From positions 1 to 63,242 of the forward strand of contig CALMOE010000288.1 of assembly GCA_937871715.1 (NCBI GenBank): a DNA stretch of 63,242 bases, read 5' to 3'. The notes under the pieces were generated by a model. The model searched no databases. It saw only the letters and a program-made list of their open reading frames with translations, and was not told where the DNA came from. Each line of letters opens with the position of its first letter. Position 1 is the first letter of the stretch. The translations under genes and the position numbers were made by a program. Positions 1 through 63,242 of this stretch are shown in pieces. The stretch comes from an uncultured Geobacter sp. (GTDB lineage Bacteria; Desulfobacterota; Desulfuromonadia; Geobacterales; DSM-12255).

Positions 1-24
1 GGTCGCCGCCGGGAATTTTACACG

Positions 25-57
25 AAAGCCCCACTTCTTCACGAGGTGGGGCTTTTT
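25..57 (+). terminator. Rho-independent terminator of an upstream unit
   Basis: A 10-bp stem (25-34 with 46-55) containing AGCCCCAC and GTGGGGCT encloses an 11-base loop and runs into a T-tract. It ends a transcript that enters from outside the window and isolates the radical SAM gene that follows. Confidence 0.85.
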
Positions 58-95
58 GCTATTATTCAATCTATCTTTAGTCTATCTTTGTTCCC

Positions 96-1880
96 ATGTC
101 CCATCTGCCAATAAATTTGCATGAAGCATCCAAGCGTGGGTGGAGTGAACTCGATATCATCTTTGTAACTGGAGATGCTTATATTGATCACCCTGCCTTC
201 GGAGTGCCACTGCTTGCTAGGCTACTGGAATCCCGAGGATTACGGGTCGGCATAATTTCGCAACCCGATTGGCGGAATGTAGATTCCTTCAGAATACTTG
301 GCCGGCCACGACTCTTTTTTGCAGTATCTGCCGGTGCCATGGACTCCATGGTCGCCCATTACACCCCCGCGCGTAAACTCCGCCGAGACGATGCCTATAC
401 TCCTGGGAATAGGCATGGTGCCCGTCCTAATCGGTCAACCATTGTCTACACTTCATGCTGCAAGGCCGCTTTCAAGGACGTACCCGTAGTCATCGGTGGG
501 ATAGAGGCAAGTCTGCGGCGCTTCGCTCACTACGATTACTGGGACAATAAAGTTCGTCGCTCTATACTGCTGGACAGCAAAGCCGACATGCTCATTTACG
601 GAATGGGCGAAGCGCAGTTGCTTGAGCTTACTAGTCGATTGCAGTCAGGCGAAAATCTTCACTCAATCAAGGATGTCAGGGGGACCTGTGTGGTTGTAGA
701 TGACCTCTCCGACCTTACAGGGGCGTTGCGGCTACCTTCATGCGAGGATGTCTGCACGAGCAAGGCTAAATATTCTTCCGCATTCAAAACAACTGCCCTT
801 GAGCAGAATCCGTATTCGGGGCTGATTCTTGTCCAGCCTCATGGAGAGAGAGCAGTGCGCTGCAATCCTCCTGCGCTGCCCCTGACTACGAAGATGTTGG
901 ACTCTATCTACTTGCTCCCTTTTACAAGGTTGCCGCACCCTTCCTATCAAGAAATTGTCCCTGCTTGGGAGCAGATCAAGGGATCTGTAACAACCCATCG
1001 AGGCTGTTCCGGTGGCTGTGCTTTTTGTGCCATTACCCATCATCAGGGAAAGTTTATTCAGTCCAGAAGCGAGTCTTCCATAGTTTCTGAAGTAGGGCGC
1101 ATTGTGCAGCAGTCATGGGCACACGGAGTGATAAGCGACATCGGCGGACCTACTGCAAACATGTATGGCGCAGTTTGCACTGCTCCTGACAAGGGTGCCG
1201 CGTGCAAGCGCACTAGCTGCCTTTATCCTGAAATATGCAGGAATTACAGGGTTCAGGATGATATTGCGGTCAAATTGCTCCGGAAGATCAGATCTATCAA
1301 CGGGGTTCGAAGTAGTGTTATTTCTTCGGGGATACGCTACGATCTGCTGTTGAAGCAGCCCGGTTACTTCAAGGATCTCGTCAGGTATCATGTCGGAGGG
1401 TTGCTGAAGGTCGCTCCCGAGCATTTGTCGGACAGTGTCACCAGGCTAATGCGCAAGCCGGGTTCAAGCGTGTTCGTGAAATTTCTTGAGATGTTCCGCA
1501 GCGAGAGTCGTCTGGTGGGCAAGAGGCAGGCAGTAGTGCCGTATCTCATTGCCGGGCATCCGGGCTGTACCTTGGACAATATGGTCGACTTGGCATTAAA
1601 GCTAAAAGAACTTGGCTTGCGGGTCGAGCAGGTGCAGGAGTTTACCCCCACTCCAGGCTCGCTTTCCACCTGCATGTATTACTGCGGCGTTGATCCGTTT
1701 ACCGATGATGCCGTCCACGTTCCCATTGGCGAAAGGGAGATGCGTCTGCAGAAGGCGCTTCTTCTGAGCCATGTCGCCAGTGAACGTAAAAATGTTCTGG
1801 CTGCATTGCGCCTGGCAGGCAGAGAAGTTAGCGTTGCCCGTTTATTGGGCCATACGCAACTGACAAGGAAGCCGCGCTAG
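96..1880 (+). CDS. ygiQ: YgiQ-family radical SAM protein
   Basis: This 594-residue protein belongs to the YgiQ family, which is widespread and has no firmly established reaction. The radical SAM cluster motif CSGGCAFC (C304, C308, C311) would hold a 4Fe-4S cluster that cleaves S-adenosylmethionine. A family-typical N-terminal region precedes the barrel, including [17 protein letters not shown]. The length is shorter than the E. coli homolog (about 740), which has a longer tail. The ATG at 96 lacks an obvious Shine-Dalgarno sequence, so the start is the least certain point. It lies between a terminator and the tRNA promoter and so looks monocistronic. Confidence 0.88.
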
Positions 1881-1983
1881 TTGTATGGAGTAGATTCCGG
1901 CAAATGCGCCGGTTGCATATGTTCTGTTTAAACCGGTACTGCATGGCGTGATCTGTAAAAAATATGCTGATGAAATAAAATGC

Positions 1984-2013
1984 TTGACTGCGCGGTTTGG
2001 GTTGGGTTATAAG
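1984..2013 (+). promoter_or_regulatory. Sigma-70 promoter for the tRNA-tuf unit
   Basis: TTGACT at 1984-1989 and TATAAG at 2008-2013 are separated by 18 bp. The predicted transcription start lies just ahead of the first tRNA at 2024. The strong -35 and short leader fit a stable-RNA promoter serving the tRNA cluster and probably tuf. Confidence 0.7.
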
Positions 2014-2023
2014 ATTGATTCTT

Positions 2024-2099
2024 GCTGGCGTAGCTCAATTGGTAGAGCAGCTGACTTGTAATCAGCAGGTTGCGGGTTCGAGTCCCATCGCCAGCTCCA
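2024..2099 (+). tRNA. tRNA-Thr (anticodon TGT)
   Basis: This is a 76-nt cloverleaf. The acceptor stem GCTGGCG pairs with CGCCAGC, the anticodon loop is CTTGTAA with anticodon TGT, the T-loop is GGTTCGAGTCC, and the 3' CCA is encoded. It is the first gene of a four-tRNA cluster preceding tuf, the same thr-tyr-gly-thr-tuf order known from E. coli. Confidence 0.97.
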
Positions 2100-2153
2100 T
2101 ATGATAAGAGAGCAACTCCGTTGCTGGTGTTGTATGTAGGCTGCATATCCCAT

Positions 2154-2239
2154 GGAGGGATTCCCGAGTGGCCAAAGGGAACAGACTGTAAATCTGTCGT
2201 CGGACGACTTCGGAGGTTCGAATCCTCCTCCCTCCACCA
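2154..2239 (+). tRNA. tRNA-Tyr (anticodon GTA)
   Basis: This is an 86-nt class II tRNA with a long variable arm. The acceptor GGAGGGA pairs with TCCCTCC, the anticodon is GTA in CTGTAAA, and the CCA is encoded. It is the second gene of the cluster. Confidence 0.97.
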
Positions 2240-2345
2240 TAAAAACATGTCGATGCGGAGATTGGCTGCATAGCCCAGGAGACTTAAGTCGCTTGAACTG
2301 GGTCTGAGCCGATTTTGCGTGTCAAAGAAACTGACAGTCAATTTG

Positions 2346-2422
2346 GCGGGAGTAGCTCAGTTGGCTAGAGCATCAGCCTTCCAAGCTGAGGGTCGCGGGT
2401 TCGAGTCCCGTTTCCCGCTCCA
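2346..2422 (+). tRNA. tRNA-Gly (anticodon TCC)
   Basis: This 77-nt cloverleaf has acceptor GCGGGAG pairing with TTCCCGC (one G-T pair), anticodon TCC in CTTCCAA and an encoded CCA. It is the third gene of the cluster, about 100 bases after tRNA-Tyr. Confidence 0.97.
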
Positions 2423-2436
2423 AAATGTTTGTTCAG

Positions 2437-2512
<76 letters not shown>

Positions 2513-2559
2513 TTCTTTTCTAAAGCAAACGGTAGTAATCATAATAGGAGGGATTAGTA

Positions 2560-3750
<1,191 letters not shown>

Positions 3751-3799
3751 TTTTAATTGTATAGGCCTGCAGCTGGGTCGACGTTAAAAGGAAAGCATA

Positions 3800-3949
3800 A
3801 TGAGAGACATTATTACCCTCGCCTGCACCGAGTGTAAGCAGAGAAACTACACTACTACGAAAAACAAGAAGACTACCCCTCAGAAGCTGGAGTTCAAGAA
3901 GTACTGCCGCTTCTGCAGGACCCATACTCCTCACAAGGAAACTAAGTAG
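3800..3949 (+). CDS. rpmG: 50S ribosomal protein L33 (zinc-binding type)
   Basis: This 49-residue protein begins [12 protein letters not shown] and is a component of the large subunit near the E site. Two CxxC pairs (C9/C12 and C36/C39) mark the zinc-binding form. AAAGGAAAG stands before the ATG. It is placed between tuf and tRNA-Trp, followed by secE and nusG, the usual bacterial order. Confidence 0.96.
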
Positions 3950-3968
3950 TCTGAATATGTTAGTCTGC

Positions 3969-4045
3969 AGGCCAGTAGCTCTAACGGCTAGAGCACCGGT
4001 CTCCAAAACCGGGTGTTGGGGGTTCGAGTCCCTCCTGGCCTGCCA
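3969..4045 (+). tRNA. tRNA-Trp (anticodon CCA)
   Basis: This 77-nt cloverleaf has acceptor AGGCCAG pairing with CTGGCCT, anticodon CCA in CTCCAAA and an encoded 3' CCA. It is embedded between rpmG and secE, a conserved arrangement in many bacteria, and is probably excised from the polycistronic transcript. Confidence 0.97.
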
Positions 4046-4073
4046 TTTTTGATTTAGCTATGAGGTGTGCAAC

Positions 4074-4259
4074 GTGCTTGCAAAAACCAGACTGTTTATC
4101 GATGAAGTAAAGGTCGAACTGGAAAAGGTAACCTGGCCACTTCGCAAAGAGACATTTGCAACGACATGGGTCGTTGTCTTCATTGTTGTGCTTATCTCTT
4201 TTTATCTCGGTGCCTGCGATCTGGTGTTGGCCAAACTACTCAGGTTTTTGCTGAACTGA
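4074..4259 (+). CDS. secE: Preprotein translocase subunit SecE
   Basis: This is the small clamp subunit of the SecYEG protein-export channel. The single-TM short form is 61 residues. An amphipathic segment containing VKVELEKVTWP, the family hallmark, precedes one membrane span (VVVFIVVLISFYLGACDLVL). I chose GTG at 4074 over GTG at 4065 because GAGG at 4062-4065 then sits 8 bases upstream, whereas the earlier codon would overlap it. nusG follows after 11 bases. Confidence 0.9.
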   Translation: MLAKTRLFIDEVKVELEKVTWPLRKETFATTWVVVFIVVLISFYLGACDLVLAKLLRFLLN

Positions 4260-4270
4260 AGGGATATATC

Positions 4271-4798
4271 ATGGCGTTAAAGTGGTACGGTGTACACACA
4301 TACTCAGGCTTTGAAAACAAGGTTAAGCTTTCTCTGCAGGAAAGAATAAAAAATCAGCAGCTCGAAGAGTTCTTCGGTGAAATTCTTATCCCTTCGGAAA
4401 CGGTAATGGAGTTGAAAAAGGGGGAGCGCAAGACCACTTCCCGGAAGTTCTTCCCCGGCTACATCCTTGTCAACATGGATTTGAATGACGAAACCTGGCA
4501 CGTGGTCAAAGAGACCGCTAAGGTCACAGGTTTTGTCGGCGGAAACAATCCCGTGGCAATCCCTGATGAGGAGATTAACAAGATAACCCGCAGGGTCGAA
4601 GAGGGTGCCGAAAAGCCGCGCCCCAAGGTTCAGTTCGAGGTCGGCGAGACGGTCAGGGTAATAGATGGCCCGTTCCTGAATTTCGCAGGAGTAGTTGAAG
4701 ACGTCAAGCCTGACAAGGCAAAGCTGCGAGTGATGGTCAGCATCTTCGGCAGGGCTACGCCTGTCGAACTCGAGTTCATGCAGGTAGAAAAGCAGTAA
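4271..4798 (+). CDS. nusG: Transcription antitermination protein NusG
   Basis: NusG binds RNA polymerase, suppresses pausing and links it to Rho or to ribosomal S10. The protein has 175 residues from the ATG at 4271 ([15 protein letters not shown]). It has the NGN domain ([11 protein letters not shown]) and a C-terminal KOW domain ([16 protein letters not shown]). The open frame extends further upstream, but only this start gives the normal N-terminus. It lies between secE and rplK. Confidence 0.96.
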
Positions 4799-4850
4799 AT
4801 ATAACTAGTCGACTGCATGATCGTGGTTGACAGGTATCTTACGATAGTCC

Positions 4851-4865
4851 GATGACAAGGTCATC
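4851..4865 (+). promoter_or_regulatory. Hairpin in the rplK leader, possible L1 autoregulatory site
   Basis: A perfect 6-bp stem with a 3-base loop (GATGAC-AAG-GTCATC) ends 19 bases before the rplK start codon. In many bacteria L1 represses the L11 operon by binding an RNA structure here. The assignment rests on position only. A TTGACA at 4828-4833 stands upstream without a convincing -10. Confidence 0.35.
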
Positions 4866-4884
4866 ACAGTTAAAGGAGTAGCAG

Positions 4885-5307
4885 ATGGCAAAAAAGATTA
4901 CAGGATATATCAAGCTGCAGGTGCCTGCGGGTAAAGCCAATCCTTCGCCGCCGATCGGTCCTGCTCTTGGTCAGCACGGCGTTAATATCATGGAGTTCTG
5001 CAAGGCGTTCAACGCAAAGACGCAGGCTGACGAAGGGACTATTACTCCTGTCGTTATAACTGTATATGCGGACAGGTCGTTCACCTTCATCACCAAGACT
5101 CCTCCCGTTCCGGTACTTATCAAGAAGGCTATCGGTATCGCTAGCGGTTCCAGCGTACCCAATAAAACCAAGGTAGGCAAGCTGACAAAGGATCAAGTAA
5201 GAGAAATTGCTCAGAAAAAGATGCCTGACCTGAACGCTGCAAGCCTTGAGGCTGCTATGCGTACTGTAGAAGGCACTGCCCGAAGCATGGGCGTAGATAT
5301 CGTTTAG
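4885..5307 (+). CDS. rplK: 50S ribosomal protein L11
   Basis: L11 binds the GTPase-associated region of 23S rRNA and helps stimulate elongation factors. It is 140 residues with family segments [20 protein letters not shown] near the N-terminus and [21 protein letters not shown] near the C-terminus. GGAG precedes ATG by 6 bases. rplA begins 23 bases downstream. Confidence 0.98.
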
Positions 5308-5330
5308 GAACTTGAGAGAGGTTCGCTGAA

Positions 5331-6032
5331 ATGTCCAAGATAGCAAAAAATGTAAATGCTGCTGCAGCTAAGGTTGACAGGAGCAAAAGCTACTCCCTTC
5401 AAGAGGGTGTTGACCTTGTCAAGGGCGCTGCATATGCCAAATTTGACGAGACCGTAGACGTGGCTGTTCGTCTGGGTGTTGACCCTCGTCATGCGGATCA
5501 GATGGTCCGCGGAGCTGTTGTCCTCCCCCACGGTCTGGGCAAAGAAGTCAGGGTGCTGGTTTTTGCCAAGGGTGAAAAGGAGAAGGAGGCCAAGGAAGCT
5601 GGCGCAGATTTTGTGGGTGCCGAAGACCTTGTAACCAAGATCCAGGAAGGTTGGTTCGATTTCGATACTGCCATCGCAACACCCGACATGATGGGTGTGG
5701 TCGGCAAGATCGGTAAGCTTCTCGGCCCGCGCGGTCTCATGCCAAATCCAAAGGTTGGAACTGTAACCTTTGATGTAGGTAGAGCAGTGAAGGAGTCCAA
5801 GTCAGGCAAGGTAGAGTTTCGTGTGGAAAAAGCCGGCATTGTTCACGCCCCTGTTGGCAAGGCGTCGTTCCCGGCCGATCTGCTCAAGGAAAACCTCCTT
5901 GCCCTGGTTGATGCCCTTGTCAAGGCCAAGCCTTCTGCTGCTAAAGGCACCTACATCAAGAAGATTTCCGTTTCCTCTACCATGGGCCCCGGTGTTCGTC
6001 TGGACATCGCCGATGTGACCGGAAAACTCTGA
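5331..6032 (+). CDS. rplA: 50S ribosomal protein L1
   Basis: L1 forms the mobile stalk at the E site and often represses its own operon. It has 233 residues and conserved [15 protein letters not shown] in the centre. It is co-transcribed with rplK. The L10 leader RNA begins 14 bases after its stop. Confidence 0.98.
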
Positions 6033-6046
6033 TATAAACTTTAAGT

Positions 6047-6144
6047 CCAAAGTCAAAGACAGCAGGTGTCGTGAAGCGACTTAAATCTCTGCCTGCCGAG
6101 ACTGAAAATGTTGAAGGATTAGTTCCTCCAACTTCTGACTTTGG
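6047..6144 (+). ncRNA. Ribosomal protein L10 leader RNA
   Basis: The leader is closed by a perfect 9-bp stem, CCAAAGTCA (6047-6055) with TGACTTTGG (6136-6144). Inside it, CAGCAGG and CCTGCCTGCC-like segments (6061-6098) match the known L10 leader pattern. The L10-L12 complex binds this RNA to repress rplJ-rplL translation. It ends 40 bases before the rplJ start. Confidence 0.8.
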
Positions 6145-6184
6145 CGGGGCTTAGCCCTCATACCAAAAGAAAGGAGGATGGCGC

Positions 6185-6709
6185 TTGAATAAACAGAACA
6201 AACAGCAGGTTGTTGCTGAGATGCATGAGAAACTGCAGAAGGCGAAGGCAGTTTTTCTCGCAGATTTCCGTGGCATGAGCGTGGATAAGGCAACCACTCT
6301 GAGAAATGAACTGCGCAGTGCCGAAGTGGAGTACAAGGTTGTAAAGAACACCCTGCTCGAACTGGCTTCCGCTGACACGGATTCAGCTGCACTGGCCCCA
6401 CATCTGAAGGGCCCTACGGCAGTGGCAATGACCTACACCGATCCGGTAGCTGCAGCTAAGGTTCTTGCAAAGTTTGCCAAGGAGCAGCAGGCAACTTTCA
6501 AGCTGAAGGCAGGTGTTTTGTCCGGTAAGGTTATATCCGTTCCGGAAATCCAGGCTCTTTCAGAACTGCCCAGTCGTGAAGTTCTCATTGCCAAGATGCT
6601 TGGTTCACTCAACGCACCGGCTACAAACTTCGTCGGTGTTCTTGCAGCCGTGCCTGGCAGTTTCGTCAGGGCACTGGATGCCATTAGGCAGCAAAAAGAA
6701 GCTAACTAA
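6185..6709 (+). CDS. rplJ: 50S ribosomal protein L10
   Basis: L10 anchors L12 dimers to the ribosomal stalk. It is 174 residues, begins [10 protein letters not shown], and carries family segments [15 protein letters not shown] and [10 protein letters not shown]. The start codon is TTG at 6185, preceded by AAAGGAGG. An ATG a few bases upstream leads directly to a stop in another frame, so TTG is the only workable start. Confidence 0.96.
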
Positions 6710-6735
6710 AATAAAACATATATTTGGAGGATGAA

Positions 6736-7116
6736 ATGGCCGTAACCAAGGAAGAAGTAATCAAGTTTATCGAAAGCATGACCGTTCTCGAGCTGGCTGA
6801 AATGGTTAAGGAACTCGAAGAGAAATTCGGCGTATCCGCTGCCGCTCCAGTAGCCGTTGCAGCCGCTCCCGCTGCTGGCGCTGCCGCCGAAGCTGCTGAG
6901 GAGCAGACTGAATTCGACGTTATCCTCAAGTCTGCCGGCGCTAACAAGATCAACGTTATCAAAGTTGTCCGCGCTCTCACCAGCCTCGGCCTCAAGGAGG
7001 CCAAGGATCTCGTCGACGGCGCTCCGCAGCCGCTCAAGACCGGTGTGTCCAAGCAGGAAGCCGAAGACGCAAAGAAGCAGCTTGTCGAGGCTGGGGCAGA
7101 AGTAGATATCAAGTAA
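6736..7116 (+). CDS. rplL: 50S ribosomal protein L7/L12
   Basis: This is the flexible stalk protein that recruits translation factors, at 126 residues from ATG 6736 ([11 protein letters not shown]). An Ala-rich hinge ([14 protein letters not shown]) links the dimerisation domain to the C-terminal domain ([17 protein letters not shown]). An in-frame TTG at 6724 overlaps the Shine-Dalgarno GGAGG and is rejected as the start. Confidence 0.97.
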
Positions 7117-7139
7117 TTTTTGCCTAAATCAGCATTATT

Positions 7140-7178
7140 AGCCAAGGTCGTCCAGTACGGCCTTGGCTGTTCTATTTT
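7140..7178 (+). terminator. Attenuator hairpin between rplL and rpoB
   Basis: A 12-bp stem (7140-7151 with 7157-7168, one G-T pair), a 5-base loop, then a broken T-run TTCTATTTT. In other bacteria partial termination at this point lowers rpoBC expression relative to rplJL. The interrupted T-tract fits partial rather than complete termination. Confidence 0.75.
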
Positions 7179-7287
7179 GTTGGCGGGCTTGTGCTTCGTG
7201 ACGCCAACTACTTGAAAACACAAGCTTCAGGTAGTCAGCCAAAAGCGCTTACGCCTTTTGAGTCTTGCAACAAAGGAGACAGATTTA

Positions 7288-10200
7288 ATGGCATATTCAA
7301 TCGCCAATAACCCCCTGCTGCGTAAAAACTTCGCTAAAATCAAGAAAATAGTCGATATACCAAACCTCATCGATATTCAGAAAAACTCCTATAAAAGATT
7401 TTTACAACTCGACGTGCCTGCGGAGACCAGGAAAAACAGTGGTCTTGAGGCAGTCTTCAAGAGTGTTTTCCCCATAAAAGATTTCAGTGAAACCTCTTCG
7501 CTGGAATATGTCTCCTACTCCCTGGGAACTCCCAAGTACGACGTGGAGGAGTGCCATCAGAGGGGCATGACTTTCGCTGCTCCCATGAAGGTAAAGGTCC
7601 GTCTCGTCGTTTGGGACGTTAACAAGGAATCTGATGTCCGCTCCATCAAGGACATTAAGGAGCAGGAGGTATACTTCGGCGAAATCCCCTTAATGACGGA
7701 AAACGGTACCTTTATAATCAACGGCACGGAGCGCGTAATTGTCAGCCAGTTGCACCGTTCCCCAGGCGTTTTCTACGATCATGACAAAGGCAAGACCCAT
7801 TCAAGCGGCAAGGTACTCTACTCAGCCAGGGTTATCCCGTATCGCGGATCATGGCTGGATTTTGAGTTTGATCATAAAGATATTCTCTATGTGCGCATCG
7901 ACAGGCGCCGCAAGATGCCGGCAACCGTTCTCCTCAAAGCTCTTGGCTACTCCATGGAGAGCCTGCTTAATTACTACTACAAGAGCGAAGAGATCCAGAT
8001 CGACGGCGAAACTGTCTCCAAGGTGGTTGACCCAGAGCTGCTTTCACACCAGAAGGCAACCGTGGATATTCTTCATCCGCAGACCGGCGAGATCCTGGTC
8101 AAGGCCAACAGAAAATTTACAAAGGCCGCCATCCGTAAGATGGAAGAGAACGGTATCAAGACCATCCCGATATCTGAAGAGGATGTTGTCGGTAAGTTCT
8201 GCTGCAACGATATAGTCGACCCGGCAACCGGCGAGGTTATTGTCGAATGCAACGACGAAGTGACAGCTGCAAAGTTCATCGAAATAAAGGTCAGGGGGAT
8301 CAAATCCCTCAAAGTTCTCTATATCGATAACCTGTATTCCACCGCATCATTCCGCGAAACCCTGCTTGTTGACAAGATGGCCTCTACCGAGGATGCGCTT
8401 ATCGAGATATACAGGCGCCTTCGCCCCGGCGATCCGCCGACAATCAAGAGCGCTGTCGCCATGTTCGGCAACCTTTTCTTCAACCCGGAGAGATATGACC
8501 TGTCCGCAGTTGGCCGACTTAAGCTGAACTACAAGCTGTCGTTGTCGACCCCGCTTGACTGTCAGGTGCTCACCAAGGAGGATATCCTCGAAGTCGTCCG
8601 TTACCTCATCGACCTGAAAAACGGCAAGGGGAATATCGACGATATCGATCATCTCGGGAACAGAAGGGTTCGCGCTGTCGGTGAGCTCCTAGAGAATCAG
8701 TACCGTATTGGCCTGGTGCGCATGGAGCGGGCAATCAAGGAGAGGATGAGTCTACAGGAAGTAGAGAACCTCATGCCCCATGATCTGATCAACTCCAAGC
8801 CAGTATCAGCAGTTGTCAAGGAGTTCTTTGGCTCGTCCCAGCTCTCCCAGTTCATGGATCAGACAAATCCCCTTTCCGAGGTTACTCACAAGAGACGCTT
8901 GTCTGCCCTCGGACCTGGTGGTTTGACAAGGGAGCGTGCTGGATTCGAGGTGCGTGACGTACACCCTACCCATTATGGCCGGGTATGCCCGATCGAAACC
9001 CCGGAGGGTCCCAACATCGGCCTGATAGCCTCACTATCAACCTATGCAAGGATAAACGAGCATGGCTTTGTTGAAACCCCCTACCGCCTTGTACGGGAAG
9101 GCAAGGTGACAAACGAGGTCAAGTTCTTCTCCGCTCTCGAGGAGGAGGGGTTGGCCATTGCCCAGGCTAACGCCGAAGTTGATCAGGACGGCATGTTTGT
9201 CAATGATTACGTTTCTGCAAGGAAGTCCGGTGAGTTCGTCCTGGTTGGCCGCGATGAAATCGAACTGATGGACGTATCCCCGATGCAGCTCGTCTCCGTT
9301 GCCGCATCGCTCATCCCCTTCCTGGAAAATGACGACGCAAACCGCGCACTCATGGGTTCGAACATGCAGCGTCAGGCAGTTCCGCTGCTTCGTGCCGACT
9401 CCCCCCTGGTAGGGACAGGGATGGAGAGGGTGGTCGCCAGGGATTCTGGTGTGTCGGTTGTCGCCAGACATAACGGCGTGGTTGAGTCCGTCGATGCTTC
9501 GCGCATCGTAGTGAAGATCGACGAGAAAGAGTACGACGAGAGCGGTACCGGTGTCGACATCTACAATCTGATCAAGTTTGCCAGGTCGAATCAGAATACC
9601 TGTATGAACCAGCGGCCGGTAGTCAAGACCGGCGATGTCGTCAAGCGCGGTGATGTAATAGCCGATGGTCCTTCCACAGACATGGGCGAGCTGGCCCTAG
9701 GCCAGAACGTGCTAGTTGCCTTCATGCCATGGGGCGGATGTAACTTCGAGGACTCCATCCTCATCTCCGAGCGTCTGGTCAAGGATGACCGCTATACCTC
9801 GATTCACATCGAGGAGTTTGAATGCGTTGCCCGCGACACAAAGCTCGGCAAGGAGGAGATCACCTCGGATATCCCCAACCTTGGCGAGGAGACTCTCAAG
9901 GATCTGGATGAGTCGGGTATCATCCGTATCGGTGCCGAGGTCAAACCTGGTGACATTCTGGTTGGTAAGATCACGCCAAAAGGGGAAACACAACTCTCCC
10001 CGGAAGAAAAGTTGCTGAGAGCTATTTTCGGCGAAAAGGCAGGAGATGTGCGCGACACGTCCCTGCGCGTCCCCCCCGGGGTCGAGGGGACGGTAATCGG
10101 AGCAAAAATCTTTTCCCGCAAAGGGGCAGACAAGGACAGCCGCACCGAGGCCATCGAGCGTGCCGAGGAAGAGAAGCTGCGCAAGGATGAGCAGGATGAG

Positions 10201-11400
10201 ATTCGCATCATCCGCAACTCGGCGACTGACAAGCTGAAGAAGCTCCTTGCCGGAAAGGTTTCCGCCGTCAAGGTAGAAGGCAAGGACGGCAAAGTGCTGA
10301 TAGCCAAAGGTAAAGAAATCAGCGAAGAGTCCCTAGCCTCAATCCCCCTCGACAAGTGGGAGCAGATCTCCGTTGCCGATGACGAGTCCGTCGAGGAGCG
10401 TGTGGCTGAGATACTTGCCAAGCTGCACCAGCAGATCGACTTCATCAAGTACGTTTTTGATGACAAGGTGCAGAAGCTTAGGCGAGGCGATGACCTCCCG
10501 CCGGGTGTTATCAAGATGGTCAAGGTCTATATTGCCATCAAGCGCAAACTGCAGGTTGGTGACAAGATGGCCGGCCGCCACGGAAACAAGGGTGTTGTTT
10601 CCCGCATCCTCCCAGAGGAGGATATGCCATATATGGAGGACGGTCGCCCTGTTGAGATCGTGCTCAATCCTCTTGGCGTTCCGTCACGTATGAACGTCGG
10701 CCAGATTCTCGAAACCCATCTAGGGTGGGCTGCCAAGGGGATCGGTTGGAAAATAGAGGAGATGCTGGAGAAGTCGTCGTCTGAGCCGGCTCTGCGCAAA
10801 TATCTCAAAGATGTCTACGGCGACAAGGAGATGAACAAGTTCATCGACTCCCTTGAGGAAGATGAGCTTCGTCTTACTGCCAAGCGTCTGCAGCGCGGTG
10901 TTCCGGTTGCTTCTCCCGTCTTTGAGGGGGCCTCGGAAGAGCAGGTTCAGAAGATGCTCAAGCATGCCGGCTTCGACAGCTCCGCCCAGGTAACACTTTA
11001 TGACGGACGCAGCGGCGATGCATTCAAGCACAAGGTCACCGTTGGTGTTATGTATGTTCTCAAGCTGCACCACTTGGTTGATGACAAGATTCATGCACGG
11101 TCTATCGGTCCCTACAGCCTCGTTACCCAGCAGCCCCTGGGTGGCAAGGCCCAGTTCGGTGGTCAGCGTCTCGGGGAGATGGAGGTCTGGGCGATGGAGG
11201 CCTATGGTGCAGCCTACGCACTGCAGGAGTTCCTCACCGTTAAGTCCGATGATGTTGCCGGCAGGACCCGCATGTATGAGGCCATTGTCAAGGGAAAGCA
11301 CACCCTTGAGCCCGGCCTGCCAGAGTCCTTCAACGTGCTCATCAAGGAGCTTCAGTCACTCTGCCTCGATGTGGAGCTGCTTGAAAACGAAGAGGAGTAG
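7288..11400 (+). CDS. rpoB: RNA polymerase beta subunit
   Basis: This catalytic subunit of RNA polymerase is 1370 residues from ATG 7288 ([15 protein letters not shown]), with AAAGGAG 10 bases upstream. Conserved segments include [16 protein letters not shown] with [12 protein letters not shown] (the rifampicin pocket, with sensitive-type residues), [12 protein letters not shown], and the C-terminal [12 protein letters not shown]. An in-frame TTG at 7258 lacks a binding site and is not used. rpoC follows after 83 bases. Confidence 0.98.
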
Positions 11401-11483
11401 TACTCAACTACCCGAGGATCGCCGGGGGCAACCCCGGCCATAAATTAATTACTAAGACTCCTAACGATAAGGAGGAATATACA

Positions 11484-15674
<4,191 letters not shown>

Positions 15675-15683
<9 letters not shown>

Positions 15684-15703
15684 CCCTGCTACCCGGTTTT
15701 ATT
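15675..15703 (+). terminator. Terminator after rpoC
   Basis: A perfect 9-bp stem (ACCGGGTAG with CTACCCGGT, loop of 5) is followed by TTTATT. The left arm includes the rpoC stop codon. It ends the beta operon just before a new promoter. Confidence 0.85.
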
Positions 15704-15715
15704 GTGAAAAATGTC

Positions 15716-15744
15716 TTGACACATGGCTGTACTATTGATATTTT
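15716..15744 (+). promoter_or_regulatory. Sigma-70 promoter of the str operon
   Basis: A full-consensus TTGACA (15716-15721), a 17-bp spacer and TATTTT (15739-15744) lie between the rpoC terminator and rpsL. It probably drives rpsL-rpsG-fusA-tuf and reads on into the S10 block. Confidence 0.75.
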
Positions 15745-15797
15745 CAGCGCTTCGCACATAGGGCGTGTCTTGAATACGCAGCAGGAGAGTAACGTTA

Positions 15798-16169
15798 ATG
15801 CCAACAATTAATCAGTTGATTCGTCAAGGTAGGGAGAAAAAGCGCGAGAAGTCCACAGCGCCGGCCCTTAAGTGTTGTCCTCAGAAGCGTGGCGTGTGTA
15901 CAAGGGTGTACACCACGACCCCGAAGAAGCCTAACTCTGCGCTCCGTAAGGTTGCTCGTGTCAGGTTGACAAACGGGATCGAGGTTACCTCTTACATTCC
16001 TGGTGTGGGGCATAACCTGCAGGAGCACTCGGTTGTCCTGATACGTGGTGGTCGGGTTAAGGACTTGCCGGGTGTACGTTATCATATCGTTCGTGGAACT
16101 CTCGATTCCGTTGGTGTCAAGGGGCGGATGAAGAGTCGTTCTAAGTATGGAGCCAAGCGGCCCAAGTAA
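15798..16169 (+). CDS. rpsL: 30S ribosomal protein S12
   Basis: S12 is a decoding-centre protein of 123 residues. It shows [16 protein letters not shown] and [14 protein letters not shown]. The two lysines whose loss gives streptomycin resistance in other bacteria are both present. AGGAG stands 9 bases before the ATG. It is the first gene of the str operon. Confidence 0.98.
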
Positions 16170-16196
16170 TTAGTTAGATCGTGAGGGTGCAAAGGT

Positions 16197-16667
16197 ATGC
16201 CTAGAAGACGTGAAGTTGCAAAACGCGTGATTTTGCCTGATCCTAAGTTTGGTGATCGCACGGTTGCAAAGCTGGTAAACATATTGATGCTGGACGGCAA
16301 GAAGAGTACTGCGGAGAGGGCGCTCTATGATGCTCTTGATGTAGCTGCTGGCCGTCTCAATGATGAGCCTGTAAAGATCCTTAAGAAGGCTCTCGACAAT
16401 ATCAAGCCTATGCTCGAGGTTAAGTCTCGTCGTGTAGGTGGCTCTACCTATCAGGTTCCTGTTGAGGTTAGGGCTGATCGTCGCGTGTCGCTGGCGATGA
16501 GGTGGCTTGTTCGTTACGCTAATCTCCGTTCGGAGAAGACGATGATGGACAAGTTGGCTGGTGAGATCTCGGACGCTTACAATAGTCGCGGGGCGGCTGT
16601 GAAGAAGCGTGAGGATACCCATAAGATGGCAGAGGCTAACAGGGCTTTTGCTCATTATCGCTGGTAG
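16197..16667 (+). CDS. rpsG: 30S ribosomal protein S7
   Basis: S7 is the primary 16S 3'-domain binding protein and contacts the E site. It is 156 residues, begins [10 protein letters not shown], and has the conserved [22 protein letters not shown] split across its core. It sits between rpsL and fusA. Confidence 0.98.
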
Positions 16668-16700
16668 AAATAACTGTAGTCAATAATCGGGAGTAAGACT

Positions 16701-18776
16701 GTGGCGCGTCAGGTAACATTGGATAAAACCCGCAATATCGGGATTATGGCACATATAGATGCCGGCAAGACAACTACAACGGAGCGGATTCTTTACTATA
16801 CCGGGGTGTCCCACAAGATCGGTGAGGTTCACGAAGGTACTGCTACGATGGACTGGATGGAGCAGGAGCAGGAGCGTGGCATTACCATTACCTCTGCTGC
16901 TACCACCTGTAATTGGGATGATCACAGGATCAATATTATTGATACTCCGGGTCACGTAGATTTTACCATAGAGGTAGAGCGATCGCTGCGCGTTCTTGAT
17001 GGGGCGGTTGCAGTTTTCTGCTCCGTTGGCGGGGTTGAGCCGCAGTCTGAAACAGTATGGCGCCAGGCTGACAAATACCGCGTCCCTCGTATTGCCTTTA
17101 TAAACAAAATGGACCGAATCGGCGCAGATTTCTTCCGTGGCGTAGGGATGATCCGTGACCGCCTTAAGGCGAATCCTGTACCCATACAGCTTCCGGTTGG
17201 CGCAGAGGATCAGTATAAGGGTGTCATAGATCTCATCGAGATGAAGGAGATCATCTGGCTCGACGAGTCCCTTGGTGCCAAGTACGATGTGCGCGATATT
17301 GCTCCCGAGAGGCTCGATGAGGCTCTTGAGTATCGTGAGAAGATGATCGAGGAGGTTGCCAGCCATGACGACGATCTCATGGAGAAGTACCTTGGCGGCG
17401 AAGAGTTAGCTAATGATGAGCTCAAGGCAGCCATCCGCAAGGCGACCATCGACATAAAGATCTGTCCGGTTATCTGCGGTTCTGCTTTCAAGAATAAGGG
17501 TGTGCAGAATCTTCTGGACAGCGTAATTGATTACCTTCCTTCACCCATTGATATCCCCGCCATTAAGGGCGTGGATGATCGTGGAAATGAAATAGAGCGT
17601 AAGGCAGCTGACGACGAGCCGTTTTCTGCCCTTGCTTTCAAAATCATGACTGACCCATTCGTTGGTCAGCTCTGTTTCTTCAGAGTTTACTCCGGTGTCC
17701 TCAACTCCGGCTCCTATGTATATAACTCTACAAAGGAGAAGAAGGAGCGTATCGGCCGCATTCTCAAGATGCACGCCAACAAGCGCGAGGAGATCAAGGA
17801 AGTTTATGCTGGTGATATCGCTGCGGCCGTTGGTCTGAAGTACACAACTACCGGCGATACCCTCTGTCTCGACGATAATCCGGTAATTCTCGAATCCATA
17901 GAGTTCCCCGAGCCGGTAATCTCTATTGCCATCGAGCCTAAGACCAAGGCGGACCAGGAGAAACTGGGGATCAGTCTCGGCAAGCTCGCCAGCGAAGACC
18001 CGTCTTTCAGGGTTAAGACCGATGAGGAGACAGGTCAGACCATTATCTCCGGTATGGGTGAGCTGCACCTTGAAATCATTGTTGACCGCCTCATGCGCGA
18101 GTTCAAGGTCGAGGCAAATGTTGGCAAGCCCCAGGTTGCGTATCGCGAGACTGTTACCAAAAAGGTCAAGGTCGAGGGTAAGTTTGTGCGCCAGTCCGGT
18201 GGCCGCGGTCAGTACGGTCATGTATGGCTCGAGGTTGAGCCGCAGGAGCCGGGCAAGGGTTACGAGTTTGTCGATGCCATCAAGGGGGGTGTAGTTCCCC
18301 GCGAATACATCCCGGCTGTCGATAAAGGTATTCAAGAGGCTATGGATACCGGTGTCCTCGCAGGCTTCCCTGTAGTTGACTTCAAGGTAACTCTGATTGA
18401 CGGTTCCTATCATGAGGTCGATTCGTCAGAGATGGCCTTCAAGATCGCTGGTTCAATGGGCTTCAAAGAGGGTTGCTCCAAGGCAGGTCCAGTGCTTCTC
18501 GAGCCGATCATGTCTGTTGAGGTTGTTGTCCCCGAAGAGTACATGGGTGATGTAATCGGTGATCTGAACTCCCGTCGTGGCAGGATTATGGGTATGGAAG
18601 GTCGCGCCGGTGCTCAGGTGGTCTCTGCGATGGTCCCCCTCGCCCAGATGTTCGGTTATGCAACGGATGTAAGGTCTGCGACCCAGGGTCGTGCAACTTA
18701 CACAATGACATTCGATCATTACGAGCAGGTACCCAAATCTGTTTCCGAAGAGATTGTTGCTAAAGTTAAGGGCTAA
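16701..18776 (+). CDS. fusA: Elongation factor G
   Basis: This translocation GTPase is 691 residues, the normal size. G1 is [16 protein letters not shown]3 DTPGHVDFT and G4 NKMDR. The C-terminal domains include [13 protein letters not shown]. It starts with GTG at 16701 behind GGGAG. It carries the usual order rpsL-rpsG-fusA-tuf. Confidence 0.98.
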
Positions 18777-18803
18777 TTATTTTTGCGCTAGGAGGAATTA
18801 GCA

Positions 18804-19994
<1,191 letters not shown>

Positions 19995-20016
19995 TTGATT
20001 GAATAAGAGGAAGTCA

Positions 20017-20325
20017 ATGCAAGCACAGAAGATAAGAATTCGTCTCAAGGCCTACGATCACAGGCTCCTCGATCAGTCAGTAACAGAAATTGTTGATACA
20101 GCGAAGAGGACAGGGGCACGCATTGCCGGGCCGATCCCTCTGCCGACAGTGATCAACAAGTACTGTGTACTCCGTGGACCTCATGTTGACAAGAAGTCCC
20201 GTGAGCAGTTCGAAATACGTACTCACAAGCGACTGATCGATATTCTGGATCCAACCCAGCAGACTGTCGATTCGCTCATGAAGCTCGACCTCTCCGCTGG
20301 TGTGGATGTTGAAATCAAGCTTTGA
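20017..20325 (+). CDS. rpsJ: 30S ribosomal protein S10
   Basis: S10 is a 102-residue small-subunit protein and the NusE partner of NusG in antitermination. From ATG 20017 it begins [21 protein letters not shown] lies 6 bases upstream. The open frame extends 18 bases further upstream but without a proper start. It is first in the S10 operon, only 22 bases after tuf. Confidence 0.97.
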
Positions 20326-20358
20326 TCGAAGAACTCACAAGAATAGGATTTATTGACC

Positions 20359-20994
20359 ATGAAGAAGGGACTTATAGGCAAAAAATTAGGAATGACGCAA
20401 ATCTTTGCAGAAGATGGCCGTCGCATTCCTGTTACGGTTGTTGAAGCAGGCCCTTGCGTTGTACTGCAGAAGAAAACTGCCGAGAAGGATGGCTACAATG
20501 CCGTTCAGGTGGGCTTCATGGCAGTAGAATCTGTCAAGGCAAACAGACCGGCAGTAGGTCATGCTAAGGCCGCAGGCAAGGGTACTTTCAGGTATCTGAG
20601 AGAGTTCAAACTCGATAACTGCGATGATTATGCAGTGGGGGATGTCATCAGTGCAGAGCTCTTTACTGCAGGTGACATAATCGACGTAACCGGTGTGAGC
20701 ATCGGTAAGGGCTTCCAGGGTGTTGTAAAACGCTGGGGATTCAAAGGGGGCCGCTCAAGCCACGGTTCTACCTTCCATCGTGCTCCTGGCTCCATTGGCT
20801 GTTCTGCAACTCCGTCCCGCGTTTTCAAGAACAAGAAGATGCCGGGTCAGCTTGGCAACGAGAAGGTAACTGTGCAGAAGCTTACCGTTGTCAGGGTAGA
20901 TGCCGCGGACAATCTCATCCTCGTCAAGGGCGCGTTGCCGGGGGCCAAAAACGGTCTGGTCGTTCTCAAGGACAGTGTAAAGAAAAAGGGTTAA
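20359..20994 (+). CDS. rplC: 50S ribosomal protein L3
   Basis: L3 is an early-assembly protein of the large subunit, 211 residues from ATG 20359 ([16 protein letters not shown]). The loop reaching the peptidyl-transferase centre contains [25 protein letters not shown]-like sequence. A TTG six bases earlier is too close to the GGA ribosome-binding site. Confidence 0.97.
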
Positions 20995-21018
20995 ACAACT
21001 CCCTAATTGGAGATGAAG

Positions 21019-21642
21019 ATGGCAACAATAGATGTTTTTGATCTGAATAAATCCAAGGTCGATGAAATGAGCATCAGTGACGATGTGTTCAACACTGACG
21101 TTCGTGAATATCTGATCCATGAAGCAGTAAAAATACAGCTTGCAAATAGAAGAGCAGGGACTGTTGCCGTTAAAAACAGGGCCGCTGTATCCGGGGGGGG
21201 CAAGAAGCCCTATCGCCAGAAGGGAACTGGTCAGGCACGTCAGGGTTGTATCCGGGCTCCCCATTACCCAGGTGGTGGTGTTGCATTCGGGCCTCAGCCT
21301 AAAGTCTACAACCTCTCAATGAACAAGAAGGCCAGGAAGGTTGCCATAAGGTCTGCTCTCTCTCTGCTTTACAAGGGTGACAGGATCACTGTGGTCAATA
21401 ACTTTGACCTTGAAAAGATATCCACAAAATCTTTCGCCGGCGTTCTGAGCAAGTTTGAACTTGCAAAGGCTCTTCTTGTCATCGGTTCAGAGAACAGAAA
21501 CCTTGAACTGTCCGCGCGCAATATAAAAAATGTCAAGGTTCTTAAGGCTGATGCTCTGAACATCTTTGATGTAATGAAATATCAGCACATCATGATGACT
21601 CAGGATGCAGTTAAGAAAGTTGAAGGAGCGTTGACTGTATGA
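21019..21642 (+). CDS. rplD: 50S ribosomal protein L4
   Basis: L4 lines the exit tunnel and in some bacteria autoregulates the S10 operon. It is 207 residues from ATG 21019 ([13 protein letters not shown]), with GGAG 6 bases upstream. The tunnel loop contains [15 protein letters not shown]. Its stop overlaps the rplW start by four bases (ATGA), indicating translational coupling. Confidence 0.97.
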
Positions 21643-21923
21643 ACATCTATGACGTTATAAAAAAACCGGTAATAACCGAAAAGTCCACTCTTGAAAAAGA
21701 TGCTCGCAATGTTGTTACCGTATCTGTAAATCCGTCAGCAAACAAGATTCAGATTAAGGAAGCCGCAGAAAAGCTCTTCAATGTGGAAGTCAAATTTGTC
21801 AGGACAGTGAATGTAGCTGGCAAAGTGAAGAGGGTCGGCAGGAATATAGGTAAAAGGTCAAACTGGAAAAAGGCCTACATTACCCTGAATGCAGGCAGCA
21901 ATATAGATTTTTTTGAACTGTAA
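21639..21923 (+). CDS. rplW: 50S ribosomal protein L23
   Basis: L23 sits at the tunnel exit and is the docking point for trigger factor and SRP. It is 94 residues, beginning [16 protein letters not shown], with [17 protein letters not shown] towards the C-terminus. It overlaps the end of rplD. Confidence 0.97.
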
Positions 21924-21945
21924 ACAACCACTGGAGTAACTAGCT

Positions 21946-22770
21946 ATGGCAATAAAGACATATAAGCCCACTTCTGCCGGACGTAGACATCAGACATGTT
22001 CAACATTCGACGAGATTACTACCGCTAAACCGCAGAGGTCACTTCTGGTCTCCTTGAAGAAGACTGGTGGTAGGAACAGCTTCGGTAGAATAACGGCCCG
22101 CCACATAGGCGGCGGTCACAAGCAAAAGTACAGGATAATCGATTTTAAGCGCGACAAGGTAGATATCCCTGGCAAAGTTGCTTCGATCGAGTACGATCCC
22201 TATCGTTCAGCCAGAATCGCGCTCATCAACTATGTTGATGGAGAGAAACGCTACATTCTTGCTCCTTCTGAGCTGGCCGTAGGTAGTATTGTTATGTCCG
22301 GTGTCAATGCAGACATCAAGCCCGGTAATGCACTGCCTCTCAAGGCGATCCCACTTGGTACGATCATCCACAATGTGGAAATGAAGATTGGCAAGGGAGC
22401 CCAGCTCGTGAGGAGCGCCGGAGTGTTTGCCCAATTGATGGCCAAAGACGGCAAGTATGTCCAGGTTAAGCTTCCCTCTGGTGAAGTTAGAATGATCCTT
22501 CAGGATTGCATGGCAACCATTGGTCAAGTTGGTAATCTAGACCATGAAAAGGTTTCCATAGGCAAGGCGGGCAGATCAAGATGGCTAGGCCGCAGACCCA
22601 AGGTTCGCGGTGTGGCAATGAACCCTGTCGATCACCCCCATGGTGGTGGTGAGGGTAGGACTTCAGGCGGTCGTCATCCTGTGACACCTTGGGGTATTCC
22701 GACCAAGGGTTACAAGACCCGTAAGAATAAAGTTTCTACTCGGTTTATCGTTAAACCACGCACAAAATAA
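21946..22770 (+). CDS. rplB: 50S ribosomal protein L2
   Basis: L2 is needed for subunit joining and peptidyl transfer. It is 274 residues, begins [16 protein letters not shown], and keeps the catalytic-centre segment [19 protein letters not shown] with the conserved histidine. GGAG stands before ATG. Confidence 0.98.
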
Positions 22771-22789
22771 ATATTAAGAGGGTTAATAA

Positions 22790-23068
22790 ATGGCACGGTC
22801 AGTAAAAAAGGGCCCATTTGTAGATGATCATTTGCAGAAGAAGGTGTCCGACCCCGCAACTTCCAAGGGGCTAATAAAGACTTGGTCTCGCAGGTCCACC
22901 ATAACTCCTGATTTCATTGGACTTTCATTTGCCGTGCACAACGGCAAGAAATTCATACCGGTATTCGTTACGGAGAACATGGTAGGGCACAAACTCGGTG
23001 AATTCTCACCTACCAGGACTTTTCACGGACATGCCGCTGACAAGAAAAGCAAGCTAAAAAAGAAGTAA
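22790..23068 (+). CDS. rpsS: 30S ribosomal protein S19
   Basis: S19 is a 92-residue small-subunit head protein that pairs with S13. It begins [15 protein letters not shown] and contains [26 protein letters not shown] precedes ATG. It lies between rplB and rplV in the standard S10 order. Confidence 0.98.
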
Positions 23069-23087
23069 GGTTGAAAGGAGCAGATAA

Positions 23088-23423
23088 ATGGAAGCTCAAG
23101 CTAAACTCAAATCAGTGAGGCTGTCCCCCAGGAAAACACGTCTCATTGTTGATATGGTTCGCGGCCTGAATATTCAGAACGCACTCAATATATTGAATTT
23201 CTCCCCGAAGCCATCTGCGAAGATAGTTGCAACACTGCTGAAGTCGGCAGTAGCCAATGCTGAGCAGAAAGGCCTTTCGGATGTAGATTCGCTTTATGTA
23301 AAAACCATTTTTGTCGATGGTGGCGCTGTCCTCAAAAGGTTTGTACCACGTGCCCAGGGTAGGGCAAGCAAGATTCGCAAGCCGACTAGCCATATAACAG
23401 TAGTCCTTTCCGATAAAAGATAA
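23088..23423 (+). CDS. rplV: 50S ribosomal protein L22
   Basis: L22 is an exit-tunnel protein of 111 residues. VRLSPRKTRLIVDMVRG is near the N-terminus, and the long beta-hairpin contains RFVPRAQGRASKIRKPTSH. AAAGGAG precedes ATG by 7 bases. Confidence 0.98.
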   Translation: MEAQAKLKSVRLSPRKTRLIVDMVRGLNIQNALNILNFSPKPSAKIVATLLKSAVANAEQKGLSDVDSLYVKTIFVDGGAVLKRFVPRAQGRASKIRKPTSHITVVLSDKR

Positions 23424-23450
23424 TAAATTACCGCTAGCTGGAGGTGTAGT

Positions 23451-24083
23451 TTGGGTCAGAAAGTAAATCCGGTCAGTTTCAGACTCGGAGTAATTAAAAC
23501 CTGGGATTCGAAATGGTACGCAAAGGCAGGTTATTCGGCCCTTCTTCATGAAGATCTTAAGTTGCGTGAATTCCTGAAGAAACGTTTGCACCATTCCGGT
23601 GTTTCTAAGATTGAAATTGAGCGGGCTGCAAACAAGGCAAAAATCAACATATTTACAGCACGCCCCGGCTTGATCATCGGTAAGAAGGGGTCTGAAGTAG
23701 AAACCCTGAAGAAAGATCTTGCTAAATTAACAGATAAAGAGATCTTCTTGAATATACAGGAAGTTAGGAAGCCGGAGCTTGATGCTCAGCTTGTTGCAGA
23801 AAGCGTCGCTCTTCAGCTTGAAAGACGTATCGCATTTCGTCGCGCTATGAAGAAAAGCGTTACTTCTGCGCTGAAGTTCGGCGCAAAGGGGATCAGGATT
23901 ACCTGCTCCGGACGTCTTGGTGGTGCTGAAATGTCCAGGACTGAGTGGTATAGGGAAGGTCGCGTACCCCTTCACACACTGAGGGCAGACATTGACTATG
24001 GTTTTGCAGAAGCAAAGACCACTTATGGGATAATTGGAGTTAAAGTGCTGATATTCAAGGGAGAAGTTCTCCCCGGGCAATAG
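23451..24083 (+). CDS. rpsC: 30S ribosomal protein S3
   Basis: S3 is part of the mRNA entry tunnel. It is 210 residues with [13 protein letters not shown], the KH-type motif [14 protein letters not shown], and [24 protein letters not shown]. The start codon is TTG at 23451 behind GGAGG. Confidence 0.97.
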
Positions 24084-24101
24084 AAACAGGAGCTTTTCAT
24101 T

Positions 24102-24524
24102 ATGTTGATGCCGAAAAGAGTAAAACATAGAAAACAGATGAAGGGTAGGATGACCGGTTCTCCGGATCGCGGTGTATCCCTTTCTTTCGGTCAATTCGGA
24201 CTTCAGGCAACAGAGTGTTCTTGGTTGGATTCGCGTCAGATTGAGGCAGCTCGTATTGCCATGACACGTTACATCAAGCGGGGCGGCAAAATCTGGATAC
24301 GTGTATTCCCAGACAAACCCCTGACTGCTAAGCCGGCTGAAACCCGTATGGGAAAGGGCAAGGGGTCTCCCGACTCCTGGGTGTGCGTTATAAAGCCTGG
24401 GCGTATCCTCTATGAAATGGAAGGTGTAACCGAGGAAGTCGCAAGGGAAGCATTCCGTCTTGCAGCCCATAAGCTCCCTATGGGGACTAAATTTGTGACG
24501 AGGGACGAGTCCAATGAAGGTTAG
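24102..24524 (+). CDS. rplP: 50S ribosomal protein L16
   Basis: L16 is a 140-residue protein near the A-site tRNA and begins [19 protein letters not shown] is nine bases from the first ATG. A second ATG two codons later would also serve. The gene overlaps rpmC by 11 bases, which implies coupled translation. Confidence 0.97.
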
Positions 24525-24702
24525 TGAACTGCGTAAGTTGAGTCAAGAGGATCTGGCTGCCAAGACAGTCGAGCTGGAAAAGGAACTTTTCAATCTTAAG
24601 TTTCAGCTTCATACCGGTCGTCTTGAGAATACTGCAAAAATGAGTGCAGTGCGTAAGCAGATTTCTCAAGTCAAAACATTAATATCAGAAAAACAGGCTT
24701 AA
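24514..24702 (+). CDS. rpmC: 50S ribosomal protein L29
   Basis: L29 is a small coiled-coil protein at the tunnel exit, 62 residues, with the family signature [17 protein letters not shown]. It starts inside the end of rplP. Confidence 0.96.
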
Positions 24703-24713
24703 AGGGGTAACTG

Positions 24714-24959
24714 ATGCGTGAGCGTGGTCATAGAAAAACTCAGATAGGTGTGGTCGTAAGCGACAAGATGGATAAGACAGTCGTAGTTAAAGTAGACCGC
24801 ATCATCAAGCATCCCGTTTACAACAAATACATCAAGCGCTCTGCCAAGTATAAGGCGCACGACGAAGAGAACAGATGTAAAGAGGGTGATCGGGTACAAA
24901 TAATTGCCTCTAGGCCTTTGAGCAAGGACAAGTGCTGGAAAGTCAGCCAGATACTATAA
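24714..24959 (+). CDS. rpsQ: 30S ribosomal protein S17
   Basis: S17 is an OB-fold assembly protein of 81 residues. It begins [22 protein letters not shown] and contains [26 protein letters not shown] precedes ATG. Confidence 0.97.
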
Positions 24960-24985
24960 GCACGAAAATAACGTAGGAGTATGCA

Positions 24986-25354
24986 ATGATACAGATGCAG
25001 ACGCTGCTCGATGTAGCAGATAATTCCGGTGCCAAGAAGCTTTTTTGTATAAAAGTGCTTGGCGGATCAAAGCGCAAATATGCAAGCATCGGAGATATTA
25101 TTGTTGCCTCGGTTAAAGAAGCCCTCCCAAATTCGAAGGTGAAAAAGGGTGATGTAGTTAAGGCAGTCATAGTAAGGACTGCCAAGGAAATCGGTAGGGT
25201 AGACGGATCCTATATAAGGTTCGATGGTAACTCTGCAGTTGTTATCAACAACCAGCAAGAGCCCGTTGGTACTCGTATTTTTGGCCCTGTCGCCCGCGAG
25301 TTAAGGGCTAAGAAATTTATGAAAATAATTTCTCTGGCTCCTGAAGTACTTTAA
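24986..25354 (+). CDS. rplN: 50S ribosomal protein L14
   Basis: L14 is an intersubunit-bridge protein of 122 residues. [18 protein letters not shown] is followed by [20 protein letters not shown] and [12 protein letters not shown] precedes ATG by 6 bases. It is the first gene of the classical spc group here. Confidence 0.98.
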
Positions 25355-25369
25355 TCGTAAGGAACTATC

Positions 25370-25696
25370 ATGCAAACAAAGAAAATTCATGTCAAACGCG
25401 GTGACATTGTCTTTGTAACAACAGGCAAGGACAGGAATAAGACTGGCAAGCTGTTAAAGGTGGACGCTGGTAAAAACGGCGTTATCGTTGAAGGTGTAAA
25501 TGTTGTCAAGAGGCACAACCGTGCTCGCGGCAATCAGCCTGGAGGCATAGTCGAGAAGGAAGCACTGGTACACCTGTCCAATGTAATGCTCTTTTGTGCA
25601 AAGTGCCAGAAACCGGTTCGTGCAAAGATTTCCGTGCTTGAAGATGGCAAGAAAGTTCGTCTTTGCAAAAAGTGCGGAGAATCGTTCGATAATTAA
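25370..25696 (+). CDS. rplX: 50S ribosomal protein L24 with zinc-ribbon tail
   Basis: L24 initiates large-subunit assembly. It is 108 residues with an N-terminal KOW motif ([18 protein letters not shown]). Its C-terminus has CAKC and CKKC pairs (C76, C79, C99, C102), a zinc-ribbon extension that occurs in part of the family. Confidence 0.97.
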
Positions 25697-25708
25697 CAGG
25701 AGGAATAG

Positions 25709-26248
25709 ATGGCCAGGCTTAAGGACATTTATATAAAAGAAATAGTTCCAAAACTTATGAAGGACTTCAATTATGAATCCATAATGGAAGTTCCCAGGAT
25801 TGAAAAAGTCGTTCTTAACATGGGGCTTGGCGAAGCTATCCAGAATGTGAAGATATTGGATTCTGCCGTAGAGGAACTTGGTCTGATTACTGGTCAGAAA
25901 GCAGTTATCACTAAGGCGAAAAAATCCATTGCAACCTTCAAGCTGCGTGAAGGGATGCCTATCGGCGCAATGGTTACACTTCGCAAGGAGCGGATGTATG
26001 AGTTCCTTGACAGGCTTATGAATATATCACTCCCCCGTGTACGAGATTTCAAGGGTGTGTCTGCTAAGGCATTTGACGGTAAGGGAAACTACTCCCTTGG
26101 TGTCAAAGAGCAGCTTATCTTCCCGGAGATCAATTACGATAAAATCGACAAAATCAAAGGGATGAACATAACTATAGTGACAACAGCCAAGACAGACGAA
26201 GAAGGTCGGGCTCTTCTCAAGTATATGGGCATGCCATTCAGGAATTAA
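25709..26248 (+). CDS. rplE: 50S ribosomal protein L5
   Basis: L5 binds 5S rRNA and contacts P-site tRNA. It is 179 residues with [17 protein letters not shown] at the start and [20 protein letters not shown] in the middle. AGGAGG precedes ATG. Confidence 0.98.
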
Positions 26249-26265
26249 GGCATTCGGAGGATTTT

Positions 26266-26451
26266 GTGGCTAAAACATCGATGATTATCAAGGCTAAGCG
26301 TGGTAATAAGTTCAAGGTTCGCGAGTATAACCGTTGCCCACTCTGTGGTCGTCCTAGAGCATACTACCGCAAATTCGACATGTGTCGCATATGTCTGCGT
26401 AAATTAGCATCAGCTGGCCAGTTGCCTGGCGTTATCAAATCCAGCTGGTAA
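26266..26451 (+). CDS. rpsN: 30S ribosomal protein S14, zinc-binding short form
   Basis: S14 of the short type is 61 residues with C24, C27, C40 and C43 (CPLC, CRIC) as zinc ligands. It begins at GTG 26266 behind CGGAGG. This is the ancestral zinc form, not the longer zinc-free form of enterobacteria. Confidence 0.97.
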
Positions 26452-26482
26452 CAATGACAAAGGTCTAGAGGAGTAAGAATAA

Positions 26483-26881
26483 ATGAGCATGACAGATCCG
26501 ATAGCAGACCTGCTTACTAGGATTAGAAATGGCGCCATGGCCAAACTCCAGAAAGTGGATATTCCTTCGTCCAACATGAAGGTGGGGATAGTTAATGTCC
26601 TGAAGAACGAAGGTTTCATAAAGAACTACAAGGTAATATCCGATCAAAAGCAGGGAGTTCTGCGTATATACCTTAAGTATATCAATGAGAATGAATCTGT
26701 TATTACAGAAATCAAGCGCGTCAGCAAACCAGGTGGTCGCCGTTATGTAAAAAGCAGCGAGATCCCCAAGGTAAAGCATGGTCTTGGCGTGGCAATTCTT
26801 TCTACATCAAAGGGATTATTAACTGATAAGGTTGCTAGGGAAGCTGGAGTTGGCGGCGAGCTTATCTGCACAGTATGGTAA
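26483..26881 (+). CDS. rpsH: 30S ribosomal protein S8
   Basis: S8 is a central-domain assembly protein, in other bacteria the translational repressor of the spc operon. It is 132 residues, [17 protein letters not shown] at the start and [21 protein letters not shown] at the end. A second ATG two codons in is an alternative start. Confidence 0.98.
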
Positions 26882-26902
26882 CAAGCTCTAAGGAGATGAA
26901 GG

Positions 26903-27442
26903 ATGTCAAGGATTGGAAAACAACCCATAGAAATTCCGAGTGGCGTTAAAGTTACAGTTGATAATCTTCTTGTTACTGTCAACGGCCCTAAAGGAACTCT
27001 TTCCCGCAATATACTTGATGTTGTGTCAGTGGATCTTACAGACAAGTATCTTACGGTCAACAGGACAGATGACAGCATAAAGTCTAGATCTGCTCACGGC
27101 TTGACGAGAACGCTGATCAACAACATGGTTACCGGCGTAACAAAAGGTTTTGAAAAAGCTCTCGAAATTAATGGCGTTGGTTATCGTGCAGAGATCAAAG
27201 GTGACGTGCTTGCTATGAGCCTTGGATATTCGCATCCCATTAACTATCAGTTGCCAAAAGGGATCACAGTAGAAGTGGATAAAATGACCAAGCTTGTTGT
27301 GAAGGGTATTGACAAGGAGCTTGTTGGCCAGACTGCCGCTAAAATCAGAGACTTCAGGGGGCCGGAGCCCTATAAAGGCAAGGGTGTGAAGTATGCTGAT
27401 GAAGTCATTCTGCGTAAGGCCGGCAAAACCGGTAAAAAATAG
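26903..27442 (+). CDS. rplF: 50S ribosomal protein L6
   Basis: L6 has two repeated domains and lies near the sarcin-ricin loop. It is 179 residues, [17 protein letters not shown] at the start and [19 protein letters not shown] near the end. AAGGAG precedes ATG. Confidence 0.98.
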
Positions 27443-27464
27443 GTAAATCCTAAGGAGAAGCACG

Positions 27465-27833
27465 GTGAGCAATAATAAATCAAAAAATGATGCCCGCCTG
27501 AAAAGACAAATGCGAGTTCGCAAAAAGGTCAGGGGTACATCCGAGCGTCCCCGCCTGAATGTTTTTAAGAGCTCAAGGCACATACATGCTCAGATAATTG
27601 ATGATACGACAGGCACAACTCTGGTGTCAGCATCTACAATTGCAGCAGATGTCAAAACTGCTCTTGATTATACGGGTAATGTTGAGGCTGCCAAGGCTGT
27701 GGGTGCTGCTATTGCAAAAAAAGCTCTTGAAAATGACATCAAAACTGTCGTTTTTGACAGAAACGGGTTCTTGTACCACGGCAGGGTAAAAGCTTTGGCG
27801 GAAGCCGCACGTGAAAATGGTCTTTCGTTCTAA
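27465..27833 (+). CDS. rplR: 50S ribosomal protein L18
   Basis: L18 binds 5S rRNA. It is 122 residues with a basic N-terminal tail, [20 protein letters not shown] and [21 protein letters not shown]. It starts with GTG at 27465 behind AAGGAG. Confidence 0.97.
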
Positions 27834-27853
27834 AGGTATATAGGAGGTTGTCC

Positions 27854-28342
27854 TTGTTAAAGCTGAACATAAGTGAACTGAATCTTACTGATCGTGTTGT
27901 CCACATCAGCCGTGTTGCCAAGGTAGTTAAGGGTGGCCGTCGTTTCAGCTTCTCCGCGCTTGTCGTTGTCGGCGACGGCAACGGGGTGGTTGGCTATGGT
28001 CTGGGCAAAGCAAATGAAGTGCCTGAGGCTATTAGAAAAGGCGTGGAGCAGGCCAAGAAGAATCTTATCCGCGTACCTATGGTAGAAGGGCATACTATCC
28101 CTTATGACGTAAAGGGTCATTTTGGTGCTGGTCGTGTACTCATGATGCCTGCATCAGCTGGTACCGGTGTGATCGCAGGCGGTGCTGCCCGTGCTGTATT
28201 CGAATCTGCCGGCATTCAGAACATTCTCGCTAAATGTCTCGGTTCGAACAATCCTCATAACGTGATCAAGGCTGCTTTCGACGGTTTGAAGCAGCTTCGC
28301 AGTCCTGAAGAGATAATTGCTCGTCGTGGTATTGTTGAATAA
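27854..28342 (+). CDS. rpsE: 30S ribosomal protein S5
   Basis: S5 is important for decoding accuracy, 162 residues from TTG 27854. It has [20 protein letters not shown] and [17 protein letters not shown] two codons earlier touches the AGGAGG ribosome-binding site, so the later TTG with six bases of spacing is preferred. Confidence 0.96.
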
Positions 28343-28362
28343 TATAAGTTCAGGAGCAGAAA

Positions 28363-28542
28363 ATGGCTGAAAAGCTGACGATTACATTGGTAAAGAGTCC
28401 AATCGGAAAACCCGAAAAACATAAACTGGTTCTGCAAGGGTTAGGCTTGAACAAGTTAAATAAAAGCGTGACCCTGGATGACACCGCACAGGTTAGAGGG
28501 ATGATCAACAAGGTCTCCCATCTTCTAAAAGTAACCGATTAA
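28363..28542 (+). CDS. rpmD: 50S ribosomal protein L30
   Basis: L30 is a 59-residue protein, [20 protein letters not shown], ending HLLKVTD. It has the short bacterial L30 fold without extensions. AGGAGCAGAAA precedes ATG. It lies between rpsE and rplO in the usual order. Confidence 0.96.
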
Positions 28543-28560
28543 TTATCTCTGGAGATAGAT

Positions 28561-29001
28561 ATGCAACTGAATTCTATAAAGCCAGCAATAGGTGCTGCCA
28601 AAAATAGGAAAAGAATCGGCAGAGGCCCAGGATCAGGGCATGGCAAAACAGCAACTAAAGGTCACAAAGGGCAAAAAGCTCGTTCCGGCGGAAGTATAAA
28701 GCCTGGTTTCGAGGGTGGTCAGATGCCTATGCAGCGTCGTCTGCCTAAGCGTGGCTTTGAGCCTCTTAGCAGAAAAGAGTTTGTGGCGATCAATATAGAG
28801 CAGCTTAACATGTTTGAAGCCGGTTCTGTAGTTGATCCTGCCGCAATTGTAGCAAAAGGGCTTGTCAGCAATATACGTGACGGCATCAAAATTCTTGCCA
28901 AAGGATCTATCACAAAGGCTCTTACAGTCAAGGCACACAGATTCAGCGCATCTGCCAAGGATCAGATTGTAGCCGCAGGTGGTACAATAGAGGAGATATA
29001 A
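28561..29001 (+). CDS. rplO: 50S ribosomal protein L15
   Basis: L15 is a late-assembly protein of 146 residues. The Gly/Lys-rich N-terminal extension includes GRGPGSGHGKTATKGHKGQK, and the core has MPMQRRLPKRGF. The gene ends one base before the secY start codon. Confidence 0.98.
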   Translation: MQLNSIKPAIGAAKNRKRIGRGPGSGHGKTATKGHKGQKARSGGSIKPGFEGGQMPMQRRLPKRGFEPLSRKEFVAINIEQLNMFEAGSVVDPAAIVAKGLVSNIRDGIKILAKGSITKALTVKAHRFSASAKDQIVAAGGTIEEI

Positions 29002-29002
29002 C

Positions 29003-30310
29003 TTGTTCGAAGCCCTGCAGAACATCTTCAAGATCCCAGAACTAAAAAAAAGGGTTATGTTTTCACTCGGGATGCTTTTTGTGTACCGGGTTGGTTGTCA
29101 TATCCCCACTCCAGGTATTGATGGTGTAGCGCTATCTCATTTCTTCAAGCAAGCTCAGGGCACCCTGCTTGGAATGTTTGACATGTTTTCCGGTGGAGCA
29201 TTGGAAAAGCTCACAGTGTTTGCTCTCGGAATCATGCCATACATTTCATCTTCTATTATTTTTCAATTATTGACCGTTGTCGTCCCGGCGATTGAAAAAT
29301 TGTCCAAGGAAGGCGAGTCAGGCCGCAAAAAAATCATTCAGTATACTCGCTACGGCACTGTAGTCCTCAGCGTGGTCCAGGCAATGGGGATCAGCATTGG
29401 CCTGGAAGCTATGCGTGGTCCTGCCGGTGAGTTGGTTGTACCTAATCCCGGTTGGTCTTTCAGGTTGCTGACGGTAATAACCTTGACCGCAGGGACTGCC
29501 TTCATCATGTGGCTCGGCGAGCAGATGTCCGAGCGCGGCATTGGCAACGGCATCTCCTTGATAATTTTTGCGGGTATTGTCGCAAGAATCCCATCTGCAA
29601 TAGGCAATACCTTGAAGCTGCTGAAAACGGGTCAGCTTTCACTTTTTGTGTTGATATTCGTTTTCGCAGTAATGTTCCTGGTAATAGCCGGAATTGTTTT
29701 TGTCGAGAGAGGTCAACGGCGTATCCCTATCCACTATGCGAAGCGTGTTGTTGGTTTACAGACCATGGCTGCACAATCATCCCATCTGCCGCTGAAAGTG
29801 AACATGGCCGGTGTCATACCTCCAATTTTCGCATCTTCTATCATCATGTTCCCGGCAACGATTGCAAACTTTGTCGATGTCCCGTGGGTAAAGGGATCTG
29901 CTAAGTACCTGATGCCTGGCAACTGGGTCTATAATGTTATTTTTGTTGCATTCATAGTCTTTTTTTGCTATTTCTACACGGCTGTTACTTTTAACCCTAT
30001 CGATGTGGCTGAAAATATCAAGCGCCATGGTGGGTATATACCAGGCGTTCGTCCCGGGCAGGAGACATCCGCTTATCTGGATAGTGTTCTAACTAAGCTA
30101 ACTTTTGCCGGGGCAATATATATTTCTCTCATATGTGTTCTGCCGTCCATTTTGATAGGCAAGTTTAATCTGCCTTTCTATTTTGGTGGCACTGCACTAC
30201 TTATTGCCATTGGTGTGGGTATGGACACCGTTGCCCAGATTGAGTCCCATTTGATAACCAGGAGTTACGAGGGGTTCATGAAGGGTGTGAAAATCAAGGG
30301 CAGATCCTAG
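29003..30310 (+). CDS. secY: Preprotein translocase subunit SecY
   Basis: SecY forms the protein-conducting channel in the inner membrane. It is 435 residues with about ten membrane spans. Signatures are GIMPYISSSIIFQLL and KEGESGRKKIIQYTRYG. The start is TTG at 29003 behind AGGAGA, one base after the rplO stop, implying coupling. Confidence 0.97.
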   Translation: MFEALQNIFKIPELKKRVMFSLGMLFVYRVGCHIPTPGIDGVALSHFFKQAQGTLLGMFDMFSGGALEKLTVFALGIMPYISSSIIFQLLTVVVPAIEKLSKEGESGRKKIIQYTRYGTVVLSVVQAMGISIGLEAMRGPAGELVVPNPGWSFRLLTVITLTAGTAFIMWLGEQMSERGIGNGISLIIFAGIVARIPSAIGNTLKLLKTGQLSLFVLIFVFAVMFLVIAGIVFVERGQRRIPIHYAKRVVGLQTMAAQSSHLPLKVNMAGVIPPIFASSIIMFPATIANFVDVPWVKGSAKYLMPGNWVYNVIFVAFIVFFCYFYTAVTFNPIDVAENIKRHGGYIPGVRPGQETSAYLDSVLTKLTFAGAIYISLICVLPSILIGKFNLPFYFGGTALLIAIGVGMDTVAQIESHLITRSYEGFMKGVKIKGRS

Positions 30311-30321
30311 GCGGGTGTGTT

Positions 30322-30966
30322 TTGAATCTTATTCTTTTGGGGCCTCCGGGGGCCGGTAAGGGTACCCAGGCAAAATTCATAGTTGAGAAATACGGTATTC
30401 CGCAAATATCAACTGGCGATATTTTGCGCCATGCCGTAAAGGAGCGCTCGGAGCTCGGTCTTAAGGCTCAGGCATACATGGAGTCAGGTGCTCTTGTGCC
30501 AGATGATCTGGTAGTGTCTATCATTCGTGACAGGCTGACCTGGGGTGATGCAGCGAAAGGCTTTATTCTGGACGGTTTCCCTCGTACGGTAGCCCAGGCT
30601 GATGCTCTGGCGGTTATGCTGTCTGGCGCTTCAATGGCAATAGATCATGTTGTTTCCATTACGGTGTCTGTGGACGAGTTGGTGGAGAGGGTCGTTGGCC
30701 GGTTGACCTGCAGGGGGTGTGGTCGGGGGTATCACCTCAAGTTTGATCCGCCAAAAACAGCATCGGTTTGCGATGTCTGTTCTGCTGATCTTTATCAGCG
30801 TGAGGACGACCGCGAGGAGACCATGCGTTCCAGACTTGATGCATATGCTGCCCAGACGGCTCCTCTCATAGAGTATTACGCTGCAAAGGGTTTGCTTCGT
30901 CCGATACATGGAGTCGGTTCGATTCAGGAAATCCAGTCTGCAATAAGCTCTGTGCTGGCAGGTTAG
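30322..30966 (+). CDS. adk: Adenylate kinase with zinc-binding lid
   Basis: Adenylate kinase interconverts ATP, ADP and AMP in the cytoplasm. It is 214 residues. The P-loop GPPGAGKGT is at residues 7-15, DGFPRT follows, and the long LID holds C130, C133, C150 and C153, a structural zinc site. It starts with TTG at 30322 with only a weak ribosome-binding site, 11 bases after secY. Confidence 0.97.
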   Translation: MNLILLGPPGAGKGTQAKFIVEKYGIPQISTGDILRHAVKERSELGLKAQAYMESGALVPDDLVVSIIRDRLTWGDAAKGFILDGFPRTVAQADALAVMLSGASMAIDHVVSITVSVDELVERVVGRLTCRGCGRGYHLKFDPPKTASVCDVCSADLYQREDDREETMRSRLDAYAAQTAPLIEYYAAKGLLRPIHGVGSIQEIQSAISSVLAG

Positions 30967-30969
30967 TTT

Positions 30970-31716
30970 TTGATAGTCCTTAAGTCTCCGGCAGAGATAA
31001 AGAGGATGAGGGTAGTCTGCAGTATGGTAGCCGAAGTCCTGCAGGCTGTTGCGGCGGCTGTGAGGCCAGGTGTAACAACTCTTGAGCTTGACCGTATGGC
31101 AGAGGCCGAGGTGCTGAAGCGCAAGGCAAAGCCTGCTTTCAAGGGGTACAGCGGTTACCCATACTCCTTGTGTTGCTCTTTGAATGACCAGGTTGTTCAC
31201 GGTTTTCCGGTTGCCTCGCCTCTTAAGGAAGGTGATCTGCTCAGCTTGGATTTCGGAGCATATTATGATGGCTTCTACGGCGACGCGGCCGTCACGCTCC
31301 CTGTTGGCACTGTGTCAGCATCAGTACTGCGGTTGATATCTGTTACCGAGGAGTCGCTCAGGCAAGCTGTAGAGTCCGCCGTTGTGAATGGCAGGTTGGG
31401 TGACATCTCTTCAGCAGTTCAGAGACATGTGGAGGCCAACGGCTACTCTGTTGTTCGTGATTTTGTCGGACATGGCATAGGTAGAAAGCTGCATGAGGCG
31501 CCACAGGTTCCCAATTACGGCGTGTCCGGCAGAGGGCCAAAGCTGAAATCGGGCATGGTGTTGGCAATAGAGCCGATGGTCAACGAGAAGTCATATGAGG
31601 TAAAGGTGCTTGAAGATGGCTGGACAGCTGTTACTGTGGACGGTTCACTGTCAGCGCATTTCGAGCATACGGTAGCTATTACGGATAATGGTCCAGAAAT
31701 ATTGACAAGCATCTGA
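30970..31716 (+). CDS. map: Methionine aminopeptidase, type I
   Basis: This enzyme removes the initiator methionine from nascent proteins. It is 248 residues. The five metal ligands are visible: two Asp in [16 protein letters not shown], His in [14 protein letters not shown], Glu in AIEPMV and Glu in FEHTVAI. It starts with TTG at 30970, three bases after adk ends. rpmJ follows directly, with no infA between. Confidence 0.96.
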
Positions 31717-31738
31717 ATACGACTTGAAGGGATTGAAA

Positions 31739-31852
31739 ATGAAGGTACGGGCATCTGTTAAAAAAATCTGCGACAAATGTAAGATTGTTAAAAGAAAAGG
31801 TATTGTCAGAGTAATCTGTGACACGCCTAAGCACTCACAACGTCAGGGTTAA
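31739..31852 (+). CDS. rpmJ: 50S ribosomal protein L36 (zinc form)
   Basis: L36 is a 37-residue protein, [20 protein letters not shown]. The zinc ligands are C11, C14, C27 and H32. GAAGGGATTGAAA precedes ATG. It begins the alpha-operon group rpsM-rpsK-rpsD-rpoA-rplQ. Confidence 0.96.
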
Positions 31853-31878
31853 GAGAAAGAATCGGGAGGGAGTTAACA

Positions 31879-32247
31879 TTGGCACGCATATCTGGCATAG
31901 ATATACCTAAAAACAAGCATATAGAAATTGCATTGACTTATATATACGGTATCGGCAGGTCAACTGCGCAGAAGATTCTTCTTGAGTCTAATGTTGATTT
32001 CAACACGAGGACTGAGAAGCTTACCGAAGCTGAAATCGCACGCATCAGGGAAGTTATTGACAAGAATTATAAGGTAGAGGGTGATCTCCGTCGTGAAATC
32101 TCTATGGATATCAAGCGCCTTATGGATCTTGGTTGTTACCGCGGCCTCCGGCATCGTAAGGGGCTTCCCGTACGTGGCCAAAGAACCAAAACAAATGCTC
32201 GTACACGTAAAGGCCCTGCTAGAACCGTTGCAGGCAAGAAGAAATAG
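31879..32247 (+). CDS. rpsM: 30S ribosomal protein S13
   Basis: S13 is an intersubunit-bridge protein of the 30S head, 122 residues. It has [20 protein letters not shown] and the basic C-terminal [20 protein letters not shown]. It starts with TTG at 31879 behind GGGAGGGAG. Confidence 0.97.
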
Positions 32248-32271
32248 TCATAGATAATTTCCGGAGGAAAG

Positions 32272-32667
32272 ATGGCGAGTCCTGCTAAGAAGGTCGTTAG
32301 GAAAAAGAAAGAGAAAAAGAACATCCCCAATGGTGTAGCCCATATACAGGCGACTTTTAATAATACCATAATCACCATTACAGATCCTGTCGGCAACGTG
32401 GTGGCCTGGTCCAGCGCCGGTTCAAAGGGGTTCAAGGGTTCGCGTAAAAGTACACCTTTCGCTGCTCAGATTGCCAGCGAAGAGTGTGCCAAGAAGGCAC
32501 AGGAGCACGGTATGCGCTCCATCGAAGTCTTCGTCAAGGGGCCGGGGTCGGGTCGTGAATCAGCTCTGCGTGCTTTGCAGTCAGTAGGTCTGAATATCAC
32601 ATTCATTCGTGATGTAACTCCTATCCCACACAACGGTTGTCGTCCTCCCAAGCGGAGAAGAGTGTAA
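32272..32667 (+). CDS. rpsK: 30S ribosomal protein S11
   Basis: S11 is a platform protein of 131 residues. It has a basic N-terminus, then [20 protein letters not shown] and [17 protein letters not shown] at the end. GGAGG precedes ATG. Confidence 0.98.
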
Positions 32668-32698
32668 CCTAGAACAAATATATTGAAGGAGGCTGTAA

Positions 32699-33325
32699 TT
32701 GGCTAGATATACAGGTCCATCCTGCCGTTTGTGCAGAAGACAGAACATGGAGCTCTACCTGAAGGGTGAGCGTTGCTATACCGATAAATGTGCAATCAAG
32801 CGTAGAAATTACCCGCCGGGCCAGCATGGCCAGCTTCGCACCAAGCTGAGCGATTACGGTGTGCAGCTGCGTGAGAAGCAGAAGGTAAGGCGCATCTACG
32901 GCATCCTTGAGAAGCAGTTCCGCGGCTATTTCGAGGAAGCAGACCGTATGCGCGGTGTTACCGGCGAGAACCTCCTCTCTCTTCTCGAGCGTCGTCTGGA
33001 CAATGTCGTCTACAGGCTAGGTTTCGCCGCATCCAGGACAGAAGCCCGCATTTTGGTACGTCACTGTCACTTCACCCTGAACGGTCGCAAGGTAAATATT
33101 CCTTCTATTCAGTGTAAGGTGGGTGACGTAATAGAACTTCGTGAAAAGAGCAGGAAGATCGCCTGTGTCAACGACTCTATGGAAGCTGTTGTTCGTCGTG
33201 GCCTTCCCCAGTGGCTTGAACTGAATAAGGATGCCTGCAAAGGTGTTGTGAAAGCTCTCCCCCAGCGTGAGGACATTACTCTGCCGATCCAGGAGCAGCT
33301 TGTGGTCGAACTCTACTCCAAATAG
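32699..33325 (+). CDS. rpsD: 30S ribosomal protein S4 (zinc-binding type)
   Basis: S4 nucleates 30S assembly and in many bacteria represses the alpha operon. It is 208 residues. C9, C12, C26 and C31 form the zinc-type N-terminus, and [12 protein letters not shown] starts the S4 RNA-binding domain. It begins with TTG at 32699 behind AAGGAGG. Confidence 0.97.
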
Positions 33326-33355
33326 TAACAGTTAACCACTTTGCGGGAGGAATAC

Positions 33356-34378
33356 ATGTATAAAAACTGGCGCGATCTGATCAAGCCTAAGAAGGTTCAG
33401 GTTGAAGCAGACTCGCTTACAAATACTTATGGCAAATTTTTTGCTGAGCCCTTTGAGCGTGGTTTTGGAACCACATTAGGCAATTCACTGCGGCGCATAC
33501 TTCTCTCTTCATTGCAAGGGGCGGCAATTACCTCTGTTCGCATCAAGGGAGTATTGCATGAATTCTCTGCTGTCCCTGGTGTAACTGAAGATGTAACTGA
33601 TATCATCCTCAACCTCAAAGGTGTTCGTCTCAAGCTGCACGGTTCTGAACCACGAATGATTCGCATCATTCACAAAGGCGAGGGTGTTGTAACAGCGGGA
33701 ATGATTCTTGCCGATGCAAACGTGGAGATACTGAACCCTGATCATCACATCGCAACTTGCTCCAAGGATGCAAATCTTGAGATCGAGATGAGTGTTAAGT
33801 TGGGTAGAGGTTATGTACCCGCAGACAGAAACCGCGATGAAAAGGCACCTGTGGGGACAATACCCATTGATGCGATTTTCTCTCCCATTCAAAAGGTCAA
33901 TTTTACCGTTGCTCATGCGCGCGTCGGTCAAATTACGGATTATGACAAGCTGACTCTGGAGATATGGACTGACGGCAGCGTAAAGCCCGATGATGCATTG
34001 GCCTATGCCGCGAAAATTCTCAAAGAGCAACTTACGATATTCATAAATTTCGACGAGGAGTCGGAAACTTTTGCAGAGGCAGAGTCTGAGGAGGAGATGG
34101 AGAAGGTCAATGAGAACCTCTATAGGTCCGTTGACGAGTTGGAGCTTTCCGTCCGTTCGGCAAACTGTCTCAAGAATGCAGGTATTAAACTGATTGGTGA
34201 GCTGGTTTCCAAGAGCGAATCCGAAATGCTGAAAACACAGAATTTCGGACGTAAATCTTTGAATGAAATTAAAGATATTCTTGGTGATATGGGGCTAACT
34301 CTCGGCATGAAGCTTGAGGGATTTCCCGATCCTCAAATAATCGCTCGCCTGCGTGGTGACCGTAAAGAAGAAGATTAG
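33356..34378 (+). CDS. rpoA: RNA polymerase alpha subunit
   Basis: Alpha assembles polymerase and contacts activators and UP elements. It is 340 residues from ATG 33356 ([14 protein letters not shown]) behind GGGAGG. The N-terminal domain has [17 protein letters not shown]. The C-terminal domain has [18 protein letters not shown] and [13 protein letters not shown]. An in-frame TTG 15 bases upstream overlaps the binding site. Confidence 0.98.
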
Positions 34379-34404
34379 TTGCATAAGTAAGAAAGGATCG
34401 GAAA

Positions 34405-34905
34405 ATGCGTCATAATAAAGCCGGAAGAAGATTGGGTAGAACCACAAGTCATCGTGTAGCCATGTTCCGCAATATGGTTACATCATTCCTGAATCACGAG
34501 AGAATCACGACTACCGACGCCAAGGCCAAGGAGTTGCGCTCCATTGCTGAAAAAATGATTACTCTCGGTAAGCGTGGCGATCTGCATGCCATGAGGCAAG
34601 CAGCTTCTTTCATCCGCGAAAAGAGCGTCGTCACTAAGCTTTTCACTGAAATTGCTCCCCGTTATGCCGATCGCCAGGGTGGATACACTCGCATTGTCAA
34701 GCTTGGACTTCGTCCGGGTGACAATGCATCCCTCTCCATTATCGAGCTGGTAAGCGAGCCCTGTAATCCGAAGCCTAAGAAGGCGCCGGCAGCAAAGCCC
34801 GTGTCACAACCGGTTGCAGCAGCTGTTGCTGCTGAGGAAGTAGTAGAGGCAGCGCAGACAAATATTGCAGATCCTGATGCCGTATGTGAGGCATCCGAGG
34901 ATTAA
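34405..34905 (+). CDS. rplQ: 50S ribosomal protein L17 with Ala-rich tail
   Basis: L17 is 166 residues. The first 115 or so are the normal protein ([37 protein letters not shown]). About 45 extra residues follow, first Lys/Pro/Ala-rich, then acidic with alternating Ala, Val and Glu. The tail has no recognisable domain. It is the last gene of the block. Confidence 0.96.
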
Positions 34906-34925
34906 TAGCACCGTAATAGCAATTG

Positions 34926-34961
34926 AAAAGGGCATGAAGCCAGGCTTCATGCCCTTTTTTT
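34926..34961 (+). terminator. Strong terminator of the ribosomal protein block
   Basis: A perfect 11-bp stem (GGGCATGAAGC with GCTTCATGCCC) has a 3-base loop, a preceding A-run and seven T. The flanking A and T runs make it potentially bidirectional, so it may also stop the minus-strand formate dehydrogenase operon. Confidence 0.93.
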
Positions 34962-35046
34962 GTAAATTGCCAAAAATGTCATCTTGTCGTGGAGATTCTC
35001 TGGCTGCTGCCTGTTAAACATCTGCCGCACCTGAGATCATTCCGGT

Positions 35047-36054
35047 TCAATCTCTCTTGCTGTTATCATCAGGCATGCCAAAACGGGTAACGATCTCCCT
35101 TGAGACGGCAATGATTCCGATTCCGGTGGGGCAAGCCAGGTCGCACCTGCCACAGACGAAGCAACCTATCTCTCCCCATCTCGACATGTCTGCTACAAGT
35201 TTGTGATGTATCCTCCGCCTGGACCTCTGCCCTGCTGTAGCCAGCGGATTGTGCCCACCAGCCTCCCTCATGAAGCCTGCCAGCTGGCAAGAGTCCCAGA
35301 CTCTGCGTCTTTCAGTATGTTCCCCGTAGCACCAGTCTTGCACGCCAAAGCAGGTACAAGTAGGGCAGGTCAGGTTACAGCCGCTGCACTGTATGCAGTG
35401 CTCGCCAATCTCGTCCCAGAATGCATCGGGGAGCTCTGTTTCTTGAAGTATCGCCGCTGCTGCCAGTACAACCTCCTGTTCCGCAGAAGGTGGATGCACC
35501 GCTTTGCCATGCACTGATTCAAGAGAAACGACCTCGTCGCCCGCATTAAATGACGCCGCAAGTTCCCTGCCTTCATCGCTATATGGCATTAGTAGCCAGT
35601 CAATGCCATCATGGTAGAGCTCAAGGTCGCAACTGCCTGAAGATGGGGGGATGAACTCTCCATCTCTGCCGCAATATCCGGAAACTACGGCTATAATGGC
35701 TTTGTCTCGACTGGCGAAGTACAGGTCGTCGCGCTCGCCAGTTGAAAAAAAGCGGTCGATGAACCTAAGGCATTGCAGGTCCGTTGGGGTAAGGCCGATT
35801 ATGAAGAGCCTCTTTTCCGTATCAACCCTCTCAAGATAACCATTTGCCCCCGCAGCGAAGACGAGCCCGTCCTGGGGGAAAAAAAGTGATGTGGGTTTTG
35901 CCGGCACGCTGCCGCCATGCATGGCAAGTGGTCCATCGGCTAGCCTGCAGATGGCGCGTCCGCCGTCTGGCAGCAGTATGGGTACTCGCAGGTCGTAGCA
36001 TGTTTCCCAGCTCTTGAGAAACTGCAGTAGTTCATCCTGGGTTAACCGTTTCAT
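35047..36054 (-). CDS. Iron-sulfur subunit with two 4Fe-4S clusters (sulfhydrogenase beta / AsrA type)
   Basis: This 335-residue electron-transfer subunit resembles the beta subunit of sulfhydrogenases and subunit A of anaerobic sulfite reductase. The C-terminal third has two cysteine sets, C220, C223, C226, C230, C233, C235 and C298, C301, C304, C308, fitting two 4Fe-4S clusters. The start is ATG 36054, which overlaps the stop of the upstream catalytic gene by four bases and has an AAGG site. It most likely carries electrons between the molybdopterin subunit and the flavin subunit. No membrane spans or signal are visible, so the complex should be cytoplasmic. Confidence 0.85.
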   Translation of the reverse strand: MKRLTQDELLQFLKSWETCYDLRVPILLPDGGRAICRLADGPLAMHGGSVPAKPTSLFFPQDGLVFAAGANGYLERVDTEKRLFIIGLTPTDLQCLRFIDRFFSTGERDDLYFASRDKAIIAVVSGYCGRDGEFIPPSSGSCDLELYHDGIDWLLMPYSDEGRELAASFNAGDEVVSLESVHGKAVHPPSAEQEVVLAAAAILQETELPDAFWDEIGEHCIQCSGCNLTCPTCTCFGVQDWCYGEHTERRRVWDSCQLAGFMREAGGHNPLATAGQRSRRRIHHKLVADMSRWGEIGCFVCGRCDLACPTGIGIIAVSREIVTRFGMPDDNSKRD

Positions 36055-38087
36055 GGCACCCTTTCCATCCGTACCGCGCATATCTTGAATTCGGGGATGT
36101 GGGATTCTTGGTCGAGAACATTGTTGGTGAGGGCGTTGGCAGCGTTTTCGGCAAAATGGAACGGCATGAAAAGAACCCCTTCCGGGACTATTTCGGTCAG
36201 GCGCGCGCGTACAAACACCTTTCCTCGGCGACTGCTGACCACTACAGATTCCCCATCTCGCAGGTTGATTCGTCCTGCATCGGCTGGATTTACCTCGACG
36301 AAACCCTCCCGCTCCTCCCTCTCCAGCAGGTGGCTGCGCCTTGTCATGCTCCCAGTATGCCAGTGGAAGTACGTGCGCCCTGTGGTGAGTGTCAGGGGAT
36401 ACTCCTTGTCCGGAATTTCCGCCGGTCCCCGGTAGGCTACCGGCATGAATCGGCCAACTCCACGGCTGAACCCTTTTACATGCAGGATGGGGGTGCCGGG
36501 ATGGTTATGGTCCGGGCAGGGCCACTGCAGGCCATAAGGAGTGAGCCTGTCATGGGATATGCCGCCATAAATTGGGGAGAGGCGGGATATCTCCTCCATG
36601 ATCTCAGCCGTGCCGTTGTACTCCATTCCGCTATACCCTGCCGACTTTGCCAGGGCAGCTATTATCTGCCAGTCAGGCCGTGCATCCCCCGGAGGATCGC
36701 AAGCCTTGCGCAGAAGCTGCACGCGTCGTTCCGTACTGGTGAATGTGCCGTCTTTCTCCGCATAGCAGGCCGCCGGCAGCACCACATCAGCCATTCTTGC
36801 CGTTTCCGTGAGAAAAATGTCCTGAACCACGAGCAGATCCAGCCTTTCGAGGGCAGCTCTGGCGTGTCCCTGGTCAGGATCGGAGAGGATTGGATTCTCT
36901 CCCATTATGAACATGGCGCGTATGCTCCCTGAATGGGCGGCGTTCATCGCCAATGTGAGGGGAAGCCCGGGAGTATCGGGGAGTGGCTCTCCCCCCCATG
37001 CAAGGGCAAACTTGCTCCTGACATCCGGGTCTGCAGCCCTCTGGTAGCCGCTGTACATGTCCGGCAGGGCCCCCATGTCGCATGCCCCCTGGACATTGTT
37101 CTGCCCCCTGAGAGGATTCACTCCCGTGCCCGGCCTGCCAATGTTGCCTGTAAGCATCGCCAGGTTGGCGCAGCACCTGACATTGTCAACTCCATGGCTG
37201 TGCTGGGTGATCCCCATGGCGTAGACTATCATCGCCGATCTTGCGCCGGCAAACATCCTGGCAGCCTGGACAATCTCCTCTGCGGCAAGCCCGGTGATGG
37301 AAGCGGCCATTTCCGGACTCCATCCTGCCAGGGATTCTACCAATGCCCCATAGTTTTCTGTCCTTGCGGAGATGAACTCCGTGTCGGCTAGCCCTTCCGA
37401 GACTATGGTCTGCATCATTGCCGAGAGGAGGGGGACGTCGCTGCCGTTTTTATGGCGCAGGTGCAGGTCCGCATGGCGCGACAGGCGTATGCAGCGGTTG
37501 TCTGCTACTATCAGTTTTGTCCCCCTGCGGACCGCGTTCATGATGCGCGTGCCGATCAGTGGGTGCTGTTCAGTAGTGTTGGAGCCGATTACGAAGATGA
37601 GGTCGCTCTTGTCGAAGCAGTCGATGGAGTTGGTCATTGCCCCGGAGCCGAACATCTGTACCAGCCCGGTGACCGTTGAGGAGTGGCAGAGCCTGGCGCA
37701 GTGGTCGATGTTGTTGGTTCCGAATACCCTCCGCGCAAGTTTCATGAGGAGGAAGTTCTCCTCGTTAGTCGCCTTGGCGGAGGCGGCGAACATCACACTG
37801 TCCTTTCCGCTTGTCCCCTGAACGGCCCTGATCCCTGTCACCACCCTTTCCAGGGCCTCATCCCAGCCGGCCGGGACAAGGGCGCCGTTTTTGCGTATCA
37901 GCGGCCTGGTCAGCCGTTCGGGGTGAGCCACAAAGGCGAATGCATTCCACCCCTTGATGCAGAGCGAGCCGCGGTTCACCGGATGGGTCGCGCTTGGCTC
38001 GACACCCACCAGCCGGCCACTGTCGCTGACAAGGTGGAGCATACAGCCGGTTCCGCAGTAGGGGCAGACTGTCAGGGCTCTTTGCAT
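36051..38087 (-). CDS. Molybdopterin formate dehydrogenase-type catalytic subunit
   Basis: This 678-residue protein of the FdhF/FdhA class is expected to oxidise formate to CO2 (or the reverse). Residues C8, C11, C15 and C43 bind a 4Fe-4S cluster, and K45 follows in CIKGW. The metal-ligand position is Cys (about C134, in CARLCHSS), encoded TGC rather than selenocysteine TGA, with the adjacent His conserved. Further signatures are RPGTGVNPLRGQNNVQGACDMG and GRTYFHWHTGSMTRR. ATG 38087 with GGGAG eight bases upstream is preferred to the TTG at 38123. There is no Tat signal. Related molybdopterin oxidoreductases cannot be fully excluded, but formate dehydrogenase is the best fit. Confidence 0.88.
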   Translation of the reverse strand: MQRALTVCPYCGTGCMLHLVSDSGRLVGVEPSATHPVNRGSLCIKGWNAFAFVAHPERLTRPLIRKNGALVPAGWDEALERVVTGIRAVQGTSGKDSVMFAASAKATNEENFLLMKLARRVFGTNNIDHCARLCHSSTVTGLVQMFGSGAMTNSIDCFDKSDLIFVIGSNTTEQHPLIGTRIMNAVRRGTKLIVADNRCIRLSRHADLHLRHKNGSDVPLLSAMMQTIVSEGLADTEFISARTENYGALVESLAGWSPEMAASITGLAAEEIVQAARMFAGARSAMIVYAMGITQHSHGVDNVRCCANLAMLTGNIGRPGTGVNPLRGQNNVQGACDMGALPDMYSGYQRAADPDVRSKFALAWGGEPLPDTPGLPLTLAMNAAHSGSIRAMFIMGENPILSDPDQGHARAALERLDLLVVQDIFLTETARMADVVLPAACYAEKDGTFTSTERRVQLLRKACDPPGDARPDWQIIAALAKSAGYSGMEYNGTAEIMEEISRLSPIYGGISHDRLTPYGLQWPCPDHNHPGTPILHVKGFSRGVGRFMPVAYRGPAEIPDKEYPLTLTTGRTYFHWHTGSMTRRSHLLEREEREGFVEVNPADAGRINLRDGESVVVSSRRGKVFVRARLTEIVPEGVLFMPFHFAENAANALTNNVLDQESHIPEFKICAVRMERVP

Positions 38088-38132
38088 CCGCTCTTCTCCC
38101 ACAATAAATTCACCTTCTGGCAACTCCTCTTG

Positions 38133-38981
38133 CTACAACGCTCCGTGCAGATGCTCGATTACGTTCAGCCTGAATACGGGGCCGTCCTGGCAGCAGTAGA
38201 GATGCTCGATTGAGCAGTGGCCGCATTTGCCCACTCCGCAGCGCATCTGTCTTTCGAGAGAGAGGCTGATCTGCTGCGAAGACAGCCCTTTCTCCTTCAG
38301 GGCGGCGATTACCGGGGTGTACATGGCAGGCGGGCCTACGATGACCGCCTCGGTTTCCGCGGGACTCAATTCAATGGGACGGATAAGGTCGGTGATCAAA
38401 CCGGTACTGCCGCTGTAGCAACCATCACCCTCCCGGCTGTCGACCGTATAGCTGCAGGCGAAGCCGGAGATTGTCTCCCACTTGTCGAGATCTTCCCTGA
38501 AAAGGAGCTGGTCTGGGCTCCTTGCCCCATAGAGGATGGTCACCCTGCCAAACTCGCTTTTCCTGTCAGCTGCGTACTGGATGAGGGACCTCATGGGGGC
38601 CAGGCCGCAGCCGCCGGAGATGAGGAGCAGATCCTTCCCCCCCATGGAGCCCAGATCAAAGGGGGTGCCGTAGGGGCCCCTGATGCCGACCTTGTCACCT
38701 CTCTTTAGGGCATGCATGGCCGTGGTCAGGCTTCCAACCCGGCGAATACCAAGCTCGAAGTATCCCTGGCGCGTGGGGGGGGATGCCACGGAGATGGGGG
38801 CTTCTCCATAGCCAAGAATGGAGAGCTGGATGAATTGGCCGGGAAGATGTTTAAGCTCGCTTCCGTCTGAGAGTCGCAAGCGAAACAGCTTTTCCCGCGA
38901 GGTAAGCTCCGTGACGGAGAGGATCGTCGCATCCCTGGGTATATAGAGTGACCGTGACTGGCAGGAGTCTGCTCGTGGCAT
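38133..38981 (-). CDS. FAD/NAD(P)-binding reductase subunit with 2Fe-2S site (sulfhydrogenase gamma / AsrB type)
   Basis: This 282-residue protein resembles sulfhydrogenase gamma subunits, AsrB and PyrK. It has an FAD-binding barrel (LPGQFIQLSI), a nucleotide-binding half (LLISGGCGLAPMRSLI) and a C-terminal cluster motif CGVGKCGHCSIEHLYC for 2Fe-2S. It would exchange electrons with NAD(P)H. It is the first gene of the minus-strand operon, 45 bases before the catalytic gene. The ATG has AAGGGGGG upstream. No convincing promoter is seen on the minus strand in the 90 bases before it. Confidence 0.87.
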   Translation of the reverse strand: MPRADSCQSRSLYIPRDATILSVTELTSREKLFRLRLSDGSELKHLPGQFIQLSILGYGEAPISVASPPTRQGYFELGIRRVGSLTTAMHALKRGDKVGIRGPYGTPFDLGSMGGKDLLLISGGCGLAPMRSLIQYAADRKSEFGRVTILYGARSPDQLLFREDLDKWETISGFACSYTVDSREGDGCYSGSTGLITDLIRPIELSPAETEAVIVGPPAMYTPVIAALKEKGLSSQQISLSLERQMRCGVGKCGHCSIEHLYCCQDGPVFRLNVIEHLHGAL

Positions 38982-39073
38982 CGTCCCCCCTTCTGGAGAG
39001 CATTATTGAGCCGTATACGTTGGGAAATAGTAGACCAAGCCAGCCGGCATGTCCAGCATGGCGAGGGAATAAC

Positions 39074-39102
39074 TTGACTGTTGCAGCCTGTTGGAGTATT
39101 TA
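39074..39102 (+). promoter_or_regulatory. Sigma-70 promoter of the riboswitch transcript
   Basis: TTGACT (39074-39079), a 17-bp spacer and TATTTA (39097-39102) place the transcript start about 20 bases before the riboswitch aptamer. Position and spacing agree with a riboswitch-led message. Confidence 0.7.
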
Positions 39103-39129
39103 AAGTGGAAAAATAGGCTTCTGGATAGA

Positions 39130-39200
39130 CGACAATACTAAACCATCCGCGAGGGTGGGGCGGAAAGCCCACGGGTCTCACGCAGACAGCCGGGTTGCCG
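39130..39200 (+). ncRNA. GEMM-I riboswitch, probable cyclic AMP-GMP class
   Basis: The RNA matches the GEMM-I (cyclic di-GMP-I) aptamer. A closing helix pairs 39130-39135 with 39195-39200 (one mismatch). Stem CCATCC/GGGTGG is capped by a GCGA tetraloop (39149-39152). The receptor GCGGAAAGCC follows, then a stem GTCT/AGAC and the 3' signature AGCCGGGTTGCCG. A39137 stands where the Vibrio Vc2 RNA has G20, the ligand-contacting base. An A there is typical of the Geobacter GEMM-Ib group that prefers cyclic AMP-GMP. The base alignment was done by eye. Confidence 0.85.
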
Positions 39201-39236
39201 AAATATCATCATGATATCTGGCACCCGGCTTTTTTG
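39188..39236 (+). terminator. Riboswitch expression-platform terminator
   Basis: AGCCGGGT-TGCC (39188-39199) pairs with GGCACCCGGCT (39220-39230) with one bulged T, an inner ATATCA/TGATAT stem, and a T6 run. Its left arm is also the 3' part of the aptamer, so ligand binding and termination exclude each other. This implies gene activation by ligand. Confidence 0.85.
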
Positions 39237-39331
39237 TGTTTTGAACTGGCATAAAGGCCGGGTGTGAAGAAAAGGCAGGAGGGGAGATCCCCCTTACCTT
39301 GTCACATCCCGTTATGCAGAAAGGAGCTTTC

Positions 39332-39922
39332 ATGAAGCGCATTGCAGTAGCAGTTGCTTGTCTGGCCATGCTGGGGTTGCCCCTGGTCCAGTCTGCCTCC
39401 GCAGAGGTCAACGTAAATGTCAACGTGGGGGTGCCGGTCCCTCCATTGCCGGTTCCCCCCCCACTAGTCCTGCCGGCCCCCCCTGAGTTCATCCTCCCCC
39501 CCTCCCTGGGAGTATATGTCGCCGTAGGCGTGCCACAAGACCTCTTCTTCATCGGAGGGAACTACTATCTCCACAAGGACAGAGGTTGGTACAGGGGGCG
39601 CTACTACAATGGCCCATGGGTCATGGTGGAGCGTGAACATCTCCCCCCCGGTCTGCGTAGGCACAAGTTCGAGCGGATTCGCCATTTCCGTGATGAGGAG
39701 TACCGCCGATACCGTGACGAGCATGAACACTACCGCGGCCGCCACTTCAGACCCGACAAGGAGTGGAAGGAGGAGCGCAAGGAGCGGCACAGGGAAGAGA
39801 AGGCGTGGCACAAGGAGGAGAAGGAGCGCCGCAAGGAGGAGCGTAGGTACGAGAAGGAGGAGCGGAAGCATGACAGGGGGGAAGGGCGCGGCCATGGCAG
39901 GCGCGGCGACCGGGACGGCTGA
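39332..39922 (+). CDS. Secreted protein with highly charged helical C-terminus, riboswitch-controlled
   Basis: This 196-residue protein has no assigned function. MKRIAVAVACLAMLGLPLVQ-SASAEV is a clear Sec signal peptide. A VNVNVNVGV and Pro-rich segment follows, then a Tyr/Trp/Gly core (GGNYYLHKDRGWYRGRYYNGPW). The last 90 residues are almost only Arg, Lys, Glu, His and Asp in short i/i+4 alternation, which could form a single stable helix. ATG 39332 has AAAGGAG five bases upstream. The gene lies directly behind the GEMM-I riboswitch, which in Geobacter often governs extracytoplasmic proteins. Confidence 0.8.
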   Translation: MKRIAVAVACLAMLGLPLVQSASAEVNVNVNVGVPVPPLPVPPPLVLPAPPEFILPPSLGVYVAVGVPQDLFFIGGNYYLHKDRGWYRGRYYNGPWVMVEREHLPPGLRRHKFERIRHFRDEEYRRYRDEHEHYRGRHFRPDKEWKEERKERHREEKAWHKEEKERRKEERRYEKEERKHDRGEGRGHGRRGDRDG

Positions 39923-39957
39923 TCCATCCCCACATGGTTTGCCGAGATGAGGCTGAT

Positions 39958-39994
39958 AAGGGCTGTCTTCCGCTGGAGGGCAGCCCTTAATGTT
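39958..39994 (+). terminator. Probable terminator after the riboswitch-controlled gene
   Basis: AAGGGCTG (39958-39965) pairs with CAGCCCTT (39981-39988), and further inner pairs (CTTCC with GGAGG) are possible. AATGTTTTG follows, a weak T-tract. Confidence 0.6.
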
Positions 39995-40071
39995 TTGTGT
40001 CTGGAAGTGGCGTATAATTAAGTGTTACCCAATCATCCGGGGAGTTCAACCTCTCGTTAATGGAGGAGAAG

Positions 40072-40791
40072 ATGCGAGCATGTCTGTTTGTACTTTCCCT
40101 GCTGAGTGCACTGCTGCTGATCACAGACCGGATCCCTGCCGCTGACATCTTTGCTGAGCAGCGCCGGACCATGGTCAGCCATTACATCAAGGGGCGGGGT
40201 ATCAAGGACCTGAAGGTGCTTGCCGCCATGGGGAAGGTCCCCCGACATCTCCTTGTGGAGGAACGGTACCGCCATAGCGCCTATGCCGATCACCCCCTCC
40301 CGATAGGTGAAGGGCAGACCATCTCCCAGCCGTACGTCGTGGCGCTGATGACCGAGGCGCTCATGCTCAAGCCGACAGACCGCGTCCTGGAGATCGGCAC
40401 CGGCTCCGGATACCAGGCAGCGGTTCTGGCGGAGATCGTGCAGGAGGTCTACAGCATAGAGATTCGCCAGAGGCTCGCGGAGCGGGCTTCGGCCAGGCTG
40501 AAGGATCTTGGTTATCCCGGGATCAGGGTGCGCTACGGCGACGGCTATTACGGCTGGGAGGAGAAGGCACCATTCGATGCGATCATCATCACCGCCGCGG
40601 TGAACCATATCCCCCCCCCGCTCATACGCCAGCTCCGTGCCGGTGGGAGGCTGGTCCTCCCACTGGGGAGTACGGGCTTCACCCAGACACTGACCCTGGT
40701 AACGAAGGGGGCGGGGGGGGAGCTGGATGTTCAGCAGCTAAGCCCGGTCGCCTTCGTTCCCATGACCGGCGAGGCCCTGAAAAAGAGATGA
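40072..40791 (+). CDS. pcm: Protein-L-isoaspartate O-methyltransferase with signal peptide
   Basis: This enzyme methylates isoaspartyl residues with S-adenosylmethionine to start repair of damaged proteins. It is 239 residues from ATG 40072, with GGAGGAG directly upstream. The methyltransferase motif [15 protein letters not shown] is around residue 108, and [13 protein letters not shown] and [11 protein letters not shown] are also family features. The N-terminus [27 protein letters not shown] looks like a signal peptide, so the enzyme may act in the periplasm. A TATAAT at 40013-40018 could be its -10 element, but the -35 is poor. The 3' end overlaps the convergent membrane-protein gene by 54 bases. 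Confidence 0.9.
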
Positions 40792-43167
40792 TCCTTCCCC
40801 GGATACGTTTCTGCGTAGCTCCCGGCCAAGGAGTAGGTAGGCGAGGAAGTAGGCTGCGGCACCGATCAGCAGCACCCAGCGGAATCCGGTGTTCATGGCC
40901 ACCATGACTGCCAGCAGAGGGGCAAGGACTGAAGCGGTGCCGTTGACGGTCCAGGCCCATGGGATCAGCAACGGCGAGGTGCGGCCGAGAAGTCGCAGCC
41001 CTGCGGGGAAGGGGATCCCCATGAGGATGCCGGGAAGGGTTACCAGCACCACGCAGATGCCGCCGCGAACGGGGAGGGGCCAGGGCTGGGCGAAGGCGAT
41101 TAGCCCGGGGAGGAAAAGGGCACAGAGCATCACCATGATCGACAGACCGAGCAGCATTGCCGGACGCTCCAGCAGGGGAAATCTCTGGGCGAGCAGGCTG
41201 CCGCATCCGGAACTGACCAGGATGGTTGCCAGGACAGTTGCCACCGCCACGGAGGGCTGTTCCAAAAGAAGGATTGACTTCTGGATCAGCGCCACTTCCA
41301 CGAACAGGTAGGCGATGCCGAGGATGGCAAAGTAGGGGAGGGGTCGGCCCGGCTTTGCGCCGTCAAGATGGGACTGTTTCCGCGTCAGCAGCGGGAGGGA
41401 GACCAGCAGGAGTCCTATCAGCAGCACCTGGATGAAGATGGCGGGCAGAAGATACCCCTCTTCCAGAAAGAACTGCCACTTGCTCCCCATGGTCCTGTAG
41501 ATGGCAGGGAGCTTGTCGAGGCGCAGGTGGAGGGAGAAGAATGGTGCCTCGTCCCGCACCGGACTGACGTCGAACAGGTATGAGGAGAGGAACTCCTCTC
41601 TCTTCTCCCGTGAGATGATGTCGCTTAATGCCCGGAAGTAGTCGGTTTCCCGGGTACGGACGAAGCGGTTGCTCTCTTCTGGGGATGCACCGGGGAGCCA
41701 GGCTATGTCGAAGCGGTTCTCCTCGCAAAAACGCCTGATGGCGGCGATCTCTTTCGGCTCTAGCCGACCCCGCTTGGCAATAACGGTTATGCTTCCCCAG
41801 CTGCGAATTGCCGCCAGATGCTCACCCGCGGCAGTGCCTCCCATCTCTTCCAATGCTGTTGCCAGGGTGGCTACGATTCTCAACTCGCTCCTCGGTGGGG
41901 GGATGATGAACATGTTTACGGACAGTATGCCGCTGTCATTTAGATGGCGCAGGTATTCGCGAAATGCCTCCACTGTGAAGCGGTACTCCTCGGCAATGCC
42001 GAAGGCACCGGAAGGCATGGCCTCCTGCAGGGAGATGTCTATCAGGTCAAAGCGCCGCTGTACGCTGCTCAGCCAGGATCTCCCCAACCCTGAGTAATAC
42101 TCGCCATCGAAGATCCCTCCGCTGAAATCGCGAAAATCTTGCCGCAGTATCCTGACAAGGGAGGGTGTCCCTTCCACCGCGGCTACCCTTTCTGCTCCGT
42201 ATCTCCTTGCCATCAGCAGCGGCAACCCACCCGCCGGATCGAGTGCCAGCACTTCATGGCGTTTCCCGATAGCGTAGGGGAGAGCTGCCGGGAGTGCCTC
42301 CAGGAAAGCGAGGGGCTCCGGCTCAAGCGAACTGGTGACTGCGTTCACGGCGCCTGCGTCGATGCTGATCCCGATCTGCTCGGGGAGCTTGTCCTGGTAG
42401 CGAAGGGAGAGCCCCGGCGCATAGCGGACTGCCGGGCTGAGGAATGTGTCGACCCTTGCAAAGGGGGTCAGGTGGGTGGCGAGCCTTTCTGCTCCTGGAT
42501 AGCGCAGGGCCGCCTCCATCCCCTTGTAGGGTGAGATGCGGGGTTGCATGGCGTCCGGATGGAACATGAGCAGGGCAACTGTGACAGCTGACAGCAGTGA
42601 GGCGGCCAAGCGGAGCCGCCAACCGCCGAAGATGGCGGTTGCGGAGGCAACCAGAAGAGAGAGGATGAGGACAACCTCTTCAGGAGGGAAGAACCCGAGG
42701 AGGGGGAGAACCCCCACGGAGCCGATACCGGCGCCAATCAGGTCTGCGCCGTAGAGCAGGCCGGCCCGTTCGCTAAAGGCGCTGAAGGCTGTTGTTATGA
42801 CGAGGCCGCTGCAGAAGAAGGGGAGGGCGAGGAGCAGGTAGGTGAGCAGTATATGCAGGATCTCTCCCCGCTCCCAGGCCAGGCGGACCGGATCGAAGCG
42901 GACAAGGTTGGACAGGGTGAACCCAGCAGGCAGGGCCGCAGCCAGTCCAAGGGCATACCAGCCGATGTGGCCTGGACTCTTCAGGCCGGGAGCGATCGCC
43001 AGCAGTGTGCCGCTTGCCGCAAAGCCAAGCATGGCAATGCTCACCACCATGAAGGCAAAGTGGTACCAGAGGGTTATGGAGAAGACGCGGGTGAGGAGGA
43101 GCTCGAATGCCAGGCTTGCCAGAGAAGAGAGGGTGATGAGCAACGGGATTGCCGGCCGCATAGACAT
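40738..43167 (-). CDS. Multi-pass membrane protein with spermidine-synthase-like domain
   Basis: This 809-residue protein starts at ATG 43167 with GGAGG seven bases upstream. It has roughly six to seven N-terminal membrane spans, then a soluble Rossmann-like domain ([50 protein letters not shown]). About eight further spans follow, including [12 protein letters not shown] and [16 protein letters not shown]. These are hallmarks of the fused spermidine synthase-like membrane family. Polyamine synthesis is not implied; substrate and role are unknown. The open frame upstream of 43167 is not used. Confidence 0.82.
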
Positions 43168-43622
43168 GATTCCCCCTCCCACTGAGTACATTCTATCCTC
43201 TAGCAGTGGATTGGCAATGGGGGGACTGCCGGTAAATGATAAGACCGACACTGATGCCGGTCTTATGCCTTCACCTCTTTTTTTGTCATGGATTTTAGCG
43301 AGTTTCCGGTGAATCCGTTGACCTACTGGTTCTGATTCTACTGCCACTTTTCAGGGTGTTTAGAAGTTTAATGGTAGTTGCGGAAACAGGTATCGGTTTC
43401 ACCTCTCTTTCTGATTATATGATATGCCGATAGAGCGCAAAGTGCAAACTGGCGCCGCCTGCAACCCCTTGCGCTGCAAGGCTTTAGGCGGCATTCGCAT
43501 CTGGCGGAAAAAGTGGTCGCCACTATGATGGCAGCGCAATCTGCCTGTATCGAAATGCTGTGGATTTGCATACCAGGCCGACTCCGTTGCTTCTCATCCC
43601 CAAATGTATTACAAATGAACCT
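43168..43622. other. Divergent intergenic region with two unexplained hairpins
   Basis: This 455-bp gap lies between two divergent genes. It holds a perfect 9-bp stem ATAAGACCG/CGGTCTTAT (43239-43247 with 43258-43266). It also holds a compound hairpin, outer GCCGCCT/AGGCGGC (43454-43460 with 43486-43492) and inner CCTTGC/GCAAGG (43467-43472 with 43476-43481). The first lies in the 5' leader of the minus-strand membrane-protein gene. No coding sequence and no convincing promoter were seen. Confidence 0.55.
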
Positions 43623-45365
43623 ATGCGACCCAACTCTTCAGCCATGTTTCTCCCTCTGCTCCTTGTCATTCTGACAACCATTCTCTTTTCGCCCCCATCC
43701 CTTCGCGGCGAGACGTACGGCGGGGAGGGTGAGACCATAATCGTCGGCGGCGACCGGGACTACCCCCCCTACGAGTTTATAGATCGTGACGGCAAGCCTG
43801 CCGGATACAACGTGGAGCTTACCCGGGCGATAGCAGCGGTCATGGGTATGAATGTGGAGATCCGTTTGGGGAAATGGGGGGATATGCGCCGTGCCCTGGC
43901 AAACGGGGAGGTGGACATTCTCCAGGGGATGGCTTTCAGTGAGGAGCGTACCCGTGAGGTGGATTTCTCCCCCCCCCATGCAGTGGTCTACCAGTCCATC
44001 TGGACCAGGGGGGATGTGAAAATACGTTCGGCGAAGGATCTCAAGGGGAAGGAGGTCATCGTCATGCGCCAGAGCGTGATGCACGACTACCTCCTGCGCA
44101 ACGATTTCGACGCAGCCTATGTCCTGACCGACTCCCTGGCCGACTCCCTGCGCCTTCTGGCATCCGGCCACCACGATGCCGCCCTGGTCGCCAAGCTCCC
44201 CGGGCAGTACCTGGTAAAGGAGCTCGGCCTGAAGAATGTCACCCCGGTGGCATCGCCGCTGGTCGCCCAGAAATACGGCTACGCGGTGCGCAAGGGTAAC
44301 AGCGAGCTCCTCGGCCGATTCAGCGAAGGGCTTGCCCTGCTCAAGCGCTCAGGCCAGTTCCAGGCGATTCACAGCAAATGGCTCGGTGTGCTGGAACCCC
44401 AGCCGGTCCAGTGGGGGAGGGTTGCCCGCTATGTGGCCATGGTGGCCATCCCCCTCCTTTTGCTTCTCGGGGGGACTTTCCTCTGGTCCAGGACCCTGCA
44501 GAAGAGGGTGGCCCAGCGTACCGCAGAGCTGGACCGGGAGATTGCCGAAAAGAACCGGGCACTGGAGGAGCTGCGTCTTCACCAGGAGAAGCTTGTGCAG
44601 GCGGACAAGATGGCCTCCCTGGGGATCCTGGTCTCTGGCGTGGCCCACGAGATCAATAATCCCAACGGCCTCATCATGCTCAACATCCCCCGATTCGTGG
44701 AGGCCTTTGCCGCGGCTGGACCTATTCTTGACTCCCATTATGCCGAGCATGGCGACTTCAGGCTCGGCAGCCTCAGGTATTCGCGCCTGCGCGACGAACT
44801 CCCCCATCTCTTTGACGAAACCCTCGATGCCGCCAGGCGGATCCAGAGGATTGTCGATGATCTTAAGGACTACTCTCGCCGGGACGAGCAGGGTTCTGCC
44901 GTCCTGTTCGATTTGAACGACGTGGTCCAGGCCGCGCTGAGACTGGTGGGGACGACCCTGCGCCGCAGCACCGAGAATCTGTCGGTACGCTGTGCCGAGC
45001 GTCTCCCCCGAGTGGTGGGGAGCCCCCATCGCATCGAGCAGGTGGTGGTAAACCTCCTCCTCAACGCCTGCCAGGCCCTGGAGGATAGTCGCCATGGGAT
45101 AGGGGTCTTCACATCCTGTGACCCCCTGGATAGGGAGGTTGTGCTCACTGTCGAGGATGAGGGGAGGGGGATAGACCCGAGTCACCTGCCGCACCTGACC
45201 GATCCTTTTTTTACCACCAAGAGGGGGGAGGGGGGGACCGGCCTCGGCCTCTGGATATCCTTCGGAATAGTCAAGGACCATGGCGGTCGCCTGGAGTTTT
45301 CCCCCATCCAGGGGCGGGGTACGCGGGTGACCCTGACACTCCCCGCCGCAAGGGAGCTTACATGA
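43623..45365 (+). CDS. Sensor histidine kinase with periplasmic amino-acid-binding (SBP_bac_3) domain
   Basis: This 580-residue membrane kinase has a signal/anchor (MFLPLLLVILTTILFSPPSL). A solute-binding domain of family 3 follows (GDRDYPPYEFIDRDGKPAGYNVELTRA, DILQGMAFSEERTREVDFS), then a membrane span (YVAMVAIPLLLLLGGTFLW) and a short coiled coil. The HisKA site has H342 in SGVAHEINNPNG, and the HATPase has DEGRGIDPSHLPHLTDPFFTTK and GTGLGLWIS. Its stop overlaps the start of the response regulator by four bases, so the two form a pair. The ligand is probably a polar amino acid. The start is uncertain (ATG 43623 or 43644; no good ribosome-binding site). Confidence 0.88.
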   Translation: MRPNSSAMFLPLLLVILTTILFSPPSLRGETYGGEGETIIVGGDRDYPPYEFIDRDGKPAGYNVELTRAIAAVMGMNVEIRLGKWGDMRRALANGEVDILQGMAFSEERTREVDFSPPHAVVYQSIWTRGDVKIRSAKDLKGKEVIVMRQSVMHDYLLRNDFDAAYVLTDSLADSLRLLASGHHDAALVAKLPGQYLVKELGLKNVTPVASPLVAQKYGYAVRKGNSELLGRFSEGLALLKRSGQFQAIHSKWLGVLEPQPVQWGRVARYVAMVAIPLLLLLGGTFLWSRTLQKRVAQRTAELDREIAEKNRALEELRLHQEKLVQADKMASLGILVSGVAHEINNPNGLIMLNIPRFVEAFAAAGPILDSHYAEHGDFRLGSLRYSRLRDELPHLFDETLDAARRIQRIVDDLKDYSRRDEQGSAVLFDLNDVVQAALRLVGTTLRRSTENLSVRCAERLPRVVGSPHRIEQVVVNLLLNACQALEDSRHGIGVFTSCDPLDREVVLTVEDEGRGIDPSHLPHLTDPFFTTKRGEGGTGLGLWISFGIVKDHGGRLEFSPIQGRGTRVTLTLPAARELT

Positions 45366-46768
45366 GCGAACATCTCTACCCATCCTTCACGCTGCTGCTG
45401 GTGGACGACGAACTCCCCTGGCTGCGCAGCCTCTCCATGGCCCTGGAGGGGCCTGGCGGAATAACCAATACACGCACCTGCAGCGACAGCCGCCAGGTCC
45501 TCCCCCTCCTTGCCGGCGGGGGGATAGGTCTGGTGCTGCTGGACCTCACCATGCCACACATCTCCGGCGAGGAGCTCCTCGGGAGGATTGTCGAGGAGTA
45601 CCCCGACGTGGCGGTTATCGTCCTGTCAGGCATGAACCAGGTGGAAACGGCGGTAAACTGCATGCGCCATGGCGCCTTCGACTACCTGGTCAAGACCATG
45701 GGGGAGGAGCGGATAGTGGATACGGTGCGCCGTGCCATCCGCATGCAGGAGCTCCTCCGGGAAAACCGGGCAATGCGCAACCGCTTCCTCTCCGATACCC
45801 TGGAGCACGCCGAGGCGTTCGCAGAGATAGTGACCGGCAGCAAGGCGATGCGCTCCATATTCCAGTATATCGAGGCCGTGGCGCGCAGCAGCCAGCCCAT
45901 CCTCATAACCGGGGAGAGCGGGGTGGGGAAGGAGCTGGTTGCCAGGGCGGTGCATCGCCTGAGTCGCCCCGACGAGCCGATGGTGTCGGTAAATGTGGCA
46001 GGACTCGACGACAGCGTCTTTGCCGATACCCTCTTCGGCCACAAGAAGGGGGCCTTCACCGGCGCCGACGAACCCCGCAGCGGCATGATCGAGCGGGCCG
46101 GAGACGGCACCCTCTTCCTCGACGAAATCGGCGATCTGGCCCCTGCATCCCAGGTGAAGCTCCTGCGTCTGCTGCAGGAGGAGGAGTTCTACCCCCTTGG
46201 CAGTGACACTCCGAAGCAGATGCGGGCCCGCATCGTCGTCGCCACCCATCGCAACCTTGCGGAGAAGCAGGCGGAGGGGAGTTTTCGTAAGGACCTCTTC
46301 TACCGCCTGCGCGCCCATCATCTGCACATCCCCCCTCTGCGGGAGCGGAAAGAGGACCTGTCGCTCCTTCTCGACCACTTCCTCGCCGAGGTCTCGGCTT
46401 CCCTGGGGAGGAAGAAGCCGGCCTACCCGCGGGAGCTTCTGACCCTGCTCGCAGCCTATGACTTCCCCGGCAACCTGCGGGAGCTGAAGGGGATGGTCCA
46501 TGATGCCGTTTCCACCCACTCCGGCGGTACCCTCTCCATGGAGAGTTTTCTCAGGGCCATGGGGCTCTCCGGCGACCAGGCCATCACCAGGCGCCAGGAG
46601 ACAGCGGCTGAAAACCCCTTTGCAGCATGTGAGCGGCTCCCCACCATGACCGAGGCGCTTGATCTCCTGGTCAGCGAGGCGCTTCGCCGTGCCAGCAACA
46701 ACCAGACCCTTGCCGCCAGGATGATAGGCATCTCCCAGCCGGCCATGAGCAAGCGGATGCGCCGCTGA
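45362..46768 (+). CDS. Sigma-54-dependent response regulator (NtrC family)
   Basis: This 468-residue transcription activator has a receiver domain with phospho-acceptor D61 in VLLDLTMPH. The AAA+ domain has Walker A GESGVGKE near residue 184, the sigma-54 contact loop GAFTGA near 229 and Walker B GTLFLDEIGD. The Fis-type helix-turn-helix is NNQTLAARMIGISQPAMSKRM at the very C-terminus. It is translated with the kinase at 43623-45365. The palindromes and the sigma-54 promoter in the next intergenic region are its obvious targets. Confidence 0.94.
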   Translation: MSEHLYPSFTLLLVDDELPWLRSLSMALEGPGGITNTRTCSDSRQVLPLLAGGGIGLVLLDLTMPHISGEELLGRIVEEYPDVAVIVLSGMNQVETAVNCMRHGAFDYLVKTMGEERIVDTVRRAIRMQELLRENRAMRNRFLSDTLEHAEAFAEIVTGSKAMRSIFQYIEAVARSSQPILITGESGVGKELVARAVHRLSRPDEPMVSVNVAGLDDSVFADTLFGHKKGAFTGADEPRSGMIERAGDGTLFLDEIGDLAPASQVKLLRLLQEEEFYPLGSDTPKQMRARIVVATHRNLAEKQAEGSFRKDLFYRLRAHHLHIPPLRERKEDLSLLLDHFLAEVSASLGRKKPAYPRELLTLLAAYDFPGNLRELKGMVHDAVSTHSGGTLSMESFLRAMGLSGDQAITRRQETAAENPFAACERLPTMTEALDLLVSEALRRASNNQTLAARMIGISQPAMSKRMRR

Positions 46769-46807
46769 CCGGTTGACACCACTCACCTGCTGTAACTCCT
46801 CCCTATA

Positions 46808-46930
46808 GGGGCATAACCCAGGTTATGATCATAACCTGGGTTATGGTTCATCGAAATCGCCTAAGTTTTCGCCTAAAATCCCCCCGGATCTCTGCTCGCG
46901 ACTTTAGCTCCATAACCTGGGTTATGCCCC
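46808..46930. promoter_or_regulatory. Three palindromic upstream activator sites
   Basis: A 16-bp palindrome occurs three times: CATAACCCAGGTTATG at 46812-46827, CATAACCTGGGTTATG at 46830-46845 and again at 46911-46926. Copies 1 and 2 are 18 bp apart centre to centre; copy 3 lies 81 bp further. With flanks, 46808-46827 and 46911-46930 form an exact 20-bp inverted repeat. They lie about 110 to 210 bp upstream of the expected sigma-54 start, the usual distance for enhancers of NtrC-family activators. Confidence 0.8.
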
Positions 46931-47004
46931 CGTTTCCTGTAGTCGGTGTTTGATAACGGTGTTTTCTGTTGTGATAACCGGTTGTTACGCATGGTTTAAT
47001 GTTG

Positions 47005-47020
47005 TGGCACGGCTATTGCT
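47005..47020 (+). promoter_or_regulatory. Sigma-54 (-24/-12) promoter
   Basis: TGGCACGGCTATTGCT has GG at 47006-47007 and GC at 47018-47019 with exactly ten bases between, matching the consensus TGGCAC-N5-TTGC. It lies 45 bases before the glutamate dehydrogenase start codon and downstream of the palindromic sites. Confidence 0.88.
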
Positions 47021-47064
47021 GATATGGCTTTATACAGAGTCGATGTCAAACGCGGGGAAGGGCC

Positions 47065-50049
47065 ATGAACGTAACAGGTACCACAAGACTGATCGCTAGC
47101 ATACAGAGGCGGGTAAGGAGCGAAGCCGGCAGGGCCGCAGCAAACCTGCTCTGGCTGAGAAAAAACATGCACCCCTATTTCTTCTCCGCCATGCAGGAGG
47201 AGCAGGGTGCCCTGGCGGCCCTGGCCGGGGGGCTGCAGACGCTGGCGGACAATCGCCGCCTTACCCTGGCTGACCGGGAAAACTGCCTCATCATGGCCTG
47301 CCCCAATACTCCAGGCTCCCTCTACGCCACCCTGAGAAACCTTCCCGAGAGGGAGGTCTCCTTCGCCTACTTTGCCCATTCGGCGGAGCCTGTCCCCGGG
47401 CTGGAAGCAGAGCTGGAGATTCAGCGCTTCGAGTTCGACCGGAAGGAGAACAGGGAGATCACCTCGGCGGACGGCTCGGAGATACCGTCACCGATCCGCA
47501 AAAGGATCGTAACTGAACTTAAGGATGCCTACCCCCAGCTCTCCCCGGAAATCTATGAGCGTCTGCTGCGCACCTTGTGGCGCAATAACCCGGCATACCT
47601 GCGCCTCTCCCCGCCGAGGCGCATTGCCCAGCTCGTCTGGCTTTTCGCCATGGGGAACGCCAACGGCGGGCTTTTCCTGGACCTGGAGGAGACGGGGATC
47701 CCGGGTGAGTCCAGGGTGCTGTTCGCGGTAGCCAATCCGCCGCAGCAGGATTTTCTCCTCCAGACCATGGAGGTGTTCAACCGCCTGGATATTGGCGTGC
47801 GCCGCGCCTACTGCCTCACCATCTCCAACGGTGTGCACCCCTATTTCCTCGGCATGTTCTTCGTCGGCCGCCGCGACGGCGCCCCCCTGGCCAAGGGGTC
47901 GGAGCTGTTCCGCTCCCTGCAGCAGGAGCTCTACACCACCCAGATCCTGGCCACCCACTCCCCGATGTATCGCGATTTTGTCGCCAAAAGGGTGATGGGG
48001 GGGGAGGATGCCTCCCTGGTGAACGCCATGATCACCTTCTGCCACACAACCCTTGCCCACAACCAGCCGGACCGCTTCAACCGGGGAGATGTGGCGGACG
48101 CATTCCACTCCCACCCCGAGATTGCACTGCAGCTGGTGGAGCTCTTCCGCAGCCGCTTCGATCCATCCCTGGAGGATAGGGGGGAGCAGTACGCCAAGGC
48201 CCTGGCCGCCGCGGGGCGCGCAGTCGGTGACTACAACACCGGCCATCGCTACCTTGACGAGATTCGCCGGGCAGTTTTCCGCTGCGCCCTGCTCTTCATT
48301 CGCCATACCCTGAAGACCAACTTCTTCGTCGACGCCAAGCAGGCCCTGGCTTTCCGCCTGGATCCGGCCTACCTGGGTGAGCTTGGGGACGAGTTCACCG
48401 CCGACCTGCCGCCGGAGCGCCCCTTCCGCATCACCTTTTTCTACGGCCGCTTCGGTGCCGGCTACCACATCGGCTTCTCCGACATCGCCCGCGGCGGCTG
48501 GCGCACCATCATCGCCCGCAGCCGGGATGACTACACCATCTGCGCCAACACCCTCTTCCGCGAAGTCTATGTTCTTGCCAGCACCCAGCACCTGAAGAAC
48601 AAGGACATCTACGAGGGGGGATCGAAGATGGTGGTCCTCCTCAATGCGGTGGACCTGGGGGCTGCCGAGCGTGAACTGGAGACCTGGAGGCTGTACAAGC
48701 TCCAGTACGGCATGCTCAACGCATTCCTCGACATCTTCGTCACAACGGATGGAAGGGCCAGCGATCCCCGGGTGGTTGACTACTACGGCGAGGATGAGCC
48801 GATCGAGCTGGGACCGGACGAGAACATGCACGACAGCATGGTGGAGACCATCGCCTCCCTCTCCCGCAGGCGCGGTTACCTCCTCGGCATCGGCATCATC
48901 TCCAGCAAGAGGGTCGGCATCAACCACAAGGAGTACGGGGTCACCTCCACCGGTGTTGTCAAGTTTGCCGAGATAACCATGGCCGAGCTGGGGATCGACA
49001 TCTACCGTGACCGATTCTCCCTGAAAATGACCGGCGGACCCAACGGCGATGTGGCCGGCAACGCCCTGCGGATAATCCTCAAGCGCTGTCCAAAAGCTGA
49101 GGTCAGGCTGGTCCTGGACGGGACAGCAGCAATTTACGATCCTTCTGGAATAGACAGGGGCGGGCTGCAGAGGCTGGTGCTGAGTCACGACCTTGAGGAG
49201 TACGACCCGCAGGCCCTTCGTCCCGGAGGGTTCATCCTCTACCGCAACCGCCGCCGCACCGACGGACTGAGGGAGCTCTACTGCCGCACGGCAAACATCG
49301 ACGGGGTGATCCGGGAGGAGTGGGTCTCCCTGGACGACTTCTCCCGGGAGTACGGCGACCTGGTGTTCTCCGTGCAGGCGGACCTCTTCATCCCCGCTGG
49401 GGGGAGGCCGGAAAGCATCGATATGCAGAGCTGCAGCCGCTTCTTTGCTGCCGACGGCACCCCTTCCGCCCGGGCCGTGATCGAGGGGGCAAACTCGTTC
49501 ATCACCCCTGACGCGAGGGTGGCACTGCAGAAGCAAGGTGTTATAATTATGCGCGACGCCTCGGCCAACAAGTGCGGGGTCATCTCTTCATCCTACGAAA
49601 TCATCGCCAACCTCATCCTCTCCGAGGAGGAGTTCCTGGAGCAGAAGGATCGTTACGTGGCAGACGTCCTTGCAATCCTGGAGAAACGCGCCGAGGACGA
49701 GGCACGCCTGATTCTGGCGCGCAAGCGCGAGCCCGGCTGCTCCCACCTCTACACCGAGATTTCCGCCGCCATCAGCCAGGAGATAAACTCTCTCTACGCC
49801 AGGCTCTTCAGGTATTTCCAGACAAATCCGCAGCTCTGCCTCAAACCCCTCTACCGGAAGGTGATCCTCGCCCATCTACCCAGGATGCTGAGCGGCTCCC
49901 ACCGCCTGCGGCGCAGGGTGGGGGGGCTTCCTCCGAAGTACCTTTTCGCCATACTGGCGGCGGAGATTGCCTCCTCCCTGGTATACCGCGGGGACAGGGA
50001 GGCCGATTTCGCCGCCAGCCTGAAAGGGCACCTGCAGCGCAATTTCTGA
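47065..50049 (+). CDS. Large NAD-type glutamate dehydrogenase
   Basis: This 994-residue protein belongs to the large (about 115 kDa) glutamate dehydrogenase group. It would deaminate glutamate to 2-oxoglutarate and ammonia with NAD. The centre contains [40 protein letters not shown] with the expected catalytic lysine, and [13 protein letters not shown] of the nucleotide domain. [16 protein letters not shown] lies in the C-terminal part. The long N-terminal extension is typical of catabolic, regulated enzymes. ATG 47065 follows GGGGAAGGG. It is driven by the sigma-54 promoter just upstream and is followed after 40 bases by amino-acid transporter genes. Confidence 0.88.
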
Positions 50050-50089
50050 AACAGATCTTCATATCCGCAAGCAAACAAGGAGCAGCCGC

Positions 50090-50824
50090 ATGATCAAATT
50101 CAACGCAGTACACAAGTGGTTCAAGAGCCTCCATGTCCTGAACGACATCAACCTGAGCGTTCAGCAGGGGGAGGTGGTGGTTGTCTGCGGCCCCTCGGGG
50201 TCGGGCAAGTCGACCCTTATCAGGACCATCAACCAGCTGGAGCCGATCGACAAGGGGAGCCTCATCGTGGACGGCATGGACCTCTGCGACAAGAAGACCG
50301 ACATCAACCGCCTGAGGGCCGAGGTCGGATTCGTCTTCCAGCAGTTCAACCTCTATCCCCATCTCTCCGTATTGAACAACATAACCCTTGCGCCGACCAA
50401 GATCCGCAAGACCCCCCGCAAGGATGCGGAGGAGCAGGCGATGGCCCTCCTGGAGAGGGTCGGGCTGGCCAACAAGCGCGACTCCTATCCATCCCAGCTC
50501 TCCGGCGGCCAGCAGCAGCGGGTGGCCATCGCCCGGGCCCTGGCCATGAAGCCGAAGATCATGCTCTTCGACGAGCCGACCTCGGCCCTCGACCCGGAGA
50601 TGATCGGCGAGGTGCTGGCGGTCATGCAGGATCTTGCCAGGAGCGGCATGACCATGGTCTGCGTCACCCACGAGATGGGATTCGCCCGTGAAGTTGCCGA
50701 CCGGGTGGTGTTCATGGATCACGGTGTCATCTTAGAGGAGGCCGAACCGGAGGAGTTCTTCCGCAACCCGCAGCATGACCGGGCGAAGCAGTTCCTGAAG
50801 CAGCTTCTCTCCCCCATGCACTAA
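50090..50824 (+). CDS. Polar amino-acid ABC transporter ATPase
   Basis: This 244-residue ATPase is of the GlnQ/GltL type. Walker A is GPSGSGKST, the Q-loop lies in [13 protein letters not shown], the signature is LSGGQQQR, Walker B is [12 protein letters not shown] and the switch His is in VTHEMGFA. It energises the uptake system encoded by the next three genes. AAGGAG precedes ATG. Confidence 0.95.
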
Positions 50825-50832
50825 TCAAGGAA

Positions 50833-50853
50833 CGAGGATCGAGGTTCGAGGCT
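50833..50853 (+). repeat. Three heptamer repeats between ATPase and binding-protein genes
   Basis: CGAGGAT, CGAGGTT and CGAGGCT stand in tandem with a 7-bp period. The last copy could form a weak stem with AGCCT about 20 bases later, ahead of a T-run. A related 7-bp repeat occurs in the next long intergenic gap. Confidence 0.6.
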
Positions 50854-50907
50854 TTTAACCTTAAACTGCGAGCCTTTTCCTAACTCAATCAAAAAAAGGA
50901 GAAAAAA

Positions 50908-51729
50908 ATGAAAAAACTCGTTGCCATGTTGATGATGACTGCAGCAGTATCCATCGCCGCCAAGAGCTTTGCCGCCGCCCCGGCTGACACCCTGGCTGAG
51001 GTGAAGAAGAAGGGGGTGCTGGTGGCCGGGGTGAAGGACTCCCTCCCCCCATTCGGCTATGTGGATGAGAAAACCCGCACCATCATCGGCTACGACATCG
51101 ACTTCATCAACGCCATCGCCAAGAAGCTCGGCGTTAAGGTGGAGCTGAAGCCGGTGACCTCTGCCAGCCGCATGCCCCAGCTGCAGGAGGGGAACATAGA
51201 CATCATCGCCGCCACCATGACCAAGAACCCGGAGCGGGCCAAGCAGATAGACTTCAGCCACACATACTTCTTCACCGGCCAGAAGTTCATCACCAGGAAA
51301 GGGGCGGTAAAATCCGTCAAGGACCTGGAAGGGAAGAAGGTCGGCACCGCCAAGGGATCCACGTCCGAGCAGAACGTGAAGAAGGCGATCCCCTCCGCAA
51401 CCGTTCTCTCCTTCGACGACTACCCCCAGGCTTTCCTCGCCCTGCAGCAGGGTAAGGTGCAGGCAGTGACCACCGACGAGGCGATCCTGGCCGGCATCCT
51501 CGCCAAAGCCCCAAACAAGGGGCAGTTCGAGATCCCCAACGTGCAGATCTCCGACGAGCCTTACGGGCTGGGGATGAGGAAGGGTGACAAGAACTTCGTC
51601 GACTTCGTCAACAAGACCATCCTGGAGATGGAGAAGTCCGGCGAGGCGAAGAAGATCTTCGACAAGTGGTTCGGCCCCAAGACCGACTTCCACCTGCAGC
51701 GTAACTTCAAGATAGTTGCCGGCAAATAA
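50908..51729 (+). CDS. Periplasmic polar amino-acid-binding protein
   Basis: This 273-residue binding protein has signal peptide MKKLVAMLMMTAAVSIAAKSFA. The family 3 fold shows GVKDSLPPFGYVDEKTRTIIG, ASRMPQLQEGNIDIIAATMT and DFSHTYFFTGQKF. The Arg after the SAS turn and the overall pattern resemble glutamate/aspartate binders such as PEB1a. This fits the adjacent glutamate dehydrogenase but is not proof of ligand. AAGGAG precedes ATG. Confidence 0.93.
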   Translation: MKKLVAMLMMTAAVSIAAKSFAAAPADTLAEVKKKGVLVAGVKDSLPPFGYVDEKTRTIIGYDIDFINAIAKKLGVKVELKPVTSASRMPQLQEGNIDIIAATMTKNPERAKQIDFSHTYFFTGQKFITRKGAVKSVKDLEGKKVGTAKGSTSEQNVKKAIPSATVLSFDDYPQAFLALQQGKVQAVTTDEAILAGILAKAPNKGQFEIPNVQISDEPYGLGMRKGDKNFVDFVNKTILEMEKSGEAKKIFDKWFGPKTDFHLQRNFKIVAGK

Positions 51730-51747
51730 AAGGCTGCTCCAGGCTCA

Positions 51748-51790
51748 GGGCTCGGGGGTCAGGGTTTTACCCCGAGCCCCGAGCCCCGAG
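51748..51790 (+). repeat. Heptamer repeats forming a GC-rich hairpin after the binding-protein gene
   Basis: CCCCGAG is repeated three times (51770-51790) and faces a complementary GGGCTCGGGG at 51748-51757. The 10-bp stem can therefore form in two or three registers, and no T-tract follows. It probably stabilises the binding-protein mRNA end or reduces read-through to the permeases. Confidence 0.65.
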
Positions 51791-51814
51791 CCCGAATCCG
51801 CACGAGGTTTATTC

Positions 51815-52519
51815 ATGCTTTCATATCAATTCGACTGGTCGGTCGTCACCACGGGCAAGTACTTCGAGTGGCTGGTTTCCGGACTCGGCCTGACCCTGCA
51901 GCTCTCCGCTGCCGGAATCGTCCTCTCCTTTCTCCTCGGCCTGCTCATTGCCGTGCTGCGCATGAGCCATTTCAGCCCCCTGCGCTGGTTCGCCCATGTC
52001 TACCTGGAGTTCTTCCGCAACACGCCGCTCCTGGTGCAGATCTTCTTCTGGTACTTCGGCTCCTACAAGCTCCTCCCCATGGCGGTCAACGAGTGGCTGA
52101 ACAGCACCAACTTCGAGTTCGCCGCCGCCCTGATCGCCCTGACCATCTACACCTCGGCCTTCATCGCCGAGGATATCCGTTCCGGGGTTCTCTCCATACC
52201 CAAGGAGCAGATGGAGGCAGCCAGGAGCGCCGGCTTCTCCTATATCCGTTCCATGCAGTACATCATCCTCCCCCAGGCGGTGCGGATCACTGTCCCCCCC
52301 CTGATCAACCAGTTCCTCAACCTGGCGAAGAACTCCTCCCTGGCCATGACCATCGGCGTCATGGAGCTGACCTACCAGGCCCGCCAGGTGGAGAGCTACA
52401 CCTTCAAGGGGTTCGAGGCGTTCACCGCCGCCACCCTGGTTTACCTGGTGCTTTCGGTGGTCATCACCGCCCTGATGGACCAGTACAACAACAGGGTACT
52501 CAACCCCCAGAGGGGATAA
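51815..52519 (+). CDS. Polar amino-acid ABC transporter permease 1
   Basis: This 234-residue inner-membrane protein of the GlnP/GltJ type has about five spans. The EAA loop is EAARSAGFSYIRSMQYIILPQAVR, which contacts the ATPase. The start is ATG 51815 (MLSYQFDWSVVTTG) with CGAGG upstream; the longer open frame crosses the repeat hairpin and is not used. Confidence 0.93.
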   Translation: MLSYQFDWSVVTTGKYFEWLVSGLGLTLQLSAAGIVLSFLLGLLIAVLRMSHFSPLRWFAHVYLEFFRNTPLLVQIFFWYFGSYKLLPMAVNEWLNSTNFEFAAALIALTIYTSAFIAEDIRSGVLSIPKEQMEAARSAGFSYIRSMQYIILPQAVRITVPPLINQFLNLAKNSSLAMTIGVMELTYQARQVESYTFKGFEAFTAATLVYLVLSVVITALMDQYNNRVLNPQRG

Positions 52520-52572
52520 CGGCAGATGGGGTAGCTTAAAACCAGTCAGCATCAATCAGCGAGAGGTACAGT

Positions 52573-53274
52573 ATGGATGGGCTCTTCGATTTTCAAGTAA
52601 TTACTAACAATTTCACCTATTTCATGGTGGGCCGCTACCCCGAGGGACCCCTCGGCGGGCTGGGGCTGACCCTCTACCTGGCAGCGGTATCCTGCATACT
52701 CTCCTTCTTCGGCGGGCTGATACTGGGGCTTCTCAGCCTCTCACGCCATGCCGCCATCAGGTATCCGGTCAATCTATTCATCAACACCTTCAGGGGGATG
52801 CCGCTCCTCATGGTGATCTTCTGGATGTACTTCCTCCTCCCCGCACTGCTGGGGAAGACCGTGCCGGAGAGCCGGACGGTCATCATGGGGCTGACCATAT
52901 TCACCTCGGCATACATGTCACAGATCGTCATTGCCGGCATCAAGGGGATCCCCAAGGGGCAGACCGAGGCGGCAATCTCTACCGGCCTGAAACCATGGCA
53001 GGCAATGGTCTACGTCGTCCTCCCCCAGGGGCTGCGTAACATGATCCCCTCCTTTGTCAACCAGTTCGTCTCCCTCATCAAGGACACCTCCCTGGCCTTC
53101 ATCGTCGGGGTCTCCGAGCTCACCCACGTGGCTACTCAGGTCAACAACCGGACCATGTCGTCGCCAACGGAGATATTTATCTTCATCGCCGTTGTTTATT
53201 TCCTCATCTGCTACGCCTTCACCACCCTCTCCCGCTGGCTGGAGGGGCGGCTCGCCTGGCGCAAGGCCATCTGA
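52573..53274 (+). CDS. Polar amino-acid ABC transporter permease 2
   Basis: This 233-residue partner permease has an EAA loop in TEAAISTGLKPWQAMVYVVLPQGLRNM and a typical FRGMPLLMVIFWMYF segment. It forms the translocation path with permease 1. GAGAGG precedes ATG. It is the last gene of the unit. Confidence 0.93.
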   Translation: MDGLFDFQVITNNFTYFMVGRYPEGPLGGLGLTLYLAAVSCILSFFGGLILGLLSLSRHAAIRYPVNLFINTFRGMPLLMVIFWMYFLLPALLGKTVPESRTVIMGLTIFTSAYMSQIVIAGIKGIPKGQTEAAISTGLKPWQAMVYVVLPQGLRNMIPSFVNQFVSLIKDTSLAFIVGVSELTHVATQVNNRTMSSPTEIFIFIAVVYFLICYAFTTLSRWLEGRLAWRKAI

Positions 53275-53300
53275 CAGGACAAAAGCAGAGGGAAATTATG

Positions 53301-53333
53301 CGGGCGCCTCGTTGTCGGGGCGCCCGTTTTTTT
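53301..53333 (+). terminator. Terminator of the amino-acid transport unit
   Basis: CGGGCGCCTCG pairs with CGGGGCGCCCG (one G-T pair) around a 4-base TTGT loop, followed by seven T. Confidence 0.93.
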
Positions 53334-53443
53334 CAGCCGGAGTCTTGAGGAGGCGAATTGGTAACTTATAATAAAGTGGTCCGGCGAGCTGTTCATTGTC
53401 GCCACTCTGGAATGCAGAGGAGCATGGCTGTCATGGAGTCTGT

Positions 53444-56422
53444 ATGCGCTGTCATGGATTTGCCGCTTTATTTAGCCTCCTGGTTGCCCTTTTTCCCATT
53501 ACAACCCCTGCCCATGCCCTGGAAAAGGCGACAATCCAGCTCAAATGGCTGCACCATTTCCAGTTCGCCGGCTACTACATGGCGCTGGAAAAGGGGTTCT
53601 ATCGTGATGCCGGGCTGGACATTGTCATAAGGGAGGGGGGACCAGCCGTGGAGGTGGAGCGGGAGGTCGCGTCCGGGAGGGCCGACTTCGGTACCGGCAC
53701 CTCGTCCCTGCTCCTATATCTTGCCAAGGGTGAAGATTTAGTCGTCCTCGGGCAGATATTCCAGCACTCGCCGGCCATCTTCCTCACCCCCAGGAAAACA
53801 GGCATCCGCTCCATAAAGGAGATGGCTGGGAGGCGCTTCATGTACGCCAACCAGCATGGCGACATGGGAGCGCTGCTGAAGCGGCACGGCGTGGAAGAGA
53901 GCCGAATAGTCAAGGTCTCCCACAATGGGGATCCGGCCAACCTCTTGAAAGGCAAGGCCGACGTCATGCTCGCTTACAGCTTCAACGAGCCATTCTTCCT
54001 TGAGGCGGTGGGAGAGCCATACCTGACATTTTCCCCACTCTCATTCGGCATAGATTTCTACGGGGACAACCTCTTTACCACCAAGCGGATGGTCAGGGAG
54101 AGACCGGAGTTCACCAAGGCTTTCCGCGACGCCTCCCTGCTCGGCTGGCGTTACGCCTTGGAACATAAGGCGGAAGCCGTAGAGCTGATCCATAGTAAAT
54201 ACACCGCGGGTATGAGCCGGGAGTGGCTGCATTTCGAGGCTGATCAGGTGGATAACCTGGTCCAGCCGGATCTTGTGGAGATAGGATACCAGAGCCTGGA
54301 GCGCTGGCAGAGAATCGCCGACACTTTTGCGGAGCTTGGCATGCTCCCCAAGGGGTTCGATCCTAGTCCCGTCATCTACGCGCCACGGCAGATAAGGGAC
54401 TACGGTCCCCTGCTGGGGGTGATCGTTTTTGCCGCGGCAGCCATAGGGGTACTGGCCTGGATGGTAACTACCTTCAGGCGACTGAACATCAAGCTTGAGA
54501 ATGAGATCGTGGAGCGCAGGGGGGCAGAGAAGGCGCTTAGGGAGAGGGAGGAGCTCTTCTCCCTCTTCATGAAGCATTCCCCCCTCTACACCTACATAAA
54601 ACGGGTAGAAGAGAACCAAAGCCGGGTGGTCGCGGCAAGCGACAACTTCATCGACCTGACCGGCTTGAAGGCGGAAGAGATGGTCGGCCGTACCATGGAA
54701 GAGCTCTTCCCCCCCGAGTTCGCCCGCAAGATAACCGAGGACGATCTGTCAGTGGTGCGTGAAGGCAGGCCGATCCAGCTTGACGAGGAGTTCGGCGGCA
54801 GGAGTTTTACGACCATAAAGTTCCCCATAGCAATGAATGGCAGAAGTAGCCTCTTGGCCGGATTTACCATGGATGTGACCGAGAGGGTGCGGGCGGAGAG
54901 GGCTCTGCGGGAGAGCGAGGAGAGGCACCGGGTCATCCTGCGGACCGCCATGGAGGGGTTCTGGCTGGTGAACATGGAGGGGCGGCTTCTGGAGGTGAAT
55001 GACGCTTATTGCCGCATGAGCGGTTACGTCCGGGAGGAGCTCCTGACCATGGGGATAAGTGATCTGGAGGCAGCCGAAACCGCCGAGGAGATATCCTCGC
55101 ACATGAAATTACTGACAGAGATCGGGAGCGACTCCTTCGAGACCAGGCATCGGCGCAGGGACGGGAGCCTGTTTGATCTGGAGATCAATGCCCAGCACAG
55201 CACTCTCGAAGGGGGGAGTTTCGTGGTATTCATGCGGGATATCACCGGGCGCAAGCGAGCCGAGGAAAAGAGGCGGATGCTGGAGAGCCAGCTCTTCCAT
55301 GCCCAGAAGCTGGAGAGCCTGGGGGTCCTGGCCGGAGGGATAGCCCATGATTTCAACAATATCCTCATGGCAGTCATGGGGAACGCCGAGCTTGCCCTGA
55401 TGCGTCTAGGCAAGGAGTCTCCAGTAGCAGAGAACCTGCAGCGTATCGAGCAGGCAGCTGCCCGTGCCGCCGACCTTGCCAGGCAGATGCTCGCCTACTC
55501 GGGCAAGGGGAGATTTGTTGTCGAGAGGATCGATCTGAATCACCTCCTTGAGGAGATGCTCCCCATGCTCCAGGCATCCATCTCCAAGAAGGTGGTGCTG
55601 CATCTCAATCCGACATCCAGGATTCCAAGCGTCCAGGCCGATGCCACCCAGTTGCGCCAGATAGTGCTAAATCTGGTGATCAATGCCTCCGAGGCCATCG
55701 GGGAGAGGAGCGGCATCATTGCCATCTCCACCGGCTGCATGCGCTGCGATAGCAGCTGCATCAAGGGGCTCTTGTTTGCCTACGAAATCAGCGAGGGGTT
55801 CTACACCTATCTGGAGGTCACGGATACGGGTTGCGGCATGGATGAAGAGACCCTCGCCAGGGTCTTCGACCCATTCTTTTCCACGAAGTTCACCGGCCGC
55901 GGCCTGGGGATGGCCGCCGTGCTGGGAATCATCAGGGGGCACAAGGGGGGGATCAGGGTGGAGAGTACCCCCGGTAAGGGGAGTAGCTTCAGGATATTGT
56001 TGCCGGCCAGCGATGCATTGCCGGAACTAGTCGAAGAAGGTGCAGGCATTGACGAGCGCCGCTTCTCGGGGACGGTCCTCCTGGTCGACGACGAGGAGAC
56101 TGTGCGCGCTGTAGGGAGCGAAATGCTCATGAGCCTGGGGCTCGGGGTCGTTACCGCCGCAGACGGGCGCGAGGCGCTGGACCTGCTGCGTGTCAGGGAT
56201 GACATAGACTTGGTGATTCTCGACCTGACCATGCCGATCATGGACGGGGAGGAGTGCTGTCGCGAGTTGCGGCTGATCAGGCCGGATATGATGGTAATTG
56301 TGTCAAGCGGTTACAGTGAGGAAGATGTTGCCAAGCGCTTCAAGGGGGAGCCGGTGGCCGGTTTCATTCAGAAGCCCTATGATTTGCCAACTCTCAAAAA
56401 AGTGTTGACGGGGATCGTCTGA
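53444..56422 (+). CDS. Hybrid histidine kinase with NMT1/THI5-like periplasmic sensor domain
   Basis: This 992-residue protein begins with signal peptide MRCHGFAALFSLLVALFPITTPAHA. An NMT1/THI5-like binding domain follows (IQLKWLHHFQFAGYYMALEKGFYRDAGLDI, residues about 27-250), then a membrane span near 335-355. Two PAS domains come next, then HisKA with H635 in GGIAHDFNNIL, HATPase (DTGCGMDEETLARVFDPFFSTKF) and a C-terminal receiver with D927. NMT1-type domains bind pyrimidine-like thiamine precursors or similar ligands; the ligand here is unknown. ATG 53444 is favoured because GGAG is five bases upstream and the signal peptide starts there. No output regulator lies nearby. Confidence 0.88.
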   Translation: MRCHGFAALFSLLVALFPITTPAHALEKATIQLKWLHHFQFAGYYMALEKGFYRDAGLDIVIREGGPAVEVEREVASGRADFGTGTSSLLLYLAKGEDLVVLGQIFQHSPAIFLTPRKTGIRSIKEMAGRRFMYANQHGDMGALLKRHGVEESRIVKVSHNGDPANLLKGKADVMLAYSFNEPFFLEAVGEPYLTFSPLSFGIDFYGDNLFTTKRMVRERPEFTKAFRDASLLGWRYALEHKAEAVELIHSKYTAGMSREWLHFEADQVDNLVQPDLVEIGYQSLERWQRIADTFAELGMLPKGFDPSPVIYAPRQIRDYGPLLGVIVFAAAAIGVLAWMVTTFRRLNIKLENEIVERRGAEKALREREELFSLFMKHSPLYTYIKRVEENQSRVVAASDNFIDLTGLKAEEMVGRTMEELFPPEFARKITEDDLSVVREGRPIQLDEEFGGRSFTTIKFPIAMNGRSSLLAGFTMDVTERVRAERALRESEERHRVILRTAMEGFWLVNMEGRLLEVNDAYCRMSGYVREELLTMGISDLEAAETAEEISSHMKLLTEIGSDSFETRHRRRDGSLFDLEINAQHSTLEGGSFVVFMRDITGRKRAEEKRRMLESQLFHAQKLESLGVLAGGIAHDFNNILMAVMGNAELALMRLGKESPVAENLQRIEQAAARAADLARQMLAYSGKGRFVVERIDLNHLLEEMLPMLQASISKKVVLHLNPTSRIPSVQADATQLRQIVLNLVINASEAIGERSGIIAISTGCMRCDSSCIKGLLFAYEISEGFYTYLEVTDTGCGMDEETLARVFDPFFSTKFTGRGLGMAAVLGIIRGHKGGIRVESTPGKGSSFRILLPASDALPELVEEGAGIDERRFSGTVLLVDDEETVRAVGSEMLMSLGLGVVTAADGREALDLLRVRDDIDLVILDLTMPIMDGEECCRELRLIRPDMMVIVSSGYSEEDVAKRFKGEPVAGFIQKPYDLPTLKKVLTGIV

Positions 56423-56445
56423 CGTTTCCGTGCTGCCACATCGCA

Positions 56446-57384
56446 TCAGAACATCAGCAGGTGCAGCACTCCGCGGATGAGGATGCCGGCAACCACCCCG
56501 GTGATGGCTGGCCTGATCACCGAGGCGCAGCGGCTCCCCGCGGAGATGAGTACCGCCACGCCGACGATGTCGCAGGGGTTGGTGATGAAGCCGGCCATCC
56601 TGTTCAGCTCCTGCACGGTGATGGCCCCCTCCTTGAGGAGATTCAGGGTGACCCCCATCATGGCGGTGCCGCCGGCCAGGTACTTGGTGGCCAGGGGGAG
56701 CACCGCGGCTGCCGGGAAGCCGATGAGTCGGAAGAGTGGGGTGATCGCCGTTTCCAAGAGGCCGATGGCGCCTGTGGCCTTGAGGATGTTCACCAGGAAG
56801 ATGGCGAGGATGAGGATGGGGATGGTGCCGATGATCACCTGTACCCCCTCCTGACCGCCGCTGATCATCAGGTTGAGGATGGTCGACTTTTTGTTGTCCG
56901 ACGGTGGGGGGAGCTCACCCGAGTCCGCCGGGTGGGAGTCGTCTGCACCCCGGGCGAAGATGTAGTAGGTGAGGGCGGCCGCGGAAAGACCGCCGATCGC
57001 CGAAGTGAGCATGATCGCCCAGAGGTTCAGGCCGGAGGCCACCATGGGGAAGACCACGTTGGCCTGGGAGAGGGTGAGGACCATGGCCAGGGTTGCGGCG
57101 ATCTGCCTCCTGGATGTGCCGTCCTTCTCCATGATCGCCAGGGTGGCCAGGGGGGCGGCGAAGCTGACCAGCAGCATCTGCACGATGGCGAACGCACCGG
57201 CTCCTGGGATGCCGAAGAGGCGCAGCAGCGGCCGTAGCAGGCGGGCCACCATCGCCAGGACACCCCTTGCATCCAGCACCTTCATGATCGCCATCATGAT
57301 CACCAGCACCGGCATTAGCACGTACAGGGAGAGGTCAAGGCCGGCCTTCCCCGATACGAGCATTATCTTTACCAGATCTTCCAT
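56446..57384 (-). CDS. Membrane protein with nucleoside-recognition (Gate) domains
   Basis: This 312-residue integral membrane protein is related to spore-maturation and nucleoside-recognition proteins. Two homologous halves are visible, each starting with a segment like LYVLMPVLVIMMAIMKVLDARGV and GTIPILILAIFLVNILKATGA. They are separated by a hydrophilic stretch around residues 145-170. The transported substrate is unknown, and the family name does not prove nucleoside binding. GGAG is six bases before ATG. It converges with the hybrid kinase, 23 bases apart. Confidence 0.8.
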   Translation of the reverse strand: MEDLVKIMLVSGKAGLDLSLYVLMPVLVIMMAIMKVLDARGVLAMVARLLRPLLRLFGIPGAGAFAIVQMLLVSFAAPLATLAIMEKDGTSRRQIAATLAMVLTLSQANVVFPMVASGLNLWAIMLTSAIGGLSAAALTYYIFARGADDSHPADSGELPPPSDNKKSTILNLMISGGQEGVQVIIGTIPILILAIFLVNILKATGAIGLLETAITPLFRLIGFPAAAVLPLATKYLAGGTAMMGVTLNLLKEGAITVQELNRMAGFITNPCDIVGVAVLISAGSRCASVIRPAITGVVAGILIRGVLHLLMF

Positions 57385-57471
57385 GGATCGCTCCGTTTCA
57401 GCCGAATCATCCCCGCGCAGTGAATATTCTGCAAGATCCTTTCAAAGTCAATGATTTCCTCTAAATACTGT

Positions 57472-57501
57472 TTGACAGTCACCGGCTGATTTACCTATAA
57501 A
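57472..57501 (+). promoter_or_regulatory. Sigma-70 promoter of the UbiD-family gene
   Basis: TTGACA (57472-57477) and TATAAA (57496-57501) are separated by 18 bp, 76 bases before the start codon. The leader contains two hairpins, AGCCTTC/GAAGGCT and CCGGGG/CCCCGG (57543-57561). The second lies directly before the ribosome-binding site. Confidence 0.68.
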
Positions 57502-57577
57502 CCTCAAGAGCCTTCTCTGAAGGCTAGGAAACGTCACGAGATCCGGGGAGTTGTCCCCCGGTTGGAGGAGCAGCAAG

Positions 57578-59419
57578 ATGGGATACAGGAACCTGCAGGA
57601 GTGCGTTGCCGACCTGGAGCAGCGTGGTATGCTGGTCAGGATCGAGACGGAGATCGATCCTGACCAGGAGATGGGGTGCATACAGCGCAGGGTCTACGAG
57701 GCGGGGGGGCCGGCGCTCCTCTTCACCAATCCCAAGGGGGGCTCCTTTCCCATGCTCGGGAACCTCTTCGGTACCCTGGAGCGGACCCGTTTCCTCTTCC
57801 GCGATACTCTGGGAAGGATAGAGAAGCTGGTTTCACTCAAGATCAACCCTGCGGCTGCCCTGAAAAATCCACTGGTCTATGCCGGGACGCTTCCGGCGGC
57901 CATGAGCCTCCTCCCCAGGTGCGTGGCAAACGGCCCGATCCTCGGCAACCGGACTACCATTGACCGGTTGCCCCAGCTCAAATCCTGGCCCATGGACGGC
58001 GGTCCGTTCATCACCCTCCCACAGGTTTATTCGGAGAGCGTCAGCCGCCCGGGGCTGCGCCACTCCAACCTGGGGATGTACCGGGTGCAGCTCTCCGGCA
58101 ACCGTTACGAGACAAACCGGGAGGTGGGTATCCACTACCAGATCCACCGGGGGATAGGGGTGCACCACAGCGAGGCGATCGAGAAGGGGTTACCCTTCCG
58201 GGTGAGCATCTTCGTCGGCGGCCCACCCTCCCTGACCGTGGCCGCGGTCATGCCCCTCCCCGAAGGTCTTCCCGAGCTCTCCTTCGCCGGCCTTCTCGGC
58301 GGCCACCGGCTCCCCATGGTCTGCCGGCCAGGGCTGCTCCCCATGCCGGCGGAGGCCGATTTCTGCATCACCGGGATCATCGACCCGGATAAAACACTCC
58401 CCGAGGGGCCCTTCGGCGATCACCTCGGGTACTACAGTCTGGCCCACGACTTCCCGGTGCTCCGGGTGGAGGAGGTCTTCCACCGCCACGGCGCCATCTG
58501 GCCCTTCACCACCGTCGGACGCCCCCCCCAGGAGGACACCTCCTTCGGCGCTTTCATCCACGAACTGACCGGTGAGCTGATCCCCACGGTGCTCCCCGGC
58601 ATCAGGGGGGTTCATGCGGTGGACGCCGCCGGGGTCCATCCGCTCCTCCTGGCAATCGGCAGCGAGCGCTACGTCCCCTACGCCGAGCGGCGGGAGCCGC
58701 TGGAGCTCCTTACCCAGGCCAGTGCCATCTTCGGCCAGGGGCAGCTCTCCCTTGCCAAGTACCTCTTCATAGTTCCCCACGAGGACAATCCGCCGGATAT
58801 CCACCACGTTGACGAGTTCCTGCGGTTTGTCCTGGAGAGGGCCGACTGGCGCACCGATCTCCACTTTCACACCGCCACCACCATCGACACCCTGGACTAC
58901 TCCGGCAGCGCCCTCAACAGGGGGTCGAAACTGGCCGTGGCCGTGGCCGGCCAGGTAAGGCGGGCACTCTCCACGGAGCTCCCCCCTGGCCTGCGCCTGC
59001 CGGAAGGCTTTTTAAACCCCCGCATCTGTCTCCCCGGGGTCGTGGCGGTTTCCGGGCCCTCCTGCACGAGCGGCCGCAACTCAGCCGATCCGGTGATGGA
59101 GTCATTCTGTCTGGAGCTGGAGGAGTCTGGCTCTCTGCCGGACGGGCTACCCCTGGTGGTCGTGGTTGATGACAGCGACTTCACCTCCCGCACCCTGAAC
59201 AACTTCCTCTGGAGCGTATTTACCCGTTCCAACCCGGCCTCGGACATCTATGGCATCGGCTCGTTCACCCACTGCAAGCACTGGGGGTGCCGGGGGGGGC
59301 TGGTGATCGACGCCCGTGTAAAGCCCTACCATGCCCCGCCACTGGTGGAGGACCCGGCGGTAGTTAGCCGCGTCGAGGCCCTGGCCGCCCCCGGCGGGCC
59401 GCTGCATGGACTCTATTAG
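57578..59419 (+). CDS. UbiD-family decarboxylase
   Basis: This 613-residue enzyme belongs to the prenylated-FMN-dependent UbiD (de)carboxylases. Family segments are LGMYRVQL, GGPPSLTVAAVMPLPEG, GLLGG-RLPMV, DKTLPEGPFGDHLGYYS with the conserved Glu, and FTTVGRPPQEDTSFG. In this bacterial group such enzymes occur in quinone synthesis or aromatic acid metabolism. The length exceeds the usual 490-residue UbiD by a C-terminal extension. ATG 57578 follows GGAGGAG. No UbiX partner is present here. Confidence 0.87.
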   Translation: MGYRNLQECVADLEQRGMLVRIETEIDPDQEMGCIQRRVYEAGGPALLFTNPKGGSFPMLGNLFGTLERTRFLFRDTLGRIEKLVSLKINPAAALKNPLVYAGTLPAAMSLLPRCVANGPILGNRTTIDRLPQLKSWPMDGGPFITLPQVYSESVSRPGLRHSNLGMYRVQLSGNRYETNREVGIHYQIHRGIGVHHSEAIEKGLPFRVSIFVGGPPSLTVAAVMPLPEGLPELSFAGLLGGHRLPMVCRPGLLPMPAEADFCITGIIDPDKTLPEGPFGDHLGYYSLAHDFPVLRVEEVFHRHGAIWPFTTVGRPPQEDTSFGAFIHELTGELIPTVLPGIRGVHAVDAAGVHPLLLAIGSERYVPYAERREPLELLTQASAIFGQGQLSLAKYLFIVPHEDNPPDIHHVDEFLRFVLERADWRTDLHFHTATTIDTLDYSGSALNRGSKLAVAVAGQVRRALSTELPPGLRLPEGFLNPRICLPGVVAVSGPSCTSGRNSADPVMESFCLELEESGSLPDGLPLVVVVDDSDFTSRTLNNFLWSVFTRSNPASDIYGIGSFTHCKHWGCRGGLVIDARVKPYHAPPLVEDPAVVSRVEALAAPGGPLHGLY

Positions 59420-59463
59420 GGAAAGCCGTTCCAAGGCGATTGTCCGTAGGGAGCTTGCCATCG

Positions 59464-59493
59464 TTGACATCCTTTTCAGCTTCGTGCCATAAT
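59464..59493 (+). promoter_or_regulatory. Sigma-70 promoter of dnaE
   Basis: TTGACA (59464-59469), an 18-bp spacer and CATAAT (59488-59493), about 100 bases before dnaE and after the UbiD-family gene has ended. No terminator lies between, so read-through is also possible. Confidence 0.6.
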
Positions 59494-59590
59494 TGCTAAA
59501 TTATTTTACTCAGGCTAAAAGCGGTTGGCCGGTGGCCGCCGCTCCCTTTCCGCAAACTGCCGCAGTTCAGATCAGGAGCCAGTTTCGTCA

Positions 59591-62500
59591 ATGTCTTTTG
59601 TCCATCTCCATCTCCATACCCAGTACTCTCTCCTGGACGGCGCAAACCGCCTGGGGGACCTGGTCAAGAAGGCCCAGGAGTACAACATGCCGGCCGTGGC
59701 CATCACCGACCATGGCAACATGTTCGGCGCGGTCGAGTTTTACCTCAAGTGCAAGGAGAAGGGGATCAAGCCGATCGTCGGCTCCGAGGTCTACATCGCC
59801 CCTACATCCCGTTTCAGCCGGGAGGGGAGCGAGGAGGTTTCCGGCTATCACCTGGTGCTCCTCTGCCAGGACATCACCGGCTACCGCAACCTCTCCTACC
59901 TGGTCTCCGCCGGCTTCAAGGAGGGGTTCTACTACAAGCCCCGCATTGACAAGGAACTCCTGGAGAAGCACAGCGAGGGGCTGATCTGCCTCTCCGCCTG
60001 CCTCAAAGGGGAGGTGGCCTATCTGGCGGGCCGGGGGAAGATGGACGAGGCTAGGTCCGCGGCCCGCTGGTACGCCGATCTCTTTCCGGGCCGCTACTAC
60101 CTTGAGCTGCAGGAGAACACCCTTCCGGAGCAGGCGGTTGCCAACCAGCGGCTGATGGAGATCGCAGGGGAGCTCAGCCTCCCCCTGGTGGCCACCAACG
60201 ACTGCCATTACCTGAACAGGGAGGATGCCAGGGCCCACGAGGTTCTCCTCTGCATCCAGACCGGCAAGACCATGAACGACGAGAAGCGGATGCGCTTCTC
60301 CGCCGAGGAGTTCTATGTGAAATCCCCGGAGGAGATGGCCGCCGCCTTCCACTATGCGCCAGAGGCCATCGCCAACACCATGGTGATCGCCGATCAGTGC
60401 AACCTTGACCTGGGGAATTTCAAGACATACCACTTCCCCAAGTACGATCCACCCGAGGGGTTGACCCTGGACGACATGCTTGCCGCTGCGGCGAGAAACG
60501 GCCTGGACGCCCGCCTGGCGGCCATCAAGGCTAAGAAGCCGGACTTCACGGCCGAGCAGGAGAAGGGCTATCGTGACCGCCTGGAGATCGAGCTTGCCTG
60601 CATCAAGCAGATGGGGTTTCCAGGTTATTTCCTCATTGTTGCCGACTTCATCAACTGGGCCAAGGACCACGGCATACCGGTCGGCCCCGGCAGGGGCTCG
60701 GCGGCCGGCTCCCTGGTCGCCTACGCCATCCGCATCACCGACATCGACCCTATCCCCTACAACCTCCTCTTCGAGCGGTTCCTCAATCCGGAACGGATCT
60801 CCATGCCCGATATCGACGTAGACTTCTGCACCGACCGGCGTGAGGAGGTGATTCGCTACGTCAGCGAGAAGTACGGGCAGGATAAGGTCTGCCAGATCAT
60901 CACCTTCGGCACCATGTCGGCCAAGGCAGTCATCCGGGACGTCGGCCGGGCGCTGGACATGGCCTACGGCGAGGTGGACAGGATCGCCAAGCTGGTGCCC
61001 GAGGTGCTGAGCATCACCCTGGAGCAGGCCCTCAAGCAGGAGCCGAAGCTGCCGGAGATGATGAACAGCGATCCCCGGGTGAAGGAGCTGATCGAAATTG
61101 CCCTGCGTCTGGAGGGTCTTACCCGCCACGCCTCCACCCACGCAGCCGGCGTGGTTGTCGCCCCCGATGCCATGGAGGAGTTCTGCCCGGTCTACAAGGA
61201 CCAGAAGACCGGCTCCATCAACACCCAGTACTCCATGAAGTACGTGGAGAAGATTGGCCTGGTTAAGTTCGACTTTTTGGGTCTCAAGAACCTGACGGTC
61301 ATCGACAACGCAGTCAAGCTGATCCGGGCCGGCAAGGATCCTGATTTCGACATCAATACTCTGGGCGACGACGATGCCGAGAGCTACGCTCTCATCTCCG
61401 AGGGGAACACCACCGGCGTATTCCAGCTGGAATCCTCGGGGATGAAGGAGATGCTCATCAAGCTCAAGCCCTCCTGCTTCGAGGATGTCATCGCCGCCTG
61501 CGCCCTCTACCGCCCAGGCCCACTGGGGTCGGGGATGGTGGACGACTTCATCGACCGCAAGCACGGCCGCAAGGAGGTCGTCTACGATCTCCCCCAGCTG
61601 GAGCCGATCCTCAAGGACACCTACGGGGTCATCGTCTACCAGGAGCAGGTCATGCAGATCGCCAGGACCCTGGGGGGGTACTCCCTGGGGGGCGCCGACC
61701 TGCTGCGCCGCGCCATGGGTAAGAAGGACCCGGCGGAGATGGCCAAGCAGAAGGATATCTTCCTTGCCGGAGCCAAGGAGAACGGCATCGACCTGAAGAA
61801 GGCGGAGGGGATCTTCGACCTGATGGCCAAGTTCGCCGAGTACGGCTTCAACAAGTCCCACTCCGCCGCCTACGCCCTGGTCGCCTACCACACCGCCTAT
61901 CTAAAGGCCCACTACCCGGTGGAGTTCCTGGCGGCGCTGCTCACCGAGGACATGGGGAGCACGGACAAGGTGGTGAAGAACATCGCCGACTGCCGCGGCA
62001 TGGGGATCGAGGTGCTGCCGCCGGACATCAACCTCTCTGACCTCTCCTTCCGGGTCATCGGCAACTCAATCCGTTTCGGTTTCGGCGCCATCAAGAATGT
62101 CGGCGAGTCGGCCATCCTGGCGATCCTGGAGGCCAGGGGTGACAAGCCGTTCGCCAGCCTGTTCGACTTCTGCGAGCGGGTCGACCTGCGCAAGGTTAAC
62201 AAGCGGGTCATGGAGGCCCTCATCAAGTGCGGTGCCTTCGACTCCAGCGGCGGCAGGCGCTCCGCCATGTTCGCCGCCCTGGAGGAGGCTGCTAACCTGG
62301 GGCAGAAGATTCAGGAGGAGCGGGATAGCGCCCAGACATCCCTCTTCGGCACCGCCGAGATCGTCAAGGGGAACGGCAACGGCGCCGGCAAGCTGCCAGA
62401 GATACCCGAGTGGGATGACAAGCTCCGTCTAGGTTTCGAGAAGGAGGCCCTGGGGTTCTACATCACCGGCCACCCCCTGGGGCGCTACGCCGCGGAGATA

Positions 62501-63049
62501 AAGCGCTTCGCCTCCTTCGACACCGCCTCCATGGCCGAGCTGCCGGACAAGACCGAGGTGCGGGTCTGCGGTGTGGTGAGCGCCCTGAAGGAGTACATCA
62601 CCAAGAAGAACGAGAGGATGGGGTTCGTCACCATCGAGGACATGCTCGGCGGGGTGGAGGTGGTGGTGCTCCCCAACATCTACCCCCAGGTGGCCGAACT
62701 CCTCAAGGGGGAGGACCCACTGCTGGTGGGTGGTCAGTTCGAGAAGGGGGAGAAGGCCAACAAGATCATCGCCTCCTCCGTGCAGCTCCTCATGGAGGTG
62801 AGCGCACGGGAGACGAAGGGGGTCAACGTCACCCTCAAGGGGGATGCCATTGACCCGCCACTCCTGGAGAGGCTGAAGGAGGTCCTCCTGCGCCACCGAG
62901 GCAGCTGCCGCTCCAGGCTGCACATAGTCCTCCCCGATCTCTGCACAACTGTTCTGCGTCTCCCCGAGTCGTGCCAGCTCTCCCCCACAGAGGGATTATC
63001 GCTGGAAGTGGAAGGGTTGTTGGGCTATAATGCCGTCTCTTTCGAGTAG
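59591..63049 (+). CDS. dnaE: DNA polymerase III alpha subunit
   Basis: This is the replicative polymerase, 1152 residues. The N-terminal PHP domain starts MSFVHLHLHTQYSLLDG, and the palm motif PDIDVDFCTDRR lies near residue 406. Other conserved parts are GPGRGSAAGSLVAYA, the tail helix-hairpin region and an OB domain near the C-terminus (GFVTIEDMLGGVEVVV). The start is fixed by the standard N-terminus; GGAG is rather far, 13 bases upstream. An in-frame start 66 bases earlier is not expected. Confidence 0.96.
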   Translation: MSFVHLHLHTQYSLLDGANRLGDLVKKAQEYNMPAVAITDHGNMFGAVEFYLKCKEKGIKPIVGSEVYIAPTSRFSREGSEEVSGYHLVLLCQDITGYRNLSYLVSAGFKEGFYYKPRIDKELLEKHSEGLICLSACLKGEVAYLAGRGKMDEARSAARWYADLFPGRYYLELQENTLPEQAVANQRLMEIAGELSLPLVATNDCHYLNREDARAHEVLLCIQTGKTMNDEKRMRFSAEEFYVKSPEEMAAAFHYAPEAIANTMVIADQCNLDLGNFKTYHFPKYDPPEGLTLDDMLAAAARNGLDARLAAIKAKKPDFTAEQEKGYRDRLEIELACIKQMGFPGYFLIVADFINWAKDHGIPVGPGRGSAAGSLVAYAIRITDIDPIPYNLLFERFLNPERISMPDIDVDFCTDRREEVIRYVSEKYGQDKVCQIITFGTMSAKAVIRDVGRALDMAYGEVDRIAKLVPEVLSITLEQALKQEPKLPEMMNSDPRVKELIEIALRLEGLTRHASTHAAGVVVAPDAMEEFCPVYKDQKTGSINTQYSMKYVEKIGLVKFDFLGLKNLTVIDNAVKLIRAGKDPDFDINTLGDDDAESYALISEGNTTGVFQLESSGMKEMLIKLKPSCFEDVIAACALYRPGPLGSGMVDDFIDRKHGRKEVVYDLPQLEPILKDTYGVIVYQEQVMQIARTLGGYSLGGADLLRRAMGKKDPAEMAKQKDIFLAGAKENGIDLKKAEGIFDLMAKFAEYGFNKSHSAAYALVAYHTAYLKAHYPVEFLAALLTEDMGSTDKVVKNIADCRGMGIEVLPPDINLSDLSFRVIGNSIRFGFGAIKNVGESAILAILEARGDKPFASLFDFCERVDLRKVNKRVMEALIKCGAFDSSGGRRSAMFAALEEAANLGQKIQEERDSAQTSLFGTAEIVKGNGNGAGKLPEIPEWDDKLRLGFEKEALGFYITGHPLGRYAAEIKRFASFDTASMAELPDKTEVRVCGVVSALKEYITKKNERMGFVTIEDMLGGVEVVVLPNIYPQVAELLKGEDPLLVGGQFEKGEKANKIIASSVQLLMEVSARETKGVNVTLKGDAIDPPLLERLKEVLLRHRGSCRSRLHIVLPDLCTTVLRLPESCQLSPTEGLSLEVEGLLGYNAVSFE

Positions 63050-63050
63050 G

Positions 63051-63194
63051 AGGTTGCTGAAAACAAAGTTTCAGCGTAGCTAAAAACAGCCATCTCGTCG
63101 CCGTCCTCGAAAGCCGCCTTGTGCGGCGTAGCGCTGCTTACGCCTCCGCGGGTCTTCCTGCGGGTGCAGCGATCTGACTATTTTTGAGCAACCT
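63051..63194. repeat. Short terminal-inverted-repeat (MITE-like) element after dnaE
   Basis: A 144-bp segment begins AGGTTGCTGAAAAC two bases after the dnaE stop and ends TTTTTGAGCAACCT. The ends are inverted repeats with an 8-bp perfect core. The interior is GC-rich and has no gene. From memory similar segments recur in Geobacter-type genomes, but only one copy is in the window. The remaining 48 bases to the window end hold nothing recognisable. Confidence 0.6.
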
Positions 63195-63242
63195 TGTGGT
63201 TTTTAAACTCGGTTTTTGATGATGTGAATAAAGTGATTTTTT

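Follow-up and report, generated by a model that had tools for sequence, protein, structure and literature searches.

A predicted GEMM-Ib riboswitch upstream of an exported-protein gene in an uncultured Geobacter

Which signal governs the gene of a small exported protein in this Geobacter genome, and what can the type of control tell about a protein without known relatives? The window, that is, the whole stretch of 63,242 nucleotides analysed here, is one contig (C288) from a draft genome of 3.4 Mb with a completeness of 97%. We find that the leader of the gene is very probably a GEMM-Ib riboswitch which acts on transcription as an ON switch and governs the exported-protein gene. This class was reportedly described in 2015 in papers by Kellenberger and by Nelson, and the present RNA is therefore unsurprising. 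The kind of riboswitch is already known; what is new here is its target, a protein which belongs to no known family and whose gene has kept an A20 aptamer across two families. The features of the locus are as follows.

39074–39102, plus strand: putative sigma-70-type promoter, TTGACT and TATTTA separated by 17 bases (sequence reading; conservation of TTGAC)
39127–39202, plus strand: aptamer of the GEMM-I family, A20 (GEMM-Ib) type (RF01051 match; covariation)
39137, plus strand: A at the equivalent of Vc2 G20, the reported specificity position (alignments)
39164, plus strand: equivalent of A47, which stacks between both ligand bases in known structures (alignment)
39198, plus strand: equivalent of C92 (C75 of pilM), which pairs with the G of the ligand; in the terminator fold it is paired with G39221 instead
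39188–39235, plus strand: intrinsic terminator, hairpin 39188–39229 followed by six T at 39230–39235 (folding); its 5′ arm is the 3′ strand of aptamer P3/P1
39321–39326, plus strand: Shine–Dalgarno sequence AAGGAG (sequence reading)
39332–39922, plus strand: gene of a 196-residue exported protein with signal peptide, beta domain with WYRGRYYNGPW and charged C-terminal helix
39957–39989, plus strand: terminator-like hairpin 3′ of the gene, suggesting a one-gene transcript

The aptamer, its pocket and the likely ligand

The original prediction had placed a GEMM-I riboswitch in front of the gene. A cmscan search with the covariance model of this family (RF01051, c-di-GMP-I) bears out the assignment, as the match at 39127–39202 on the plus strand reaches 50.0 bits where the gathering score is 35 (E = 8.7e-07, computed for the window). 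In an alignment of the aptamer with 14 GEMM-I RNAs, ten from its own genome and four from relatives, 94.9% of the cells are paired and 12 pairs are changed on both sides, which was equalled by none of 500 shuffles; since the aligned RNAs were retrieved with a structure-based model, this result is biased towards structure. The compensatory changes place the RNA in the GEMM-I three-way fold of P1, P2 and P3, and the pair 39138–39163, which adjoins the pocket, alternates between C-G and G-C among the aligned RNAs.

Three bases of the pocket, A39137, A39164 and C39198, are the equivalents of G20, A47 and C92 of the Vc2 RNA. The column of A39137 is a G in the Rfam consensus. Within the genome we count 11 GEMM-I RNAs, the present one and ten others; three have a G in this column and eight an A, the present one and seven of the others. 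The claim that an A here replaces the G which contacts cyclic di-GMP in Vc2 holds at the level of the sequence. With the A20 equivalent present and the equivalents of A47 and C92 retained, this is, judged by its sequence, the pocket of the published cyclic AMP-GMP (GEMM-Ib) riboswitches of Geobacter.

On the short stretch alone the variant class c-di-GMP-I-GGC (RF03167) scores slightly higher than RF01051 (53.8 bits), and one might therefore assign the RNA to this class. The score is however under the gathering threshold of 59 for RF03167, whose consensus has G at the equivalents of positions 20 and 47 where our RNA has A at both, so that its pocket reads A/A/C rather than G/G/C. We reject this assignment as very improbable and retain the GEMM-Ib reading.

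The A20 aptamers of this genome precede two operons of the pilM type, in these cases with a small helix-turn-helix gene between, the genes of a lipoprotein-like protein, of a CxxCH protein and of two further exported proteins, and the gene at 39332–39922. Both pilM-type operons have nearly identical A20 aptamers, and the pilM-type aptamer L010 is about 95% identical to the present one. Before the gene of the CxxCH protein, an exported protein of 403 residues with two CxxCH motifs, two A20 aptamers, L004 and L008, are arranged in tandem with one terminator each (C221:7451-7660). As a further observation on the window itself, the region from about 20000 to 32000 has a GC content of 45–48% and a raised GC skew, compared with about 60% GC in the right third, and was possibly acquired horizontally.

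Can the host make the ligand? A serine in the GGDEF domain defines the Hypr cyclases (PMC6456294). We found about 20 GGDEF matches in the genome, most with the canonical aspartate. Two genes encode the Hypr-type serine, a Rec-GGDEF protein on contig C129 (GHLIGS, GGDEY) and a GAF-GGDEF protein on contig C95 (GHLVGS, GGDEF). The best PDB match of the GGDEF domain from C129 is 6d9m, GacA of G. metallireducens, with 243 bits, the next chain scoring 152. The C129 protein, which has the diagnostic serine, is thus an apparent orthologue of GacA, the known cyclic AMP-GMP cyclase, and a ligand-making enzyme is probably present.

For the aptamer of Gmet_0970, an A20G exchange is reported to turn a preference for cGAMP into one for cyclic di-GMP (PMC6456294). 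In G. sulfurreducens, however, the omcST riboswitch is reported to respond to cyclic AMP-GMP and cyclic di-GMP alike, so that position 20 by itself is no guarantee of selectivity (PMC6456294). It is conceivable that the present RNA is the same ON switch but is dual-specific like omcST, or is driven by cyclic di-GMP in the cell, and the many GGDEF proteins with canonical aspartate would suit such a switch. We regard this as unlikely because the aptamer fits the A20 class in its pocket and over nearly its whole length, and because A is constant in the 18 aptamers found with this gene family, though G20 aptamers are common elsewhere in the lineage. The predicted cyclic AMP-GMP type is supported by the pocket, the apparent GacA orthologue, the pilM-type A20 aptamers and the conserved linkage to the gene (see below); the selectivity for this ligand is a prediction.

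Expression platform and proposed mechanism

The promoter is present in the sequence as predicted, with TTGACT at 39074–39079 and TATTTA at 39097–39102. By itself the match to the consensus is not above chance, as 225 of 500 shuffles were as good; each of the 17 homologous loci that we examined, however, has a TTGAC in a comparable position before its aptamer, and this conservation supports the promoter.

The 130-base leader folds with −47.5 kcal/mol (z = −3.26; none of 200 shuffles as good) and the stretch 39190–39240 with −19.7 kcal/mol (z = −3.48). As had been proposed, the terminator makes use of the aptamer: the 3′ strand of P3/P1 is the 5′ arm of the terminator and the two folds are mutually exclusive. 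For the transcript up to position 39236 the computed energy is −45.6 kcal/mol with the terminator compared with −23.1 kcal/mol when the aptamer is enforced, where both values exclude the ligand and tertiary contacts. In folding of the nascent leader C39198 pairs with G39221 from about position 39222 onward, and even for the transcript that ends with the aptamer an alternative pairing is predicted as preferred. In its anatomy, the leader thus has the expression platform of a GEMM-Ib riboswitch, a terminator which excludes the aptamer. In the pilM riboswitch of G. metallireducens, G102 of the terminator sequesters C75 and cGAMP blocks the terminator, which makes it an ON switch (PMC9262584). Since the terminator described here, which is a strong one, likewise reuses the 3′ strand of the aptamer and buries C39198, ligand binding should permit transcription. 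The anatomy is that of the pilM riboswitch, and the ON logic is therefore the best-supported reading.

Could the leader be decayed or constitutive, that is, a relic of an aptamer with a terminator which no longer responds to a ligand? The leader comes from one genome and a draft assembly. Nevertheless the aptamer, the terminator with its T tract, the ribosome binding site and the TTGAC box are intact and are kept in the homologous leaders, and the compensatory changes are retained, which makes decay hardly credible.

Between terminator and start codon the stretch 39240–39331 has a long hairpin of its own (−32.6 kcal/mol, z = −2.33). It could provide additional control, outside the explanation given here. 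We do not count this hairpin as part of the conserved unit, as homologous leaders with a short spacer, such as L041, leave no room for it. A match to mir-5391 at 39253–39316 is far below its cut-off and is a hairpin look-alike.

We suggest that an intact ON riboswitch of the GEMM-Ib class would work in the following steps. RNA polymerase would start near position 39109 and make the aptamer first. The ligand, 3′,3′-cyclic AMP-GMP, would then lie between A39137 and C39198, and A39164 would stack between the two ligand bases, as homologous structures suggest. The GacA-like Rec-GGDEF protein would be the source of this signal, possibly together with the serine-type GGDEF protein encoded on C95. 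With the ligand bound, the 3′ strand of P3/P1 would stay in the aptamer, the terminator could not form and the exported-protein gene would be transcribed. When the ligand is absent, the terminator, which by the computed energies is far more stable, would capture C39198 and transcription would stop at the T tract. The product would be a protein exported by the Sec pathway, most likely belonging to the surface and electron-transfer regulon.

The exported protein and its conserved leader

The gene starts with the ATG at 39332 and its stop codon ends at 39922. The encoded protein begins with a signal peptide and has a proline-rich segment, a domain around WYRGRYYNGPW which is predicted to be rich in beta structure, and at its C-terminus a long helix with a very high content of charged residues. 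It had been described as an exported protein without known family, and this description holds: we found no match in Pfam, NCBIfam or the PDB sequences, and the AlphaFold model (mean pLDDT 67, five sequences) has no Foldseek match in the PDB below E = 0.001. As the sequence and Foldseek searches are empty, we claim no molecular function. The gene is probably transcribed alone because the terminator-like hairpin at 39957–39989 comes after it; the next gene on the same strand codes for a methyltransferase of the PCMT family.

Homologues of the exported protein occur in 104 of the 114 genomes of the order. To search for linked aptamers we used a covariance model (R1) which was built from the aligned aptamers. 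Within the family of the present genome, the aptamer precedes the homologous gene in this genome itself, in a genus-mate and in three further genomes, and in the genome G010 it lies before a distant paralogue. Homologues with about 40–50% identity in G002, G003, G010 and G012, also of this family, have no aptamer. In a second family (f3) all 11 tested loci have the aptamer before the homologous gene, and in a third family (f4) none of 12. The equivalents of A20, A47 and C92 are all present in the 18 linked aptamers, two of which (L012 and L039) belong to identical leader sequences and probably come from one genome counted twice. In eight further genomes of f3, inspected by coordinates, such an aptamer always lies upstream of a homologue and on its strand; the distance to the match is 223–334 bases in four of them and about 2.0–2.2 kb in the other four, with another gene in between in the two distant loci that we read. 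With about 15 such aptamers in 4.7 Mb, a given gene would have one within the 400 bases before it by chance with a probability of about 0.0006. Among the sampled GEMM-I RNAs of the relatives, a sample which favours high RF01051 scores, G20 is commoner than A20; the constant A at the exported-protein gene is thus not simply background.

Two arrangements at related loci deserve mention. In G010 (L053, on contig C76) an A20 aptamer lies directly before the distant paralogue, which is about 34% identical, and a closer homologue in the same genome has no riboswitch; the switch may have moved between paralogues. In the genus g14 (L150 and L151) an A20 riboswitch is followed by the gene of a PAS-GGDEF protein, which has the canonical aspartate (GHEVGD), and then by the homologue of the exported protein. 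Cyclic AMP-GMP may here control a cyclic di-GMP enzyme.

For a protein that can otherwise not be placed, it is a strong clue that its gene has stayed linked to a switch for a second messenger. We tentatively propose, as a possibility and not as the expected outcome, that the cyclic AMP-GMP regulon has an unrecognised core member in the WYRxRxYNGPW family with its charged C-terminal helix, that this riboswitch has controlled it since before the two families of the order split, and that it helps the cells to attach to extracellular surfaces or to transfer electrons there. Since the linkage is conserved across related species, the protein is a reasonable candidate for deletion tests in the metal respiration of Geobacter.

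The GEMM-I RNAs of the relatives also include mixed tandem arrays (L055–L061, L064, L065, L076, L083, L119, L126 and L128), in which one or two A20 aptamers are followed by a G20 aptamer 77–182 bases further on. The A20 aptamer, of the cyclic AMP-GMP type, precedes the G20 aptamer, of the cyclic di-GMP type, in every mixed array seen, and the arrays often lie before genes of fibronectin-III-like exported proteins. L064, L076 and L061 have a terminator at the first aptamer, and after the second a hairpin which pairs the Shine–Dalgarno region; this suggests a two-signal gate combining transcriptional and translational control. A mixed pair of A20 and G20 is absent from Table 2 of PMC9481103, and these arrays may be a more novel lead than the riboswitch described here. 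Several G20 RNAs have an altered base at the equivalent of C92, which pairs with the ligand: U in L062, L067, L070, L074, L114, L124 and L125, G in L080, L116, L119, L122 and L128, and A in L126. Altered ligand specificity is possible, as are slips of the alignment.

Comparison with known riboswitches

With the c-di-GMP-I riboswitches of the Vc2 type, the main class of RF01051, our RNA has in common the overall fold, the conserved core and the Rfam family, but it has an A where these have a G at the position-20 equivalent. The backbone is also similar to that of the c-di-GMP-I-GGC class, whose cut-off is however not reached and whose pocket bases differ.

A hypothetical gene of G. sulfurreducens, GSU1018, is under GEMM control (PMC10599522). 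Upstream of the hypothetical gene KN400_1038, strains that had been growing on electrodes for 17 years had a mutated GEMM riboswitch (PMC13194489). As here, a GEMM-I RNA lies before a functionally uncharacterised gene; one or both may be the counterpart of the exported-protein gene.

The closest likeness is to the GEMM-Ib riboswitches of Geobacter, Gs1761 (pgcA), Gm0970 and pilM. These precedents control cytochrome or pilus genes, whereas the present target is a small exported protein; the leader after the terminator is longer here and the ligand response is predicted. They share with our RNA the aptamer family, the A20, the host lineage, a terminator over the 3′ strand of the aptamer and the ON logic.
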